From Cyanobacteria bacterium RU_5_0 (lineage in GTDB: Bacteria > Cyanobacteriota > Cyanobacteriia > Elainellales > Elainellaceae), in assembly GCA_012033255.1 (NCBI GenBank), contig JAAUSF010000005.1:1-64000 (forward strand): DNA of 64,000 nt, read 5' to 3'. Both the position numbers and the translations under genes were made by a program. This document shows, one piece after another, positions 1 through 64,000 of this stretch. The notes under the pieces are model-generated. The model was not told where the DNA came from. It saw nothing but the letters and a program-made list of their open reading frames with translations, and made no database searches. Every line of letters begins with the position of its first letter. The first letter of the stretch is position 1.

Positions 1-179
1 AACCGACTATCGTGTCAAATAAACCCCGCTCTTGCAATGGTTCTGGCTCTCTTGGTTCTCTCAGATGTTTTTACAATACAGGCATTTCCACGGCTTGAAC
101 ATCTTTTCACCATACTGAGAATTGCTGCTGGCTGATCCTAAAACTTGCTTCTAAAACCAATTCAATCCATTCTCACTCT

Positions 180-288
180 AGATAAGCTAATCGGCATTCA
201 TTTTTGCGTTGGTAATTTTCTAAAATTCTTGTGGTCTGGGCGGGCAAGATGCCCAGACCATACAACTTAAACGCTCATTAGCTTATCT
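180..288. repeat. MITE-like inverted repeat element
   Basis: Perfect 12-bp terminal inverted repeats (agataagctaat at 180-191 and its complement at 277-288) enclose a perfect 10-bp stem (232-241 with 251-260). It lies just upstream of the DUF3084 gene. There is no coding potential, so this is a non-autonomous palindromic element. The rest of 1-388 shows no gene. Confidence 0.6.
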
Positions 289-388
289 GTAAACAATGGA
301 TTGGCATAAAACATAAAACCTAGTTGCTGAAAGCTGAAACCGGGAAGCTAAATACAGTAGGCTGGATTTGAACTTCCCAGAATTTGGA

Positions 389-1846
389 ATGACGACGGGG
401 CTAGTCCTGATAGCAGCGGTTTTAGTCTTAGGAGGGGTGATTGCGACAGTGGGCGATCGCCTCGGAATGCGGGTTGGCAAAGCTCGGCTCAGCCTGTTTA
501 ACCTTCGACCTCGGCAAACGGCAACACTGATTACAATCCTGACGGGTGGTGTGATTTCAGCATCGACGCTGGCAATTCTGTTTGCAGCGAGTGATCAGTT
601 ACGAACAGGTGTATTTGAGTTGGGCAAGATTCAGCGAGAGTTAGGAGAAGCTCGTGAGGAATTAAATCAGACAACCACCGAAAAAGAACAGATTGAAGAT
701 GAGCTAGAAGATTCTCGTGAAGAACAGTTTGCCGCTGAGCGCCAGCTAAAGCAAATTAATCAATCGCTGCAAGACGCCATTGAGCGACAAGACCAAACTC
801 AGGACGAACTCAGCAATACTCAGGCGCTTCTGCAACAAATCCAAGCTCGCTATCTTCAAGCTCAGACGTTATTGAGCAACGTCTCGCAGCAAGCCAACAG
901 TTTGCAAACCGAGATCCAGCAGCTTCAAGGCGATCGCCAAGAACTTATCCGCCAACGCGACCAGGTGAGGGAACAAATTGCTCAGCGAGATGAAGAAATC
1001 GCCAGACGGGATCAGGCGATCCTGGAACGCGAAACTCAACTCCGGCAACTGGAAAACCAGTATGTTTATCTTGCTCAGCAGGTTCAAGATCTTGAGCGAG
1101 AATATCAAGCCTTGCGCGTCGGAAATGTCGCATTGCTACGGAACCAACCCCTTGCTTCTGGCGTGTTTCGCATTGTCACCGCTGACGGGGCAACTCAGGT
1201 GATTGAAGAATTGCTGCTGCAAGCCAATCTGGTTGCGCTTCAGCGAGTTCAACCCAGCGTCGAAAACTCCGACGAACAAGTTATCCAAATCACTAATGCC
1301 GAAGTAGATCAGGCGATCGGTCAGCTTGAAGAAGGCAAAGATTATGTCATCCGAGTGCAGGCAGCCGGAAACTATGTCGTTGGCGAACCTTGCGTTTTGG
1401 CGGGAGAAGCGTGCATTCAAGTGTTTGTGGCGATCGCTCCTAACCAACTGGTCTTTCAACAGGGGGATGTCGTTGCCTCCACAAGGGTTGATGCCTCTAT
1501 CATGCCCGATCAAGAATTGGCAGAGCGCATCCTATTACTGATTGCGGCTGCCCAGTTTCGTGCCCGTCAAGCGGGTGTCCTGGCTGACTCGATTCAAATT
1601 TCTGATAATCGCAGAGAAACCGCGATCGAATTTATCCAGAAGCTAAAACAGTTAAATCAACCGATCGAAATCCAGGCGATCGCGGCTGAAGATGCCTACA
1701 CCGCCGGGGTTCGGATAGAACTGATTGCCGTTCAAAATGGGCAAACGTTATTCAGCACTCAGCAAGGATGGAGTGATGAGGGTGATGAGGGTGAGCAGGG
1801 TGATGAGGGTGATGAGGGTGATGAGGGTGATGGAGTGATGGAGTGA
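389..1846 (+). CDS. DUF3084 domain-containing membrane coiled-coil protein
   Basis: Cyanobacterial DUF3084-family protein of unknown function. Two N-terminal membrane segments (roughly residues 3-22 and 43-65) are followed by a long Glu/Gln-rich coiled coil (about 75-240) and a globular C-terminal domain that characterises the family. The frame is open from a TTG at 368, but the ATG at 389 gives the N-terminus MTTGLVLIAA that I remember for this family, so I chose it. The last ~22 residues are a Gly-Asp-Glu repeat encoded by a simple DNA repeat, and are probably a recent extension rather than part of the domain. The gene stands alone, with a palindromic element upstream. The topology suggests an inner-membrane protein with its coiled coil on one face. 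Confidence 0.85.
   Translation: MTTGLVLIAAVLVLGGVIATVGDRLGMRVGKARLSLFNLRPRQTATLITILTGGVISASTLAILFAASDQLRTGVFELGKIQRELGEAREELNQTTTEKEQIEDELEDSREEQFAAERQLKQINQSLQDAIERQDQTQDELSNTQALLQQIQARYLQAQTLLSNVSQQANSLQTEIQQLQGDRQELIRQRDQVREQIAQRDEEIARRDQAILERETQLRQLENQYVYLAQQVQDLEREYQALRVGNVALLRNQPLASGVFRIVTADGATQVIEELLLQANLVALQRVQPSVENSDEQVIQITNAEVDQAIGQLEEGKDYVIRVQAAGNYVVGEPCVLAGEACIQVFVAIAPNQLVFQQGDVVASTRVDASIMPDQELAERILLLIAAAQFRARQAGVLADSIQISDNRRETAIEFIQKLKQLNQPIEIQAIAAEDAYTAGVRIELIAVQNGQTLFSTQQGWSDEGDEGEQGDEGDEGDEGDGVME
1769..1845 (+). repeat. 9-bp simple repeat in the 3' end of the DUF3084 gene
   Basis: Tandem, slightly degenerate copies of gatgagggt run to the stop codon and encode an acidic Gly-Asp-Glu tail. 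Similar purine-rich repeats occur between genes at 3151-3190 and 12345-12392. Confidence 0.75.
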
Positions 1847-1872
1847 CGGGGAGAGATCAAATCCGATTAATG

Positions 1873-1945
1873 GGCATCTTGCCTGCTAAATTTGGACGGG
1901 CAAACTGCCCATCTCACGGGCAGCCTACAAAAGTTGCACATCGCG
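1873..1945. repeat. Dispersed intergenic repeat, copy 1
   Basis: About 73 bp closely matching 5637-5708 in the same orientation; both contain a gcctgct...ggac...gcccat...cacgggcagcct core. It lies between two convergent genes. A shorter related piece is at 4087-4112. Confidence 0.6.
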
Positions 1946-1955
1946 TGAATCTCGT

Positions 1956-2561
1956 TTAATTACTTTTTCGATAAGGCAGATATCTTGGCTGCCACGGTTT
2001 TTGAGTGGGCAGTGCAGGAACTGGGCGTCTAGTTGATGAATCAAGTTTAGATGAAGCGGTTTCAGACAGACTGAGGCTGAGTGCCCAATTAATTTCATCC
2101 CAGAGAGAATGATGGCAGGTGTAGTAATCCAGGAGAGTTAACCCAATGCTGATGAGCAACGCGGTTACTCCAAATACGAATAGAACAAGTGCCACATGAA
2201 TCAACAGATTCAGATTGAGCAAGGTTCGCAAGGAAATGACTAACGTACTTGTAATACAGAACAGCAAGGCAGAATGAGCCGCTAAAACGCTGTAATGAGC
2301 GATGCGATAGTGTTGGCGTAAGCGGCGTAGTTGAATCTTGAGTTGGATGAGACGACCATCTAGAGGCAATACACGTTGAACTCTCCGGTGCCCCTCCAGG
2401 TTGCCAAATAGCTCAAAGTATTCTTTCTGGATCGATCGCAGCCGATTCACAATTGCAGTATGCCGCATGATGAGCGCACTGAAGACGATCGCACAGGTCG
2501 TGACCAACAACACCGAGTTGAGGATCAGTCGGATCAGTTGATCCGTTTGTTCAATACTCAT
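1956..2561 (-). CDS. DUF2721 family membrane protein
   Basis: 201-aa protein of the DUF2721 family, function unknown. Residues about 10-30 form a first membrane segment. A charged stretch follows, containing the typical 'R..i..Ey..L' region, and then two more hydrophobic segments (about 92-115 and 120-145). The tail is soluble and rich in Ser, Arg and Pro. It is transcribed divergently from the small membrane protein at 2724, sharing a 160-bp upstream region, and converges on the DUF3084 gene. The start ATG at 2561 has no strong Shine-Dalgarno sequence, which is common in cyanobacteria. Confidence 0.75.
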   Translation of the reverse strand: MSIEQTDQLIRLILNSVLLVTTCAIVFSALIMRHTAIVNRLRSIQKEYFELFGNLEGHRRVQRVLPLDGRLIQLKIQLRRLRQHYRIAHYSVLAAHSALLFCITSTLVISLRTLLNLNLLIHVALVLFVFGVTALLISIGLTLLDYYTCHHSLWDEINWALSLSLSETASSKLDSSTRRPVPALPTQKPWQPRYLPYRKSN

Positions 2562-2723
2562 GCTGCCCCTATCAATTGCATAAATCAGTACAATTGTATT
2601 AACTCTACCTCACCCTAAACTCAGTTTTAACAAACTTTGTTTACAAAGATTCTGCTTTGGAAAATAGGTAATCTAGGAATAGTTAAGAATTCTGCATTGA
2701 GATCATCACTCTCTTGATACGGC

Positions 2724-3173
2724 ATGACCAACGTTGAAGATCCGTTCGCCAATTCGCTTGATCATAGCTCTAAAGCATCGATCGACAAAGATCCCGTCTT
2801 TCAGGCACAAATTCAGCGACTCCATCACCTGACTGTTTATGGCAGATGGAGCATGATTATCCTTTTGTGGATTTGCATTGCACCGATCAGTCTATGGAGT
2901 CTGCGCTCAGAAATCGCCCTCTGGGTAGACTACTTTACCTGGACTGCTGTACGATATACCCTCATCTACAACCGACTACAGGCGTTTGGTCTTTCCATCT
3001 GCATTGGTATGACGATCGCCGTGCTGATTTGGCAGAGCCGCAATATTCTCTGGGGTATATCAACCTCTCAACTCCGACACCTCGAAAAACAAGTCTTGAA
3101 AATTCGCCAGCAAGGCAAAAGCCATCCCTTGTGGCAGTGGGTTGTAAGTGGAAGGGTGAAAGATGAAGGGTGA
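2724..3173 (+). CDS. Small two-TM membrane protein, unknown function
   Basis: 149-aa protein that I do not recognise as a named family. A short polar N-terminus is followed by two hydrophobic segments: about residues 41-60 with a Trp-rich 'SMIILLWICIAPISLW' stretch, and about 90-110. A basic C-terminus follows. It is divergent from the DUF2721 gene. The last few codons run into the 14-bp repeat at 3151-3190, so the C-terminal 'VKDEG' is probably repeat-derived. The overlapping frame at 2846-3166 is a shadow. Confidence 0.6.
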   Translation: MTNVEDPFANSLDHSSKASIDKDPVFQAQIQRLHHLTVYGRWSMIILLWICIAPISLWSLRSEIALWVDYFTWTAVRYTLIYNRLQAFGLSICIGMTIAVLIWQSRNILWGISTSQLRHLEKQVLKIRQQGKSHPLWQWVVSGRVKDEG

Positions 3174-3190
3174 AAGATGAAGAATGAAAA
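3151..3190. repeat. 14-bp tandem repeat
   Basis: Two exact copies of gaagggtgaaagat (3151-3164 and 3165-3178) are followed by a partial third. It overlaps the stop of the preceding gene. Confidence 0.7.
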
Positions 3191-3430
3191 AGGAATTGTT
3201 CAAATATTTTGTTTTCCTCTTTCAAGTTTCCGCCTTGAAAGTGTTCTGATATCAAGTTGGCTTAATCACCTACAATAAGAACTGCTTGTCAACTACAAGG
3301 CATTAGCTCAAAAATTCTCAAATTTTGCAACGTCTGCCTATCTAAATGCTTTTTAATACCTAAATGCTTCATCATGATCGGCTGTAATAGACACAGCGGA
3401 ACTCTATTCTCATAGAAGTATAGTACGCTG

Positions 3431-3925
3431 ATGTTCAGTACGCGAAATAAGCAGATGACACCCACGCTACCGAATCGCCAACCAAAAATTCATTCATGGA
3501 ATGAAGTTAAGGCACCTTATGGGATTGGCTATCGAATCAAATTGCTGTCTCAAGTGCTAACTCGTCAATTCCAGGATCGACTTGACCCCTACGGGTTGAC
3601 TCCGTTTCATTGGGTGGTGTTATGCTGCCTTTGGGAACAAGACGGCTTAGCTACCTCTGATTTGGGCGATCGTCTGTGTCAGGTAGGCGGCACGTTAACG
3701 GGTGTCATTGATCGCATGGAAGAAAGAGGTCTGGTGCGCCGAGAGCGGGATCAGCGCGATCGTCGGATTTGGCGCATCTGGCTCACGGATGATGGACGTC
3801 AGCTAGAAGCAATTCTGCCACCTTTAGCGAAGGAATTGCGGGAGAAAGCATTGCAAGGGCTTTCGGACACCGAACAACAGCACTTATCTCGATCGATCGA
3901 TGTAATGATTGCCAATCTTTCTTAA
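3431..3925 (+). CDS. MarR family transcriptional regulator
   Basis: 164-aa winged-helix DNA-binding protein. After a ~35-residue lead, helices around 'LLSQVLTRQFQDRL' begin the dimerisation region. The helix-turn-helix spans about 78-110, with recognition-helix residues 'VGGTLTGVIDRMEERGLV', and the wing contains 'RRERDQRDRRIW'. This matches the MarR/SlyA architecture and length (usually 140-170 aa). No target can be inferred from the neighbours: upstream is a gene of unknown function, and downstream is a convergent kinase gene. An alternative ATG lies at 3455. MarR proteins are usually autoregulated and respond to small phenolic or oxidative ligands; the ligand here is unknown. Confidence 0.85.
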   Translation: MFSTRNKQMTPTLPNRQPKIHSWNEVKAPYGIGYRIKLLSQVLTRQFQDRLDPYGLTPFHWVVLCCLWEQDGLATSDLGDRLCQVGGTLTGVIDRMEERGLVRRERDQRDRRIWRIWLTDDGRQLEAILPPLAKELREKALQGLSDTEQQHLSRSIDVMIANLS

Positions 3926-4155
3926 AAATCACACAAAATTTGTACAACTTCATGTGAAGGCAAATGGCGGTTCCCCTCTACAGATCATGCGCTAAGCTGT
4001 TCCACATTTATTTCTACCTGTAAGTTTTTCGTTGATTTTGTCATCCATCAACAGAAAATTTACAGGTGGCATTTTTTTCGACAAATGGACGAGCAAGACG
4101 CCCATCCCACAAGAATTCTGGAAATTTGTGATGGGCAGATTGAATAGGGATCAGC

Positions 4156-5280
4156 TTAACCAATATGTTTGGAGCTACCCACGAGTTCTTGAATAGTTTC
4201 TGCCTCCCCATCCATCTGTTTGTGGCCTTCTCTGAGTTTCAAGCGGGCTTTCCAACGACGGATGGCGATCGCCGTGCGGACGATCGGAGAGAGATAACCA
4301 TCTGGCATTGGCTCTTCACCCGGTAGAAGGGGACGAGGCTGATTACTCAAACAGTCTGCTAGCTTATCCAGGTAAGGTTCGAGATCTAATGCCCGCAAAA
4401 TCTCGTTTGCTGACTGATACCGATCTCTAGGCGATATTTTCAGCATTTTTTCTAAAATTTTGCCGAAATAATCGCTCACTGCCGCATAGTCCTGCCAACG
4501 CACTTCTCCCGTCACCACATCATAATCAAACTCCATTGGTGGTCTACCTGTGAGCAAATAGAGACAAGTGACACCAAGAGCAAAAATATCGCTGGAGAAA
4601 GTCGGTCGCAGGGCTAACTGCTCTGGTGGAGCAAAACCGAGTGTCCCGACAAAATGAGTAGTTGCTCCCCTTTGAGTGCTTTCACCCACTTCAACAAACT
4701 GCTCTTTGACTGCGCCAAAATCAATCAGCACTAGTCGCCCATCATCTTGACAGCGAATAATGTTAGGTGGCTTGATATCCCGATGAATCACCTGATTTTG
4801 GTGGATGTAGTCTAAGACGGGCAAGAGTTCACACAGGAATTGTTTCACATCTGACTCAGGCATCGTTCCCTTACGCTTGATCTCCTTGGCAAGGGTACGT
4901 CCTCGAATATATTCCTGCACTAAATAAAATTCGTCGTCTACTTGAAAGTAATTCAACAGCTGAGGAATTTGGGCATGACTACCAAGCTGACTGAGAATTT
5001 TGGCTTCTCGCTCAAACCGTTGGCAGGCTCGTTGCAGAACAACTGGATTACTGACTTTAGGGCAGAGTTGCTTGATCACGCAGAGTGGGTTGCTCGGTAA
5101 TCTCACATCCTCAGCCAGGAATGTGACTCCAAAGCCGCCTCGACCCAGGGTACGCAAAACTTTGTAGCGATCGCGAAACAACAAATCCGAGCCACACATC
5201 TGACCCAGCACGGTCTGATGTTGAGGTGTAGAGCGGAGGTTATCTAGTTTGTCAACCGATGAATCCATTGAAGAGTCCAA
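4156..5280 (-). CDS. Hanks-type serine/threonine protein kinase
   Basis: 374-aa protein with a complete, apparently active eukaryotic-type kinase domain (about residues 38-305). Visible features are the Gly-rich loop GRGGFG (46-51), catalytic Lys70 in 'VIKQL', Glu91, HRDIKPPN (166-173), DFG (187-189), the APPE motif (217-220) and 'SDIFALGVT'. This is the cyanobacterial SpkB/PknB-like subgroup. Unlike many relatives it has no WD40, TPR, pentapeptide or membrane segment after the kinase, only a ~65-residue basic tail, so it is probably cytosolic. A second in-frame ATG is at 5268. It is monocistronic, and its substrates cannot be read from the context. Confidence 0.9.
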   Translation of the reverse strand: MDSSMDSSVDKLDNLRSTPQHQTVLGQMCGSDLLFRDRYKVLRTLGRGGFGVTFLAEDVRLPSNPLCVIKQLCPKVSNPVVLQRACQRFEREAKILSQLGSHAQIPQLLNYFQVDDEFYLVQEYIRGRTLAKEIKRKGTMPESDVKQFLCELLPVLDYIHQNQVIHRDIKPPNIIRCQDDGRLVLIDFGAVKEQFVEVGESTQRGATTHFVGTLGFAPPEQLALRPTFSSDIFALGVTCLYLLTGRPPMEFDYDVVTGEVRWQDYAAVSDYFGKILEKMLKISPRDRYQSANEILRALDLEPYLDKLADCLSNQPRPLLPGEEPMPDGYLSPIVRTAIAIRRWKARLKLREGHKQMDGEAETIQELVGSSKHIG

Positions 5281-5763
5281 AAGCTAGATGGATTGTTAAC
5301 GTTCGCCCCCAACCAACAGCCACGCAACGCAAATAGTTGCATCAGTGGTCAGACAGTCACTCTGTGGCAAGCAAGTTAGGTCTGTATCAGGTTTCTACTA
5401 GCCCTCTACTCAAATTGTCCTGTCTTGACAGGCAATATAACATCAGTAATTCTTGCGACTCTGTAAAGACAGCGTAAAGAGTCTATTCTGCAATTCCTGT
5501 AATGCCTGATATGCCTAAGCTTAGATACCTCTGTAGATTCACGTTTGGGTATTCAAAAAGTATAAAAGATTTCATCAAAAATGCTACAGTTTGTCACACT
5601 GATTTTGCAGAGTAGAGGCTGAATTTCCGTGGGGCAGGCCTCTTGCCTGCTGAATCTGGACGAGCAAGATGCCCATCCCACGGGCAGCCTGCAAAAGTGT
5701 ATATCGCCTTATTGACTCGTATATTTATCCATCCATCTACGTTTGTCTACCAACCGATAGATG
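5281..5763. other. Intergenic region with dispersed repeat copy 2
   Basis: No coding sequence was seen. Positions 5637-5708 are the second copy of the repeat at 1873-1945. The rest probably holds the promoter of the kinase gene, which reads leftward; no clear promoter boxes can be named. Confidence 0.55.
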
Positions 5764-6354
5764 TTAGAGCTTCCAGAAGTCTGTGACTTCATATCCCAGA
5801 TCGGTCAGCATGTGTCGCAGGAGAGGAAGGCTGAGTCCAATCACATTACTGTGGCAACCCTCGATTTTTTCGATGAATAAGCTACCTCGACCTTCAAGGG
5901 CAAAACTGCCTGCACAGTGTAAGGGTTCACCTGTGGCAACGTAAGCTTCAATTTGACGATCGCTCACCTCTGCAAAATAGACTCGTGTCACCTGACAGCG
6001 CACCAAGAGTTTATTCTGCCGTTGATCAATTAAAGTGTGCCCAGTGTAGAGGTCGCCGATCTGACCGCGCATTTTTTGCCACCGATCGATCGCCTCTGCT
6101 GTATCCTTTGGTTTGCCATGAATTTCGCCAGCCAATGCCAAGACAGAATCGCACCCCAAAATCAGTGCCCCTGTAAACTGAGATGCGATCGCATTCACTT
6201 TTCCTTGGGCAAGTGTTCTGACCAGGACGGAGGGATCGGTTAATTGAATTTGGGATTCGTCGAAATCACTAGGGCAAACGATCGGTTCAATGCCTGCCAT
6301 TTGAAGCAGACGGCGTCGAGCCGGAGACGCAGAAGCAAGGACGAAAGATGGCAT
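5764..6354 (-). CDS. maf: Maf-like nucleoside triphosphate pyrophosphatase
   Basis: 196-aa Maf/HAM1-superfamily house-cleaning enzyme that hydrolyses non-canonical or modified NTPs to NMP and PPi (dTTP/UTP-type in characterised Maf proteins). The N-terminus '[12 protein letters not shown]' is the Maf signature loop, followed by 'DFDES', the catalytic-base region '[16 protein letters not shown]', 'TGHTLI' and '[21 protein letters not shown]'. Length is as expected for the family. I chose the ATG at 6354; an in-frame GTG lies two codons upstream at 6360. It is divergent from the large TPR gene at 6534. Confidence 0.9.
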
Positions 6355-6533
6355 ATTCACGGGTCAGACAAACTCGTAATTTCTTTTCAGTGCAGATTAA
6401 TGTTTCGTAATCAATGCTAACAAAGGTTTTCCTGATCTTGATGTCCAGACAGGGAAAAGACGAATAAGTCCCCTTATGCTTCCGGACAGTTGCGGTTTCC
6501 ATAGTCAGAGTCTATACAAGGCGATGGTTTGAG

Positions 6534-9350
6534 ATGAAAAAAAATCCCTGGTTAGATGTCCTAGAGAATATATCGCTGGTCGGCTCAGGGGTCGGAGCGG
6601 TTGCATCCGTTCTCTCCAGTCAGCTTTCTTATGCTGTCGCACCGTTGTCGCTGGCGCTGGTGTTGGGTGTAATGAACCGCAACCGATTCGAGCAAGACAG
6701 CGAGCAAAATCGAGAAGCATCCCTAGCTGAACTCGATCAACGGCTTTCAGAAAAGATCGATATGCTGACGCAGCATATGATGACCTTGCCGACACCAGAG
6801 GTTGTTAACCGCCTGAAGAAGGGGGTGCTGCTGAAGAATCGAGAACTGGCAGAGAACCTCTATAGTGAACTAGCAACGGTACAGCAGGAAATCCAGAAGC
6901 GGCTTGAACCGATCGAAGAATTTGGATTGGGTTCGGTGCGTCAAGAATTGCGCCAGCTTCAGGAGCGGTACGTTCAACTATCGGAAGGGTTGACTCGACT
7001 GGACACGAATTTGGCACAGTTCTCAGATTCTAGCCGTGTAGATGGATTAGAGTCGCAAATTAATCGCCTCAGAATTGAAATCGCAGCTACTCAAGGCAAT
7101 CTGGATAATCTTGCCAACCAAACTAAGCCCAATTTGGTTTCACTAGAGGAGCAACTGGCGCGGCTCGATCGCCAGGTCAGCAAACTATCTCCTCAATCCG
7201 AGATCAATTCGTTGAAACAAGAAATCGCGGAAGTCGTAAAAGGATTTGCCGATCTGGTTCCAAGACGAGATGTGACGGCATTATCGACCGAAATTCATGA
7301 TCTGCATCAACAACAGGAAGCCTTGCGAGACTCGGTGTCGAACGAAGTTCACGATCTGCATCAACAGCAGGAAGGGTTGCGAGGGGTATTATCAGGCGAA
7401 GTTCACGATTTGCATCAACAGCAAGAAGCCTTGCGAGACTCGGTAATGGCACTTGATGCTGTCACCGACGGGTTGAGACACATTCTTATGGAATTGGCAG
7501 ACAGCGCAAATCTGCCTCATCCTGGTTCCCCTGAAACCGCGTCTGGCGAGTATCCAGAGCTTCAGGAATTGGCGAGTCAATATTTGAATTATTTGCGATC
7601 GCAACTCGCTGCCATCCAAGGAGTAACCGATACCCTATCGCACCAGCAAAAGCATCTGCAAGACCAGATTAGCCAACTGCCTCAAACGCTTGATGTTGTA
7701 GCCCTCCAGCGACAATTAACAGATTTGTCTCGCCAGATTCCTGATACGGAAACAACGCTGGAATCCTTCAAATCCAGGATGCAAGATCTTGTCCAGCAAG
7801 AATTGCAAACGATTAATCAACAACTCCAGACCTTTTCTGCTTCACCAGACTACGAACTGATTTTTGACTTGGATACGCCCCCGCCAGATGCAAGTGAAAC
7901 GGAGAGTTTAGCGGGCAGTAAAACCGTTTTGGAAGAGGCACTAGAATCAACCCAGCGACGGTTGATTTTAATCTGGCCCTGGTCAAATCAGTGCAGCCTG
8001 GATGAAACACTAATGCAAAAGCTGGAGATGTTCCTTAACCGCAAGCGTCGTCTGGATTTGGGCTGGTGTCATATTGCCGATCGTAATGAAGAACGCTTAC
8101 TTAGCAAACTCCGGCGTGGCTGGATGACTGAACTGAAACGACAAAACGAATTGCAGGAAACGCTTCACAAACTGTTGCATCTCAAACGGGCTTACCCAGA
8201 TTATTTCCAGTTCAAAATTCTCGGTACAAATGAAAACTTCCTTGTTTCAGATGCGTCGTTCGCCGTTCTCGGTATCAGCGATGCTTTACGCACATCCACC
8301 GCATTTGCAGAATTACAACTAAAACTGCGAACTAAAGATCCTGATGTCATCCAACGCCTCGTCAAACGATTTGATGATCCGACGCTCACCCCAGATGATC
8401 TCGTTGCCTTCTGGAACCGAGGGGTGACTCGCTACGATTTAGGCGATAAAGCCGGTGCGATCGCTGACTACTCTCACATCCTCAGCATCAATCCCGACGA
8501 CGACATTACGTACAACTACCGAGGCTTAGCCTACTATGACTTGGGCGACATTGAAGCGGCTGTAGCTGACTTCACGCGATCGATTCACCTCGACCCCCAT
8601 CAAGCCGCCGCTTATTGTAATCGAGGTTTCGTCCGATCGGAACAAGGCGACCAGGGAGGAGCGATTAATGACTATAGCATGGCAATTCAAGCGCAACCCG
8701 ATTGTGCCATTGCCTACTTCTATCGCGGCATGACCTGGCAGAAGCTTGAAAGTCACCAGGCTGCCGTCGCTGACTATAGCGAAGCTATCTATCTGGCTCC
8801 GGATTCCGCTGTTGCTCGTTATTACCGAGGCTTAGCATGGCAAAAATTAGACAATTATTCAGAAGCCATTACTGACCTCGAAGCGGCTGCCAATCTCTTC
8901 GACTCACGCGGCAGCAAAACGAACGCTCAAAAAGCTCTCAAAAATTTAGCCAAGCTGCGGCAGATGCTCACCTCGAATCTTCCAAAGGCGGAATCTAGGA
9001 ATTATCACACTCCTCCGGTTGCCTATGGAGTCATGGCGAACCGCACAAACGGCACAGCCACCCTGGGTTCTGAGACGATCGCCAATCGCTCTCAGTCCTC
9101 AGAGATGTCCGCCAATGGACAAAGCCTACTCGCTTCTCAACCTTCTGACACCTTTGAACACTCTGCCACCAATTTTTTTGAGGATGTTTACTCAGCCACA
9201 CCTGACGAAGATACCGCCATTTCCTTTCCTGCTGACCCACTCTCGCCTGATCACGATTCCGTCAATAGCGCCATCAATGGCTCAGCAACCAACATAACTC
9301 CAACCCAAACCGATCGTGAAACATTATCTGAATTTGGCGATCGATTTTAG
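6534..9350 (+). CDS. Large membrane-anchored coiled-coil/PLD-like/TPR protein
   Basis: 938-aa multidomain protein. A hydrophobic N-terminal stretch (about residues 15-45) could be a membrane hairpin. A long coiled-coil region follows (about 60-450) with an internal 18-residue tandem repeat. Next is a domain (about 465-600) with 'RLILIWPWSNQCSLDE', 'RKRRLDLGWCHIAD' and 'KILGTNENFLVSDASFAVLG'. It resembles the phospholipase-D-like fold of cyanobacterial proteins, but I see no HKD catalytic motif, so it is probably non-catalytic. About five TPR units (about 623-790) and a Ser/Thr-rich tail follow. It probably acts as a scaffold; its partner is unknown. The genes on either side are not co-directional. 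Confidence 0.65.
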   Translation: MKKNPWLDVLENISLVGSGVGAVASVLSSQLSYAVAPLSLALVLGVMNRNRFEQDSEQNREASLAELDQRLSEKIDMLTQHMMTLPTPEVVNRLKKGVLLKNRELAENLYSELATVQQEIQKRLEPIEEFGLGSVRQELRQLQERYVQLSEGLTRLDTNLAQFSDSSRVDGLESQINRLRIEIAATQGNLDNLANQTKPNLVSLEEQLARLDRQVSKLSPQSEINSLKQEIAEVVKGFADLVPRRDVTALSTEIHDLHQQQEALRDSVSNEVHDLHQQQEGLRGVLSGEVHDLHQQQEALRDSVMALDAVTDGLRHILMELADSANLPHPGSPETASGEYPELQELASQYLNYLRSQLAAIQGVTDTLSHQQKHLQDQISQLPQTLDVVALQRQLTDLSRQIPDTETTLESFKSRMQDLVQQELQTINQQLQTFSASPDYELIFDLDTPPPDASETESLAGSKTVLEEALESTQRRLILIWPWSNQCSLDETLMQKLEMFLNRKRRLDLGWCHIADRNEERLLSKLRRGWMTELKRQNELQETLHKLLHLKRAYPDYFQFKILGTNENFLVSDASFAVLGISDALRTSTAFAELQLKLRTKDPDVIQRLVKRFDDPTLTPDDLVAFWNRGVTRYDLGDKAGAIADYSHILSINPDDDITYNYRGLAYYDLGDIEAAVADFTRSIHLDPHQAAAYCNRGFVRSEQGDQGGAINDYSMAIQAQPDCAIAYFYRGMTWQKLESHQAAVADYSEAIYLAPDSAVARYYRGLAWQKLDNYSEAITDLEAAANLFDSRGSKTNAQKALKNLAKLRQMLTSNLPKAESRNYHTPPVAYGVMANRTNGTATLGSETIANRSQSSEMSANGQSLLASQPSDTFEHSATNFFEDVYSATPDEDTAISFPADPLSPDHDSVNSAINGSATNITPTQTDRETLSEFGDRF
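7290..7451 (+). repeat. Three 54-bp tandem repeats in coding sequence
   Basis: Three 18-residue units of the form E-[IV]-H-D-L-H-Q-Q-Q-E-x-L-R lie head to tail in the coiled-coil part of the gene at 6534. The near-identical DNA suggests recent duplication; 18 residues are about five helical turns. Confidence 0.75.
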
Positions 9351-9435
9351 CAAATGGGCATTCAAAATGAAATTAAGGGAGTTTGACATCGCCAAACCCC
9401 CTTGCTCTTCACCTTAAATAACCTGTACTGATTCT

Positions 9436-9536
9436 GATATAGCCATAGTCATATTGGTTTGGACATTTTTGTGGGGCGGCGGAGTCGCCCCACAAAAATG
9501 TCCATGTCCTAACCTAACTGACTACTGCTATATATC
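9436..9536. repeat. MITE-like hairpin element, family A copy 1
   Basis: Perfect 18-bp stem (9461-9478 with 9486-9503, 7-nt loop) inside longer imperfect terminal repeats (gatatagc at 9436 and gctatatatc at 9527-9536). The core is nearly identical to that at 47530-47572. It sits between the TPR gene and the convergent PEP-CTERM gene, so it may also act as a bidirectional terminator. Confidence 0.65.
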
Positions 9537-9551
9537 AAACCCTAAAGACTT

Positions 9552-10325
9552 CTAGGCTTGTTCAGCATCCTTACGGCGACGCGACAGCAACAATGTTCCA
9601 GCGATTAAGCCAATACCCGCCAATGTTGCAGGTTCAGGAACGCTCTCTGCTGCAACCTTAAAGTCAGGACCATTGAAACCAGGTTGGGAGGTGAGTTGAA
9701 TTCCGCTAACGGAACCAGAGACACCTAGTTCTGCCAAGGTAATCCCCAAAGAGCCGACTCGCTGAGCATAATTAATCTCGGTATTGTCAATGTCGTAACC
9801 TGCGTATTTCCAATTTTTGGAGTTGAGAGTCAGGAGATTGCCGAGGGCATTTCCCTTGGCATCAAGAGCTTGAACGGCTAGCTTGCTGTTCATTCCCCGT
9901 TCCCAGAAGAAAATTCGGTTCACCTTTGAATCAAAAAACAGATTAACTGTGAACTTTCCGCTATCTTCCGTGTCAATGATGTTGTTGAGATTCAGATTAC
10001 CCAAGCTGGCAACAATGCTGCTATCAGTAGCACCTTCCAACTTCACACCTGATGCATTGTCACCCTTTTCTGAACTCGCTGCACCCGTATTGCCACCACG
10101 GTAAGAGTCGTTGTAGAGGATCTTAGCACTCTCAACAAGTGCGAAGTCATTAATAACAGTTCCATCTTGCAGGCTAACTGATTTCAGCCAGATATCTCCT
10201 TTAGGAGCATTACTACCTGCATCGAAATTGGTTGTAAAGGAAAAAGCCTGTGCTGGAGCAGAAGAAAGAGCTAGAAAACCACCAGAGAGTAAGCTAATGA
10301 GAGCAGGAATGTAGTTGAGTTTCAT
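9552..10325 (-). CDS. PEP-CTERM sorting-domain surface protein
   Basis: 257-aa exported protein. The signal peptide is about residues 1-28, ending APAQA. The mature Asn/Gly/Ser-rich domain has no recognised enzymatic motif. The C-terminus is a PEP-CTERM tripartite tag: VPEPAT, a hydrophobic segment 'LAGIGLIAGTLLL', then SRRRK. Such tags are cut by exosortase (EpsH/XrtB in cyanobacteria) in bacteria that make extracellular polysaccharide. It resembles the cyanobacterial 'exosortase-dependent surface protein' (XDP) families, but I cannot assign one firmly. I chose the ATG at 10325, which starts the signal peptide directly; another in-frame ATG lies at 10349. No exosortase gene lies in the window. 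Confidence 0.8.
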   Translation of the reverse strand: MKLNYIPALISLLSGGFLALSSAPAQAFSFTTNFDAGSNAPKGDIWLKSVSLQDGTVINDFALVESAKILYNDSYRGGNTGAASSEKGDNASGVKLEGATDSSIVASLGNLNLNNIIDTEDSGKFTVNLFFDSKVNRIFFWERGMNSKLAVQALDAKGNALGNLLTLNSKNWKYAGYDIDNTEINYAQRVGSLGITLAELGVSGSVSGIQLTSQPGFNGPDFKVAAESVPEPATLAGIGLIAGTLLLSRRRKDAEQA

Positions 10326-10745
10326 AAGTACTTTGAGTTGGAGAAACATGTGCGAGAACAGTTATTTGTCTAATGTTGAACACGACTTCGTGGAATGACT
10401 TCCTGAGGAAGGAATTATCTAGTGCCCTCACATTCATTATGTTATTAGCGGAGATACAAAAGTGGCTTGTACAAGATGTTTGATATATAAAAGCTTCAAT
10501 ATCAGGTTTAAATTGAAAACGAATGTAAGTGATTTCTGCATTCAAATTTCTTGACAAGAATCTCGTAGTTCTACGTAAAATGTAAATTACTTTTGATGAC
10601 TTTACTAAATATTTAGGAGCTAAATAATAGCACTCTCAGTAATTGTTCTAGGTGTTTGAAGTTGGTGTGGTTGCAAAAGCAAAAAAGAAGCCAGGTTACG
10701 TTCCTGACTTCTTTCCTTTAAAGATTAGTTTAATTCGGTATTCGC
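10326..10745. other. Intergenic region upstream of the PEP-CTERM gene
   Basis: AT-rich and without convincing coding sequence; short frames here lack family features. It should hold the PEP-CTERM promoter. The ndhD terminator lies at its right edge. Confidence 0.5.
10684..10714 (-). terminator. Rho-independent terminator of ndhD1
   Basis: Stem of 12 bp (10684-10695 with 10703-10714, one G-T pair) followed, on the minus strand, by a T-rich run. It lies ~30 nt after the ndhD stop. Confidence 0.75.
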
Positions 10746-12326
10746 TTAATTGATAGCTGGAGCGCGGAGGGGTTCGGCTGCAAGAGGCTTCGATCGCGTC
10801 TGTTGATCTGCCAGTGTTGACAGCGAGTTTTGCAGTTCGGCTGTGATCGATAACGTCTTCGCGTCGTAAATTTGAGTCAGTAACTTCGGATAGAGTCCGA
10901 TGCCAATGACGGGAACCAGCAAACAAGCGATGATAAAAACCTCACGCGGCTCCGCATCTACCAAGACTTGATGTTCAAGCAATTCTTTGTTTTCGGGACC
11001 GTAGAAGATCTCGCGTAGCATCGACAGTAGATAGACTGGTGTTAGGATCACCCCAACTGCCGCTAGTAACACTACGATAATTTTGAATGGTAGCCCATAC
11101 GCATCACTGGTCGAGAAACCGACAAACACCATTAACTCAGCCACAAATCCGCTCATTCCTGGTAATGCCAGTGATGCTAATGAACAAGTGGTGAACATGG
11201 CAAAGATTTTGGGCATCTTTTGACCGACACCGCCCATCTCATCCAAGAGGAGCGTATGGGTGCGATCGTAAGTTGATCCTACCAAGAAGAACAGACTTGC
11301 CCCAATCAGTCCGTGGGATACCATTTGCAGTACAGCACCACTTAACCCTAAATCGGTGAAGGATGCCAACCCAATCAGCACAAATCCCATGTGGGAGATG
11401 GAAGAATAAGCAATCTTACGCTTCAAGTTACGTTGGGCAAAAGACGTGAGAGCCGCATAGATAATGTTGACTATTCCCAAAATCACGAGGGCTGGCGCGA
11501 AGTAAACATGGGCATCCGGCAACATCTCCACGTTCATGCGAATCAGGGCATACCCACCCATCTTCAGCAAAATACCAGCCAGCAACATATGAACTGGGGC
11601 AGTAGCTTCACCATGAGCATCAGGGAGCCAAGTGTGGAGCGGAATAATCGGCAGTTTCACCCCATAGGCAATGATGAATGCACCATACAGCAACAACTGT
11701 ATATTCAGGGGGAAATCTTTTTCCATGAGCGATCGCATGTCAAATGTCACCGTATCGCCATAGAACGCCATCGCCAGAGCCGCCACCAAAATGAACAGCG
11801 ATCCACCAGCCGTGTAAAGGATAAACTTTGTCGCCGCGTAGAGTCGTTTTTTTCCACCCCAAATTGCCAACAGCAGGTAAACCGGAATTAACTCCAACTC
11901 CCATGCCAGAAAAAACAGCAGCATATCCTGAACAGCGAATACAGCGATCTGCCCACCATACATTGCCAGCATCAGGAAATAAAACAGCTTTGGCTTAAGG
12001 GTGACAGGCCACGATGCCAAAATTGCCAGCGTTGTGATAAATCCGGTCAGGAGGATGAGCGGCATGGACAACCCATCTGCCCCAACTGACCACTTCAGGT
12101 CAAGCGATGTTACCCAGGGATAGCTTTCCACCATTTGCATATTTGGATTGGAAAGATCGTACTGGGTATAAAAGGCATAGACCATGATGCAGAAGTCGAT
12201 TAACCCTATCGTCAGGGCAAACCAACGAATTGGCTCATGCTTATTAGGTAGAAGAGGGATAACAAACGCTGCGAGAATCGGAAACAAAATGATTATCGTC
12301 AGCCAGGGAAAATCAGCAGTATTCAT
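10746..12326 (-). CDS. ndhD1: NAD(P)H-quinone oxidoreductase subunit 4 (NdhD1-type)
   Basis: 526-aa proton-pumping subunit of cyanobacterial NDH-1, homologous to Complex I NuoM/ND4. About 14 hydrophobic segments are visible. The family landmarks '[21 protein letters not shown]' (essential Glu in TM5), '[19 protein letters not shown]' and '[13 protein letters not shown]' are all present. Pairing with an ndhF1 gene points to the NDH-1L complex of respiration and cyclic electron flow rather than the CO2-uptake NDH-1MS form (NdhD3/D4). It lies 170 bp after ndhF1 on the same strand, so they are probably co-transcribed, and a terminator follows. Located in the thylakoid membrane. Confidence 0.93.
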
Positions 12327-12344
12327 TTGGGCTTGTTAGTTGCA

Positions 12345-12392
12345 AGGACGAGGGCGGAAGGACGAAGGCGAAAGGATGAAGGCGGAAGGACA
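12345..12392. repeat. Purine-rich simple repeat in the ndhF1-ndhD1 spacer
   Basis: Degenerate repeats of the type gg(a/c)gaaggcgaaaggatgaa, reading into the spacer between ndhF1 and ndhD1. A second cluster of attcatcctt units lies at about 12458-12495. Confidence 0.6.
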
Positions 12393-12496
12393 AATCTACT
12401 AGCGTAATCCCTTAAAGAGCGAGTAAGCCACAAAGCTACCAGGATCATTTAGAAACAATTCATCCTTTAAAAACAATTCATCCTTCATCCTTCAAT

Positions 12497-14581
12497 TCAG
12501 GTGATCCCTGAAACGAGAACTAATCCAAGGACGGCTCCAAATATGATCAGGGCATAAAATTGGGCACGACCGTTTTCAAAGTATTTCAGAGCTTCACCCG
12601 TCACCAAGGTAACGAACCCAGCGAGGTTTACTAGCCCATCAACGATTCGCAGGTCTACTTCCATCACTTGACGGGCAAGGCGACGGCTTCCCTGCACAAA
12701 GAGAACTTCGTAGACATCATCGAAGTACCACTTATTGAAAGAGAGTTCGTAGAGAGGTTTGATCGTCTGGGCGATCGCTGCCGGATCAATCTTGCGTTGC
12801 AAGTACATCAGGACTGCCAACGTAATCCCGATTAGAGCAATACCAACAGAACTGCCTCCCATCGTCAGAAACTCTGGCAAGTCAATCTCAGATGGAATGC
12901 CTTCGATCATTTCACTGGGTGGATGAATGAATGCCTCAAAGTAATTTGCGAAGGGTGTTCCGACTAACCCAATCAAGAGAGAAGGAACCGCCAGTGCCAT
13001 CAGAGGCAACGTCATCGAGATTGGAGATTCATGGGGTGAATCGCTATGGTGACGATCGTCATGACCATGCCCATCGTGAGCCTCGTGATGATGGTCAGCC
13101 TCCACAGCGAGTTCCTGAGGATTCATCGCTCCTGGTCCTAGAGACATTCCCATCTGCTGAAGCTGAGCCACCTTAAGCTGTTTCTTGATTTCGGCATCAT
13201 GTCCTCGGAAAGCCCCTTCAAACGTATTGAAGTACATCCGGAACATATAGAACGCGGTAATTCCAGCCGTTAGCCAACCAATCAGCCAGAGCGTCGGACT
13301 AGCCGTGTAGGTAGAACCGAGGATTTCATCCTTCGACCAGAAACCAGCAAAAGGAGGAATCCCACAGATCGCCAATGTGCCAATCAAGAAGGTGATCGCG
13401 GTAATCGGCATATATTTCCGCAACCCGCCCATCAACCGCATATCTTGTGCGAGTACTGGATCATGCCCTACGACGGCTTCCATCCCGTGAATCACGGAAC
13501 CTGATCCCAGAAACAGCATCGCCTTGAAATAGGCGTGGGTCATGAGGTGAAACAAGCCAGCCCCATAGGCCCCAACGCCCATTGCCATCACCATATATCC
13601 CAACTGGGACATGGTGGAGTATGCCAGCCCCTTTTTAATGTCGTTTTGAGTGATCGCTGTGGTAGCGCCAATAAATGCGGTGGCGGCACCTGTCCAAGCA
13701 ATAATGTTCATCACATCCGGCAGACCCTCAAAGACAGGGTACATCCGGGCAATCAGAAAGACACCAGCCGCAACCATTGTGGCAGCGTGGATGAGGGCTG
13801 AGATCGGTGTGGGACCTTCCATGGCATCGGGGAGCCAAACATGCAAAGGAACCTGAGCAGATTTGGCAACAGGACCCATGAATACCAGTACGCCGAACAG
13901 ACCTGCCAACGCAACGCTGAGGGCACCGGATTGGAGGAGTTCATGAAGGCGATCGCCAATCACCTCAAACTCAAAACTTCCGGTTGACCAGAACAGCCCT
14001 AGCATCCCCAACAGCAGTCCAAAGTCCCCGACCCGATTGACGACAAATGCCTTTTGGCAAGCATCAGCCGCAGGTTTCCGGTCATACCAGAACCCGATCA
14101 GCAGGTAAGAACACATCCCGACCAGTTCCCAAAATACGTAAACTTGCAGCAGGTTGGGGCTAACGACTAACCCCAACATGGAGGAACTGAACAAGCTCAA
14201 ATAGGCATAAAAGCGCACATAGCCAGGGTCATGTGCCATGTAGCCGTCGGTATAGATCATCACGAAAAAGGCAACAGTCGTGACAATCATCAACATCAAT
14301 GCAGTTAGGTGATCGACGGTGTAGCCCATCGTCAGGTGAAAATCTCCGGCTGCCGCCCAGTCAATCACGCGGGTGTAAGGCGCATGTCCTTGGATTTGAC
14401 TCCATAACAGAGCAAAGGACAGCACCATCGCTGCACCCAGTAAGGATACGACGAACACCGCACTGGAGCGGCGCAGTTGACTAGCTGCTTTGCTATACGA
14501 AACTAAACCTAAACCCAGTATCATCGCGCCGAGCAACGGCAAAACGGGAATCAACCAGGCATATTCATAAAGGGGTTCCAT
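12497..14581 (-). CDS. ndhF1: NAD(P)H-quinone oxidoreductase subunit 5 (NdhF1)
   Basis: 694-aa homologue of NuoL/ND5, the distal proton-pumping subunit of NDH-1L, with the long lateral helix typical of this subunit at its C-terminus. Landmarks are 'VFWELVGMCSYLLIGFWY', 'KSAQVPLHVWLPDAMEGPTP', 'ALIHAATMVAAGVFLIAR', 'ITQNDIKKGLAYSTMSQLGY' and 'HLMTHAYFKAMLFLGSGS'. Around residues 495-515 there is a soluble His/Asp-rich loop (DHHHEAHDGHGHDDRHH). Such loops vary between cyanobacterial NdhF proteins and could bind metal. First gene of the ndhF1-ndhD1 pair. Confidence 0.94.
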   Translation of the reverse strand: MEPLYEYAWLIPVLPLLGAMILGLGLVSYSKAASQLRRSSAVFVVSLLGAAMVLSFALLWSQIQGHAPYTRVIDWAAAGDFHLTMGYTVDHLTALMLMIVTTVAFFVMIYTDGYMAHDPGYVRFYAYLSLFSSSMLGLVVSPNLLQVYVFWELVGMCSYLLIGFWYDRKPAADACQKAFVVNRVGDFGLLLGMLGLFWSTGSFEFEVIGDRLHELLQSGALSVALAGLFGVLVFMGPVAKSAQVPLHVWLPDAMEGPTPISALIHAATMVAAGVFLIARMYPVFEGLPDVMNIIAWTGAATAFIGATTAITQNDIKKGLAYSTMSQLGYMVMAMGVGAYGAGLFHLMTHAYFKAMLFLGSGSVIHGMEAVVGHDPVLAQDMRLMGGLRKYMPITAITFLIGTLAICGIPPFAGFWSKDEILGSTYTASPTLWLIGWLTAGITAFYMFRMYFNTFEGAFRGHDAEIKKQLKVAQLQQMGMSLGPGAMNPQELAVEADHHHEAHDGHGHDDRHHSDSPHESPISMTLPLMALAVPSLLIGLVGTPFANYFEAFIHPPSEMIEGIPSEIDLPEFLTMGGSSVGIALIGITLAVLMYLQRKIDPAAIAQTIKPLYELSFNKWYFDDVYEVLFVQGSRRLARQVMEVDLRIVDGLVNLAGFVTLVTGEALKYFENGRAQFYALIIFGAVLGLVLVSGIT

Positions 14582-14814
14582 GACTCACGCCCACTTCAAA
14601 GCAATTGTATCGAGTTGGCAAAACCGTCTACATTGTGACATACCCAAGCTTCAGAAGTTTCTTAAACTAAAGTAAAGTTAATTAAACTCCCTCGGCTAAA
14701 TTGTGCTATCGCCTAGTTGGGGGATACGGAAATCCAAGGCTGTTCATGAGAAACGATCGATATCGAACTCTGGTTTTGGATCTTAAGTATCGGCTCACCG
14801 ACCCAGCAACTCAT

Positions 14815-15078
14815 CTACCTATCGACCCAGATTAGGTATAAAAAGTTAGATATCAATGCCCAAATCGCTCCTTGTGTCACATCCAGCGGCGTTTTCAGCC
14901 AGGATTCGTGGTGTCCAGGAATACCTGTTTCACGAACTATTTCAGGTTCTACCCAAATCCCATGAGTGCCCAAAAGAATTTGAGCTAACCATTTCGATCG
15001 TGGCAAATGGGTCTTTGAGGTAATTAATTTCACCTTGCGGACGTGCCAATCTTGCAGAATTGGCGTACTAAACATCAC
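14815..15078 (-). CDS. Small protein of unknown function
   Basis: 87-aa open frame that I do not recognise. It has a plausible start (MMFSTPIL), a basic middle ('KLITSKTHLPRSKWLAQ'), and a hydrophobic C-terminal stretch ending 'ISNFLYLIWVDR'. No signal peptide. It lies upstream of ndhF1 in the same direction but 230 bp away. It could be a conserved small gene or the remnant of a longer one. Confidence 0.4.
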   Translation of the reverse strand: MMFSTPILQDWHVRKVKLITSKTHLPRSKWLAQILLGTHGIWVEPEIVRETGIPGHHESWLKTPLDVTQGAIWALISNFLYLIWVDR

Positions 15079-15141
15079 AGCAGAACGACATCACAACAGA
15101 ACGCTGATTAAAAATTGTTTCACTCTCTAACCTAGTGCTTT

Positions 15142-15234
15142 GTCAAGCAAGAGTTTGATAGGTAATGGGGGGTGGGGGCGTTGCCCACGCAGGGGTTTCA
15201 CCTCTGCACCCCGCAAAACAAAAAATGATAGACG
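15142..15234. repeat. Dispersed 93-bp repeat, copy 1
   Basis: Matches 56680-56770 in inverted orientation over ~90 bp with few differences. Shared blocks are caagca.ga.tttgat.ggtaatgg, aggggtttcac and ccgcaaaacaaaaa. It lies in the untranslated region before the gene at 15320. Confidence 0.7.
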
Positions 15235-15319
15235 ACTAGATTTCATTGCCGTTACCAATCGATCGCCAATGGGAATATTAGCGTCTAGAAGTGTTCTAGA
15301 AGTGTTTAAGGGTGAAATC

Positions 15320-15940
15320 ATGAATGACTTTCATAGAGAAGATATCCGCGAACGGCTCAGCAATATTGATCAGATCCGTGACATTATTTTTGGGGCACAT
15401 ATTCGCAGCTACGATAATCGATTAGACAAACTGGAATCTGATTTGGCAGTTGTGCAGCAGGAAATGCGCGATCGTTTTGACCAACTCAAGACCAGCCTTT
15501 TCAGTGAACTGAAGAAATCGATCGAGGTGTTGGAGAATAAACTGAAAACGGCAAATGTCGCGACTCAAGATGAACACACTGACTTACGGCAACAGGTCGA
15601 TCGCCTCCACAGAAAACTCGCTAGCCGCATTGATTCACTGCACGAATCTACTGATTGTCAAACCGCATTGATTCAAAATGAGCTAGCGCAGACTCGCCAT
15701 CAATCTCAGGAAGACAATCGGACACTCCGAGATTGGGCACGCGATGAACTCGATCGCCGTTTTGCCCAGATGCAAGACATTAAGATTTCCAGAGAGGATA
15801 TGGCAGAACTTCTGTTCACCTTGGGCATGAAGTTGAAGGGCACTGAGTTTGTTCCAGTGTTGCAAGACGCTGCTGAGCGCAACACAAACGGTAACAACTA
15901 CACGATCGTTCGTTTTGGAGAAGACAACCCTTCTGCATAA
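15320..15940 (+). CDS. Coiled-coil protein, unknown function
   Basis: 206-aa, largely helical protein. Heptad-rich coiled coil covers about residues 20-160, with no membrane segment or signal peptide, and a short C-terminal region 'EDMAELLFTLGMKLKGTEF'. The frame is open from 15140, but that upstream part is the dispersed repeat. The ATG at 15320 has an AAGGGTG ribosome-binding site and gives a natural acidic start, so I chose it. It is followed after 19 nt by the OmpA-like gene at 15960, so the two probably form an operon and may act as a cytosolic/membrane pair. Confidence 0.6.
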   Translation: MNDFHREDIRERLSNIDQIRDIIFGAHIRSYDNRLDKLESDLAVVQQEMRDRFDQLKTSLFSELKKSIEVLENKLKTANVATQDEHTDLRQQVDRLHRKLASRIDSLHESTDCQTALIQNELAQTRHQSQEDNRTLRDWARDELDRRFAQMQDIKISREDMAELLFTLGMKLKGTEFVPVLQDAAERNTNGNNYTIVRFGEDNPSA

Positions 15941-15959
15941 TTCATTGATTCTGCCAAAC

Positions 15960-18137
15960 ATGACTTTGCCAAACCAGGGAGATGCCTCCACTCAACGTAA
16001 TTCAGACTCCGACGCGACTCAGCTTGCTAACTTTCTGAGTCTGCTGATTGAGATGGACATTATTACCCCCATTACCTCACCTGAAATTACTCCACCTGAG
16101 CTATCTAAAGCCAATCTCGCCATTCCGATCGTTGAGCCAACCGATCGTCTGACTTCACCAGAAGAGCCATCAAACCTTTGTGTGGAGGTACTTTCCCCAC
16201 TCTCACCCTCCTTCACCCCCTTACCCTCGCCCGCCTCCACCCCTCCAGAAGACTATGACGAAGCTGTCATCGCATTCAAACACCTGCAAAACCTGTTAGT
16301 TGCACCAGAACTAGATGCATTTCGTCCATTAGTCGAGACATTGGAGCAAAAACTCTATGCTCTAGAACATCAGATTTACGATCCAACTCAGTTGATGAGT
16401 TTGCTATTACCGTGGATTGCTGAACTGATTGGGCGAAAAATTGAGATCTCCAGAGAGGAAGTGGTTCAAGCGATCGCTCCCATTGTCGATTCCCTGATTC
16501 AGGAGCGAGCCGGACAGAACAAAGATTTGATGAGCGGAGCATTGGCTCCATTGATTTCTTCCGCCATCACACACCAAATTAACGATTCTCCGGAAGAGAT
16601 TACACAAGCGGTTGCGCCGATGATGGGTAAAGCAATTCGAGAGCAAATTCGACTAGAAAAAGATGCAATGGTGGATGCGCTGTATCCAGTGATCGGTGCC
16701 ACAGTTTCTAAATATTTGGCTGAAGCGATTCAATCAATCAACGACAAAATTGAGAGAACTCTCAGCTTTGAAGGGATTCAGCGAAAGATCCGTGCCCAAT
16801 TTCAGGGAGTTTCAGAGGCAGAATTGATTTTGCGGGAGGCGTTGCCCTGTTCGATCGAGGCAATTTTTCTGATTCATAAAACGTCTGGGTTGGTGATTGC
16901 AGAAGCACAGCAGTGTGAGGGAGAGTGTCTTGAGTCAGAAATGATTGCTGGGATGTTGACGGCAATTCGTAGCTTTGCCAATGACTGCATCGCCCGAACT
17001 GGAGGAATGTCGGAACTGAGTGAAATCGATTACGGAGACTTCAAGATTCTGCTGGAAGCGGCGGGATATTGCTACATTGCTGTGGTGGTTCAAGGAGAGC
17101 CTTCACCATCATTTAACCGCAAAATTCGGCGGACTCTGGGGTCGATCGTGCAGCATCATGGCATGGCGATCGAAACGTTTGAGGGTGATCCTGTCACCAT
17201 TCCCAACGATATTCCCACGACGTTGGCGAATCTGAGGGATGCGTATCCATCCCAACAAGCCAAGAAAAATCGAAAACCTGCTAAACCTATGGCGCTATTG
17301 GTATTAGCTGGAACAATACTCAGTCTGATTTTGGTTCCTGCAAGCTTTGTGAAATATCGTCAGATGATCACAGACCGAATCGAGTCTAGTGTGAGCGATG
17401 CGTTGACATCAACACCCGAATTGGCGGTCTATCGACTAGACGTAGACGCACGACAGGGTAAGGTGATGCTGGTAGGCAAATTACCGAATCCAGAACTGCG
17501 TCAGAAAGCCGATGTTGTTGCCCGATCGACCGTTCGATCGCTTGCCCCTCGCTGGTCAGTAGATAACGAAATTTTGGCAGCCGATGTTCTTCCTGATCCA
17601 GAGTTGGCACGGGCAGAAGTGAACCGCATCACCAACACCCTCAATCGAAGCGAAGGAATCATAATCGTGGCTTACTACATTGAAAATAATAATGTGCTGG
17701 TAGAAGGAGTTGTGGCTAATGCTGGTGATGTAGGAACTATAGAGCGAGCTTTTCAGCAGATTCCTGGGATTCAGTCAGTGTCTACCGTACTGGAGGTTCA
17801 ATCCTCCCTCAACCTTGACATTCGGTTCTATTTTGATGTCGCTTCTGCCCAAATTGTGCCAGACGATTTGGGGTATAAACTGAGCCAAGTCGTTTCCTTC
17901 CTGGCTGAATATCCTGAAAAGTCAATCAAGATCATTGGGTTTAGCTACCCTAGTGATAGCCCTGGGGAGACTCCAGGACTTGCGTTACAACGAGCGATCG
18001 CCATTCGCGATGCCTTGATTCAGCGCGGGATCAACCCTGAACGGCTAGAAATCATGGGTTCAATAGATTATCCACCGGGTATGGGGGCTGATCACCCCTC
18101 CTGGCTGAGTCGATGCGTAGATTTTGAAGTGAAATGA
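15960..18137 (+). CDS. OmpA-like C-terminal domain membrane protein
   Basis: 725-aa protein. The N-terminus is Pro/Ser/Thr-rich. A long helical region (about 110-300) contains repeated 'I(S/T)REEV.QAIAPIV' type units, and a globular domain follows (about 310-430). One membrane segment (about 447-466, 'MALLVLAGTILSLILVPASF') comes next. A BON-like region (about 475-545) is followed by an OmpA/MotB-type peptidoglycan-binding domain (about 615-725) with 'FDVASAQIVPDDLGYKL', 'KIIGFSYPSD' and 'ALQRAIAIRDALIQRGI'. I expect the N-terminus in the cytoplasm and the OmpA domain in the periplasm. The ATG at 15960 is preferred over 15849, which lies inside the previous gene. Confidence 0.7.
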   Translation: MTLPNQGDASTQRNSDSDATQLANFLSLLIEMDIITPITSPEITPPELSKANLAIPIVEPTDRLTSPEEPSNLCVEVLSPLSPSFTPLPSPASTPPEDYDEAVIAFKHLQNLLVAPELDAFRPLVETLEQKLYALEHQIYDPTQLMSLLLPWIAELIGRKIEISREEVVQAIAPIVDSLIQERAGQNKDLMSGALAPLISSAITHQINDSPEEITQAVAPMMGKAIREQIRLEKDAMVDALYPVIGATVSKYLAEAIQSINDKIERTLSFEGIQRKIRAQFQGVSEAELILREALPCSIEAIFLIHKTSGLVIAEAQQCEGECLESEMIAGMLTAIRSFANDCIARTGGMSELSEIDYGDFKILLEAAGYCYIAVVVQGEPSPSFNRKIRRTLGSIVQHHGMAIETFEGDPVTIPNDIPTTLANLRDAYPSQQAKKNRKPAKPMALLVLAGTILSLILVPASFVKYRQMITDRIESSVSDALTSTPELAVYRLDVDARQGKVMLVGKLPNPELRQKADVVARSTVRSLAPRWSVDNEILAADVLPDPELARAEVNRITNTLNRSEGIIIVAYYIENNNVLVEGVVANAGDVGTIERAFQQIPGIQSVSTVLEVQSSLNLDIRFYFDVASAQIVPDDLGYKLSQVVSFLAEYPEKSIKIIGFSYPSDSPGETPGLALQRAIAIRDALIQRGINPERLEIMGSIDYPPGMGADHPSWLSRCVDFEVK

Positions 18138-18206
18138 CCTGTGCAGACAAACAACCAGGTGAACTGAAGTGGAAGACGATCGCCCTCCACGCCTGGACAA
18201 CAGCAA

Positions 18207-19016
18207 TCAACCTAAAAGGGGAACGTAGTTTGTGTAGCTGAAACCAGACGTACCATTCACGTTTACGTCCTGGACAACGGCAATCAAGTCGGAACCGAAA
18301 TAGATAGCCGTATCCTGAGCGCTACTTCCCCCCAGAGTTTTCAGTTGGAAGGTGTAGTCACTCACTGCCCCAAACAGCAAAATGTTATCGCTATCGCTGA
18401 GTGAAAAGTCCGTGATGGTGGCACTGCCTTTTCCTACATAAGCCCGACTACCAAGCCCTATGAAAAACCGATCGGCTCCACTGCCGCCCGTCAAGATGTC
18501 CTTATCTGATGCAATAGGGTTTACAATGCTGTAGCCCAAGAGGGTATCATTGCCACTTCCGCCATTGAGTAAGTCATCACCACGATAGCCAGTGAGATTG
18601 TCATTCCCATCACTGCCCCTAAGCGTGTCATTGCCGTATCCACCATTCAGTTCGTCATTGCCACTTCCGCCATCCAGACTGTCGTTGCCGCCATCGCCAT
18701 CAAGCAGGTCATTATCAGCGCCACCGAGAAGCGTATCGTTATCGTAGCCACCCTCTAGTTCGTCAACGCCTGCGCCACCCTCTAGTAAATCATTGCCATT
18801 GCTACCATAGATTTCGTCATTTCCATCTCCACCATAGAGACGATCGATGCCATCTTCACCAATAAGTTGGTCATCGCCAAGATTACCGAAGATGACATCA
18901 TCGCCTGCACCTGCTTGAACGATGTCATGACCCGCTAAGGCGTCAATGGTGTCATTCGCTCCATCCGCTTTGATAAAATCATCCCCTGTGGTAGGTCTAC
19001 CAGAGATAATTGCCAT
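18207..19016 (-). CDS. RTX (hemolysin-type calcium-binding) repeat protein
   Basis: 269-aa protein built mostly from Ca2+-binding nonapeptide repeats of the form GGxGxDxLx, about residues 12-180 (for example 'GGDGNDEIYGSNGNDLLEGG'). They would fold into a parallel beta-roll on binding calcium outside the cell. The C-terminal ~85 residues ('DILTGGSGADRFF...') resemble the non-repeat cap found after RTX blocks, with an uncleaved C-terminal secretion signal expected for type I export. There is no N-terminal signal peptide, which agrees with that route. No enzymatic domain is attached and no type I exporter lies nearby. The gene stands alone. Confidence 0.85.
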   Translation of the reverse strand: MAIISGRPTTGDDFIKADGANDTIDALAGHDIVQAGAGDDVIFGNLGDDQLIGEDGIDRLYGGDGNDEIYGSNGNDLLEGGAGVDELEGGYDNDTLLGGADNDLLDGDGGNDSLDGGSGNDELNGGYGNDTLRGSDGNDNLTGYRGDDLLNGGSGNDTLLGYSIVNPIASDKDILTGGSGADRFFIGLGSRAYVGKGSATITDFSLSDSDNILLFGAVSDYTFQLKTLGGSSAQDTAIYFGSDLIAVVQDVNVNGTSGFSYTNYVPLLG

Positions 19017-19395
19017 GATTTGATTCCTCCAATGTTTAGGTGTTTATCGAAGTCGTATACTGCTTGTTTCAAGGTTGGTATTTTTTGCTTGAAGCTCGAA
19101 GTTCTGAATTCGATCGCTCAAGCTTTCAACACGGCAGATGACACTTTAACAATCGAAAAATGGAGTTCTGCGAATGGTTTGCCGGAAAATTGAAGAAGAC
19201 GATCGCGCTTGAAGCGTGAAGGTTGAGGCTCAGAACCTGGAAATTGCAGTTCAGATTTGGGACGATCGCATTCTAAGCGTGGAGAGCGATCGCTACCCCA
19301 ACCGTTCCGACTAGAAAACAGCCTCCCAGCGTTGTCTACTAACTGATGGGAGGCAGGAATTCGTCGGTTGGATGTGGCTGGGGAGCGACAACGAG
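19017..19395. other. Intergenic region before the RTX gene
   Basis: No gene seen. It is rich in cgatcgc-type HIP1 variants. It carries the upstream region of the RTX gene and the thioredoxin terminator. Confidence 0.5.
19321..19354 (-). terminator. Terminator hairpin after thioredoxin
   Basis: 8-bp stem gcctccca/tgggaggc (19321-19328 with 19347-19354). On the minus strand it is followed by tgtttt. It lies ~40 nt after the thioredoxin stop. Confidence 0.55.
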
Positions 19396-19731
19396 TTAAA
19401 GATGCTGATCCAGCTTACTGATTAGGATAGATTTGGGAATAGCACCAACAATCATCTCGACAGGTTTTCCTGCCTTAAAGAACATGAGACAGGGAATGCT
19501 GCGAATACTATATCGGTTTATCATTTCAGGATTTTGATCGGTATCCAGTTTTACGACTTTTATACGTCCTTCATACTCAGAGGCAACTTCCTTCACAGCA
19601 GGAGCCACCATGCGACAAGGACCACACCAGGGTGCCCAAAAGTTAACTAGAACCGGTAGGTCGCTTTCTAGAACCTCTTGCTGGAACGTAGAGCCTTCAA
19701 TATCTGTGATAGATGTAGTAGTGGTTGACAT
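19396..19731 (-). CDS. trxA: Thioredoxin
   Basis: 111-aa classical thioredoxin. The active site WCGPC has cysteines at residues 36 and 39. 'VNFWAPW' precedes it, '[29 protein letters not shown]' follows with the cis-Pro loop, and the C-terminal helix is normal. It transfers reducing power to target disulfides; the m- or x-type class cannot be settled by eye. A strong GGAGG ribosome-binding site precedes the ATG. It is upstream on the same strand as the RTX gene but separated by a terminator. An extra cysteine follows the 'RSIP' segment, in the place where many thioredoxins have Thr. Confidence 0.92.
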
Positions 19732-19871
19732 ATTCGATCCTCCATTGGTTTAAACAGGATTGCCTGCTGAAGTAGAGACTGAAGTAGAGACTACAGAGTT
19801 AACTTGACAATGCCTAAGCACCATCAATGATTCAAGCCCGATCGCTTGACATCTGATCTGAGGCTTGCACC

Positions 19872-20603
19872 CTAATAGCTAGCCCCAACTGTTTCTTTTG
19901 TAACGAGGTTGCAGGCAATGGGTGGGGCACTAGTGCGAATAAACTTTTGGATGGGTTCATCCGGGTTCTCGTCAGGCAACAACTGGCTATGAGGCGGTAC
20001 GTAGACATGGTTCACAGGATCATATGCCATCACTTCACCCGTCTCAATGTAGTAAATCCAGGCGTAGATGTGGAGCTTGCCTTGATACAGTTTAGAGTGA
20101 ACCGATGGATAGGTTTTCAAATTCTCAATCTGCGTGATTACATTCTCCGCAACCGCAATCTCCAGCAGTTCTTTGTCACTGTGATCTGGGTAATTATCTC
20201 TCACAAGTCGGCGTGTTGCTTCCGCATGTTTAAGCCAATCATACACGAGTGGCATGTTCTCCTGGAGTTTGTTGAGATGCAGCAATCCCTTCATTGCACC
20301 GCACTGAGAATGCCCACAAACAATGATCTGCTCAATCCCCAGTGCATTGATCGCATACTCGATCGTCGCTCCTTCGCCGCCATTGGTTGCTCCATAGGGT
20401 GGGATGATGTTCCCGGCATTGCGAACGATAAATAGCTCACCCATCTCGGTTTGAGTCACCAGGTTAGGGTCAATCCGGGAGTCAGCGCAGGTAATGAACA
20501 TGACTCCAGGCTTCTGCCCCTGGGACAACTCCTGTAATAACTCCTGATGAGCCGGAACGTAGGTTTTGCGGAATTCCTGTAAACCTTCCAGTAATTTCTT
20601 CAT
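19872..20603 (-). CDS. Beta-type carbonic anhydrase
   Basis: 243-aa enzyme interconverting CO2 and bicarbonate. Zinc ligands are visible as Cys39 (in CADSR, with Asp41), His98 and Cys101 (in CGHSQCGAMKG). 'RNAGNIIPPYG' and 'EYAINALGI' are also typical. A frame extends upstream to 20684, but the ATG at 20603 has an AGAGGAGAG ribosome-binding site and starts at the conserved helix, so I chose it. There is no signal peptide, so it is cytoplasmic or carboxysomal. The short C-terminal extension beyond the catalytic core is less than in CcaA-type carboxysomal enzymes. It may contribute to inorganic carbon handling together with the alpha enzyme at 23332. Confidence 0.9.
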   Translation of the reverse strand: MKKLLEGLQEFRKTYVPAHQELLQELSQGQKPGVMFITCADSRIDPNLVTQTEMGELFIVRNAGNIIPPYGATNGGEGATIEYAINALGIEQIIVCGHSQCGAMKGLLHLNKLQENMPLVYDWLKHAEATRRLVRDNYPDHSDKELLEIAVAENVITQIENLKTYPSVHSKLYQGKLHIYAWIYYIETGEVMAYDPVNHVYVPPHSQLLPDENPDEPIQKFIRTSAPPIACNLVTKETVGASY

Positions 20604-20826
20604 TGATTTAGCTCTCCTCTGAGGGTTTTGTTCAAAAACTGTGACTGTAATGCAAACATTTGTAGGATGATGCTTCATTCCCATCCAACTACGGTCTATG
20701 GTCTATAACCAGACTTGATCTCAGGTTAAGTGAACACTCGTAACAAAGTTGGGACATTAACGGGAAATTGTCAGCCATCAACTACAACACGGCTATGTCC
20801 ATCGCATTCTTAATGTAGAGTTGCAG

Positions 20827-20973
20827 CTATTGTCGTTCAGAAGTTTGATTTTGGTGAACTGTATGTAATTGGGATGGAAGGATGCGGGAGAAGAAGAGCG
20901 TAAAGGTCAACGCATAACAGGTGAAGAAACCGATAATAATCGCCATAGAGCTTCCTTGGTTTGATAGTTTCAT
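20827..20973 (-). CDS. Possible 48-aa single-TM protein
   Basis: Short frame with one clear hydrophobic segment ('MAIIIGFFTCYALTFTLFFSRIL') and a polar tail. It lies between the beta-carbonic anhydrase and K+ channel genes on the same strand. The frame continues upstream to 21096, but that part looks non-coding. Small-membrane-protein genes of this size are common in cyanobacteria; no family was recognised. Confidence 0.3.
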   Translation of the reverse strand: MKLSNQGSSMAIIIGFFTCYALTFTLFFSRILPSQLHTVHQNQTSERQ

Positions 20974-21107
20974 ATCTTGTCCAGTACGTGCCTCAGGACA
21001 ATGACTGAATAGATTGCATCTAGTCTTAACCTTAAGAAGCGATCGGTGACAGAACTGGGATGAAATCATGACAAACTCAGGATATTCTGGTTGCATTCAG
21101 GTTCACT

Positions 21108-21890
21108 TCATGGTTCATGAGTTCTGTTTCTCACTGTGATTGCCATATCTGACACATCCTTCAACGTTGCTGTTAATTGTTCAAGCTGTTGACGCATCTG
21201 TTGCACTTCATTCACCAACGCATGAATATCATGTTCCTGTTTCTCTTCATGAGATTCGAGCAACCAGGCGGCAATAAAGCCTGATAATGTGCCAAATAAC
21301 CCCACCCCCGCGATCATCAGTAGACTGGCAATCACCCGCCCTTCTAACGTAACTGGATAAGTGTCGCCATATCCTGCTGTAGTAATGGTTGTGATTGCCC
21401 ACCACAGCGCATCGCTCGGTTCGTGGATCGTCACCCCTTCACCCTGTTCTACGTGCAAAATGGCAATACTAGAGCAAACAATCAAGATGATAGTGAGCAG
21501 TACTACGGCCATCATTGTGTTTTGTGTTCGTCTGGTCATGACGAACGACATTAAAATCCGGGTTGCCCGAACCCCTCGAAGAATCTGAATAAGGCGGAAT
21601 AATCGAGCCATTCTCCCCCACCGAAAAGCTTCAATCAGGGGAATGCTGGAGAGCAGATCGAGCCATCCCCAGGTCAGCAAATAGCGTTTCTTGTTGTCAC
21701 TCCAGGCTAGACAGTGGAGAAAATCGAGAAAAAAGACGACACAAATAGCCGTGTCTGCATAGTGCAATATTATTTTCGTTGCTGAGTCTAACTCGATTGT
21801 GGCATTGACCGCGAGAGTAAGCAGCGACAGAATACTCAAACCGACGATGAATAGTAGATACGGTATTTCTCGATCGACTGCTCGTTTCAT
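21108..21890 (-). CDS. Voltage-gated K+ channel-like protein (six-TM)
   Basis: 260-aa ion channel subunit. Five or six membrane segments are visible. The S4-like segment 'RWGRMARLFRLIQILRGVRATRIL' has regularly spaced Arg. The pore loop is 'ALWWAITTITTAGYGDTYPVT', with a TAGYGD selectivity filter indicating K+ selectivity. The last helix 'VGLFGTLSGFIAAWLLE' is followed by a ~50-residue cytoplasmic coiled coil ('ALVNEVQQMRQQLEQLTATL') that would tetramerise. The length matches bacterial Kv-type channels such as KvAP. There is no cyclic-nucleotide or RCK domain. Confidence 0.88.
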   Translation of the reverse strand: MKRAVDREIPYLLFIVGLSILSLLTLAVNATIELDSATKIILHYADTAICVVFFLDFLHCLAWSDNKKRYLLTWGWLDLLSSIPLIEAFRWGRMARLFRLIQILRGVRATRILMSFVMTRRTQNTMMAVVLLTIILIVCSSIAILHVEQGEGVTIHEPSDALWWAITTITTAGYGDTYPVTLEGRVIASLLMIAGVGLFGTLSGFIAAWLLESHEEKQEHDIHALVNEVQQMRQQLEQLTATLKDVSDMAITVRNRTHEP

Positions 21891-21943
21891 AATTGATGAT
21901 TCAGATCCACGCGCAACTTTACCCGAACCCCCTCACTCTAAAG

Positions 21944-21966
21944 CCCTCTCCCAGGGCGGGAGAGGG
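21944..21966. repeat. Short perfect hairpin, dispersed cyanobacterial type
   Basis: 9-bp stem ccctctccc/gggagaggg (21944-21952 with 21958-21966). It lies upstream of the K+ channel gene; the 22-kb spacer also contains several gggcaagatgccc-like palindromes (around 22160). Confidence 0.5.
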
Positions 21967-22206
21967 ACTTTTAATTTTTCAAGACTCGTTCCAAATTAAA
22001 GACTTAGACTGCCTGCCAGTAAGCCTGCTACCGCTAGCTAGAACACTGCTACAGAATCTAAAAAGTGGCAGACAAGATGTCTGCGCTACAGAGCTAAATC
22101 CCCGATCGCCTATCCGTAGCACAGGCTTCTAGTCTGCCTCCGACGAATTGACCTGCGCGGGCAAGATGCCCGCCCTACGACGGGTAATTTATTTCATCGA
22201 AATCGC

Positions 22207-23001
22207 CTAGATCCCCTCTGCTCCAATTGCCTCTTGCACTTGTTGATACAAAGCAACATTTCCCTGTTGCTGAGCTAATTCTGCGGCTTGTTGAAGATCT
22301 GTGCTTCCTTCTTGCCCATCCCCTAATTGGCTGAGGACGACTCCCCGATTATAGTAGGCAGCCGCATAGTCAGGATTGAGGCGGATGGCTTGGGTGTAAT
22401 CGGCAATGGCTTCTTGATCATCTCCGAGTTGGCTATAAGCATTCCCTCGGTTGTTGTAGGCAGTAGCGTAGCTCGGATCAATGCCGATCGCTTGAGTAAA
22501 ATCTGTAATTGCCTCTTGATCATCCCCTAAACGAAGGTGTGCAACCCCCCGATTATTGTAAATGACAGCATAGTCAGGGTTGAGGCTGATGGCTTGAGTA
22601 TAATCTACAATGGCTCCTTGATAGTCTCCAAGCTCGTTATAGGCGTTACCTCGATTGTAGTAAGCCGCCGCATAGTCAGGATTGAGGCTGATGGCTTGAG
22701 TATAATCGGCAATGGCTCCTTGATAGTCTCCGAGTTGACTCGAAGCTACTCCTCGATTGTAGTAAGCATCCGCACGGTGAGGATCGAGGCTGATGGCTTG
22801 TGTGTAATCGGCAATGGCTCCTTGATAGTCTCCGAGCTGGAATCGGCTAGAGCCATGATCGTAATAATTTTCAAATGAATTCGCTTGTGAAATTTGATCC
22901 GTTCCATTCTCAACAGTAGGTAGGGCAACAGCAGGTTGCAATCCTCCGAGAGGAATAGCACTAGCTACAAGGATGGCAATGGCAACTTTATCGAAGTGTC
23001 T
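22207..23001 (-). CDS. Exported TPR-repeat protein
   Basis: 264-aa protein with an N-terminal signal peptide (about residues 1-27, 'VAIAILVASAIPLGG...AVALP'). About six consecutive 34-residue TPR units (about 45-245) follow, of the type 'A.YNRG...LGDYQGAIADYTQAI.L.P'. The repeats are nearly identical at DNA level, so they were duplicated recently or are being homogenised. It probably acts as a periplasmic or thylakoid-lumen protein-interaction scaffold; the partner is unknown. A second in-frame ATG at 23019 is six codons upstream. The long plus-strand frames over this gene are shadows of the repeats. Confidence 0.85.
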   Translation of the reverse strand, partial: RHFDKVAIAILVASAIPLGGLQPAVALPTVENGTDQISQANSFENYYDHGSSRFQLGDYQGAIADYTQAISLDPHRADAYYNRGVASSQLGDYQGAIADYTQAISLNPDYAAAYYNRGNAYNELGDYQGAIVDYTQAISLNPDYAVIYNNRGVAHLRLGDDQEAITDFTQAIGIDPSYATAYNNRGNAYSQLGDDQEAIADYTQAIRLNPDYAAAYYNRGVVLSQLGDGQEGSTDLQQAAELAQQQGNVALYQQVQEAIGAEGI

Positions 23002-23254
23002 CATTTTACAAGGCAACATGTCAGTTCCTATAACCTCTTAAGCATGAAAAACCAAAATGAGCATCTTTAACTTTGTCTGATCAAGCTTGTCCGAATTGGG
23101 TACTTAGCTCTCTTTCAGAGAAGCAGAAAGTGGGTGACAAACTCGGGACAAAAACCAACCTGCTCAAAGATTAAAACATGCCCTAGAATTTAGGTTCCCC
23201 CTAGTGACAGAAATGCCTGATTGAGGCTTTATCTTGCTGTAATTTTCTCAGCAA

Positions 23255-23288
23255 TTTTTGGGTGGGAGCCACGGCTCTCACCCAAAAA
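23255..23288. terminator. Hairpin after the alpha-carbonic anhydrase gene
   Basis: 16-bp stem (23255-23270 with 23273-23288, one G-T pair). On the minus strand it starts with aaaaa and ends with a T-run, about 44 nt after the stop at 23332. It may terminate the carbonic anhydrase transcript. Confidence 0.5.
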
Positions 23289-23331
23289 TCACCCGATTAT
23301 TGACAGGTGGAGATGTTTTGGAGTGCCAAAT

Positions 23332-24111
23332 CTAGTCCGATTGCAGCAAAAAGCGGCGGTTGAGGGGCTGTATCGGTCGAGCATTGCCTGGGAATATCTC
23401 GACAAACTTCTCTACTTGCTCCCTAGATACCTCGATCGGCTGCTGATAGACAATCCAATTAACGACTTCCGAGCAAGGTGGGGTGGTGAGGGAGCCGAAG
23501 TATCGATAGAAGCTTCGGTCTACAGGAAAAAGTTGGTTGAGCTGCACCTTCACCTCAGCGATCGCCTGTTCTGGGCCAGCTTCGGCTGGTATGGCATCCC
23601 AGATCAACTGCAATGCCTCGTTCTTTTGCCCTTCTTGCATAAACACACCCAAAACGGCTAATTCGCCCCGCTCATTGCGATGGACAAAATGGACTTCCAT
23701 TGAGTAAGACTGCCCGTTGTGGCTGTGTTCGCTAGGGGAATGAAAGTGGAATTGCAACAGATCGAAAGTTTGGTTATCCAGGGTGATTGGGTTGCCTGGA
23801 TCAGCATTAACCTGGATCGTGTGACCATTGTTGACGAGGCGCAACGGGATCTCCTGATAGCCAATCTGCACCTCAACTAAATCAGATGAGATCGCTCCCT
23901 GCAAGTTGATCGGGGATTGTTGTTGTCCTGCCGTGCAGATACTGAAGTCAGGAGAGAGTTCACTCCAAAGCTGAGGTCCATCGTCCATTCCATAGCCCCA
24001 TTCAGCCTCAGTTTCGCTAGCAATTGCTGCCTGCAAAGATGGGAAGCTGAAGCTAAATACCGCCCCCGCCGTGCCCATCGACATGTACTTGAGCAAAGAC
24101 CGTCTATGCAT
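23332..24111 (-). CDS. ecaA: Exported alpha-type carbonic anhydrase
   Basis: 259-aa enzyme for reversible CO2 hydration in the periplasm or cell envelope. The N-terminus MHRRSLLKYMSMGTAGAVF reads as a Tat-like signal ending near AIA. The catalytic domain has 'QSPINL', 'NNGHTIQV', 'LLQFHFHSPSEH' (zinc-ligand His pair and Glu) and 'EVHFVHRN' (third His), then 'GSLTTPPCSEVVNWIV', so all three zinc ligands are present. The symbol follows cyanobacterial EcaA by similarity. It is one of two unrelated carbonic anhydrases within 4.2 kb. Confidence 0.92.
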   Translation of the reverse strand: MHRRSLLKYMSMGTAGAVFSFSFPSLQAAIASETEAEWGYGMDDGPQLWSELSPDFSICTAGQQQSPINLQGAISSDLVEVQIGYQEIPLRLVNNGHTIQVNADPGNPITLDNQTFDLLQFHFHSPSEHSHNGQSYSMEVHFVHRNERGELAVLGVFMQEGQKNEALQLIWDAIPAEAGPEQAIAEVKVQLNQLFPVDRSFYRYFGSLTTPPCSEVVNWIVYQQPIEVSREQVEKFVEIFPGNARPIQPLNRRFLLQSD

Positions 24112-24629
24112 TTAGATAACCCCTGTAGATGAATGCTGCTTAGCTGAACGATCAAGTTGTTTGTTGCTTTTGCTATTAATCAGGATCTAATCCTGACAGA
24201 CCGCATCTGTCAAATAATGTGAGAATTTTCTCATGCAGGATTGAGAGTTTGCTGAATATAAGACTTGTTAATCCTCTGAAACCTTTTTACAGAAAAGGTT
24301 TGCTATCCTCAAGGTTTTTTGCATGAAAATATTCTTATTTTAGTTAGAACATTTTATATTAAAGCAGCGCATAACTGAAATACAAAGCAGTTATAGTAAA
24401 AACATTTGGAAACAAAAAATTATGTTTTTGCCTGACCAAATTCAGTATTTGCCCACCTTCGTGCCGCTAAGGAAGGAGAATTAAATAACTCCGGCATTTC
24501 CCTGTACGGGCGAACGGCCGTTCGCCCCAACCCAGAAATCAATTCTCGATTTTATTTAATCCGCAATCCTAAGCACTGAGTAAGACGATCGCGCTAATCT
24601 GGTGACAGAGAATTCCTAAAGCATGTCAA
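24112..24629. other. Intergenic region with hairpin and MITE-like element
   Basis: Holds a perfect 9-bp hairpin at 24279-24301 upstream of the alpha-carbonic anhydrase gene. A MITE-like element at about 24476-24562 has a perfect 20-bp palindrome (24508-24527) between imperfect gaattaaataa ends. No gene seen. Confidence 0.5.
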
Positions 24630-24761
24630 ATGACCGAGATGCTTGCGATCGCAGAAGACATCACAACATTCCGCCAGGTTGAGGAGAAGCTAGGGCTGAC
24701 GCTGAGTGAGAATCGTCAGTTCTTTACAGAATGGATGACAGAGGTGAAATATGGAGGTGAA

Positions 24762-25379
24762 ATGATGACCTCAGCCTTGCCCAAGCGACTAACCTTTGAT
24801 GAATTTATTGAACAGTATCCAAACGACGGTAAACGCTACGAACTGTATGAAGGAGTAATCGTTGAGATGCCCCCACCATCTGGCGATCATGAAGATGTTG
24901 TCGGTTTTTTGACACGAAAATTAGGAGTCGAAATTGAGCGGCTAACCCTTCCTTTTAATATCCCCAAAACAGGTTTTGTTAAAATCTCTAGTGTTGATTC
25001 GTGCTACTTGCCTGATGTATTGGTCGTAAACCAAGATAATTTGAAAAATGAATCACTTTGGAAAAAAGAATCTACGGTTACTCAATCCGAATCAGTACCG
25101 TTGGTAATTGAAGTTGTTTCAACTAACTGGCGAGATGACTACCACAAAAAATATGCTGATTATGAAGAAATGGGCATTCTCGAATATTGGATTGTCGATT
25201 ATGCTGCATTGGGTGCGCGTAAGTTTCTCGGCAATCCTAAGCAGCCGACTATTTTCGTATGCAACTTAGTAGAGGGTGAGTATCAAATGACTCCATTTCA
25301 AGGGAGTAACCTAATTGTATCCCCTACTTTCCCGCAATTAAATCTAATTGCCCAACAGATTTTTGACTCAGTTTGCTAA
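24762..25379 (+). CDS. Uma2 family (DUF820) nuclease-like protein
   Basis: 205-aa protein of the Uma2 family, very numerous in cyanobacteria and built on the PD-(D/E)XK nuclease fold; the biological role is unknown. Landmarks are 'MTFDEFIE..PNDGKRYELYEG' near the N-terminus, 'SCYLPDVLVV' with the Asp, 'PLVIEVVSTNWRDDYHKK' with Glu and Lys, and 'MGILEYWIVDY'. A strong ribosome-binding site (ggaggtga, 24753-24760) supports the start at 24762. The frame stays open back to 24630, and the 44 upstream residues look like the N-terminus of a different gene. Confidence 0.82.
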   Translation: MMTSALPKRLTFDEFIEQYPNDGKRYELYEGVIVEMPPPSGDHEDVVGFLTRKLGVEIERLTLPFNIPKTGFVKISSVDSCYLPDVLVVNQDNLKNESLWKKESTVTQSESVPLVIEVVSTNWRDDYHKKYADYEEMGILEYWIVDYAALGARKFLGNPKQPTIFVCNLVEGEYQMTPFQGSNLIVSPTFPQLNLIAQQIFDSVC

Positions 25380-25498
25380 TGTTTGGATAACTCAGAACGG
25401 GTTCAACAAACTGCTTTTTCCAGGGTAAAAGCTCGTTAGATCGTCCTTGCGAATGCGAGGCTATGCCAAAGAGCGATCGTTCGACATGAAATACACCT

Positions 25499-26938
25499 TC
25501 ACTCTCTATATCTCATTCTTTCATCCAAGTGAAGCGTACTCCATTGAGAATCGATAGAGAGAATCTTTGTTGTTCGTTTTTGATGCTGATAATAGGTGCG
25601 TGCGGCGATCGCCATCCCTGCAAAGCCCCAAAAAAGTACGCCAGGGAGTAACACGAGTGTGTTATTTGCAGGTAAACCCACCAGTATGCTGCAAACCACA
25701 GCACAAGCCGCACTGATAAACGGATCGGAACGAGTTTTAGCACCCTGGAATGAACCCTGGAATAAATTAAAGAACAGCATTAAGATGCCACTGCCATAAA
25801 GAATCACGCCAAACCAACCGAGAATCACAAGTACATCTAGAAAACCAGCATCAATAATCCCTTGTCCTCCCATGCCTCTCCCGACAATTTCAGATACTGC
25901 ACTGTTGATCAGGTTTGCATAAATAGTGGCTCTTACGCTCACGCTATGATCGGATTGAACATCTGAAAGAGACTGAAAACGGGAAGTCACGGCGTCAGCA
26001 AATGGATTGAGCGTAGTTAATACAGAAAGCAAAGCTCCAATGACAACGATCGTGAGCAGCAATCGAGCTTTAAGCTGGGATTTCAGTGACATAAAAAAGA
26101 TCAACAAACCTACAATCCAGCCGATCCAAGCACCGCGCACTAACGATAATAAAAAAGAGATGAACCCAGACACTAAAGCCAGAGAGTTTAAAACAGTTGG
26201 ATTACTTAATAACAACAGCAAGGCTGCCATCATCGCATAAGCAAAGGTGAATGGATAATTCAGCGTACTCCATACCCGAATCATGAATGGTTCGGGTTGC
26301 CCACAGCACAACTGTAATGTTTCTGCATTTCTCAACCAGAACCGATCCCACTCAGGCGCTACAGCATACTGCACTACTCCATAGATCCCCATCACTAAAA
26401 CCGCCCAGCCAAAAACCCGCTGAGTATTCTGACGGTAGCTAGGGTACTGCCGCCAGTTCACGACCAGGTGAGACCCCAAAAAGATAGCCGGTAGCCAGGT
26501 GAGCAGATCCTGGACGATCGCAACGGTTGAATTGCTTTTAAATAACCCAACAAAAAGCGCATAAAATACCCCCGTAAATGCTAGCCCGAACGGTAAACCA
26601 TCCTGCCAACTCATCATCCTGGGGAGGTATTGAAAAAAACTTCCAGCCGTTAGCATGGTCACTAAATAAGGTGACAAAATGATCAAACGTAGACCTGGAT
26701 CTGTCCAGCCGTTTTGGTATTCAACAATCCTGGCAATCAATGGTGACAGAAACCAGACCCACCAGTTGAATCCCAAGTAAAGGATAGGGTATCGCCAATA
26801 CAGAAAAATTCCGACTGCCAAACAGCCTGCGGGAAACGCATAGTTCAAAATACTACTGAAACCTACCAGCAGGCACAGGGCTGAGAAAAAACTGAGTCCC
26901 AGGATGGCAGCCCAAGCAGGTTTCTCTGTTTTGTTCAT
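25499..26938 (-). CDS. O-antigen ligase/polymerase-like membrane protein
   Basis: 479-aa polytopic protein with about 11-12 membrane segments and a large periplasmic loop (about 200-240). It resembles Wzy polymerases and WaaL ligases, whose sequences are poorly conserved. Such proteins polymerise or ligate lipid-linked glycans on the periplasmic side. The motif 'VRGAWIGWIVGLLIFF' contains the conserved Arg seen in the O-antigen-ligase domain. Last gene of the 11-gene minus-strand operon. It overlaps the preceding glycosyltransferase by four bases (ATGA), so it is translationally coupled. Confidence 0.75.
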   Translation of the reverse strand: MNKTEKPAWAAILGLSFFSALCLLVGFSSILNYAFPAGCLAVGIFLYWRYPILYLGFNWWVWFLSPLIARIVEYQNGWTDPGLRLIILSPYLVTMLTAGSFFQYLPRMMSWQDGLPFGLAFTGVFYALFVGLFKSNSTVAIVQDLLTWLPAIFLGSHLVVNWRQYPSYRQNTQRVFGWAVLVMGIYGVVQYAVAPEWDRFWLRNAETLQLCCGQPEPFMIRVWSTLNYPFTFAYAMMAALLLLLSNPTVLNSLALVSGFISFLLSLVRGAWIGWIVGLLIFFMSLKSQLKARLLLTIVVIGALLSVLTTLNPFADAVTSRFQSLSDVQSDHSVSVRATIYANLINSAVSEIVGRGMGGQGIIDAGFLDVLVILGWFGVILYGSGILMLFFNLFQGSFQGAKTRSDPFISAACAVVCSILVGLPANNTLVLLPGVLFWGFAGMAIAARTYYQHQKRTTKILSIDSQWSTLHLDERMRYRE

Positions 26939-27912
26939 TGAGCCTCCCCCTGTTGAACAGACTCGATCGGGAGTCCATTCAGAGTACGTCTACTCTGTTG
27001 CCAACATTGCCAGCCTTGCCATCGTCCATGCAGAGATGCCAACCATTTTCGCCCTGCCAGGGTTCGTTCCTTCGGTAGGAAGCGTAACCACTGCACAAAG
27101 CCGGGTGCCACTTTCGTTCCGATCAAGATTGCCCAAACCAGAAATACAGCGCGTTGTAAGAACGGTAAGTGATCCAGTAACGCGATCGTTTCATTGTGTA
27201 CGGCATTGGTGATGGCAAGGCTATTAAACTGGTTTCGTTGATCCTCATCGAAACGCTGCGACGGATAGTGATTCACAGCCACCTTTGGATCGTAGATCAG
27301 TTTCCAACCCGCTCGTTTTAGCGCGAGACTGAATGCCATTTCAAAATGGACTTGCGCTCCTGTCCCTCGCATCCGTTCGTCAAATCGTAACCCTGTCACC
27401 GCCGTGCGTCGATAACTGATATTCACGGCTTTGAGAAAATCAACCTCGCGAGCTTCACCCACTCCTAAATGATGGTTGCCGATCGCCCGTCCAAACCACT
27501 GTAACCGCCCGACCACTTCACGAGATCCTTCTTCCAGTTGTGCCCCATGATAAACCCAATCGCGCCCACCGACACTGCCAATGGTGCGATCGGACAGAAA
27601 GTGAGCCTCAATCCGCGATAGCCAATCGGTATGGGGGGCAGCATCATCGTCAGTGATGGCGATGATATCTCCCTGCACAGCATCAAACCCTGCGTTGAGG
27701 GCTGCAACTACACCTGGAGCTTCTACCGTTAGGGTACACAGGGGTAGAGGGTCAGCGTTAAATGCTTCGAGGAATGCCCAGGTTTCAGCATCTGTCGCAC
27801 GGGCAACTACCAATACTTCATCCGCCGCACGGATCTGCTTTTTCAATGCATCTAAACAGCGTGCGAGATCGCTAGGACGACGGTAAGTAGGGATAACAAC
27901 GGTAATCATCAT
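26935..27912 (-). CDS. Family 2 glycosyltransferase
   Basis: 325-aa GT-A fold transferase. 'TVVIPTYRRPSDLARCLDAL' is the N-terminal nucleotide-binding strand and 'AITDDDAAPHTDWL' carries the DxD metal site. 'FLKAVNISYRRTAV' and 'RGTGAQVHFEMAFS' follow in the acceptor region. It transfers a sugar from a nucleotide donor during polysaccharide assembly on the cytoplasmic face; donor and acceptor cannot be read. It overlaps its neighbours by ATGA on both sides. Confidence 0.88.
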   Translation of the reverse strand: MMITVVIPTYRRPSDLARCLDALKKQIRAADEVLVVARATDAETWAFLEAFNADPLPLCTLTVEAPGVVAALNAGFDAVQGDIIAITDDDAAPHTDWLSRIEAHFLSDRTIGSVGGRDWVYHGAQLEEGSREVVGRLQWFGRAIGNHHLGVGEAREVDFLKAVNISYRRTAVTGLRFDERMRGTGAQVHFEMAFSLALKRAGWKLIYDPKVAVNHYPSQRFDEDQRNQFNSLAITNAVHNETIALLDHLPFLQRAVFLVWAILIGTKVAPGFVQWLRFLPKERTLAGRKWLASLHGRWQGWQCWQQSRRTLNGLPIESVQQGEAQ

Positions 27913-29033
27913 GACGGGTTCAGTTCCTCGAATAAGTCCACGTAGTTTCGCGCTACGTTTGCCCAGCTATACTGCTCCGCGATCGTTCGTGCCGCTTGAC
28001 CCATTCGCTTTCGTTGATCAGGATTGTTGATCAGGGTATGTAGCGCCTGCGCTAATGCCGGTGCATCATCTGGGTCAGATAAAACGATTCCACAAGCTGG
28101 TGTGATTATCTCTGCTGCGCCCGTTGTCGTCGCCGTGATCACGGGTAAACCTGAAGCCATTGCTTCGATCACCACTAAACCAAACGGTTCATAACGAGAC
28201 GGAAAAACTAAAAAATCTACCGCCCGCATCAATTCTGGCAGATCATTTCGGAGTCCCAAAAAGTGGACGCGATCGTTCACTCTCAACCGGGTTGCCAATT
28301 GAGGATACGGGCTGCCCTCAATAATGCCAGCCACCGCTAAGTGGAGTTCGGGAACCTGAACCAAGGCTTGTAATACCGTGTCTAAGTTCTTGCGAGGAGT
28401 GCGGATATCCCCTGCAAACAGGGCAAGGGGGACTCCTTCAGGCAGTCCAAACGGTTGGCGATCGGCAGATCCAGGAGAAAACTCCTGCAAATCAACCCCA
28501 TTGGCAATGCTTCGCAGGTTCTCTAGTGGGATGTCAATGTCGATTAATCCTTGCTTAACCTGTCCAGAAGTGGCAACTACCGTTTTTGACTGATGGAAGG
28601 CGTGTTTCTCCCAATACGCATTCAGCGCCGTGTAGAGCCATTGATAACGACCATAAACATCTCGACGGAGCCGCGATGTGTGAACGGGCGATCGGAGCCA
28701 AGCACTGTGGACAAAATGCACGGCATTCACATCGGCTTCAACCCAAGTGATCGCTCCATTGACTTGAATGATGTCAAGTGTATGGCGATGCTGGTGCAAC
28801 CAAACTGAACTCTGCCAAGCAAACAATAGATTGTGAAGCAAGTAGGTTGGATATTTTTTAACAGAAATAGGAATCCAATTGACCTGGCTGTTTTGTGTCA
28901 GTTCTGGTGCGACGCAACTGGCTAGCACGGTAACATGATGTCCACGACGGATTGCTTCCCAGACCGTTTCGTAGTTCACCCGTCCCTGACCGTCACCTTT
29001 AATTACTTTATGCGTCACTATACAGAGTTTCAC
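27909..29033 (-). CDS. Family 4 glycosyltransferase
   Basis: 374-aa GT-B retaining glycosyltransferase. The acceptor half has 'CIVTHKVIKGDGQGRVNYE'. The donor half begins with 'LFAGDIRTPRKNLDTVLQAL' and contains 'VHFLGLRNDLPELMRAVD' and the E-x7-E signature in 'SRYEPFGLVVIEAMASGLPV'. Specificity is unknown. Four-base ATGA overlaps on both sides place it firmly in the polysaccharide operon. Confidence 0.9.
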   Translation of the reverse strand: MKLCIVTHKVIKGDGQGRVNYETVWEAIRRGHHVTVLASCVAPELTQNSQVNWIPISVKKYPTYLLHNLLFAWQSSVWLHQHRHTLDIIQVNGAITWVEADVNAVHFVHSAWLRSPVHTSRLRRDVYGRYQWLYTALNAYWEKHAFHQSKTVVATSGQVKQGLIDIDIPLENLRSIANGVDLQEFSPGSADRQPFGLPEGVPLALFAGDIRTPRKNLDTVLQALVQVPELHLAVAGIIEGSPYPQLATRLRVNDRVHFLGLRNDLPELMRAVDFLVFPSRYEPFGLVVIEAMASGLPVITATTTGAAEIITPACGIVLSDPDDAPALAQALHTLINNPDQRKRMGQAARTIAEQYSWANVARNYVDLFEELNPS

Positions 29034-30025
29034 CTGCCACCATCCTGTGAAGTGAATGAGCTAACGCTAGAGGTATCCATCGGCTCTCCTCTAAGTTGTT
29101 GTGAAACTAACAGTTTAGAAACGGCACTGTGAACACCCAGATAATTACCGATGGCTGCAACCGTATCCAGTAACGGATCAATCTGCGTTCCGTAGGCATC
29201 TCCTCTGATCAGTAATGAATCTGCCAGTTTGTAGGTCAAATTTCCAATCACACGTCGTGTCGTGTGTAAGGCTAGTTGCCTTAAAGCGGCTTGCGAATCT
29301 AAGGCATCAAAGTAATCTCGATGTTTGTTCGCCATTGCCACCGAACGGACTCCATATTTGAACCGTTGCTGATAGAGTTCGCGGATATTGGCAGGATTCC
29401 GGTGACGCACGATCGCATCTGGAACATACTGAATCTCCAGGTTTGCGACTGACAACCGTGCGCCCATGTCGCTGTCATCATGTCCTGCTTTTCCATCAAA
29501 TAATCCAACTTGATCGAAAACGCTACGCCGAAATGCTGCATTGGGAGTTTCCGCATAGATAAATCGCCCTGTTCGTTCTCTGAGGGTTTTTTGTTGTATC
29601 CAGGCAGGACGATAGTGTTCCACTAACGTTTCCACGCGATAGGGCAAAATTTGTCCTCCCAGGCACACCACTGACTCTGGGCTGTTCTCAAAGGTGCGAA
29701 CCAGCGTGGACACCCAACCCGGATCAGTTATACAATCCGCATCTGTACTACAGAGATAACGACCTTGAGCGACTTCGATCGCCGCATTGCGGGCATAGGC
29801 AGATCCTCGTTCTGGGGCAATCACCACTTCAACGTTGGGAAAATGCTCTTTGATCAGTTGTACCGTCGCATCAGTGGAACCATTATCACCCACTACAATC
29901 TGCATCTGGGCCCTGGGAAAATCCTGTGCCTCCAGCGAACTGAGACATTCCCCGATCGTTTTCGCGGCGTTATAAGTGGGAATAGCAACCGTAACAACTA
30001 CACTCATTTCTAGTTCTTCAACCAT
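29030..30025 (-). CDS. Family 2 glycosyltransferase
   Basis: 331-aa GT2. 'VAIPTYNAAKTIGECLSSL', 'GDNGSTDATVQLI', 'GSAYARNAAIEVAQGRYL' and 'CSTDADCITDPGW' (DxD-type metal site) are all present, with the later 'GHDDSDMGARL' acceptor motif. The open frame begins at 30157, inside the methyltransferase gene. The ATG at 30025, 7 nt after that gene's stop, is the likely start; a third at 30007 is possible. Confidence 0.86.
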   Translation of the reverse strand: MVEELEMSVVVTVAIPTYNAAKTIGECLSSLEAQDFPRAQMQIVVGDNGSTDATVQLIKEHFPNVEVVIAPERGSAYARNAAIEVAQGRYLCSTDADCITDPGWVSTLVRTFENSPESVVCLGGQILPYRVETLVEHYRPAWIQQKTLRERTGRFIYAETPNAAFRRSVFDQVGLFDGKAGHDDSDMGARLSVANLEIQYVPDAIVRHRNPANIRELYQQRFKYGVRSVAMANKHRDYFDALDSQAALRQLALHTTRRVIGNLTYKLADSLLIRGDAYGTQIDPLLDTVAAIGNYLGVHSAVSKLLVSQQLRGEPMDTSSVSSFTSQDGGR

Positions 30026-30032
30026 TACAGAT

Positions 30033-30647
30033 TTAGAATTTTTGCTGAAGGAGTGAGCGTCGAATCGCCACCTCGATCGCTGGAAATAGACGATGTCGTG
30101 GTGCTTGCTGAACACGTCTGAGATACCAAATACTATCCCATACACTGACTCTGCCAAAGAGCGTGTTAATTGCTCTGGTTACAGCAACTTTGCCATAGTC
30201 ATGTCCGGACAAAAGCCCACCATACTTTAGCTTGGGAAACCACAAGCGAACATCATTACAGACTGAATCATAGGAATGATCGGCATCAATAAAAACCCAG
30301 TCTAAGGATTGTTCATCAAATTGGTTACTCGCTTCAGTAGATGTAGCGCGAATCGTGTTTAGAAAATGATATTCAGATGTATTTTCTTGAAATTCCTTGT
30401 AAACTTCATCATTCTCAATTTTGAATCCATCCAGAATTTCTGGATCACCTTTAAATGTATCTACAGCAAAAAAATTAATTCCACTTTTCTGCTTCAACGC
30501 TTCGCAAATTGCCACTGTGCTGCGTCCTTTCCAACTCCCAATTTCTACCGCTTTTCCTTGATCGGGAATTGATGAAGCAATGGTGTACAAAAATAATAAT
30601 TCTGCTTCTGACATCCATCCTGAAATTTTTTTAGCCCGCTCAATCAT
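30033..30647 (-). CDS. Class I SAM-dependent methyltransferase (Methyltransf_24 type)
   Basis: 204-aa Rossmann-fold methyltransferase. 'AVEIGSWKGRSTVAICEAL' is motif I with the SAM-binding Glu-Ile-Gly. 'NFFAVDTFKGDPEIL' is motif II. 'LDWVFIDADHSYDSVCNDV' and 'LKYGGLLSGHDYG' complete the pattern of the family found in polysaccharide and rhamnosyl O-methylation clusters. It probably methylates a sugar of the glycan. It sits in the operon between two GT2 genes. Confidence 0.85.
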   Translation of the reverse strand: MIERAKKISGWMSEAELLFLYTIASSIPDQGKAVEIGSWKGRSTVAICEALKQKSGINFFAVDTFKGDPEILDGFKIENDEVYKEFQENTSEYHFLNTIRATSTEASNQFDEQSLDWVFIDADHSYDSVCNDVRLWFPKLKYGGLLSGHDYGKVAVTRAINTLFGRVSVWDSIWYLRRVQQAPRHRLFPAIEVAIRRSLLQQKF

Positions 30648-30689
30648 CCGAAATATTCCTTTTGAATCAGTTGAGAAAACTTCAATTAG

Positions 30690-31607
30690 CTAAGGTAATG
30701 AAGGTGTTGAAGTAACCAAATAGCGACCAGCGATCGCAATCGCTTGAATCGCTCTCCATGAAGTATTGAGATCGCCTTTGCGAACAGTACTGCCAACCAG
30801 TTGTAACGGCGCAAGTAAGAGATAAGCGAAGGTCTTAATGAATGACTGTTCATATTGCCAATACGCTTTTGTAGTGGCATATAAGCGAGAAGCATGGACA
30901 AACCGCTGATACTGCTCTCGATTGATGGAAGAGGGATAGTGATGCACGTACAGAGCATCTTGATAAACGATGCGGTAGCCTAGCGAAATGGCATGTCGAG
31001 CCATGTCTATTTCCTCGGAGCCATAGCGTAAATGCTCATCGAATTGGGCTTGCTCAAACAGGGTGCGGGGAAAGATCGTGGAATTGATGACGATCGATCG
31101 ATAGTCATCATTGACAGGCACACGTTGAAGTCCCCAAAAATCAGCGTTATGAGGAACAATTTTCTGCCCCTCTCCTTGCCACCGTTCTTCTCTGCCGTGA
31201 TTCATTTCGTAACCTGTAATCACTGTTTTCGGATCGGAAGACGTAATCAGTTTTCGCGCAACAGTGAAGAATGCTGATGGCACACAAACATCATCATCGA
31301 TAAAAATAATGTGGCTACTCGTTGCGCTACGGATACAAGCATTGCGATTCGCACTCAGTCCCCGGCGAGGACCTGGTTGGTAGATCACGCCTGGATACTG
31401 GGTGATAACTGCCTGCACAGGTTGATTATCTGGACTATCATCGCTGACAATCACCTCATCAGGCTTCTCTGCACTCTGAAAAACACTCTCCAAACAATGG
31501 TTAAGTTCATCCGGTCTGTTCATCGTACAAATGCACAAACTGATTGAACAATGAGTTGCTGAACTAGATTTCTCAGGCATATTCATGTTTGGCCTCTCCT
31601 GGTTCAC
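30690..31607 (-). CDS. Family 2 glycosyltransferase
   Basis: 305-aa GT2. 'SLCICTMNRPDELNHCLES', 'VIVSDDSPDNQPVQAVI', 'RRGLSANRNACIRSATS' and 'HIIFIDDDVCVPSAFF' (DDD metal site) identify the GT-A domain; 'LRYGSEEIDMARHAISLGY' is the acceptor-side motif. The start shares one base with the stop of the next upstream gene. Two consecutive stretches near the C-terminus are hydrophobic and may touch the membrane. Confidence 0.87.
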   Translation of the reverse strand: MNQERPNMNMPEKSSSATHCSISLCICTMNRPDELNHCLESVFQSAEKPDEVIVSDDSPDNQPVQAVITQYPGVIYQPGPRRGLSANRNACIRSATSSHIIFIDDDVCVPSAFFTVARKLITSSDPKTVITGYEMNHGREERWQGEGQKIVPHNADFWGLQRVPVNDDYRSIVINSTIFPRTLFEQAQFDEHLRYGSEEIDMARHAISLGYRIVYQDALYVHHYPSSINREQYQRFVHASRLYATTKAYWQYEQSFIKTFAYLLLAPLQLVGSTVRKGDLNTSWRAIQAIAIAGRYLVTSTPSLP

Positions 31608-32587
31608 TACTGAACAATGCTGGCACTGTGATCCCTAAGCTGCTTCAAAAATTTGACCCCTATTTCAGCAGCCATAAAGCCAAATATTCTTTGCACTAGA
31701 TTGTATGCTGTTGTGCTTTCAGTCTTAAATTCCGGGTATAAAGATAAAATCTTTCGCAAAATCCAGAGATATTGGGGATAATCAATTTCAACTCGTGCAG
31801 GTCTCAGTTTATCAAAGTAGGATTGGGCTAATGCTTTTCGATAGCTCTCTGAAAGTTGATTCAATTGCGTCAGCCTATTTTCTGCCTTTTCCATTAGCAA
31901 AAAGTGGCTGTCACGCCAATTTTTTTTGTTGAATGTAGAAACCGTTGTGTTGCTATATCGTCTATAAATTGAATGACAACCAGGTTGATAGGCAAATTTT
32001 GCACCGCTGATTGTAATTGATATTAGAAAATCCCTATCTTGACCTGCTTTTAATAACTCATCCCACCCATTAGACTGAGCAATGATCTCTCTTGTGAACA
32101 ACAAAGCAACAGGAGGTATCCACTGCTCGTCCAAAAGTAGTAATTCAAGAAAATCTCCTTTAGGTCCACTAACCTGTATTTTATCTAGAAAAGTTGTTCC
32201 GTCTGGTGAATGATGTTTGTGTCGCCAATCACTATATGCCACATTGGCTTTAGTTTCTTCCAAACAATGAACTTGCGTTTCTATCTTTTCCGGTAAGAGA
32301 TAATCATCAGCATCTAGATATTGAATATATTCACCTTTAGACAAGGCAAAGCCTCTGTTTCTAGCATGATTGCCTCCTTTATTTGTGCCACTCTCCCAAA
32401 TGATTTGATCTCCGTAGCTTTTGATGATTTCCAAACAACGATCGGTCGAACCATCATCAACAACAATAACTTCAAGATTAGGATAGGTTTGATGAATGCA
32501 ACTATCGATCGCTTCTTTCAGCCACCGCTCTGCGTTAAAACAAGGTATTATAACAGATACTAAATTTTCCATTTTATTCACCACCAA
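31607..32587 (-). CDS. Family 2 glycosyltransferase
   Basis: 326-aa GT2 of the WcaA type: 'SVIIPCFNAERWLKEAIDS', 'VIVVDDGSTDRCLEII', 'KGGNHARNRGFALSKGEYI' and 'YLDADDYLLPEKIE' (metal site). 'GQDRDFLISITISG' replaces the more usual W.DW.F acceptor motif. More AT-rich than the flanking operon genes. It overlaps its upstream neighbour by 14 bases and its downstream neighbour by one. Confidence 0.88.
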   Translation of the reverse strand: MVVNKMENLVSVIIPCFNAERWLKEAIDSCIHQTYPNLEVIVVDDGSTDRCLEIIKSYGDQIIWESGTNKGGNHARNRGFALSKGEYIQYLDADDYLLPEKIETQVHCLEETKANVAYSDWRHKHHSPDGTTFLDKIQVSGPKGDFLELLLLDEQWIPPVALLFTREIIAQSNGWDELLKAGQDRDFLISITISGAKFAYQPGCHSIYRRYSNTTVSTFNKKNWRDSHFLLMEKAENRLTQLNQLSESYRKALAQSYFDKLRPARVEIDYPQYLWILRKILSLYPEFKTESTTAYNLVQRIFGFMAAEIGVKFLKQLRDHSASIVQ

Positions 32588-33545
32588 AGCTGTTTATAAT
32601 TTGTAAAAACTGCCCTCGTTTCTTTTCTAAAAATTTTATATAGTGTACCAATACCATCATAAAAAATACCTGAATTTTTTGCTGCCTATTCTTCAGTTGT
32701 TTTTCTAACATAACCTTACGAAAAGTAGACCTTAACGGAGGTCTTATGCAAGATAAATCAGACAAAAGTTCTGTAAACAAATATTTATTGCTATCATTTT
32801 TGTCGTTGTCTAATTGATAATGTCCTCTGCTAACACGAACCGTTTTCTGATATAACTGAGCTAAAGAATGTCTGGCTGGATGAGCCACACAACTGTCGTC
32901 CGCATAAACAATTGAATAACCTCGCGAAAATACTCGTTGCCCCCACTCTAAGTCACCTCCAGACATTAGCTTAGAATTAAAGGAACCTACCGTTTCAAAC
33001 ACTGTTTTGAAGGTGAACAAGTTTGCTGTAGCCCCACACTTAAATTCTTCAACATACTTTTTCTGTTGAAAGTACGTGATACTGTCATAAAGTTCTACAG
33101 CCGTAGGAACGTTTGAATTCCTAAAAAACATTGTGATTTGACCTGCCACTAAACCACAGTTTGGTGTAGACAAAAGGTGTTTAACTCCAGTTTCAAGCCA
33201 ATTTTGGACAGGAATACAATCCGAATCAGTAAACGCTATAATTTCTCCTTTGGCAACTGAAAGTCCTTGATTACGAGCCGCATAAGACCCTGGTTGCGAT
33301 TCATAGGTGAAAGCAGCCTGAGTAAATTTATTGACTAAAGATTCAGGACTTTCAGTCGAACCATTATCGACAACAATGACTTCATACCGATCGCCAGGAT
33401 AGGTTTGTTGGTCTAACGCATTCAAACAAATCTCCAAGCGATCGACATCATTAAGAACTGGAATAATGACAGAGACAAAAGGGAGATCCTTCAGGCTGCT
33501 GTCATTGAGATTCCAGGGGTTATGCTCCAATGGTTCGCTGCTCAT
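32574..33545 (-). CDS. Family 2 glycosyltransferase
   Basis: 323-aa GT2 with 'SVIIPVLNDVDRLEICLNAL', 'VIVVDNGSTESPESLV', 'GSYAARNQGLSVAKGEIIA' and 'TDSDCIPVQNWLE' (DxD). It ends in a basic, poorly conserved tail. The frame is open from 33659, but the ATG at 33545 has an AGGA sequence 8-11 nt upstream and begins just before the conserved domain. AT-rich like the previous gene, which suggests the pair entered the cluster together. Confidence 0.83.
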   Translation of the reverse strand: MSSEPLEHNPWNLNDSSLKDLPFVSVIIPVLNDVDRLEICLNALDQQTYPGDRYEVIVVDNGSTESPESLVNKFTQAAFTYESQPGSYAARNQGLSVAKGEIIAFTDSDCIPVQNWLETGVKHLLSTPNCGLVAGQITMFFRNSNVPTAVELYDSITYFQQKKYVEEFKCGATANLFTFKTVFETVGSFNSKLMSGGDLEWGQRVFSRGYSIVYADDSCVAHPARHSLAQLYQKTVRVSRGHYQLDNDKNDSNKYLFTELLSDLSCIRPPLRSTFRKVMLEKQLKNRQQKIQVFFMMVLVHYIKFLEKKRGQFLQIINSFGGE

Positions 33546-33662
33546 AGCAGTTCCTGCTGGTAATCTAATGGATTGGATTCCCCTAACATTTAAAGAACAG
33601 AAGAAAGTAAATCCAGGGGAGATTAATGGAGATACACCCAGCACAGCAATGCCACTCAAACC

Positions 33663-34730
33663 TTAGAGATTTTGTGCCTCTGAAAATGCAGATTTGTTGG
33701 ATTCATCGATCGCATTTCTGTACGTCTTGAGTAACCGATCCAGTTGAAAGTAAGTGGTTACACGCCCAAGGCTAAAAAGCATCCTGAACCACAAAATGAT
33801 TGGAATGGCGATCGGCAGCATGAGTATGCGGCGTTTGTCTTCTCGCAACACTTCCAGTGCTTGTTCTGGTTTAGCGTGTTCTTTCAAGCGATTTATGACT
33901 CTGCTATATAGAGTTCTGTTGGAATGAGTTGAAGATATCTGAGTAGCGGCTTGATTCGGATTTGCAAGCGAGTTCAAACGACGAATCAAAATACTATCGC
34001 ACCCCATGCGAAAATAGCGTCGAGAGATAAAAGATACCGTAGGCGGTTCATGCAGGGCACGAGCTTGTGGATGTTTCCAGATGACATGTCCCTGTACATT
34101 ACACAGTATATGCGTGTGAATCTTGCAATGACCGCGATACAGCGGCAGATCGCAGGGAATGGGATTTTGCAAGAGAAAGTCACGACGAAACGCGACACCA
34201 TTCAAAAAATAATGCTTTGATGCATAAGGTTCCTCTCGATTGGAGAATCGAGGGAATAAGTAATTCATGGCGATCGCCAATTCATACGAGTTTCTAATCA
34301 GCGTGCTTGTCTCTCCCGCTACAACATTCACATCTGAATTCTGAAAAGGCGTTAGCATATTCTTCAGCCAATTTGGCTCGTACATGCAGTCTGAGTCACA
34401 AGCCACGACAATATCACCTGTAGCCAGGTTAGCACCCAGCATCTTGGCTTCGTGATAGCTAATTCCTGGTGCCGATCGAACTGTAATCCAGGAGTACTTA
34501 GCACAAAGCTGTTCAATCACTTCGACGGGTGCGTAACCCCCATCGATAATCAAAAATTCATTGGCTTGGTTGGGTGAGATCTCTTGAGCATCCAGTGAAG
34601 CAAGGCTTCGATAGATATTCTCAAGTTCAACACTGGAAAGATTCTCGGTTTCAAATACGATCGAAAAGCTGGGATACGCTGGTTCAATGTCTTGTTTTGG
34701 TTGGTTTTCGCTTAAGTGTGTCATCAGCAC
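33663..34730 (-). CDS. Family 2-like glycosyltransferase
   Basis: 355-aa GT2-like protein. 'SIVFETENLSSVELENIYRSL', 'FLIIDGGYAPVEVIEQL', 'GISYHEAKMLGANLATGDIVV' and 'ACDSDCMYEPNWL' (metal site) fit a GT-A fold. A hydrophobic segment near the C-terminus ('RILMLPIAIPIILWFRMLF') probably anchors it to the membrane. Its sequence is more divergent than the other GT2 members of this operon. Confidence 0.78.
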   Translation of the reverse strand: MLMTHLSENQPKQDIEPAYPSFSIVFETENLSSVELENIYRSLASLDAQEISPNQANEFLIIDGGYAPVEVIEQLCAKYSWITVRSAPGISYHEAKMLGANLATGDIVVACDSDCMYEPNWLKNMLTPFQNSDVNVVAGETSTLIRNSYELAIAMNYLFPRFSNREEPYASKHYFLNGVAFRRDFLLQNPIPCDLPLYRGHCKIHTHILCNVQGHVIWKHPQARALHEPPTVSFISRRYFRMGCDSILIRRLNSLANPNQAATQISSTHSNRTLYSRVINRLKEHAKPEQALEVLREDKRRILMLPIAIPIILWFRMLFSLGRVTTYFQLDRLLKTYRNAIDESNKSAFSEAQNL

Positions 34731-34764
34731 TACTCAATTCCTACAATCATTCCTCAGTTTGCTC

Positions 34765-36615
34765 TTAAATCGTCCGACCTAATTCGTATTGCATCTGATG
34801 ATAGTTCCAGAGCTTGCCACGCTGCTCTAACAGTTCCTGGTATCCACCCTGTTCTACAATGCGTCCATGCTCAAGCACTACTACTTTATCGGCTCGAACA
34901 ATGGTGGACAATCGATGGGCGATCGCAATCACAGTTCGACCTGTGGAAAGCTCATCAAGTGACTCTTGAATTAATCGTTCTGTTACAGAATCTAAGGCGC
35001 TAGTGGCTTCATCTAAGATCAAAATTTCTGGATTACGAAGAATGGCACGAGCGATCGCAATCCGTTGGCGTTGCCCTCCCGATAAACGCACTCCCCGATC
35101 TCCTAATTTGGTATCCAATCCATCAGGCATTTCCTGAATGAATTCCCAGGCATTTGCTAATCGAGCCGCCTTATACACGGCATCGTCATCAATTTTTTCA
35201 ACCCCGTAAGCGATGTTATTTCTGACAGAGGTGTTAAAGATAAATGCATCCTGACTGACGACCGCCATTCTTTGACGGAGTGAATTAATCTCTAACTCAC
35301 GCAGATCAATCCCATCAATGAGAATCTGCCCTTGTGTTGGATCATAAAATCTGGGAATCAGATCGACCAGTGTTGTTTTACCGGCACCAGAGGCTCCAAC
35401 TAGAGCGGTGGTCTGCCCTTTTGTAACAGATAGAGTAATATTATGCAACACCGATTCTTCAACATCATAACCAAAATCTACTGATACAAAATCAATAGAT
35501 TGGTTTAATCCAGTGAATTGAATTTTGCCGTTTTTCAGGTAAGGCTTATTCTCTTCACTCAATAGTTTCTTGATATTGCCTAGAGATCCCTGAAAACTAC
35601 TAAAATTTGCCCTAGACTGATTGACTTGAGACACCAGTGGCATCATGCGAAATAACACGAACATGAATGTCAACAAGGAAGCCGATCGCAGTTCTCCATT
35701 CACGATAAAAAGGTTGAAAGCGACCACGACGATGACAATCAGTACGGTGCTGGAAACGCCTTCGGCAATAGGTTTTACAGACTCCGATCCGACCGCCACT
35801 TTTATCTTCGCTTGCATCATTTGCTCAACAGCGGTATAAAACCGCCTACGTTCAAAATCTTGGGTTGTGGATGCATGGATGGTGCGAATGCCATTGATAA
35901 ACTCAATCACAACCGAGGCAAATTGACCGCTAGCTTTAGAGATTTCAAAACTCGCTTCTCGCACCCGTGCAATCATGACGGATAATCCTACGGATAGAAG
36001 ACTAAACGCCATCACCGAAATGATTGAAAGTTGCCATGATAGACAGAACATGACAATCACATAAGCAAGAAGCGTTGATCCTCTAGTCAGCAAATCAGAA
36101 ACCACAGCGAACGATTGCTGAAGCTGAATCGCTTCACTGGTCATACTATTGACTAGCTCTCCAGCACGGGTTTTTGAGTAAAAACTCAGACTCAAACGTT
36201 GGAGTTGCTCAAAGATAAGTTTACGAATGCGATCGGACAGATGCAATTGAGTCAACCGAGAATAAAACTGACCCAAATAGCCAAAGCCCGATCGCAGCCA
36301 GATCGCTAACAAAATCAACCCAGATAGGCGATAAATTCGCACGGCAGCAGATGCCTGGGTAGCTAAAAACCAAACATCAAACCAATGAATTCCTGTCTGG
36401 ATAGGTGGTTCATCAGGATTCGTTAATCCTTGCAAGAATGATGCAATTACGCTAACTGTAACCCCTTCAAGTGCAGCTCCGATCAATGAACACACTACTG
36501 CTAAAATAGCAATCCAACGAAAGTATTTGAACTCTCGTAAGAGTAGATAGTTATCCTGCCAAAACCGGGTAGTTTTCAGGAAATTGCGAATTAGATCGGC
36601 AAGTTTAAATTGCAT
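34765..36615 (-). CDS. ABC transporter, fused permease/ATPase (HepA/MsbA-like exporter)
   Basis: 616-aa half-transporter: an N-terminal six-helix ABC transmembrane domain (about 25-335) and a C-terminal ATPase domain (about 365-610). Walker A is GASGAGKTT, the signature LSGGQRQR, and Walker B ILILDEATSALD followed by 'AIAHRLSTI'. It exports a lipid-linked glycan or glycolipid as a homodimer. The N-terminus and cluster context resemble HepA of the heterocyst envelope-polysaccharide island, but whether this organism makes heterocysts is not shown. Second gene of the operon, 34 bp before the next one. Confidence 0.88.
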   Translation of the reverse strand: MQFKLADLIRNFLKTTRFWQDNYLLLREFKYFRWIAILAVVCSLIGAALEGVTVSVIASFLQGLTNPDEPPIQTGIHWFDVWFLATQASAAVRIYRLSGLILLAIWLRSGFGYLGQFYSRLTQLHLSDRIRKLIFEQLQRLSLSFYSKTRAGELVNSMTSEAIQLQQSFAVVSDLLTRGSTLLAYVIVMFCLSWQLSIISVMAFSLLSVGLSVMIARVREASFEISKASGQFASVVIEFINGIRTIHASTTQDFERRRFYTAVEQMMQAKIKVAVGSESVKPIAEGVSSTVLIVIVVVAFNLFIVNGELRSASLLTFMFVLFRMMPLVSQVNQSRANFSSFQGSLGNIKKLLSEENKPYLKNGKIQFTGLNQSIDFVSVDFGYDVEESVLHNITLSVTKGQTTALVGASGAGKTTLVDLIPRFYDPTQGQILIDGIDLRELEINSLRQRMAVVSQDAFIFNTSVRNNIAYGVEKIDDDAVYKAARLANAWEFIQEMPDGLDTKLGDRGVRLSGGQRQRIAIARAILRNPEILILDEATSALDSVTERLIQESLDELSTGRTVIAIAHRLSTIVRADKVVVLEHGRIVEQGGYQELLEQRGKLWNYHQMQYELGRTI

Positions 36616-36692
36616 AGTCTGCGATTGAACCGTCGTAACACGTTAACAAGCATCCCCGCTTAAACTTTCTCTTTTCTGTTGCCACATCCGTA

Positions 36693-37814
36693 CTAAACGG
36701 TGATCCTTGATTTCTGAAGATTTTCAGATGATGTAGAGTAAAGACCCTCAATCATTCGATCGATCTTCTTAAAGAATAACTCCTCAGAAAAATGATTCAA
36801 GGCATGATTTCGGATTTTTGCGTAATCCCATTTAATTTCACTCGCTCTGAGAAGCGCCGCTTGAAGTGCTTCAGGAGTCTGTGGTTCAAAAAAAACTCCT
36901 GTCTGTTCGGATATCTGCGTCTCCAAAACCCCACCCGCACCGTAAGCGATAACGGGTGTACCACTTGCATTCGCTTCGATCGGAACTAATCCGTAGTCTT
37001 CGAGGGCAGTCACAACAACGGCGCGTGCTTTTGCCATTAAATTCTTTCGCACCTCATCGCTGACCTGACCCAAAAATCTAATATTACCCAAAGCTTGTGA
37101 CTCCAAAACCTTTCGTTCTGGACCATCACCAATGATGATCAGGGGCCATCCAAGCGCATTGAATGCTTGAATCGTGATGTCAATTCGTTTATAGCCAAGC
37201 AGGCGGGATGCAACCAGGTAGAAGTTGCCTTTTTGACTTGAAAAGGCAAACTTGTTGCTGAAAATCGGATAATTAATCACAGTTGCTTGCTTGCGATAAA
37301 TCTTCTCGATGCGTTGAGCCACAATTCTGGAGTTAGCAATATAGATATCCGGTTCCTGTGCATACTTTTTGTCCAGTTGTCGCATTGGGCACAATATACC
37401 CTTGATCAGAAGTTGAATCTCCTTAAAGCCTGAATATTCTTGCAGATAGGTTTCTGTGTCCCATAGAAAACGGGTCACATTGTGACAAAAGCAAATATGC
37501 TTTGCTCTTGGGCTTTTTCGCACAGCTTTAGCAAAGCTTGTGCTACTGCTGATAATCAGATCGTAGTCTTGAAGATTTAAGGAACGGAAGACAGGAAAAT
37601 AGAGGGGAGCTAGCAGTCTAAAATGTTTAGTTGCTCCTGGGATGTTTTGCAGTATTGTAGTCTTGACTGAGCGTTTACCCAAGTTAATGCTTTGCTTTGG
37701 AGAGTATAAAGACGTAAAGATGTCAGCGTCTTTGAAATACTTACAAAGCAGTTCAAATACACGCTCTGCTCCCCCTCTCTGAGTCAAATAGTCGTGAACT
37801 AGCGCTATTTTCAT
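36693..37814 (-). CDS. Family 4 glycosyltransferase (WbaZ/mannosyltransferase-like)
   Basis: 373-aa GT4. 'IALVHDYLTQRGGAERVFELL' at the N-terminus, 'RAKHICFCHNVTRFLWD', 'YLVASRLLGYKRIDITIQAF', 'IIGDGPERKVLE' and 'TALEDYGLVPIEANASGTPV' are typical of the WbaZ-like branch, often mannosyltransferases. The frame is open to 38009, but that part runs through a MITE-like repeat, so the ATG at 37814 is the real start. First gene of the 11-gene minus operon; its promoter must lie between 37815 and 38358. Confidence 0.88.
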   Translation of the reverse strand: MKIALVHDYLTQRGGAERVFELLCKYFKDADIFTSLYSPKQSINLGKRSVKTTILQNIPGATKHFRLLAPLYFPVFRSLNLQDYDLIISSSTSFAKAVRKSPRAKHICFCHNVTRFLWDTETYLQEYSGFKEIQLLIKGILCPMRQLDKKYAQEPDIYIANSRIVAQRIEKIYRKQATVINYPIFSNKFAFSSQKGNFYLVASRLLGYKRIDITIQAFNALGWPLIIIGDGPERKVLESQALGNIRFLGQVSDEVRKNLMAKARAVVVTALEDYGLVPIEANASGTPVIAYGAGGVLETQISEQTGVFFEPQTPEALQAALLRASEIKWDYAKIRNHALNHFSEELFFKKIDRMIEGLYSTSSENLQKSRITV

Positions 37815-38358
37815 GAGTGAAAAATGCTCGACTTTTGCTGGAGGTAGATGCCGATGCAAACTTCCGATCGCTTGGCTCGTGCTTGAGCCAAACTCGAATA
37901 TTCCCGAAATCTGATACCAATTTTCTGTGAACCTGCCAAGAAAGAGGGGCGTGAGGACTCCGTCCCCACAAGGGGCGAAGCCCCCTTGACCCCCCTTTGT
38001 TCTGTGCAACCTTAAAAAGAATTGGTATGACCTAGCTTGGTATCTGCTTAGATCAGGTTGATAGTGGTAGCGCCCAAAATTCTAAGACTATTAAGCAAAA
38101 GGGCACGCATTCAAAGCAGAATTAGCTGGGACTGATAACAACACCAGAGCTAATACCTTTGCTCTACACAAGTCTCTTATTCATAGATTAAAGGTAAAGG
38201 GGTGATAAACTCGGGACGAAAAAGTAGTAAAGTCGAAAATTATTTAAGTTTGGCTCAAGTTTGTCACTTTGTCCTGTTTATATTGATGGTGGGTGAACTA
38301 CTGCGCGAACATCCAGTTCCGCACACAATAACTTGAACCTCTTACATGAAGAGAAACA
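37815..38358. other. Divergent control region of the polysaccharide island
   Basis: Lies between the minus-strand operon and the plus-strand GT4 genes. It contains a MITE-like element at 37914-38028 (perfect ataccaatt/aattggtat ends, GC-rich palindromic core). A motif gggtgataaactcgggac at 38200-38217 has an inverted relative at 38256-38270. Confidence 0.55.
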
Positions 38359-39486
38359 ATGTCTATTCTCTGTGTTGGGATGGGATGGTATCCTCATGCG
38401 GCAGGTGGACTAAATCGATATGTTTATGAACTCACTCATCATCTCGCCGCTGTCCAAAATCAGGTTGAACTGTATGCCGTGGGAGTTCCCGAAACGTCAC
38501 CCAATGCTGCGGTAAACCTGATCAATTTAGCTGAACCTACCAGTCCCATGTGGCATCGGCTCTGGTCTGTGCGTACTAATTTTTCCAGGAGCAGTACGGC
38601 TAAGCCAGATGCCATCAACTTACATTTTGCCCTGTACAGCCTTCCTTTATTATCAAATTTGTCTGACGATGTACCTGTAACCTTTACCTTTCATGGACCT
38701 TGGGCACTGGAAAGCGCACAAGAGGGAGTTCACAAACTCAATGTAGGTATGAGGCATTGGATAGAGCGGAGAGTCTACAGTCGTTGCGATCGCTTCATTG
38801 TCCTCAGTCAGGCATTTGGCACCATTTTACACCAGCATTATCGAATTCCCTGGAACAAAATTCATGTGATTCCCGGTGGCGTTGATACGCATCGGTTTCG
38901 ACCTAACCTAGCTCCTCGACAAGCACGTGAGTACCTGAACTGGCCTGACGATCGCCCCATTTTGTTTGCTCCTCGCCGTTTAGTGCAGCGCATGGGACTG
39001 GATAAACTGCTAAGCGCACTGGCTCAAGTCAAGTCTAAAATTCCGGATGTTTGGCTGGCGATCGCCGGTAAAGGATATTTGCGATCGGCTCTGGAACAGC
39101 AAGTGATGGAGTTAGGACTAGAAAATCATGTCTGTTTTCTTGGTTTTTTACCAGATGAGCAGTTGCCGATCGCCTATCAGGCTGCCGATCTGACGGTTAT
39201 TCCCAGTCAGTCGTTAGAAGGATTTGGATTAGTGGTCGTGGAGTCTTTGGCGTGCGGAACTCCAGTTCTGTGTACTCCTGTGGGAGGAATGCCGGAAATT
39301 TTAGCTCACTTTTCACCTCAGCTAATTGCAGATGCGGCAACGGTAGAGGCGATCGCGCTGCGATTAGAAGCCGTGCTGAATGGCACGATCCCTCTACCTT
39401 CACGTACTGACTGTAGTGACTACGCCGCAAAAAATTTCAACTGGTTTAATATCACTCAGCAGGTACAGCACGTTCTCTTGGCGTGA
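38359..39486 (+). CDS. Family 4 glycosyltransferase
   Basis: 375-aa GT4. The N-terminus 'CVGMGWYPHAAGGLNRYVYEL' is the acceptor-side Gly-rich loop. The donor half has 'NKIHVIPGGVDTHRFRP', 'ILFAPRRLVQRMGLDKLLSAL', 'LAIAGKGYLRSALE' and the E-x7-E motif in 'LEGFGLVVVESLACGTPVL'. First gene of the plus-strand half of the island. Nucleotide-sugar donor unknown. Confidence 0.9.
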   Translation: MSILCVGMGWYPHAAGGLNRYVYELTHHLAAVQNQVELYAVGVPETSPNAAVNLINLAEPTSPMWHRLWSVRTNFSRSSTAKPDAINLHFALYSLPLLSNLSDDVPVTFTFHGPWALESAQEGVHKLNVGMRHWIERRVYSRCDRFIVLSQAFGTILHQHYRIPWNKIHVIPGGVDTHRFRPNLAPRQAREYLNWPDDRPILFAPRRLVQRMGLDKLLSALAQVKSKIPDVWLAIAGKGYLRSALEQQVMELGLENHVCFLGFLPDEQLPIAYQAADLTVIPSQSLEGFGLVVVESLACGTPVLCTPVGGMPEILAHFSPQLIADAATVEAIALRLEAVLNGTIPLPSRTDCSDYAAKNFNWFNITQQVQHVLLA

Positions 39487-39500
39487 GGAAGAAATACGCG

Positions 39501-40649
39501 ATGAACATTCTCTTCTTAGATCAGAGTGGTCAACTTGGAGGGGCCGAGCTATCTCTCGCAGATGTTGCAATGCCGTATCGAGAGACTTGTTTAGTAGGAC
39601 TATTGGCAGATGGACCGTTCAGACACCTACTGGAGCAACAGCACATTCCTGTTCAAGTGCTAGCTACACAGCCCATCCCTGTTCGCAAAGATAGTCACTT
39701 CTTGCACAGTTTAGGTAGCTTTGGTTCCCTTGTCCCACTTGTTGCAAGAGTAACCAAGATAGCCCGCAACTATGACATCATTTACGCCAACACGCAAAAA
39801 GCATTAGTGGTGGGTGCGATCGCCAGTTACTTGAGCCGTATTCCTTTGGTTTATCATCTACGAGATATTCTTTCAACTGAACACTTTAGCCCCACCAATT
39901 GCCGCCTTGCCATCACGTTAGCCAATCACTTTGCTTCACTGGTGATTACAAACTCCAGGGCAACTCAAGCAGCGTTTATCAAAGCTGGAGGGTGTTCAGA
40001 GATCACCGAAGTTGTTTATAACGGGTTTAAACCTGAACGTTACTGGACTCAAGAAAGTAACATCAATGCAATCAAACAACAGCTTGGACTCAATGGGCAA
40101 TTTGTCGTGGGTCACTTCAGCCGTTTGTCGCCCTGGAAAGGGCAGCATATTTTGTTGGAAGCCTTGGCTCACTGTCCCCATGATGTAGCAGCTATTTTTG
40201 TGGGTGATGCCCTTTTTGGTGAGCAGGATTATGTTGAACAACTCCACAAACAAGTGGCAGAACTTGGGCTGGAACAACGAGTTCAGTTTTTAGGATTTCG
40301 TTCAGATGTGGTGCCCTTGATGGCTGCCTGCGATTTGATTGTTCACACGTCAATTGCTCCAGAACCATTTGGACGAGTGATTGTTGAAGCGATGCTATGC
40401 GATCGTCCCGTCATTGCAACGGCGACAGGAGGAGTACTCGAATTAGTCGAGCCAGGTAAAACGGGATGGTTGGTGCCTCCTGGCAATGCTCTTGAGGTTG
40501 CCAATGTCATTACGATTTGTCGTCAAAATTGGGAGTCTACAAGAGCGATCGCCAATCAAGCCCAATTACAGGCTTGTGAGCGTTTTAATCTGGCAACAAC
40601 CAACCAGCAAATTGCTCAATTGCTGAAGTTGTATTGCAAAACCGATTAA
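39501..40649 (+). CDS. Family 4 glycosyltransferase
   Basis: 382-aa GT4 with 'ILFLDQSGQLGGAELSLADV', 'VVYNGFKPERY', 'VVGHFSRLSPWKGQHILLEAL', 'AIFVGDALFGEQDY', 'VQFLGFRSDVVPLMAACD' and 'APEPFGRVIVEAMLCDRPV' (E-x7-E). A GTG at 39483 overlaps the previous stop, but the ATG at 39501 has GAGGAAGAA at a good distance and starts the conserved strand. Transcribed with its neighbours. Confidence 0.9.
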   Translation: MNILFLDQSGQLGGAELSLADVAMPYRETCLVGLLADGPFRHLLEQQHIPVQVLATQPIPVRKDSHFLHSLGSFGSLVPLVARVTKIARNYDIIYANTQKALVVGAIASYLSRIPLVYHLRDILSTEHFSPTNCRLAITLANHFASLVITNSRATQAAFIKAGGCSEITEVVYNGFKPERYWTQESNINAIKQQLGLNGQFVVGHFSRLSPWKGQHILLEALAHCPHDVAAIFVGDALFGEQDYVEQLHKQVAELGLEQRVQFLGFRSDVVPLMAACDLIVHTSIAPEPFGRVIVEAMLCDRPVIATATGGVLELVEPGKTGWLVPPGNALEVANVITICRQNWESTRAIANQAQLQACERFNLATTNQQIAQLLKLYCKTD

Positions 40650-40747
40650 GTAATCAGACAGAGTTAATTACACATCGGTCATGTTCTTGTGCATTATTTC
40701 TGGTGTCATCGCTCTGTATCTCAATTGATTACTACCAGAGGTATTTA

Positions 40748-41809
40748 ATGCGTATACTGCATGTTCTAAATCATATTCGACAAGTTGGTAATGGAATTGT
40801 CAACGTGACAATCGATTTAGCCTGTTTGCAAGCTGCATCAGGTCAGGAAGTAGGGGTTGCCTCCATAGGTGGAGAGTATGAGGCATTACTGACACGCTAT
40901 GGGGTTAAGCATTTTCAACTCGATCAAACGAGACGACCCATCAATTTGATCAAATCTGTCTGGCGCTATCGCACGATCGTGCAAAACTTTCAGCCTGATA
41001 TTGTTCACGCTCACATGATGACTGGAGTTGTGCTAGCCAAAGGTTTAAGAGCAAATTCTGGGTATGTTCTCGTCTCCACTGTTCATAATGAGTTTCAGCG
41101 CAGTGCAATACTTATGGGTTGGGCCGATCGCGTGATTGCTGTCAGTCATGCGGTTGCTCAATCAATGGTTAAACGGGGTGTTCCTAAGCAGAAACTGCGA
41201 GTTGTGACAAACGGAACACTGGGGAGTCCTCGTACACGCCTATTAAAGGATTACTATCCTGCATCACTCAAGCATCCCGCGATCGTCACGGTTGCAGGAC
41301 TGTATCAACGGAAAGGAATTGCTGAATTAATTGATGCGTTTGCTCAAGTTGCGCCAGATTTTCCGGACGCGCATCTTTATATCGTGGGAAAGGGTCCTGA
41401 TCAAACAAGGTTTGAAACACAGGCACAACGTACAGGTGTGGCAGAACGCATTCACTTTGAAGGCTTTCAACCGGAACCACAACAATATTTAATAGCCGCA
41501 GATATTTTCATTCTTGCGTCTCATCGCGACCCTTCTCCGCTAGTCATCCCAGAAGCTCGTGAAGCGGGTTGTGCCATTATTGCGAGTCAGGTTGATGGTA
41601 TTCCTGAAGCATTAGACAACGGGCAAGCAGGCATCTTAGTTCCGCCAGCCGATAGCTGTGCTTTAGCGATTGCCTTGCAACAACTACTCAGTGACTCTGT
41701 TCTCTTACACAAATGGAAGAACCAGGCTAAACAAAATCTAGAGCCGTTAACTGCTTTGCGTGTGAATGAGGAAATATTAGCGGTATATCATGAGTTAGTA
41801 AGTATCTGA
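40748..41809 (+). CDS. Family 4 glycosyltransferase
   Basis: 353-aa GT4. 'ILHVLNHIRQVGNGIVNVTID', 'DIVHAHMMTGVVLAKGLR', 'IVTVAGLYQRKGIAELIDAF', 'LYIVGKGPDQTRFE' and 'HRDPSPLVIPEAREAGCAI' are the GT-B landmarks; the terminal motif has D-P-S-P in place of E-x-F-G, so the first catalytic-region Glu is shifted or lost. The start at 40748 (AGAGGT ribosome-binding site) is preferred over 40634, which overlaps the previous gene. It converges on the glycoside hydrolase gene, overlapping by 15 nt. Confidence 0.86.
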   Translation: MRILHVLNHIRQVGNGIVNVTIDLACLQAASGQEVGVASIGGEYEALLTRYGVKHFQLDQTRRPINLIKSVWRYRTIVQNFQPDIVHAHMMTGVVLAKGLRANSGYVLVSTVHNEFQRSAILMGWADRVIAVSHAVAQSMVKRGVPKQKLRVVTNGTLGSPRTRLLKDYYPASLKHPAIVTVAGLYQRKGIAELIDAFAQVAPDFPDAHLYIVGKGPDQTRFETQAQRTGVAERIHFEGFQPEPQQYLIAADIFILASHRDPSPLVIPEAREAGCAIIASQVDGIPEALDNGQAGILVPPADSCALAIALQQLLSDSVLLHKWKNQAKQNLEPLTALRVNEEILAVYHELVSI

Positions 41810-43156
41810 CTTCTCACCCTCAGGTTCAGCGTTACGAGCAGGTGTTAATTCGATCGCAATAGGAGAATCGGGTACATCGAGAGTCAGTTGTTGAGGATTT
41901 GTATATTGCTCAAATGGAAGGTTTGAATGAAGGGGTTGATAGACAACAGCTTTTTTAATGACCGTATTCAGCATCACGGTTACACGTTGGTTCGTCACCG
42001 TAATATCTCTCTTCTGCCTACTATCCCAGCTTCTTACTGCTTGCCACAGAATCAGATAGAATGCACCGTTGCGTTTTTGTAAAAGCGTATGATGGACTTG
42101 ATGTGTGGCACCTTGTAGACGATAGTTTAAGGACTTCAACGGAAAACTAGAACCTGGATCGTTGAGAAGAAAAATAAGGTTTTTAATTGTATTAAAGGAC
42201 GGTTTTGGTGAACCGTCATACCGGAGAAGACCAAAATTTTGTTCTTGATTAGTTCCTATACTGCCATTAATCAATTCGTATAGGAACGTTCTTTGGACAC
42301 CAAGGTTGAAGTTTTCTAGCAATAACCTTGGGAGATATTTGTTTGATGCGTGTTCAGATATCGCTGATTTGGATGAAGAATTTTCGATCGCATTATGATA
42401 TCCTGTTTCCGTTGCAACGATCGGTTTATCCTCTCCACATACTATGCGAGCATAAGGAATATACCAGTGACTCACATCATCGGTCGGTGGCGCACCATTG
42501 ACCGGGTAGCTGTGCATATTACACAAATCTCCCGATCGTAAAAAACCCAGTTTCTTGGCATTTCTCCCTTGTCCCATAGATGGCATTAATACAGGCAAAG
42601 ATGTTGTATTTGTATCACCTTTGATCGCTGCGTATAAGGCATTCTGGTAATTACGGGTGCCTTCTGGAAATGGCTCTCCGTTGTAGGAGAAATTGAACCT
42701 TACAACATCCGTTTCGTTTGGTCCTTCGATCGCTTCTATGGATCGCAAAACCGTCTTAGCAATGGTTATTGCATCGAGCGGCTGAATTCCATCCGTCGGA
42801 GACATAATCAAGGTTGACTTGATCCCGATCGTTCCCAAGTCGTTCAACTTTTCAAAAAATTCTGAATCTCTGCCACCATCACGAATATGGCGAATTCCCA
42901 ATTCTTCCAACCTGGGTTTAATGATGTCATCATAGCGTCCGTAAGCTGTATTCAGATAGCGTAGATGGGTATTAACCCCGATCGAATCAACAAAGGAATC
43001 TGCGCTACGAGCCTGTTCTATTCGCGTCTGCATTGATGGTGCAAACCAGCCGATACAAGCCATTAGCGTAGCGATGAACAGTAGAGTCAGCGCATAGGGT
43101 CTGAATCGATCGAGGCACAACACAACTAAAGAATGCAAATTAAGTAACTGACGCAT
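41795..43156 (-). CDS. Membrane-anchored glycoside hydrolase-like protein (clan A fold)
   Basis: 453-aa protein. One N-terminal membrane segment ('ALTLLFIATLMACIGWF') is followed by a periplasmic TIM-barrel-like domain. 'GVNTHLRYLNTAYGRYDDI', 'IRHIRDGG', 'IEGPNETD' (probable acid/base Glu) and 'IVATETGYHNA' (probable nucleophile Glu) fit retaining clan-A hydrolases such as GH39-type enzymes. It probably trims or remodels the exported polysaccharide. A TTG start at 43198 is possible, but the ATG at 43156 follows ACAGGT and leads directly into the membrane segment. A tiny membrane-peptide frame precedes it. Confidence 0.7.
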   Translation of the reverse strand: MRQLLNLHSLVVLCLDRFRPYALTLLFIATLMACIGWFAPSMQTRIEQARSADSFVDSIGVNTHLRYLNTAYGRYDDIIKPRLEELGIRHIRDGGRDSEFFEKLNDLGTIGIKSTLIMSPTDGIQPLDAITIAKTVLRSIEAIEGPNETDVVRFNFSYNGEPFPEGTRNYQNALYAAIKGDTNTTSLPVLMPSMGQGRNAKKLGFLRSGDLCNMHSYPVNGAPPTDDVSHWYIPYARIVCGEDKPIVATETGYHNAIENSSSKSAISEHASNKYLPRLLLENFNLGVQRTFLYELINGSIGTNQEQNFGLLRYDGSPKPSFNTIKNLIFLLNDPGSSFPLKSLNYRLQGATHQVHHTLLQKRNGAFYLILWQAVRSWDSRQKRDITVTNQRVTVMLNTVIKKAVVYQPLHSNLPFEQYTNPQQLTLDVPDSPIAIELTPARNAEPEGEKSDTY

Positions 43157-43181
43157 TTGACCTGTAAGGCGAACAATCCGG

Positions 43182-43277
43182 TTAACCGCCCGCAGCAAAT
43201 GTTGCCATTACCAGGATCGACAACAATAACCCAGGACTTAACAATGCAATCAAGGGCAACAGTTCACTCATTTCCAT
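43182..43277 (-). CDS. Possible 31-aa single-TM micropeptide
   Basis: ATG-to-TAA frame with a mostly hydrophobic product (MEMSELLPLIALLSPGLLLS, then ILVMATFAAGG). AGAGAAAG lies upstream of the ATG, and the stop is 26 nt before the glycoside hydrolase ATG. It may be a leader peptide or a small membrane subunit. Confidence 0.35.
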   Translation of the reverse strand: MEMSELLPLIALLSPGLLLSILVMATFAAGG

Positions 43278-43384
43278 AATTCTTTCTCTCAGAGAAACTC
43301 AACTATTAGTTTAAACAATAAAAGTGACAATTCCGGGATACGATAAAACGCTAATAATATATGGGATAGCTCTCAGTCCATTAA

Positions 43385-45058
43385 CTAAAGCTTGCCCGCC
43401 ATGATATCCTTCACCCGATCGGCTAAACGAGTAGCGAGAGCAACGATCGTCAGTGTTGGAGTGAGGCAACTTCCGGTTGGGAACACAGAACTGCCAGCAA
43501 TAAACAGGTTAGATATGCCGTGAACTTTACAGTTGGCATCAACAACGCCCTGCCTCGGATCATGATCCATGCGAGTTGTGCCCATGTGGTGCGATGCGCC
43601 AAGGCTAGACACAAGGAGTTCACCGTTTTCTCCGCGCTGTGGTTTAAACCGACCGATGCCAGACTGAGCTAATTCTTCTGCCAAAATTGCCTGAGCGCGA
43701 TCGATTCCTTGGAGATCGGCTTCTTGCCAAGAAGATTGCAGATGAATCCGGCGTCTGCCAAGCGCATCGATCCCTTCACCAAGCATCAAGCGGTTATCCG
43801 GATGGGGAACTTGCTCAACCAAGTGCAGCACCTCAAAGACGCCATACGCCCGCTCTTTGTTTTGCTGGATCTGTGACCAGTTGCCCGTACTGAGGTTCGC
43901 CCAGAAAGGGTCAGGGCGCTTAGTCAGTTTGCCATAAGCGGCATCTACAAGTTCATCCATGCCCATAAGAACATTCTTGATATCTTGGAAGAATCCTGTT
44001 GCACCCTGTTGCAAGCATTTCTCTTGCGTCAGTCGCCTGAGAGAGGTGATTGCTTCGGCATCGGGAAACCACCGGGGACGAGGGAAAATCCAGGACGCGA
44101 TATTCAAGGCTTGTTCTCGGTACATGACTTCTTTGGTGAGGGTAAGCCCACCCAGAACATGAGTCCCGTTCACATCTCGCATATCATATAGTGCAGTTTT
44201 ATTAAAGATTTGGCGATCGAACGGCACAATCGTTCCTCCATGAACGATCGGGTGATCCATGAAGAACCGTCCTAACAGGTCATATTCATTCCCAATGCCG
44301 TTTTGATGGGTTTTGTTGGAAAGCATGAGCAAGTGAGTGTTTTCTACCCCACCTGCCGCCAACAGCACGATTTTTGCAGAAACCCAGAAACGGTTGCCCT
44401 GTAGCGTCCCCACTCGAACTTGGTTCACGGTTTGCCCTGATGCATCGGTTTCTAGTTCGAGGGCATTCGCGTAGCAGTAGACGGTAATGTTTGGGGCACG
44501 ATCGATTTCTATCCGATATTGTTGGGTGAACACCTGACCATTGCCAAACATGAACATCGACGTTTTCACCCGATTAGTCTTAAAGGGAAGTTGAGGCGTT
44601 TCTTCCGTCGTCCAATGGTCTGTGTCGTAGGCGTAGGGACCGGCTCCCATGATGGCTTGTGCCCGTTCATAGTAGGGGTCAAGATGCTGGCGATCGAAAG
44701 ACCAACCGCTATGAGGCAACCAATCTCGCTTCTCGAAGTCTACTTCCTCAAAAGGAATTAGCCGCACTCCGTTCTGCGTATGGCTAAGTTTCACTCCCCA
44801 GTAGCCTGCATTTCCCCCAAACCGACGATTGCGGTTCTCAGGCAAAACTTGCACAAAGGTTCCATCCGATTCCACTTCACCAAGCGATCGAGTTGTTTCA
44901 TCTGGAAGCTCAAATCCGCCACTTTCCAACAAGCAGACCCGAAAATCCTGTTCGGCAAACTCTCGTGCTAAAGTAATCCCTGCGGGTCCGGCTCCAACGA
45001 TGCAGACATCTGCTTCGATCGTTTCTTCAGCAGGTAATATACGTGAATCGATAATCAT
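43385..45058 (-). CDS. GMC-family FAD oxidoreductase
   Basis: 557-aa flavoprotein. The FAD-binding GxGxxG is in 'VCIVGAGPAGITLAREFAEQ', with the ribose-binding acid in 'CLLESGGFELP'. Middle motifs are 'NRRFGGNAGYWGVKL' and 'ILLAAGGVENTHLLMLS', and the C-terminal pattern is 'SLGASHHMGTTRMDHDPRQG' with the active-site His, then 'NLFIAGSSVFPTGSCLTPTLTIVALA'. GMC enzymes oxidise alcohols, sugars or sterols. Last member of the polysaccharide island, ~100 bp after the micropeptide region, so it may act on a sugar. Substrate unknown. Confidence 0.88.
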   Translation of the reverse strand: MIIDSRILPAEETIEADVCIVGAGPAGITLAREFAEQDFRVCLLESGGFELPDETTRSLGEVESDGTFVQVLPENRNRRFGGNAGYWGVKLSHTQNGVRLIPFEEVDFEKRDWLPHSGWSFDRQHLDPYYERAQAIMGAGPYAYDTDHWTTEETPQLPFKTNRVKTSMFMFGNGQVFTQQYRIEIDRAPNITVYCYANALELETDASGQTVNQVRVGTLQGNRFWVSAKIVLLAAGGVENTHLLMLSNKTHQNGIGNEYDLLGRFFMDHPIVHGGTIVPFDRQIFNKTALYDMRDVNGTHVLGGLTLTKEVMYREQALNIASWIFPRPRWFPDAEAITSLRRLTQEKCLQQGATGFFQDIKNVLMGMDELVDAAYGKLTKRPDPFWANLSTGNWSQIQQNKERAYGVFEVLHLVEQVPHPDNRLMLGEGIDALGRRRIHLQSSWQEADLQGIDRAQAILAEELAQSGIGRFKPQRGENGELLVSSLGASHHMGTTRMDHDPRQGVVDANCKVHGISNLFIAGSSVFPTGSCLTPTLTIVALATRLADRVKDIMAGKL

Positions 45059-45744
45059 ATCTTAACTCCTGGCAGGTAAATGAGAAAATGAGAACGCAAA
45101 AATGTTTTTGCGTCTTAACCGTACTGATCGGGTGAGTGATGTTGTGATGTCCCTAGAGTTCTTGATGACTGTGCATCAGAGGAACTCACAAAGTAGATGG
45201 ACAAGATAAATTTCACACGGTGTCGAAGTAAATTAGCGATTCCAGCTACTTCGATATGTAATTAATTTCGTACAACTACTTAGCAATTGAATCAAACCCA
45301 CCTAACAAAGATTATTGAATCAAACCCACCTAAAAGAATGACTGACTTACGGGCTGTTTTCATAAAGGAAATATAGTTTTTTGAAGAGCCTTTACAAGAA
45401 AAACACACCTTATCCTACATAGTTTAACAAAGATTCCACCTGTCAATTTTTGTTGATTTTGCCATCGGTCGGGGCAGACCCACGTGTCTACCCTCTCAGC
45501 TAGGGCACCCCACAGGGATTGCCCCGTTTTGAAGCGCGGAATGTGGGCTTCTCTAAGCTATTCCTGATAATGGGGCTAATGAAAAACCCAGAGACTCCAA
45601 TGCTCCGGGAAAAAGAGGTATCCAGCTTTCGGTGCTACCTCAATCCGTAACTGGATGCATGTGAGCGCGTCTTTTCTCACGATCCTCTAAGTATCTGTCG
45701 GGGTTAACTGAATGGGCTACGTAGAATTCCTTTACACAGGCGAC
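45059..45744. other. Intergenic region with direct repeat and structured segment
   Basis: No gene recognised. A 20-bp direct repeat (attgaatcaaacccacctaa) occurs at 45286-45305 and 45314-45333, period 28. Positions 45465-45700 are GC-richer, with several palindromes (around 45472-45492 and 45505-45535); they look like a structured RNA or the end of a lost mobile element. Confidence 0.5.
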
Positions 45745-46383
45745 TTATCCTGCTGGCAAGATGAAGTTAAATGTGGCTTGTTTGCCATCGTCTATCTCTT
45801 GAACGGCTAACAACAACGCTGGTTGAAACAAGCGATCGCGTTCATTTTGTGGCTCTTCCGGAAAGTAGAGTTGCGTGGTAAGAACAGGTTGATTCGGTGC
45901 CTGTACTTTGACATGAAAATGGCGAGTACGTCCTGGATATAGCCCTGGAATGATGGTTTCTAACGAATAGTAACCTGCGTCATCCGTAAATTGATGTCCT
46001 CGCAAACGGTAGCCCACATTGTCATACTCACCTTCGGCATCTGAGTGCCAAACATCGACTAATGCACGGGCAATCGGGGCGCAATTGCTGGAGAGAACCT
46101 GTCCTGTGAGGATGATTGTTGTACCTGTGATGCCTGGTTCCAATAGAGATGTGCGCTCAGGGGAATCAGGCGTGTAATAGGGACCTTCAGTTTGAGAGGG
46201 TGTCAGGTCACTATCGTCACAAGCAGGAGTCAGGGGTAATTGCGCGGGTTGTGCAGATGCAGTTGTTTCTGTCGTTCGAGTAGCAGGTTGCTTAGTGCAG
46301 GTTGCTACTGCTAATGAAGCGAGTGACATCGTTCCAAGGTGCAGAAACCTTCGGCGCGATCGATAGATTAAATAGCGTCTCAT
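45745..46383 (-). CDS. Intradiol ring-cleavage dioxygenase-like lipoprotein
   Basis: 212-aa protein. The twin-Arg-like start 'RSRRRFLHLGTMSLASL' leads to a lipobox-like 'LAVATC', so it is probably an exported lipoprotein. The domain is of the protocatechuate 3,4-dioxygenase/intradiol type. It has 'TEGPYYTPDSPERTSL', 'ALVDVWHSDAEGEYDN' and 'GYRLRGHQFTDDAGYYSLET', followed by 'PGLYPGRTRHFHVKVQ'. Fe(III) ligands would be the Tyr residues and the two His of RHFHV. Members of this exported group occur in many bacteria without known aromatic pathways, so the true substrate is uncertain. Confidence 0.85.
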   Translation of the reverse strand: MRRYLIYRSRRRFLHLGTMSLASLAVATCTKQPATRTTETTASAQPAQLPLTPACDDSDLTPSQTEGPYYTPDSPERTSLLEPGITGTTIILTGQVLSSNCAPIARALVDVWHSDAEGEYDNVGYRLRGHQFTDDAGYYSLETIIPGLYPGRTRHFHVKVQAPNQPVLTTQLYFPEEPQNERDRLFQPALLLAVQEIDDGKQATFNFILPAG

Positions 46384-46510
46384 GACTTTCTCGATTGCGA
46401 GTTAGCAACGGTTATAAAGTAGTACCTCCATTGTGACGTTTGCTCGATCGGATTGATAGTTATATCTGGGTTCGATTCGGTTCGTAAGGTTGTACCGCTC
46501 CAGTGATCTA

Positions 46511-47143
46511 TTACGCCTTCGCCGTTTTGCGTCCTCTAGTAGAAGTAGTGCGAGATTTGGATTGAGCGGTTGAGGGTGTTTCAGTGGAAGTCTGGCGCGA
46601 TCGGGTCTGCTTCGAGGTCTTGGATTGTGCATCGGTGGCTGTGGGTTCTGAACTCACTTCCGCCGATGTACGCCTTCTTCTACGAGATGTGGCAGGAGCG
46701 AGTGATTCTGCTTCAGAAGCCGCTTTTGCAGTGTCCTCGTTGGCTACGGTGGGTTCTGGTAAATCAGCTGTTACAGGAATTTCATCAGTTGTAGCTAAGC
46801 CCGTGGCAGTTTGGCTTGGTTTGTTGCGAGTTCGTCTGGGTTTTGTTTCGCCTGTGGATGACCGTTTACGAGGGGAACGATCGCTACGGGTTAAAACATA
46901 TCGCTTCAGAGTCGAGGGTTGAATGTCGATACCCTGTTGCGCCAACATCGGCACTAACTCCTCATAGCTGTACCCTTTTGCTAATGCTGCTTCAATTGGT
47001 TCGCGCAACTGTTCGATCGTTTGGCGCAATGATAGTGTCTCTGGAGTCTTTTCAGGTAATTCTCGCAGAGCTGTTCCTACTTGTTCAAGAGTTTGTTTAG
47101 ATACAAACTTCACTCTGGGGCGTCTAAGTACTTGAGTGGTCAT
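46511..47143 (-). CDS. Protein with helical N-domain and basic Ser/Thr-rich tail
   Basis: 210-aa protein. The N-terminal ~85 residues are a conserved helical domain with 'LRQTIEQLREPIEAALAKGY' and 'SYEELVPMLAQQGIDIQPST', then 'LKRYVLTR'. The last part looks like a helix-turn-helix similar to those in cyanobacterial plasmid or mobilisation-type proteins. The rest (about 86-210) is low-complexity Ser/Thr/Lys/Arg with several RRRR-type clusters, which would bind nucleic acid. The function is not recognised. It is upstream of the dioxygenase gene by ~130 bp on the same strand. Confidence 0.6.
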   Translation of the reverse strand: MTTQVLRRPRVKFVSKQTLEQVGTALRELPEKTPETLSLRQTIEQLREPIEAALAKGYSYEELVPMLAQQGIDIQPSTLKRYVLTRSDRSPRKRSSTGETKPRRTRNKPSQTATGLATTDEIPVTADLPEPTVANEDTAKAASEAESLAPATSRRRRRTSAEVSSEPTATDAQSKTSKQTRSRQTSTETPSTAQSKSRTTSTRGRKTAKA

Positions 47144-47652
47144 TAGGTATCACAAAAATGGTTGCTCATTCATTCTAAGTCTCAATTTGAAAACGGAGAA
47201 CAATCATTTCAGAAAATACTGAACCCATGAAATCGAGTAGATTAGTTTGTCTTTGCTATGGCTGAAAGAGTGGATGAGTTGAGTACAAAATTTGAGAAGA
47301 AAGAACGATTTGCTGATAGAACGCTGGTGTGCCTCACACAGCAAGGAGAGACTATGGCGATCGTGTAATGTTGCTTTGCAAAGAGCCTATCCGAAAACCC
47401 ATTTTCTAGGTGGACATTGCCCACCCTACCTGTGATGCATCTATCCGAAAACCCATTTTATGGTTACTTAACCCAAGGATGAAATCGCTGGAATCGCAGG
47501 TATAGCTGTAGTCAGCTAAGTTAGGACAGGGACATTTTTGTGGGGCGGCGAAGCCGCCCCACAAAAATGTCCTAACCAATAGGGCTATCGCTATATCACT
47601 GAGGCACAGAAGGCGACATGAAAAGCACTGGGAGCCATTGAGCATTTAGGTG
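47144..47652. other. Intergenic region with repeats
   Basis: Contains two copies of tatccgaaaacccatttt (47389-47406 and 47441-47458) and the family A hairpin element at 47501-47597. No gene seen. Confidence 0.5.
47501..47597. repeat. MITE-like hairpin element, family A copy 2
   Basis: Perfect 20-bp stem (47530-47549 with 47553-47572, loop gaa). Flanks tatagctgtagtcag and ctatcgctatatc are partly complementary. Same family as 9436-9536. Confidence 0.65.
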
Positions 47653-49572
47653 TTAGCTGACGGCAAACCCGCGTTGTGCCTGACGATCGCGAATGGCATC
47701 CAGATTTCCTTTGGGGATAGCAGCAATCAGTTGGCAAGTATAGGGTTGCTGCGGTTCTAAGTAGATGCGATCAGCAGGACCCACTTCCTCGATTTTGCCC
47801 CGGTTCATGACGATGATGCGATCGCTCATAAACTTGACCACACCGAGATCATGAGAGATAAAGATGTAGGTGAGCTTAAATTCTTCCTGGAGTTCTTTTA
47901 GCAGGTTCAGCACTTGCGCCTGGACAGACACGTCTAATGCCGAGACAGACTCATCGCAGATAACAAACCGAGGGTTTAATGCCAACGCACGAGCAATACA
48001 AATGCGCTGCCGTTGTCCTCCAGAAAACTCATGTGGATAGCGATTATGGCAATTCGGATTGAGTCCAACCCGTTCCAGCAAATACATCATCCGTTCCTGA
48101 CGATTGCGACTGTTTGCACCGATACCATGAATCTTCAAAGGTTCCATGACCGCTTCTCCGATCGTCATCCGTGGATCGAGAGAGCTAAACGGATCTTGGA
48201 AGATAATTTGCATATCTCGCCGCAATTGCCGTAAAGGATTTCCACGCAGGCTAGTAATTTCTTTCCCTTCAAACACAACCCGTCCCCCCATTGGCTTAAT
48301 CAACCGCAGCAGCGTTCGAGCAAGCGTGGATTTTCCGCAGCCAGATTCACCGACCAAGCCCAACGTTTCACCAGGATAAACATCAAACGATATTCCATTG
48401 ACCGCCATGATGTAGCGACGAGTCTGCCCAAACATCCCTTTCACTGGAAAACCCACTTGCAGGGTATCTACTGACAGAAGAGGCGGCTGCCGTTCTAATT
48501 CCACAAGACGCTGAAGAGTATCAGCCGTGCTGACTTCCGCATTGATCCGGAAAACTTGATCAATGCTTAGTGGCTTTTCCTGGATTGTGATTTCTCCATC
48601 AGGAGTAGCCGTGACTTCCATGAAATCAGAGATCGTGGGGAGGGCACGAAGACGGCGATCGGGCTGTGGACGGCAAGCCAGTAGTCCTTTCGTATAGGGA
48701 TGCTGTGGATTAGAGAAAATTTCCCAGACAGTGCCATATTCGACAATTTTGCCTTGATACATGACGGCAACAGTATCCGCAATCTCAGCAATAATACCGA
48801 AATCATGGGTAATAAAAATAATCGACATACCGCGACGATCGCGCAATTCCCGCAGCAAGTCCAGAATTCGTGCCTGTACAGTGACATCCAGTGCGGTCGT
48901 TGGTTCATCCGCAATCAACAGGGCTGGGTTGCAACAAATTGCCATTGCAATCATTACCCGTTGAATTTGACCGCCCGATAGCTCATGGGGATAGCGATCG
49001 AGAATCGCGTGTTTCTGCTGATTCACCTGTTTCAACAGGTCGCGCTCTGGTGGTTGAGTATCAGGATTCTGCTTATACCAGGCTTCCAGGCAAATATCGC
49101 GCAAATCCTCATCCGCAGGTAATAGTTTTACTTCTTGCAGAAGATTCATGGCTTGCCGTCTGGCTTCGGCAGGCGGAACATCGGGATGATGCTGACGGAT
49201 CGCCTCCATTAATTGGAAGCCGCAAGTATAGACCGGATTGAGGGAACTCATCGGCTCCTGAAAGATCATTGAGACTTTGCCGCCGCGATACTGCTGCATC
49301 TTATCCGATCGCAAACGCAACAGATCAATCGGTTCAGACTGGGCTTCCTGTTGGCGGAACCAGACTTCACCTCCCGTCACTTTGCCCGGAGGCGGCACGA
49401 GTCCCATAATTGCCAGGGAAGATACTGATTTCCCTGACCCGGACTCCCCAACGATTCCTAAGGTCTGTCCTCGTTTAAGCTCAAACGAGATGCCATCGAC
49501 CGCTTTGATGAGGCGTTCACCGATTGGAAATTCGACTTGGAGATTGCGAACGTCAAGAATGATATCACTCAT
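47653..49572 (-). CDS. ABC transporter with two ATPase domains (peptide/nickel type)
   Basis: 639-aa protein carrying two complete nucleotide-binding domains, as in YejF/GsiA: an OppD/DppD-like half (about 1-320) and an OppF/DppF-like half (about 350-639). Walker A sequences are GESGSGKS and GESGCGKS; signatures LSGGQIQR and FSGGQRQR; Walker B '[12 protein letters not shown]' and '[12 protein letters not shown]'. The Pro-rich C-terminal oligopeptide-transporter motif is visible after each half ('[12 protein letters not shown]', '[12 protein letters not shown]'). It powers uptake of peptides or related solutes, but the permease and binding-protein genes are not in the window. Confidence 0.92.
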
Positions 49573-49703
49573 GGGTCAAGGGAAAGCGCAAGTTGACTGA
49601 AACTGAAACCAGCATAAACTATAAATTTAGCTGGATTTTAACAGTCTCAGCCACCCCTATTTGTAATTGTTAGGATGTTTTTGCCCCAACCCCGGCTCAA
49701 ACT

Positions 49704-49832
49704 CTAGTTGTCATCTCCCTCATTCTCGTCATCAACGCCTTCCTGCTCCTGGTCTTCCTCAAGATCTTCGACTTCCTCCTGCTCAGGAATGGCACAAGCG
49801 ACAACCGAGGTAGATAACCTTAGCAGCAGCAA
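49704..49832 (-). CDS. Possible small acidic lipoprotein
   Basis: 42-codon frame from a TTG at 49832. A hydrophobic start (LLLRLSTSVVAC) has a lipobox-like V-V-A-C, followed by an almost wholly Glu/Asp/Gln tail. It is in the same frame as the Nudix gene just after its stop. No good ATG is available, so this is tentative. Confidence 0.3.
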   Translation of the reverse strand: MLLLRLSTSVVACAIPEQEEVEDLEEDQEQEGVDDENEGDDN

Positions 49833-49856
49833 AAGGGCGATCGACTTACAGCCAGG

Positions 49857-50483
49857 TCAATCAAACTCTGTTTGCCAATCAGGATGGCGATAGTGTTCAA
49901 ATAGTCGATCGATCTGACTCGGCACAACGCGAGAGAGTGATAATTCTGGAATCTCTTGCTCTGCGAAGAACTCGGCTCCTTCCGTCTCAAAATTATCAGT
50001 CGCTGTTCCACCAATTAGGTCACATTGAAAAAACAGTTTGTAGACGTGGTGACGCAATGGTGGATGACCATGACGAGGATGATTGCGATCGTAGAGTGCA
50101 ACCAGTTTAACAACACGAGTTAGATAACCAGACTCTTCATACACTTCGCGGACGATCGCCTCACTCGGAGGTTCCCCCACATCCACCCATCCCCCCGGTA
50201 ATGTCCAGCGTCCCTCATCAAGCCGTTCCTTAACAAGCAAAATTTTTTGATCTTGAAACACGGCTCCTCGCACATCCACTTTTGGAGTGGCATACCCTGC
50301 TTCTTGGCTAAACAAATCAAGCACATAACTGGGTTCTACATCAGCATGAGTTGCCATGATCTCTGCTGCAATCTGGCGAATTTGATGATAGCGTTGAATA
50401 TCATAAGGATTTTCACTGTATGTTAGACCGTTCTGAACGATCGCTTGCAGTTTTTGTGCCCATTCTAGCCATTTGAGATTCAT
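49857..50483 (-). CDS. Nudix hydrolase with N-terminal helical domain
   Basis: 208-aa pyrophosphohydrolase. An N-terminal helical domain (about 1-65, 'ALQ.I.Q.GLTYS...YD..RY', Nudix_N type) is followed by the Nudix fold. The Nudix box starts GGWVDVGEPPSEA and ends REVYEESGY, with the metal-binding REVYEE intact. 'RWTLPGGW' and 'VDVRGAVFQDQKILLVKE' are typical. It hydrolyses nucleoside diphosphate derivatives (ADP-ribose/NADH-like; exact substrate unknown). The frame extends to 50555 only through the MITE-like repeat, so the ATG at 50483 was chosen. Confidence 0.87.
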   Translation of the reverse strand: MNLKWLEWAQKLQAIVQNGLTYSENPYDIQRYHQIRQIAAEIMATHADVEPSYVLDLFSQEAGYATPKVDVRGAVFQDQKILLVKERLDEGRWTLPGGWVDVGEPPSEAIVREVYEESGYLTRVVKLVALYDRNHPRHGHPPLRHHVYKLFFQCDLIGGTATDNFETEGAEFFAEQEIPELSLSRVVPSQIDRLFEHYRHPDWQTEFD

Positions 50484-50486
50484 AAG

Positions 50487-50603
50487 ATAATGACAGCCAC
50501 TTGGGTGAGGACGGGGTGCAGGGATGGAACCCCTGGCTGGGGGCGAAGCCCCCACACCCTCTTTAATCCCGATATCCTAACCTTTATGGCGACAGCCATA
50601 TCA
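50487..50603. repeat. MITE-like inverted repeat element
   Basis: Imperfect terminal repeats (gata.tg.c.gccac...ggt.agga type) with a GC-rich palindromic core around 50536-50556. The right end coincides with the stop codon of the WD40 gene. Confidence 0.5.
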
Positions 50604-53600
50604 TTCGTGGTCTACAAGATCACAGAGATGACGATCGCTGTCTGCGACTTGAGGATTTGTTTGCAAATAATCTCGCATTGAATTGCAACCATACGCTAAT
50701 AGATCGAGGTTGAGGACTTGAGCCAAATTCCACAAGGTTGCAGTTCGGTCTTGGCTGGTGGATACCAATGTTTGACCATCTGGGCTAAAGGCAACACTCA
50801 AAACATCGCGATCGGGGGTTTGTCCACCGAAAGTATGCAGGATTGTGCCATCCGATCGCCACATCCTGATCCGACCGCCCAGTCCTGCGGCTACTAGCTT
50901 CTGACCATCCGGACTAAACGCCACCGTGAATAATTCATTACTCTGCCCCTTTAAGGTCATGTAGGCAGGGGTTTCCGGTTTATGTAGCCCATTAAGATGC
51001 CACAGTTTCGCCGTTCCATCCAGGCTGACTGCCGCTAAGGTATGACCATCGGAATTAAAGGCGATGGCTGTAATTGCATTTTCATATTCGTCGAGCGTGG
51101 AAGCGGCAAAAAATGTCTTAGTTCGATCGCTCCATCGCCAAAATTTGAGAGTACCCTGTCGATCGCCTGACACAATCTGTTGCCCATCAGGACTGAAGGC
51201 AATCGCGTAAATTTCATCGTCATGTCCGGTGAGCGTTTGCAACAGCGTTCCCTCGTGACTCCAAATCTTAATCGTTTGATCAGCGCTTACCGAGGCGATC
51301 ATTTGTCCATCGGGACTGAATACTACATTGAAAACGCGATCGTCGTGTCCCTGTAGAGGTTTGAGTAAGGTGCCATCCGATCGCCAACGTTTAACGGTGT
51401 GATCCCAACTTCCAGTGGCTATTTGTTCACCATCCGGACTAAAGGCCACGCTGACAACCCGATCGCGGTGTCCTTCCAATGTTTTAAGCCAAGTACCATC
51501 TCGCCGCCAAAGGTTCACAGTTGTGTCTCGGCTAGCTGTGGCGATCGTTTCACCATCCGGACTAAAGGCAGAGGCATAAACAGCACCTCGATGTCCGGAA
51601 AAAACGGTCATCAACGGATGGTGCGATCGCCAGAGCATCACCGCACCATCCCATCCAGCAGATGCAACATCTCCATCCGGGCTGAAGGCGACCTCATGAA
51701 TCGTATCGATCGATCCTTGCAACGTCTTCACTAATGTCCCAGTGGGTGTCCAGAGTTTAATCGTTTTGTCCCAACTGGCAGAAGCAATTAACTGACTGTC
51801 AGCACTAAACGCCACTCGGTTAACGGCATCACTGTGTCCTTCCAATGTCTTGACTAACGTGCCATTCGTCTGCCAGAGCCGCACTCGTTTGTCAGCACTG
51901 CCCGATGCAATCCATTGTCCATCTGGACTGAAGGCAACTCCATTCACTTTGTCTGAATGCTGAAGAATTTTGTCGGGCTGAGATGGCTGATGCCGCGAAT
52001 TCATACGCCACAGCATCACAGTATGATCCCAACTGGCAGATGCCATCCACTGTCCATCTGGGCTGAAGGCGAGATCATACACATCGTCACGGTGTCCTGG
52101 CAATGTCGCATGAAACTGGAATTTGCCTGTGCTGTCTCGCTTCCAGAGTTTGATCGTTTGATCTTCACTGGCAGATGCCAACCACTGCCCATCTGGGCTA
52201 AATGCGACTGTCCACACGCTTGCCTGATGTCCGGCTAGAGTCGCTAACAGCGTTCCATCCAGGCTCCAAAGTTTGATCGTGCGATCGGCACTAGCAGACG
52301 CAATCTGTTGTCCATCTGGGCTAAATGCCAGTTTCCAAATTGCATCAGTGTGTCCTGCTAATGTGTTCAGCCTTTCGCCATTGCGCTGCCAAAGTTGAAT
52401 CGTGTGGTCTTCTCCTGCGGCAGCAATCATATCGCCATTAGGACTAAAAGTGGCGGTATTGATGGCTCCATCCTCTACAACCAGACGATTGTATTCTGAT
52501 GTCCCAGAAACCGCTTGCCACAGTACTTCTTCGACTTGCAGGACAGTTTCAGCATCGACGTGATCTAAAGTTTGCAAGTGTAGCTTAGCTTTGATGGCTT
52601 CAATCAACGACTCTAATTTTTGATTGGAGACATAGAGCGCTTGCGAAGATGAGATGAGCGCTTGCACCTGACTGTCTTTCGCGCCTTGTTCGCTGGCAAG
52701 GAGCCGCTGGTATTGCCAGAATCCAGTAATCCCCCAACCCACGGCTAGCGCAAACTTTACCGTTAATCCGCCAATCATGAATCTCAGAAGAGCATTAGTT
52801 TTTCTCTCCTGTGCCAGTCGTCGTTGTTCTTCAGACAGTCGAGCTTCTACTTCTTTGAGGCGCTCAGCTTCCAATGCTTTCTGCATTTCCTGACGATCGA
52901 GTTGTTGACTGGCGGCTAAAAACTGGTAATCCAGATCGCTGAGGCTTTTTCCCTCTGACCACGTTTGAGCATCGCGCAATGCTTGTCCGCGTAATAATCG
53001 GGATTCATCCTGGCGATCGGATTTTATCCACGCTTCTAAAACTTGGGAATAGGGACGGAGATTTTTAAATTGCTGTTCAACCCAGTCCAAATTAAAAACG
53101 TCCTGATAAATCCGATTTTTGAGTTTAAGATATCCCTGATATTTAACGACTAAACCGCTCAGCAACAGTTCAATTTGTTCTCGGCTGTCATCCGATCGGA
53201 TTTCGACTCCTTGTAAAAGCTGTTGATAAATTCTCAAGATGCGGTTGGCTTTCTGTTCGTTATGGAGAAGCCGATCGCGAATTGTTCTCAGATGTTCAGG
53301 CACATCTTGGGATTCCCACCGATGCACAATGCAAGACCGCACCAGATGAACCACGAGATCAGCAAGGATGGCTTGGCGATCGGCAATCGGAGCGATCACA
53401 TCCACGATCGGGTTGCTGGTTCCATTGCCATTTTTATAGCTGTTACTGAATGCGTGTTTAGAACTTAAAGGGGGTAATGGGTTGCCGCGACGCTCTAACA
53501 CGGCATTAGGAGGTAGATACCCTGTTACGCTGCGCTCGTTGGGTTGAGTAAATTCCCAATTTTTTAACTCTTGTGCTAACAGACCACATAATTTTTGAGT

Positions 53601-54329
53601 GAGAAACGGTTGTCCCCCTGTCCAGGATAAGGTTTCTTTCAGAACGATTTGGGCCTCCAGTTCGCTTAACTCTAGCCCTGTCGTTAATGGTCTGGCTTCG
53701 TGCAGTTTAAATCCATCCAGGGCGATCGCTTTACCAATATTGAATGGAGTGCGATTGCGATCTTGAATCAGATCAGAAGGAGTCGCAACTCCAAAAATGG
53801 CGAACGTGATGCGGGTATAGTCTGGATGGGTGGCACGTTGGTTATAAAAGAATCGAATTAGCGCAAAAAAGTCATCAACTGGGAAGTTAAGGCTGAGAAT
53901 ACTATCAATTTCATCAACGAAGATAACCAATCGTTGGATGGGAAACTGAACTAATACAATCTCAGAAATAAATCGGCTTAAGCGTTGAACCAGTGAAACA
54001 TCATCCTGATCATGCCACCATGTTTTCAAGTTGACTTTATCAAGGAGCTTAAACCCAGACCATAGCTCTCCCGTGATGCCTTTATACCACTGAGCAGGCG
54101 TTGTATTTTCGCTCCCCACCTGGGTCATATCGATCGTTGTACATAAAAATCCTTCTTGCTGGAGGCGATATCGAGTTTTAGCCAGCAACGATGACTTTCC
54201 CATTTGTCGGGAATCCAGAACATAGCAGAACTCTCCTTGCTTAAGGGCGTTGTAGAGTTCTATATCGGCTTGTCGCTCCACATAATTTGGAGCATCCATC
54301 GCCAAAGTACCGCCAACCTGGTATTTCAT
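50601..54329 (-). CDS. AAA_35 ATPase fused to 14 WD40 repeats
   Basis: 1242-aa STAND-like signalling protein. An N-terminal AAA-like (AAA_35) NTPase domain (about 1-400) has P-loop '[10 protein letters not shown]' and a Walker-B-like '[12 protein letters not shown]'. A linker and coiled coil follow (about 460-515), then a membrane segment (about 520-542, '[21 protein letters not shown]'). A helical stretch and fourteen WD40 repeats (about 625-1190) come next, probably two seven-bladed propellers. Repeats have the regular '[19 protein letters not shown]' form. Such proteins sense a ligand through the repeats and switch on by oligomerising. Second gene of a pair, 12 nt after the gene at 54342. 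Confidence 0.85.
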
Positions 54330-54341
54330 AATGATTAATGG

Positions 54342-56327
54342 CTAGACACTACTCAGAACGACCCGATCGCGCCCCTCCCGTTTTGACTGCGAAAGGGCCT
54401 CCTCTGCCGCCGAAATTAGCATCTCTGAAGCGGATTGAGAATTAGGTACGATGCTGGCAATCCCTAGGCTCAGGGTAACAACCTGATCCGGAAAACCTCC
54501 AAACTTTGTCTGATCATGCGTCATTCCCAATGCCTTGACACTCATCCGAATCCGTTCAGCAATTTCGACGGCGGCGGTGGCATCCGTATGCAGCAAAATG
54601 ATGGCAAATTGAGTCCCGCTATAGCGACCCACGATTGGAGCTTGATGCTTGACACAATCTTGAATGGCGGTTGCAATCCGTTGAATGCAGATATCGCCAG
54701 CGAGATTACCATGAGCATCGTTGTAGAATTTGAAGTAGTCAATGTCACATAGAATCAGAGCTAGCTCCAATAGCTCTTCTGCCCATCGCTGCCAACTGGC
54801 ATCCAGGAATCCATTGAAATGGCGTCGATTGACCAATTGAGTTAGTTCATCAATGTTTTCTGAGAGTTGGAGTTTTGATTCATCAAGTTCGAGTACAGGA
54901 TTATCGAATCCGATCCCATCTACTAATTGCTGGCGGAAATAGAGACGATATAGCTCACAGCTAGGCTTCGCTTGGTTGCCATCCAATTGAACTAACCCTA
55001 AACTTTCGAGTTTATAAGCGGCGATCGCTTCCAAGTTCACCCCTCCCTCCGCCACAACCACCCGTTTCAGCGCCAAGGCTAAATTTGGCTCATCTCGCAG
55101 CCAGCCTAAGAGTGTTCGCAGGTGATGACCGTAAATTCCCGCTTGAGTCGGCGCAGATCCCAGTAGATCGTCGATCGTCATTTCCTGTTGCCAGAGATGA
55201 TAGAGCGCCACATTGACGAGATAAGGATGTCCACCCACCATTTTCACCAATGGGATCAGGCAATTGGCTCCCTCTTCACCGATTGCCCAATCGAGTCGAT
55301 ATCGCTGGGCTAAGTCTTGGACTTGCTCTAACGTGAAAGGGGGGAGCCGAATCGATAATCCGACATTAAACGGGGATTGGTTGAGCTTCAGAGGAACATA
55401 AATCTCAGTGGAATGCACTAGCACTAGCCGCAGCTTTTGCCAGATTTCAACCTGCTTGGCTTGCTCATGCCAGAACCGCAGCATTGGCAAGAAATCCTGG
55501 GCGATGTCAGGATGCTCAAAAATGCGATCGACCTCGTTAATTGCCAGAAGCAAGGGTCTATGAATCTGCTCTAGCAAGTAATTCTCAAAGTAGATTTTGC
55601 AGCTAACCTTGCTACCCATGTCTTCATCCCAGTACTCATCTAACCGAGAATTCAGGTTTAACTGCCTGCCAACGTTGGCGCAAAACCAGCGCAAGAATCG
55701 ATCAAACGACGTAAAAACGATGCCATCTGCTTCTCGTAAATCGATATAAACGGTTTCATAGGCTTGCGCTTTGGCATGAGTAATCACTCGACTTAATAGG
55801 GAGCTTTTCCCCATCTGTTTCGGTGCCCTGATGCGGATGACATACCCTGGATGAGCAATCCCATCGCAAGCAAGCTCTTCAACAGGAGGGCGACGGATGT
55901 AGAGCGGTGAGTTCAGTGGCACTGCACCACCCGGAAAGTTAATTTTTGCTGAGGCAGGAAGACTTGGGCGATTAGGCGTAGTCTCCTTGCTTGCAACGTT
56001 CGGGATCGATCGAACGGGTGCTCGACTCGATCGGTTCTGCTGATAATCGCCGATGACCAAATGCAGATTTTTTTTCGTAACCCGCTCTCCAAGAGATTGT
56101 GAAAGGCTATGCCATAACTGAGAACCGATCTCCTTGATGTAGACGCTACCATAACCACAATCTCGTGCCATTTCATCGTAGGTTCGCCCATGCCAAGATT
56201 GGCGCAGCACAAACCGCTCAGTAGAACTGAGTTGCCTAGATAGCAAAATCTGCTCGATTAGCTCCAGAGCCTCATCCAAGTCCATGGGGTGATTAAGAAG
56301 TTTAGGTAGATTCACGGAGGAATACAC
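54342..56327 (-). CDS. HTH-AAA_35 protein with degenerate GGDEF domain
   Basis: 661-aa protein. The N-terminal ~75 residues are an HTH-like domain of the vWA-MoxR-associated type ('TERFVLRQSWHGRTYDEMAR', then 'CGYGSVYIKEIGSQLWHSLS'). An AAA_35 ATPase domain follows (about 125-420) with P-loop '[11 protein letters not shown]' and 'LLLAINEVDRIF'. A helical linker leads to a C-terminal GGDEF fold (about 490-661). That fold keeps 'LCDIDYFKFYNDAHGNLAGD' and 'LSLGIASI', but the signature is SGTQF instead of GGDEF. It should not make c-di-GMP and may bind GTP or act as a sensor. First gene of the pair with the WD40 protein. Confidence 0.8.
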   Translation of the reverse strand: MYSSVNLPKLLNHPMDLDEALELIEQILLSRQLSSTERFVLRQSWHGRTYDEMARDCGYGSVYIKEIGSQLWHSLSQSLGERVTKKNLHLVIGDYQQNRSSRAPVRSIPNVASKETTPNRPSLPASAKINFPGGAVPLNSPLYIRRPPVEELACDGIAHPGYVIRIRAPKQMGKSSLLSRVITHAKAQAYETVYIDLREADGIVFTSFDRFLRWFCANVGRQLNLNSRLDEYWDEDMGSKVSCKIYFENYLLEQIHRPLLLAINEVDRIFEHPDIAQDFLPMLRFWHEQAKQVEIWQKLRLVLVHSTEIYVPLKLNQSPFNVGLSIRLPPFTLEQVQDLAQRYRLDWAIGEEGANCLIPLVKMVGGHPYLVNVALYHLWQQEMTIDDLLGSAPTQAGIYGHHLRTLLGWLRDEPNLALALKRVVVAEGGVNLEAIAAYKLESLGLVQLDGNQAKPSCELYRLYFRQQLVDGIGFDNPVLELDESKLQLSENIDELTQLVNRRHFNGFLDASWQRWAEELLELALILCDIDYFKFYNDAHGNLAGDICIQRIATAIQDCVKHQAPIVGRYSGTQFAIILLHTDATAAVEIAERIRMSVKALGMTHDQTKFGGFPDQVVTLSLGIASIVPNSQSASEMLISAAEEALSQSKREGRDRVVLSSV

Positions 56328-56812
56328 GTTAATACTCTAATCCACCTTCCCACAGAGATGCAAGCCAAAACGAGTCGATCGCGGCTAAACAAATCCAAGT
56401 TTTTTGAGCAGCAACAAACCACCACCTGAATACACCATGCTTCACTTAGAGTAATTAGCAGAAGCCACCCTAAGATAAGGTAATCACCCTGAGAGAGAAT
56501 ATTAGCTGTCTTATTGAACTAAAACTAGTTTTTATTCTTAAACTTTACATGATCTTTATAAGATGAACTCTAGGCTAAATCAAACCTCTGATAATTCACT
56601 TCGATAGCAGATTTTATCTACATTTTCCTGCTTTTTCAGGCTTATTTCGGTCTCATTGGGACGCTCATTAACGAGTAGTCTGTCATTTTTGTTTTGCGGA
56701 GTGCAGGGGTTTCACCGCTGCCTGGGGGCGTTGTCCCCATCCCCCATTACCCATCAAATCTTGCTTGATAGAGGGCGATCGTGTTTCCTCGGCTTGCTAG
56801 ACCTCAACAGGT
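56328..56812. other. Intergenic region with dispersed repeat copy
   Basis: AT-rich; holds the upstream region of the AAA_35 operon. No gene seen. It includes the repeat at 56680-56770. Confidence 0.5.
56680..56770. repeat. Dispersed 93-bp repeat, copy 2 (inverted)
   Basis: Inverted copy of 15142-15234, ~90 bp with few differences. Confidence 0.7.
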
Positions 56813-57066
56813 TCAGAGGTGGGAATCATCTCGCCATACTCCAACAGGTTGAGCAGAGGTGGGAATCATCGAAGGATCAATTTCAATCCCCAATCCTTGT
56901 GCCACCTGCATCCCGTAATGCACATCTGCACGGAAGAAATGGCAGAGTTGACGCATCTTAAAAATCTCGCCGTGCTTGGCTCAAGCTGCCCAAAATGTCT
57001 TGAACCAACCGTTGCTGTTCGTCTGGTTTCATGAGGCGATACAGATCTCCCGCTTGGGTATAATGC
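56813..57066 (-). pseudogene. Catalase C-terminal fragment, decayed
   Basis: Read on the minus strand, this encodes the end of a haem catalase: 'TQAGDLYRLMKPDEQQRLVQ' and 'DILGSLSQAR', then after a one-base frameshift 'KMRQLCHFFRADVHYGMQVA' and 'QGLGIEIDPSMIPTSAQPVG', stopping at 56813. These segments match the conserved catalase C-terminus (GDLYR...; HF.RAD..YG..VA.GL). The catalytic part (~400 residues) is missing, and a MITE-like element starts 9 bp beyond the break. Non-functional remnant. Confidence 0.75.
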
Positions 57067-57074
57067 AACTAAAA

Positions 57075-57194
57075 TTACAGCGATTTCCAGTAGGATGGAC
57101 ACTGCCCATCCGATCGTGAAACGCTCCATTGATCAAGCGTTGTGGGCGATGCCCACCCTACGATTTGTGGTTTATTGATTTGAAATTGCTGTAA
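57075..57194. repeat. MITE-like element at the catalase break
   Basis: 13-bp ends ttacagcgatttc (57075-57087) and gaaattgctgtaa (57182-57194) are complementary but for one G-T. The interior carries aggatggacactgcccat and gcgatgcccaccct palindromic segments. Confidence 0.65.
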
Positions 57195-57237
57195 GATGAA
57201 AAGCCGCTTGACTTGTCGAATCGCTAAATCTGATGCC

Positions 57238-57356
57238 ACTATATAGCAATCCCAAATCAATTGTGAGAAAACCCAAAGGGGTTTGGGGACTTCGTCCCAA
57301 GGAGGGGGCACTGCCCCCTCCACCCCTTCTTACAAATGATTTAGGGCTGCTATAGT
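57238..57356. repeat. MITE-like element upstream of the T-box
   Basis: Long imperfect ends: actatatagcaatccc at 57238-57253 and tttagggctgctatagt at 57340-57356, extending inward over ~30 bp. The core has ggggacttcgtccc and agggggcactgccccct palindromes. Confidence 0.65.
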
Positions 57357-57389
57357 TGTATTAATTCAATAACCCTTAAAGGCATTGAT

Positions 57390-57660
57390 GGGAACAAGTA
57401 GTTTCTGAGTCGGTGCAGAGCGAGTCAGGGACGGTGTAAGCCTGACCACACGGCAGAAATGAAGATCCTCCCTGAGCCGCCCTCCGAACGAAGTGTTTTA
57501 ATGTGACGATCGCTTTCAGTAGACAGGGACGTAGCCTGCACGTTATAGCGGGAAGTTCTTCCCAATCGGGAGTAACTGCAAAGATTGAAGTTGTAAGACT
57601 TCGATGAAATTGGGTGGTACCGCGCTCACCTCAGCGCCCCAATGTGGAGGTGTAGAGTTT
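57390..57660 (+). promoter_or_regulatory. T-box leader of ileS (Ile-specific)
   Basis: The region reads as a full T-box RNA. 'gggaacaagtagtttctgag' begins the leader (57390-57409). A Stem I follows with 'gagcgag' and 'ggtgtaagcc', and an ATC specifier candidate at 57465-57467. A 'cgttatagcg' linker lies at 57541-57550. The T-box core tgggtggtaccgcg is at 57611-57624. T-boxes sense uncharged tRNA; ATC agrees with the synthetase downstream. After the T-box there is a cacctc/gaggtg hairpin (57627-57632 with 57647-57652) but no U-tract terminator, so control may be at translation. The ribosome-binding site ggaaggga is at 57693-57700. Confidence 0.88.
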
Positions 57661-57711
57661 GCTATTTGCTAACTCTGCAAGGTTTCTACATAGGAAGGGA
57701 GTGCGGTCAAG

Positions 57712-60700
57712 ATGTTTAAAGATATTGAAAAAACGCCAAACTTTTCAGCCCTTGAGCAAACGGTCATTGACTTTTGGAAAACGCGACACATCTTCCAAAA
57801 ATCGATCGACAAGGATGCGCCTCAAGGAAATTTCGTGTTTTACGAAGGTCCACCTACGGCAAATGGGAAGCCAGGCGTTCACCATGTTATCTCTCGTGCT
57901 TACAAAGACTTGTTTCTGCGCTACAAAACAATGCAAGGCTATCGCGTGGAGCGCAAGGCTGGATGGGATACGCATGGTCTGCCCGTTGAGCTAGAAGTCG
58001 AGAAGCGATTAGGCTTTACCCAAAAAGCTGATATTGAAGCATTTGGAATTGCGAAATTCAACGAACTCTGCAAACGATCGGTGTTTGAACGCATCCAGGA
58101 CTGGAAGGCGATGACGGAACGAATCGGCTATTGGCTGGATCTGGAAAACGCCTACATCACTTACGAGAATCAATACATAGAGTCGTGTTGGTGGCTGATG
58201 AAGTCGCTCTGGGAGCGCAATCTGTTGTTTGAAGACTATCGATCGACCTGGCACTGTCCGCGTAATAACACCAGCCTTTCGGATCATGAAGTGGCACAGG
58301 GGTATCGGGATGCTGAAGATCCTTCGATCTACCCTAAATTTCCAGTCCACGTGGCTCAACTAGGAGAACGGGGCTTGTTAGCGAATGAATTGCAGCCGGT
58401 TTATCTGCTGGTGTGGACAACAACTCCCTGGACGCTTCCAGCGAATGTGGCGATCGCCATCAAATCAGATGCAACGTATGGTCTGTTTGAAGCTCCTGCG
58501 AGACACGGAGAGCAAAATCAAAACGATCTCTACATCTTGGCGAGTGATTTGGCGGAGAATGTCTTTGGTAAGGGCAATTATCGGACGCTGAAGACGTTTA
58601 CAGGGGAAGCGATCGTTGGGCTTCGTTATGACCCTATTCTGCAAGGACAGGTGCCAGAGGGAGAAGACCTGACACAAGGCTTTCGGGTGTTAGGTGATGA
58701 CCAGGTGATGATCGATGAAGGCACGGGTGTCTTGCACATTGCTCCTGCCTATGGCGATCTAGAATTAGGGCGAAAGTATCATTTGCCGATGTTGTTCTCA
58801 GTGAATCTGCTTGGGCAGGTTTATCCAGATGTGAAATTGCTAAATGCACCAGAAGGTGAAGGAGCCTACACTGGGAAGTTTTTCAAGGATGCCGATCGCT
58901 TTATCATCCAAGATTTGCTGCAACACAATCTCCTATACCGTGCTACCACTCTCACACACCCCTATCCCTTTAACTATCGGGACAATACACCCCTAATTAA
59001 CTACGCTAAGAAGAGTTGGTACATTCGCACAACCGCCGTTAAAGATCAATTGCTCGAAAATAACTACAAAATCAATTGGCATCCGGAATATATCCGTGAC
59101 GGACGATTTGGAGATTGGTTACGGAATAACATTGACTGGGCATTGTCACGTGAACGCTACTGGGGTGCGCCGCTACCGATTTGGGTCAGTGAAGATGAAA
59201 GTGAACATATCTGTGTAGGGAGTGTTCAAGAGCTTGAGGAATTAACTGGACGTAATTTATCCACGTTAGATTTACATCGTCCTTACATTGATGAAATCAT
59301 TTTTGAACGAAACGGTAAATCGTTCAAGCGCGTTCCCTACACGATCGATGTTTGGTTTGAGTCAGGAGCGATGCCCTATGCTCAGTGGCACTATCCGTTT
59401 GAAAACCAAGATACCCTGGTTCGCAGTTTTCCTGCCGACTACATCTGTGAAGCGATCGACCAGACTCGCGGCTGGTTCTATAGCCTCCATGCGTTAGCTA
59501 CTCTGCTGACGGATATGGGCAATGCGGATCAGCCGAGTGGTGCGTTAGCCACGATCGCTCAAAATTCTCCTGCCTTCAAAAATGTGATTGTCCTTGGACA
59601 CATCGTGGATGAGAAAGGCGAAAAAATGTCGAAGTCTAAAGGCAATGCCGTCGATCCCTGGACGGTTTTGGATGCTCAAGGAGCGGATGCCTTGCGATGG
59701 TATCTTTACAGTGCCAGCCCACCGGAGACGACTAAACGCTTTTCGCAATCACTTGTTGAAGATACTGTCCAAGATTTCCTGATGACCCTGTGGAACACTT
59801 ACAGTTTCCTTGTGCTATACGCTAATTTGGATAACCCAGATTTGAAGCAGGATATTCCGGTGAGAGAACGTCCTGAGATCGATCGCTGGTTAGTCGCCAA
59901 AGTTCAGATATTAATTCGAGATGTAACCGAGAAACTAGACACCTATGACCCAACCAATGCCAGTCGCCTGATCCGCAATTTTGTTGTCAATGATCTTTCC
60001 AACTGGTACGTCCGTCGCAATCGTCGTCGCTTCTGGAAGTCTGAAAATGATTGGGATAAACGTGCTGCCTATCAGACACTTTATGAGGCGATCGTCGTTG
60101 TCGCAAAACTGATGGCTCCAATGGCTCCATTTGTCAGCGAACATCTCTATCAAAATTTGGTGGTGAGTCTCTTTCCAGATGCGCCTGAATCTGTACATTT
60201 AGCCGACTGGGTTCAATGCAAAGAAACCTTCATTGATCCAGTTTTATTATGTGATATGGACACGCTAATTCGTGTGATTGAGTTGGGGCGGGCAGCGCGA
60301 TCGACCGCAGGAGTTAAGGTTTCGACAACCGTTAGCGGAAATCTTAGTGCGGGTTCAGACTGAAACCGAAATCATTGGGCTAAAACGCTTTGAAGACCAA
60401 CTCAAAGAAGAACTTAACGTCAAGCGGGTCACTTATTTAGACCTGACAACTGACTTTGTAGGCTATGTTGTAAAACCCAATTTGCCATTGCTGGGTAAGC
60501 GTTTGGGCAAGCAATTGCCGATGCTGAAGCAGATACTTGTAACGATGGATAGCCATGAGATCGTTCGCAACATTCGCAATCGAGAGGAAACAGCGATCGA
60601 TTTGGATGGAACATGGGTTCACTTTGAACCAGAAGCCTTTCTGATTGAGGTCAAAAGTCCAGACGGATATGTGGCGATCGAAGAGCAGGGCTATCTCGCT

Positions 60701-60988
60701 GCATTGAACACGCAACTCACGCCTGAATTGATCGAAGAAGGGTTAGTGCGAGACACTATTCGGCTCCTGCAAGAAGCCCGCAAAAAAGCAGGGTACGCCA
60801 TTTCCGATCGTATTTATCTTGGCTTGAAAACATCGGGAGTTCTTCTAGAGGCACTCAAGACTCATTTTGCCACGATAAAGAATGAAGTGTTAGCGGAAGA
60901 GATTTGCTTCGAGGAAATAAAGAATGCTGATTACAGTGAATCCGTCAGGATCAATGAAATCGAGATAATATATTGGATGACAAGATGA
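57712..60988 (+). pseudogene. ileS: Isoleucyl-tRNA synthetase, IleRS2 type, frameshifted
   Basis: Class I synthetase charging tRNA-Ile; ~1091 aa if the frame is repaired. Visible: 'FVFYEGPPTANGKPGVHH' with GVHH (residues 55-58) where HIGH is expected; 'GWDTHGLPVELEVEK' typical of the IleRS2/eukaryote-like branch; editing domain about 180-400; 'RYWGAPLPIWV'; KMSKS at 638-642; anticodon-binding domain after 700. At 60320-60322 an extra T in ttt breaks the frame after ~869 residues, and the natural sequence resumes as 'RQPLAEILVRV' to the stop at 60988. The first frame stops at 60363. It may be a true pseudogene, a sequencing error, or a truncated enzyme. IleRS2 usually coexists with IleRS1 elsewhere. 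Controlled by the T-box above. Confidence 0.88.
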
Positions 60989-61047
60989 ACACCTTAAAAC
61001 TTCCAAAACCCTTGATTTTCGCAGGCTTGAGCTAATTTTGTTTAAAC

Positions 61048-61117
61048 GCACCCTGGAGAACTCGAATCTCCGACATCAGGTTCTGGAGACCTGCAACGGC
61101 TATGGCACCACATGTGC
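61048..61117 (-). tRNA. tRNA-Trp(CCA)-like sequence, probably degenerate
   Basis: On the minus strand: an anticodon arm with 5-bp stem and loop ctccaga (anticodon CCA; 61077-61093), variable atgtc, and a perfect T-arm ggaga/ttcgagt/tctcc (61055-61071). The 3' acceptor half agggtgc pairs only partly with gcacatg, and the D-arm is poor. Probably a decayed or mobile-element-borne tRNA. Confidence 0.45.
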
Positions 61118-61291
61118 AAGCCTTTCATCCACTGGTTAGCCTGCATAAGGTTGTTGATAAGGAAGTAATTGAGAAGGTGTTGTAAGACTATGATTACCAG
61201 ATAACGTAAGGTTATTAGACCGTAAATGAGTAGTGTATAAATTTGCTTAGCGAAAAATGGTCTTAGGTTTAGTACTGCCAAGACATTTGTT

Positions 61292-62269
61292 ATGAAAAGT
61301 TTAATTGATACTGAAAAAATTAAGGCTTTTATTGAGGATAAATATCCGTCCTCTAGTAATGAAGTCCTTAAAAACTTTGTCTATCAACTGTGGGAGACCT
61401 TTCAGAAGTATGACCTTCAAGATAGTGCCTTTGTTACAGAATTTACTAGTGGTAGCTGTGAGCGATTATTACAACGCTACACAGAAATGCTTTTTGCATG
61501 GTATTTTGTCCGACTAGGTTTCTCGCCCACATCGAAGGATAAGGGACCGGATTTGTGTATTGAGCATAATGGTATAAGAATTTGGATTGAAATTATTACA
61601 CCTCAACTCTTACCCCCTTCAGGAGATGGAACTGAAGCCCAAAAAGCTGCAAAGGAGATCGAGGGCTATCTTGCCCCACCCCCAACCGATCCGAAAAAAA
61701 TACGTACTATAAGTATTCCAACAGAACAAATTTTATTGCGTTGGACGGCAGCATTAAAAGAAAAACGAGAGAAGCTCACTGGTAGAAAAACTAAGAAAAA
61801 TAATCAACCTGGTTATATAGAAGAGGGCATCGTCAAACCAGAAGATGTCTACGTAATTGCAATTAATTCAATATTACTTGGTCGTTGTGGTTTTATCGGA
61901 ATTTCACAACGCCCTAACCCCCTTGAGGCAACTTTTGCAGTTGGTCCTATCCAGGTCACTATAAATCGTGAAACATCTGAAGCCGTTGATTCAGGACCAT
62001 CCTACCGACCATATGTCCTTAATCATAACCAGTCCCATGTACCAGCAGACAGTTTCTTAAATCCTGATTACAAAGAAGTTAGCGCCTTGATAGCAACGCA
62101 TGTGGGTTTAGAAGCTGCAATTCAATCTTGTCCTCCATCGCCTCGTGTACTCGTTCACAATCCCTATGCAGTTAACCCTCTTCCCAAACATATTTTTAAA
62201 ACAGAAGAAGAATATGTCGCTGAAGGTAAAGGAGAATTTTGGGAAATTAGGAATATAGTTGGCAATTGA
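61292..62269 (+). CDS. Putative nuclease-like protein of unknown family
   Basis: 325-aa protein that I do not recognise. Around residues 75-105, 'RLGFSPTSKDKGPDLCI' followed by 'RIWIEIITPQL' looks like the core of a PD-(D/E)XK nuclease fold (Asp on one strand, Glu on the next), but the usual Lys is replaced by Ile. Elsewhere there is a helical N-terminus, a basic central stretch ('KEKREKLTGRKTKKNN') and 'VYVIAINSILLG'. More AT-rich than most of the window. It lies between two copies of gttagcctgc (61134 and 62454), suggesting carriage on a cassette. It could be a defence nuclease or an effector. Confidence 0.55.
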   Translation: MKSLIDTEKIKAFIEDKYPSSSNEVLKNFVYQLWETFQKYDLQDSAFVTEFTSGSCERLLQRYTEMLFAWYFVRLGFSPTSKDKGPDLCIEHNGIRIWIEIITPQLLPPSGDGTEAQKAAKEIEGYLAPPPTDPKKIRTISIPTEQILLRWTAALKEKREKLTGRKTKKNNQPGYIEEGIVKPEDVYVIAINSILLGRCGFIGISQRPNPLEATFAVGPIQVTINRETSEAVDSGPSYRPYVLNHNQSHVPADSFLNPDYKEVSALIATHVGLEAAIQSCPPSPRVLVHNPYAVNPLPKHIFKTEEEYVAEGKGEFWEIRNIVGN

Positions 62270-62372
62270 GTGCAATTTATTGCTTGTATGATGCGTATTG
62301 CAAAAGGGGAATGCTATCGCCCCAATTGCAAGAAGAGTGAGCGAAACATTTAGAAGTTGATCACGCAGAGGC

Positions 62373-62463
62373 GCAGGCTAACAACTGCGTGCATCGGACT
62401 GACCAACATGCTTTCTGCTTCGTTCAAGTTCTTTACAGCCGGTGACGCTAGCCGTTAGCCTGC
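62373..62463. repeat. attC-like imperfect palindrome
   Basis: Outer 10-bp perfect repeats gcaggctaac and gttagcctgc (62373-62382 with 62454-62463) enclose a second imperfect pairing (gcgt..a.cgg.ctg type) with unpaired bases, ~91 bp in total. The layout R''-L''...L'-R' with a G-TTAG right core resembles integron attC sites. It follows the 325-aa ORF by ~100 nt, as attC follows a cassette gene. Confidence 0.45.
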
Positions 62464-62567
62464 TTCGGTTATGGGTCAGGGCAGTAGTTTCAATATTATT
62501 GGCAAGCTGCACAGCACCAAATTTACGCTATACTTTGCTAGCTCAAGCATAAAATGTAAGACTTGCC

Positions 62568-63362
62568 GTGACCGATGAGAACCTTTACCTCAAGAGATTT
62601 CTAGATCCCATAAAGGTATGCAGACGATACAAGCCTAAATTCGGTCTAGGCAATAGACAGGAAGGGCTAGATCTGGCGCGGTTCTTGTCAATCTATGGAG
62701 CAGACCCATTCTATTCATGGATTGGTCTTGACTCAGGCTTGATGTATGCTGCTCACAAAGCCGCAGGGGGCATGACCTCAGTTTACAGACAGATTGGGAA
62801 AGGTTGTGAAAACTTATTCAGACAGATAATAATTGACCAAGCGCAATACGAAGATCCAAGATACGCCCTATGGTCTTACATTGCAAAGACCAAAAACGAC
62901 AAGAATAAAACTTTGTCGTTGGATGCATGGCTAGAACTGAATGAAATTCGGAATGCTGACGTTAGAGCTAGAGTCATTCAGTGGATAGCAGACTACAGTA
63001 GCTCTCTCAGTGTGCCTGCACCCCTAAATGGAGCCGTGTTTGAAATCCGGCAGGGATATAAAAGCAAAGATAGCAAGAGACAGAATGCTGATATAGATAA
63101 TATTGCCGTTGCCTGGGCAAATGGTTATCTGCCAGTCTTTGCGATTTTTTCATCCCAGATTGATTCAGACTTGGTGCTGCGTTATCGGAATAGTCGTGGA
63201 GGAATAATCATTGGCACAACGTCAGGTAGTAGTCAAATTTCGCTATTTGTTTTCTCCAAGGAAGTTTTGGGCTATGACTTAGCAGATTTTTTCCATCGGA
63301 ACTCTGAAGTCATCAAAAGCGAAGTTTACAGCACTTTAGAAATTTTACTTAGGGCAGAGTGA
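62568..63362 (+). CDS. Putative type II restriction endonuclease
   Basis: 264-aa protein assigned mainly from context: its stop TGA overlaps the ATG of a DNA methyltransferase (TGATG, 63360-63364), the layout of many type II restriction pairs. A plausible catalytic region is 'AVFEIRQGYKSKDSKRQNAD', with Glu and Lys residues in the right order, then 'IDNIAVAWANGYLPVFAIFS'. The latter recalls the strand-helix core of several restriction enzymes. It starts at a GTG; no nearby ATG is in frame. The recognition site cannot be predicted. Confidence 0.6.
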   Translation: MTDENLYLKRFLDPIKVCRRYKPKFGLGNRQEGLDLARFLSIYGADPFYSWIGLDSGLMYAAHKAAGGMTSVYRQIGKGCENLFRQIIIDQAQYEDPRYALWSYIAKTKNDKNKTLSLDAWLELNEIRNADVRARVIQWIADYSSSLSVPAPLNGAVFEIRQGYKSKDSKRQNADIDNIAVAWANGYLPVFAIFSSQIDSDLVLRYRNSRGGIIIGTTSGSSQISLFVFSKEVLGYDLADFFHRNSEVIKSEVYSTLEILLRAE

Positions 63363-64000
63363 TGAAATCTACTGTCCAACAACGATCTGAATATACTTTC
63401 AAAGCTAATCGCAGTCTTGGGCGACATGGATGGCTTCGACTTACGCCAGCGTATGGAGTCAAACTTGTTGAAAACCTTTTGTCTTCGGTGGATACGGGAG
63501 CGATTATTCTTGACCCTTTTTCTGGGACGGCTACGACAGGTCTTGTTGCTGCTGAACGAGGGAACCAAGCATTTGCATTTGATATCAATCCATTTCTTAT
63601 TTGGCTTGGAAATGCTAAATATCGGAATTATGCCGAAGATTGCTTGCTAGATATTCGTGAAAAAGTTTGGCAGGCTTTGAAGGAGTATAAAAGTCAAGTA
63701 GACCAAGATAACTGGATACCACAAATATTTAACATTGAACGATGGTGGTCTAGTTATACACTCAAAGTTCTTGCATCCCTGCGAACTGCTCTAGTAAGAC
63801 AATTTGGAGAACCTGAAGAGAATGATGAATACAGTATTGTTTGGATCGCATTCTGTCGCTTGATAATTGAAACTTCATCGGCAGCTTTTAATCATGTTTC
63901 CATGTCATTTAGTGATACAGTAACTCATCATAAGATTGAATGTATAGAAGAGCTTTTTTTAAGCATTCTTGAATTTATACTTAAAGCTGCTGAGAAAAAT
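63362..64000 (+). CDS. DNA methyltransferase of a restriction system, 3' end outside window
   Basis: Partial gene, open for 213 codons to the window end. The first ~95 residues hold 'HGWLRLTPAYGVKLVENLL' and the SAM-binding motif I 'IILDPFSGTATTGLVAAERG', followed by 'AFAFDINPFLIWLGNAKY'. This order (SAM site near the N-terminus) and DPFSGTATTG fit an amino-methyltransferase (N4-cytosine or N6-adenine). The catalytic (S/N/D)PP(Y/F) motif is not reached in the window. Translationally coupled to the endonuclease gene; it would protect host DNA at the same site. Confidence 0.85.
   Translation, partial: MKSTVQQRSEYTFKANRSLGRHGWLRLTPAYGVKLVENLLSSVDTGAIILDPFSGTATTGLVAAERGNQAFAFDINPFLIWLGNAKYRNYAEDCLLDIREKVWQALKEYKSQVDQDNWIPQIFNIERWWSSYTLKVLASLRTALVRQFGEPEENDEYSIVWIAFCRLIIETSSAAFNHVSMSFSDTVTHHKIECIEELFLSILEFILKAAEKN

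Follow-up and report, generated by a model that had tools for sequence, protein, structure and literature searches.

A T-box leader preceding an acquired second isoleucyl-tRNA synthetase gene in cyanobacteria: sequence evidence for a deinococcotal origin and a predicted translational switch

T-box riboswitches are on record for Firmicutes, Actinobacteria, Chloroflexi and Deinococcus-Thermus, and for a few Deltaproteobacteria. The leader that precedes an isoleucyl-tRNA synthetase gene (ileS) in a 64,000 nt stretch of DNA from the cyanobacterium RU_5_0 (hereafter the window) raises the question of whether a cyanobacterium bears a T-box, from where it came and on which step of gene expression it may act. 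The original prediction knew of no T-box described as functional in this phylum, and we found no report of a cyanobacterial T-box in the literature searched: the 13 cyanobacterial genomes of a 2008 survey had no T-boxes (PMC2494555), and in a 2013 survey of 255 genomes they were limited to phyla other than cyanobacteria (PMC3766115). Some of the copies described below, those of Fischerella, may already have been flagged by automatic annotation.

When the window was scanned with cmscan against all Rfam families, the T-box model RF00230 was the only match above gathering in the whole 64 kb. It covered positions 57376-57644 of the forward strand with 109.1 bits (gathering 93; E-value 3.4e-23) and spanned the full model (positions 1-219), and no other T-box was found in the 5.88 Mb draft genome. 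The predicted T-box before ileS was thus recovered, together with its core UUGGGUGGUACCGCG (57610-57624, +). The element had been placed at 57390-57660; its true start, 57376, lies 14 nt further upstream and the regulatory part reaches the start codon at 57712. All on the + strand, the leader comprised a full-length Stem I (57382-57477; cmscan structure, with helices 1-5 on the leader alignment), a Stem II with a GAA/AGUA (S-turn-like) motif (57480-57528; cmscan, two-sided changes at 4/6 pairs), a Stem IIA/B pseudoknot in which CCUGC pairs with GCGGG (57530-57552; IIB with two-sided changes at four of its five pairs and 96.7% of cells paired), a Stem III in which all seven pairs had two-sided changes (57584-57605), and the antisequestrator (antiterminator) helix, of which the T-box sequence is a part (57611-57641; cmscan and leader alignment).

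The ATC specifier candidate suggested for Stem I was located as AUC at 57465-57467 (+). This isoleucine codon, which reads tRNA-Ile GAU, fits the downstream ileS gene and was invariant in the 12 aligned leaders, so that the check proposed beforehand, a high-scoring RF00230 match with an AUC specifier, was passed. Also invariant in the 12 leaders was the UGGU bulge (57615-57618, +), complementary to the ACCA 3' end of uncharged tRNA-Ile, for which no binding data exist. This end presumes discriminator A73, which was assumed and not read in the source genome: a sequence pattern and a tRNA family search of the draft assembly recovered no tRNA-Ile from the set of tRNA genes examined, and one candidate from the pattern search was rejected as a chance match. 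Contig C78 of the same genome holds eight tRNA genes of divergent sequence arrayed in less than 1 kb (locus positions 1640-2562).

Over the 12 leaders, two-sided changes were observed at 34 of the 51 pairs of the model structure plus the Stem IIB pseudoknot, and the covarying cells numbered 106, against a mean of 34 after shuffling and a maximum of 28 when the partners were slid. Because of this covariation, chance or a likeness in sequence only is excluded and, judged from its pairings, the leader is a genuine T-box. A weak σ70-like promoter (CTTACA-16-TATAGT, with TG before the second hexamer; 57329-57356, +; 9/12 in a consensus scan) lies 20 nt upstream of the T-box; the region contains two such sites where 0.7 are expected, and the match is no evidence of function. 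Upstream of this promoter-like site, 56800-57350 is non-coding and carries direct repeats (AGGTGGGAATCATC) and an apparent dispersed GC-rich repeat.

The absence of a U-tract terminator, noted in the original prediction, held on closer analysis. Between the T-box and the start codon the longest T run was 3 in the window and 3-4 in all five cyanobacterial leaders, and a terminator scan of the window region found no transcription terminator on the + strand. What defines a transcription-attenuating T-box, a U-tract terminator alternative to the antiterminator, was not met in the window. We propose a sequestrator helix, P0, in which ACCGCGCUC (57619-57627, +) pairs with GAGUGCGGU (57699-57707, +) over 9 bp, ending 4 nt before the start codon (shuffle p 0.0015). 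In each of the five cyanobacterial leaders the core UACCGCG(C) was complementary over 7-10 bp to a strand ending 3-4 nt before the AUG (p 0.0005-0.009), while none of ten Trueperaceae leaders had a P0 (p above 0.2). The Scytonema core, changed from CCGCG to CCGUG, keeps the pairing as G-U in P0. When 169 cyanobacterial pre-start regions were ranked by their match to the core, the top four places went to the four distinct leaders of ileS2 (the gene of the window and its orthologues), and none of the other 165 reached the lowest ileS2 score.

P0 and the antisequestrator share ACCGCGC, and the definition of a translational T-box, a start-hiding helix exclusive with the antisequestrator, was met by all five leaders, in computation only. 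The predicted probability of P0 in the free fold was 1.0 in the five cyanobacterial leaders and 0.05 in one Trueperaceae leader. Forcing the antisequestrator increased the openness of the start region in all five, from 0.22-0.33 to 0.45-0.66; in the window it rose from 0.22 to 0.66, and the response was weakest in Phormidium tenue (0.33 to 0.45). In the absence of tRNA the ON fold is predicted to cost 5.6-10.1 kcal/mol relative to the OFF fold, which would need to be paid by tRNA binding. The evidence for P0 comes from five leaders that all belong to one clade, and two of these are nearly identical. We also considered a leader peptide after GGAGGUG and rejected it, since the start codons and frames differ between the Scytonema copy and the window.

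The conserved start-sequestering helix supports the translational action that had been proposed; in anatomy the leader differs from the actinobacterial class cited alongside, whose Stem I is short where this one has its full length. We conclude that the leader is a translational switch, ON with uncharged tRNA-Ile, its binding, direction and output being inferred. An action on transcription, in which RNA polymerase would be halted by a non-canonical hairpin lacking a U-tract, seems unlikely without being negligible; cyanobacteria have no Rho, and their way of terminating may be different. Ancestral-type leaders do have U-tract terminators: downstream of most of the Trueperaceae ileS T-boxes examined there is a hairpin that ends in GGGGC(G) or a similar sequence, and then a U-rich tract (five leaders named), the usual transcription terminator. 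Moreover, a hairpin of 5-7 bp downstream of the T-box has changed in sequence and remained paired (AGAGUU/AACUCU in the window, AGACUU/AAGUCU in P. tenue), and CACCUC/GAGGUG competes with the antiterminator. The short T runs, the empty terminator scan and the position of the conserved P0 exactly at the start codon speak against this option.

The frame 1 part of ileS2, 883 codons followed by a stop (57712-60363, +; TIGR00392, 894 bits), encodes a type-2 isoleucyl-tRNA synthetase (IleRS2). In its translation, residues 55-58 (57874-57885, +) are GVHH, a swapped class I signature motif that replaces HIGH by exchange of its first and third residues, and GVHH or GIHH was also present in nine relatives. 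The same genome has, on contig C40, a native IleRS1 with HIGH and KMSKS that is 29% identical to IleRS2; the presence of IleRS1 was checked in this genome only, leaving out the other carriers. The gene does encode an isoleucyl-tRNA synthetase, as originally stated, but by the comparison of these sequences it is an acquired second IleRS and not the native cyanobacterial one, and its T-box came along with it from Deinococcota. In 385 further genomes sampled from the phylum, no listed match to the ileS2 protein exceeded 43% identity. The closest PDB chains were 1ile (the best match, the Thermus thermophilus IleRS) and the P. megaterium IleRS2 entries. A plasmid origin was rejected, all plasmid matches being below 60% identity (best 43%), and so was a phage origin, with none in viral contigs. 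The G/AXHH motif is restricted to type-2 IleRS and raises the Ki for mupirocin up to 1000-fold (Brkic et al., PMC10485003), that of Deinococcus radiodurans IleRS2 being 6.6 mM (PMC10485003). The GVHH-type IleRS2 is probably mupirocin-tolerant, a resistance inferred without enzyme data.

The reading frame of ileS2 is broken by a +1 frameshift, where a TTT run (60318-60323, +) contains an additional base. In tblastn with a relative's protein, frame 1 continued through VKV and frame 2 resumed from RQPLAE, and the C-terminal part in the shifted frame (60323-60988, +) is open to its end and 65-75% identical to the cyanobacterial relatives. The dN/dS against the Scytonema copy was 0.062 before the break and 0.079 after it; these low values on both sides indicate a recent mutation or loss, or a sequencing error. 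In Fischerella thermalis PCC 7521, ileS2 is reduced to two fragments (residues 236-325 and 536-806; contig region 4001-5019) and there was no T-box match; P. tenue has, besides its main locus, a degenerate copy that covers the ileS T-box and the beginning of ileS2 (locus positions 1501-1800), without an RF00230 match above gathering. Together, the frameshift, the remnant and the decayed second copy show that the ileS2 locus is dispensable, as expected of a conditional resistance or back-up gene. The same three observations would also fit a switch that arrived with ileS2, no longer works in cyanobacteria and persists as a decaying passenger. We regard this as improbable, given that two-sided changes maintain the pairing of the stems among the cyanobacterial rows too, that the AUC, the UGGU and the core are all invariant, that dN/dS is 0.06-0.08 in both halves of the gene, and that P0 is present and conserved in cyanobacteria only.

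A search of 84,980 species genomes gave as nearest relatives of ileS2 those of Fischerella muscicola PCC 7414 (82% identity), P. tenue FACHB-886 (81%) and an uncultured Scytonema (81%), followed by Trueperaceae (56-67%). The contigs of F. muscicola, P. tenue and the Scytonema MAG bore T-boxes of 97.6-103.2 bits, and a second Fischerella genome had a T-box (99.6 bits) and ileS2 on a 7.02 Mb contig, making four other cyanobacterial genomes with orthologues of the pair, plus the remnant in F. thermalis. The distribution was sparse: RF00230 matched in one of 386 genomes drawn over the cyanobacterial phylum, and an overlapping sample of 391 genomes of another order gave one other match, of a different type. 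The ileS2 locus occurred in 2/36 genomes of the window's own order and in all three Fischerella genomes, once as the remnant; P. tenue appears to be of the same family as the window's genome. The neighbours of ileS2 differed between the window, Phormidium, Scytonema and Fischerella, and within cyanobacteria a shared neighbourhood was found only between Fischerella genomes.

The HIP1 octamer is a hallmark of cyanobacterial genomes. The window contains 33 of these sites where 1.09 are expected, one of them within ileS2 (58450-58457, +), and this excess, together with the close T-box and ileS2 orthologues in other cyanobacteria, indicates that the contig is cyanobacterial, as had been claimed for the rest of the window. 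Contamination by a deinococcotal contig binned with a cyanobacterium, which had been named as a possible refutation, is scarcely tenable and is refuted as far as sequence can do so: the assembly is a draft (269 contigs, 89% complete) and the closest non-cyanobacterial kin are Trueperaceae, but HIP1 is abundant and one of its sites lies in ileS2, the identity of this gene is 81-82% to the Fischerella (a cultured strain included), Phormidium and Scytonema copies against 67% to the nearest Trueperaceae, one copy sits within the 7.02 Mb contig and the neighbour genes change from site to site.

In a tree of 31 IleRS2 built without Deinococcus and Thermus sequences, the five cyanobacterial rows grouped together as a single clade (100/99) that lies inside the Trueperaceae rows (98/94). 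T-boxes were detected in 32 of 39 Trueperaceae genomes, many before ileS; in this family there are also matches in front of a gene for a different class I synthetase (ValRS or LeuRS), which shares 21-23% identity with IleRS2. The nested clade and the frequency of T-boxes in these genomes suggest that switch and gene were transferred together. The simplest reading of these data is a single transfer of the T-box plus ileS2 from a Trueperaceae-like donor and, in view of the differing neighbours, later spread or patchy loss among cyanobacteria. Since Deinococcus and Thermus were absent from the tree, the donor can be placed no more precisely than in Deinococcota, close to Trueperaceae.

In another cyanobacterial genus, six of seven genomes had a T-box-like leader that scored 38-50 bits, short of gathering, and whose Stem I is truncated; the genomes where it occurs measure 8.7-12.4 Mb. 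One of these leaders (locus positions 1501-1708) precedes an ORF (1742-3034) for a non-discriminating aspartate--tRNA(Asn) ligase (NF003483, 471 bits), and the same aspS frame lies downstream of the leader at five other loci. Conserved features are GAC as candidate specifier and a short AACCC...GGGUUUUUU hairpin with a U6 tail. We consider the aspS leader a second, independent cyanobacterial T-box, weaker and not of the ileS2 type.

We think it probable that the T-box and the second IleRS gene it controls came as one package from a Trueperaceae-like deinococcotal donor and form a translational back-up switch. The T-box identity, specifier, covariation, host, donor clade, GVHH, native IleRS1, conserved P0 and lack of a terminator are read from the DNA, and on them the following scheme could be built. 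The native IleRS1 would keep tRNA-Ile charged and the leader would stay in the OFF fold, in which the start of ileS2 is hidden by pairing between the T-box core (ACCGCGC...) and the nucleotides immediately upstream of the start codon. Isoleucine shortage, or poisoning of IleRS1 by a mupirocin-type inhibitor, would supply uncharged tRNA-Ile, whose anticodon would pair with the AUC in Stem I and whose free ACCA end with the UGGU bulge. With the antisequestrator formed, P0 would open and the GVHH-type IleRS2, predicted to be mupirocin-tolerant, would be translated as a back-up. No experiment supports the tRNA binding, switching direction, translational output or resistance, all of which are inferred.

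With less assurance, we lean towards a history in which T-boxes entered cyanobacteria at least twice (with ileS2 from Deinococcota, and as the aspS leader), the ileS2 one losing its terminator and gaining the core-start helix, to become a translational T-box with full-length Stem I that makes a mupirocin-tolerant IleRS inducible. A riboswitch would then have crossed from one phylum to another along with its cargo gene and, it seems, with a swapped expression platform, a case relevant to the old debate on vertical versus horizontal spread of T-boxes. The system links a T-box to a resistance-type synthetase and would give a native tRNA-responsive switch for cyanobacterial engineering.

As to known systems, the GVHH motif and type-2 class resemble the G/AXHH enzymes of D. 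radiodurans and Streptomyces griseus (PMC10485003), from which this IleRS2 differs in its T-box control and in its cyanobacterial host, cyanobacteria being unmentioned in that paper; its resistance is unmeasured. Like MupA and MupB it is a second, acquired IleRS2, with 40% identity; unlike these plasmid enzymes it is T-box-controlled, was not found on a plasmid and stays below the NCBIfam exception model cut-off of 1900 (719 bits, for MupA, and 703 bits). The transcriptional ileS T-boxes of Trueperaceae have the same stems, AUC, UGGU, Stem IIA/B pseudoknot and gene clade, but those examined mostly have the GGGGC(G) hairpin with U-tract and no P0, whereas the cyanobacterial leaders have P0 and no terminator. 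With the actinobacterial class II T-boxes (Mycobacterium tuberculosis, Nocardia farcinica) they share the ileS target, Stem II S-turn, IIA/B pseudoknot and hiding of the ribosome site (PMC1262725, PMC7583486). Stem I is shorter in translational T-boxes (PMC7778990), a feature that the window's leader, with a Stem I complete against RF00230, does not share; and, in contrast to class II, it is the T-box core itself that would cover the start, where there is little Shine-Dalgarno sequence to hide.
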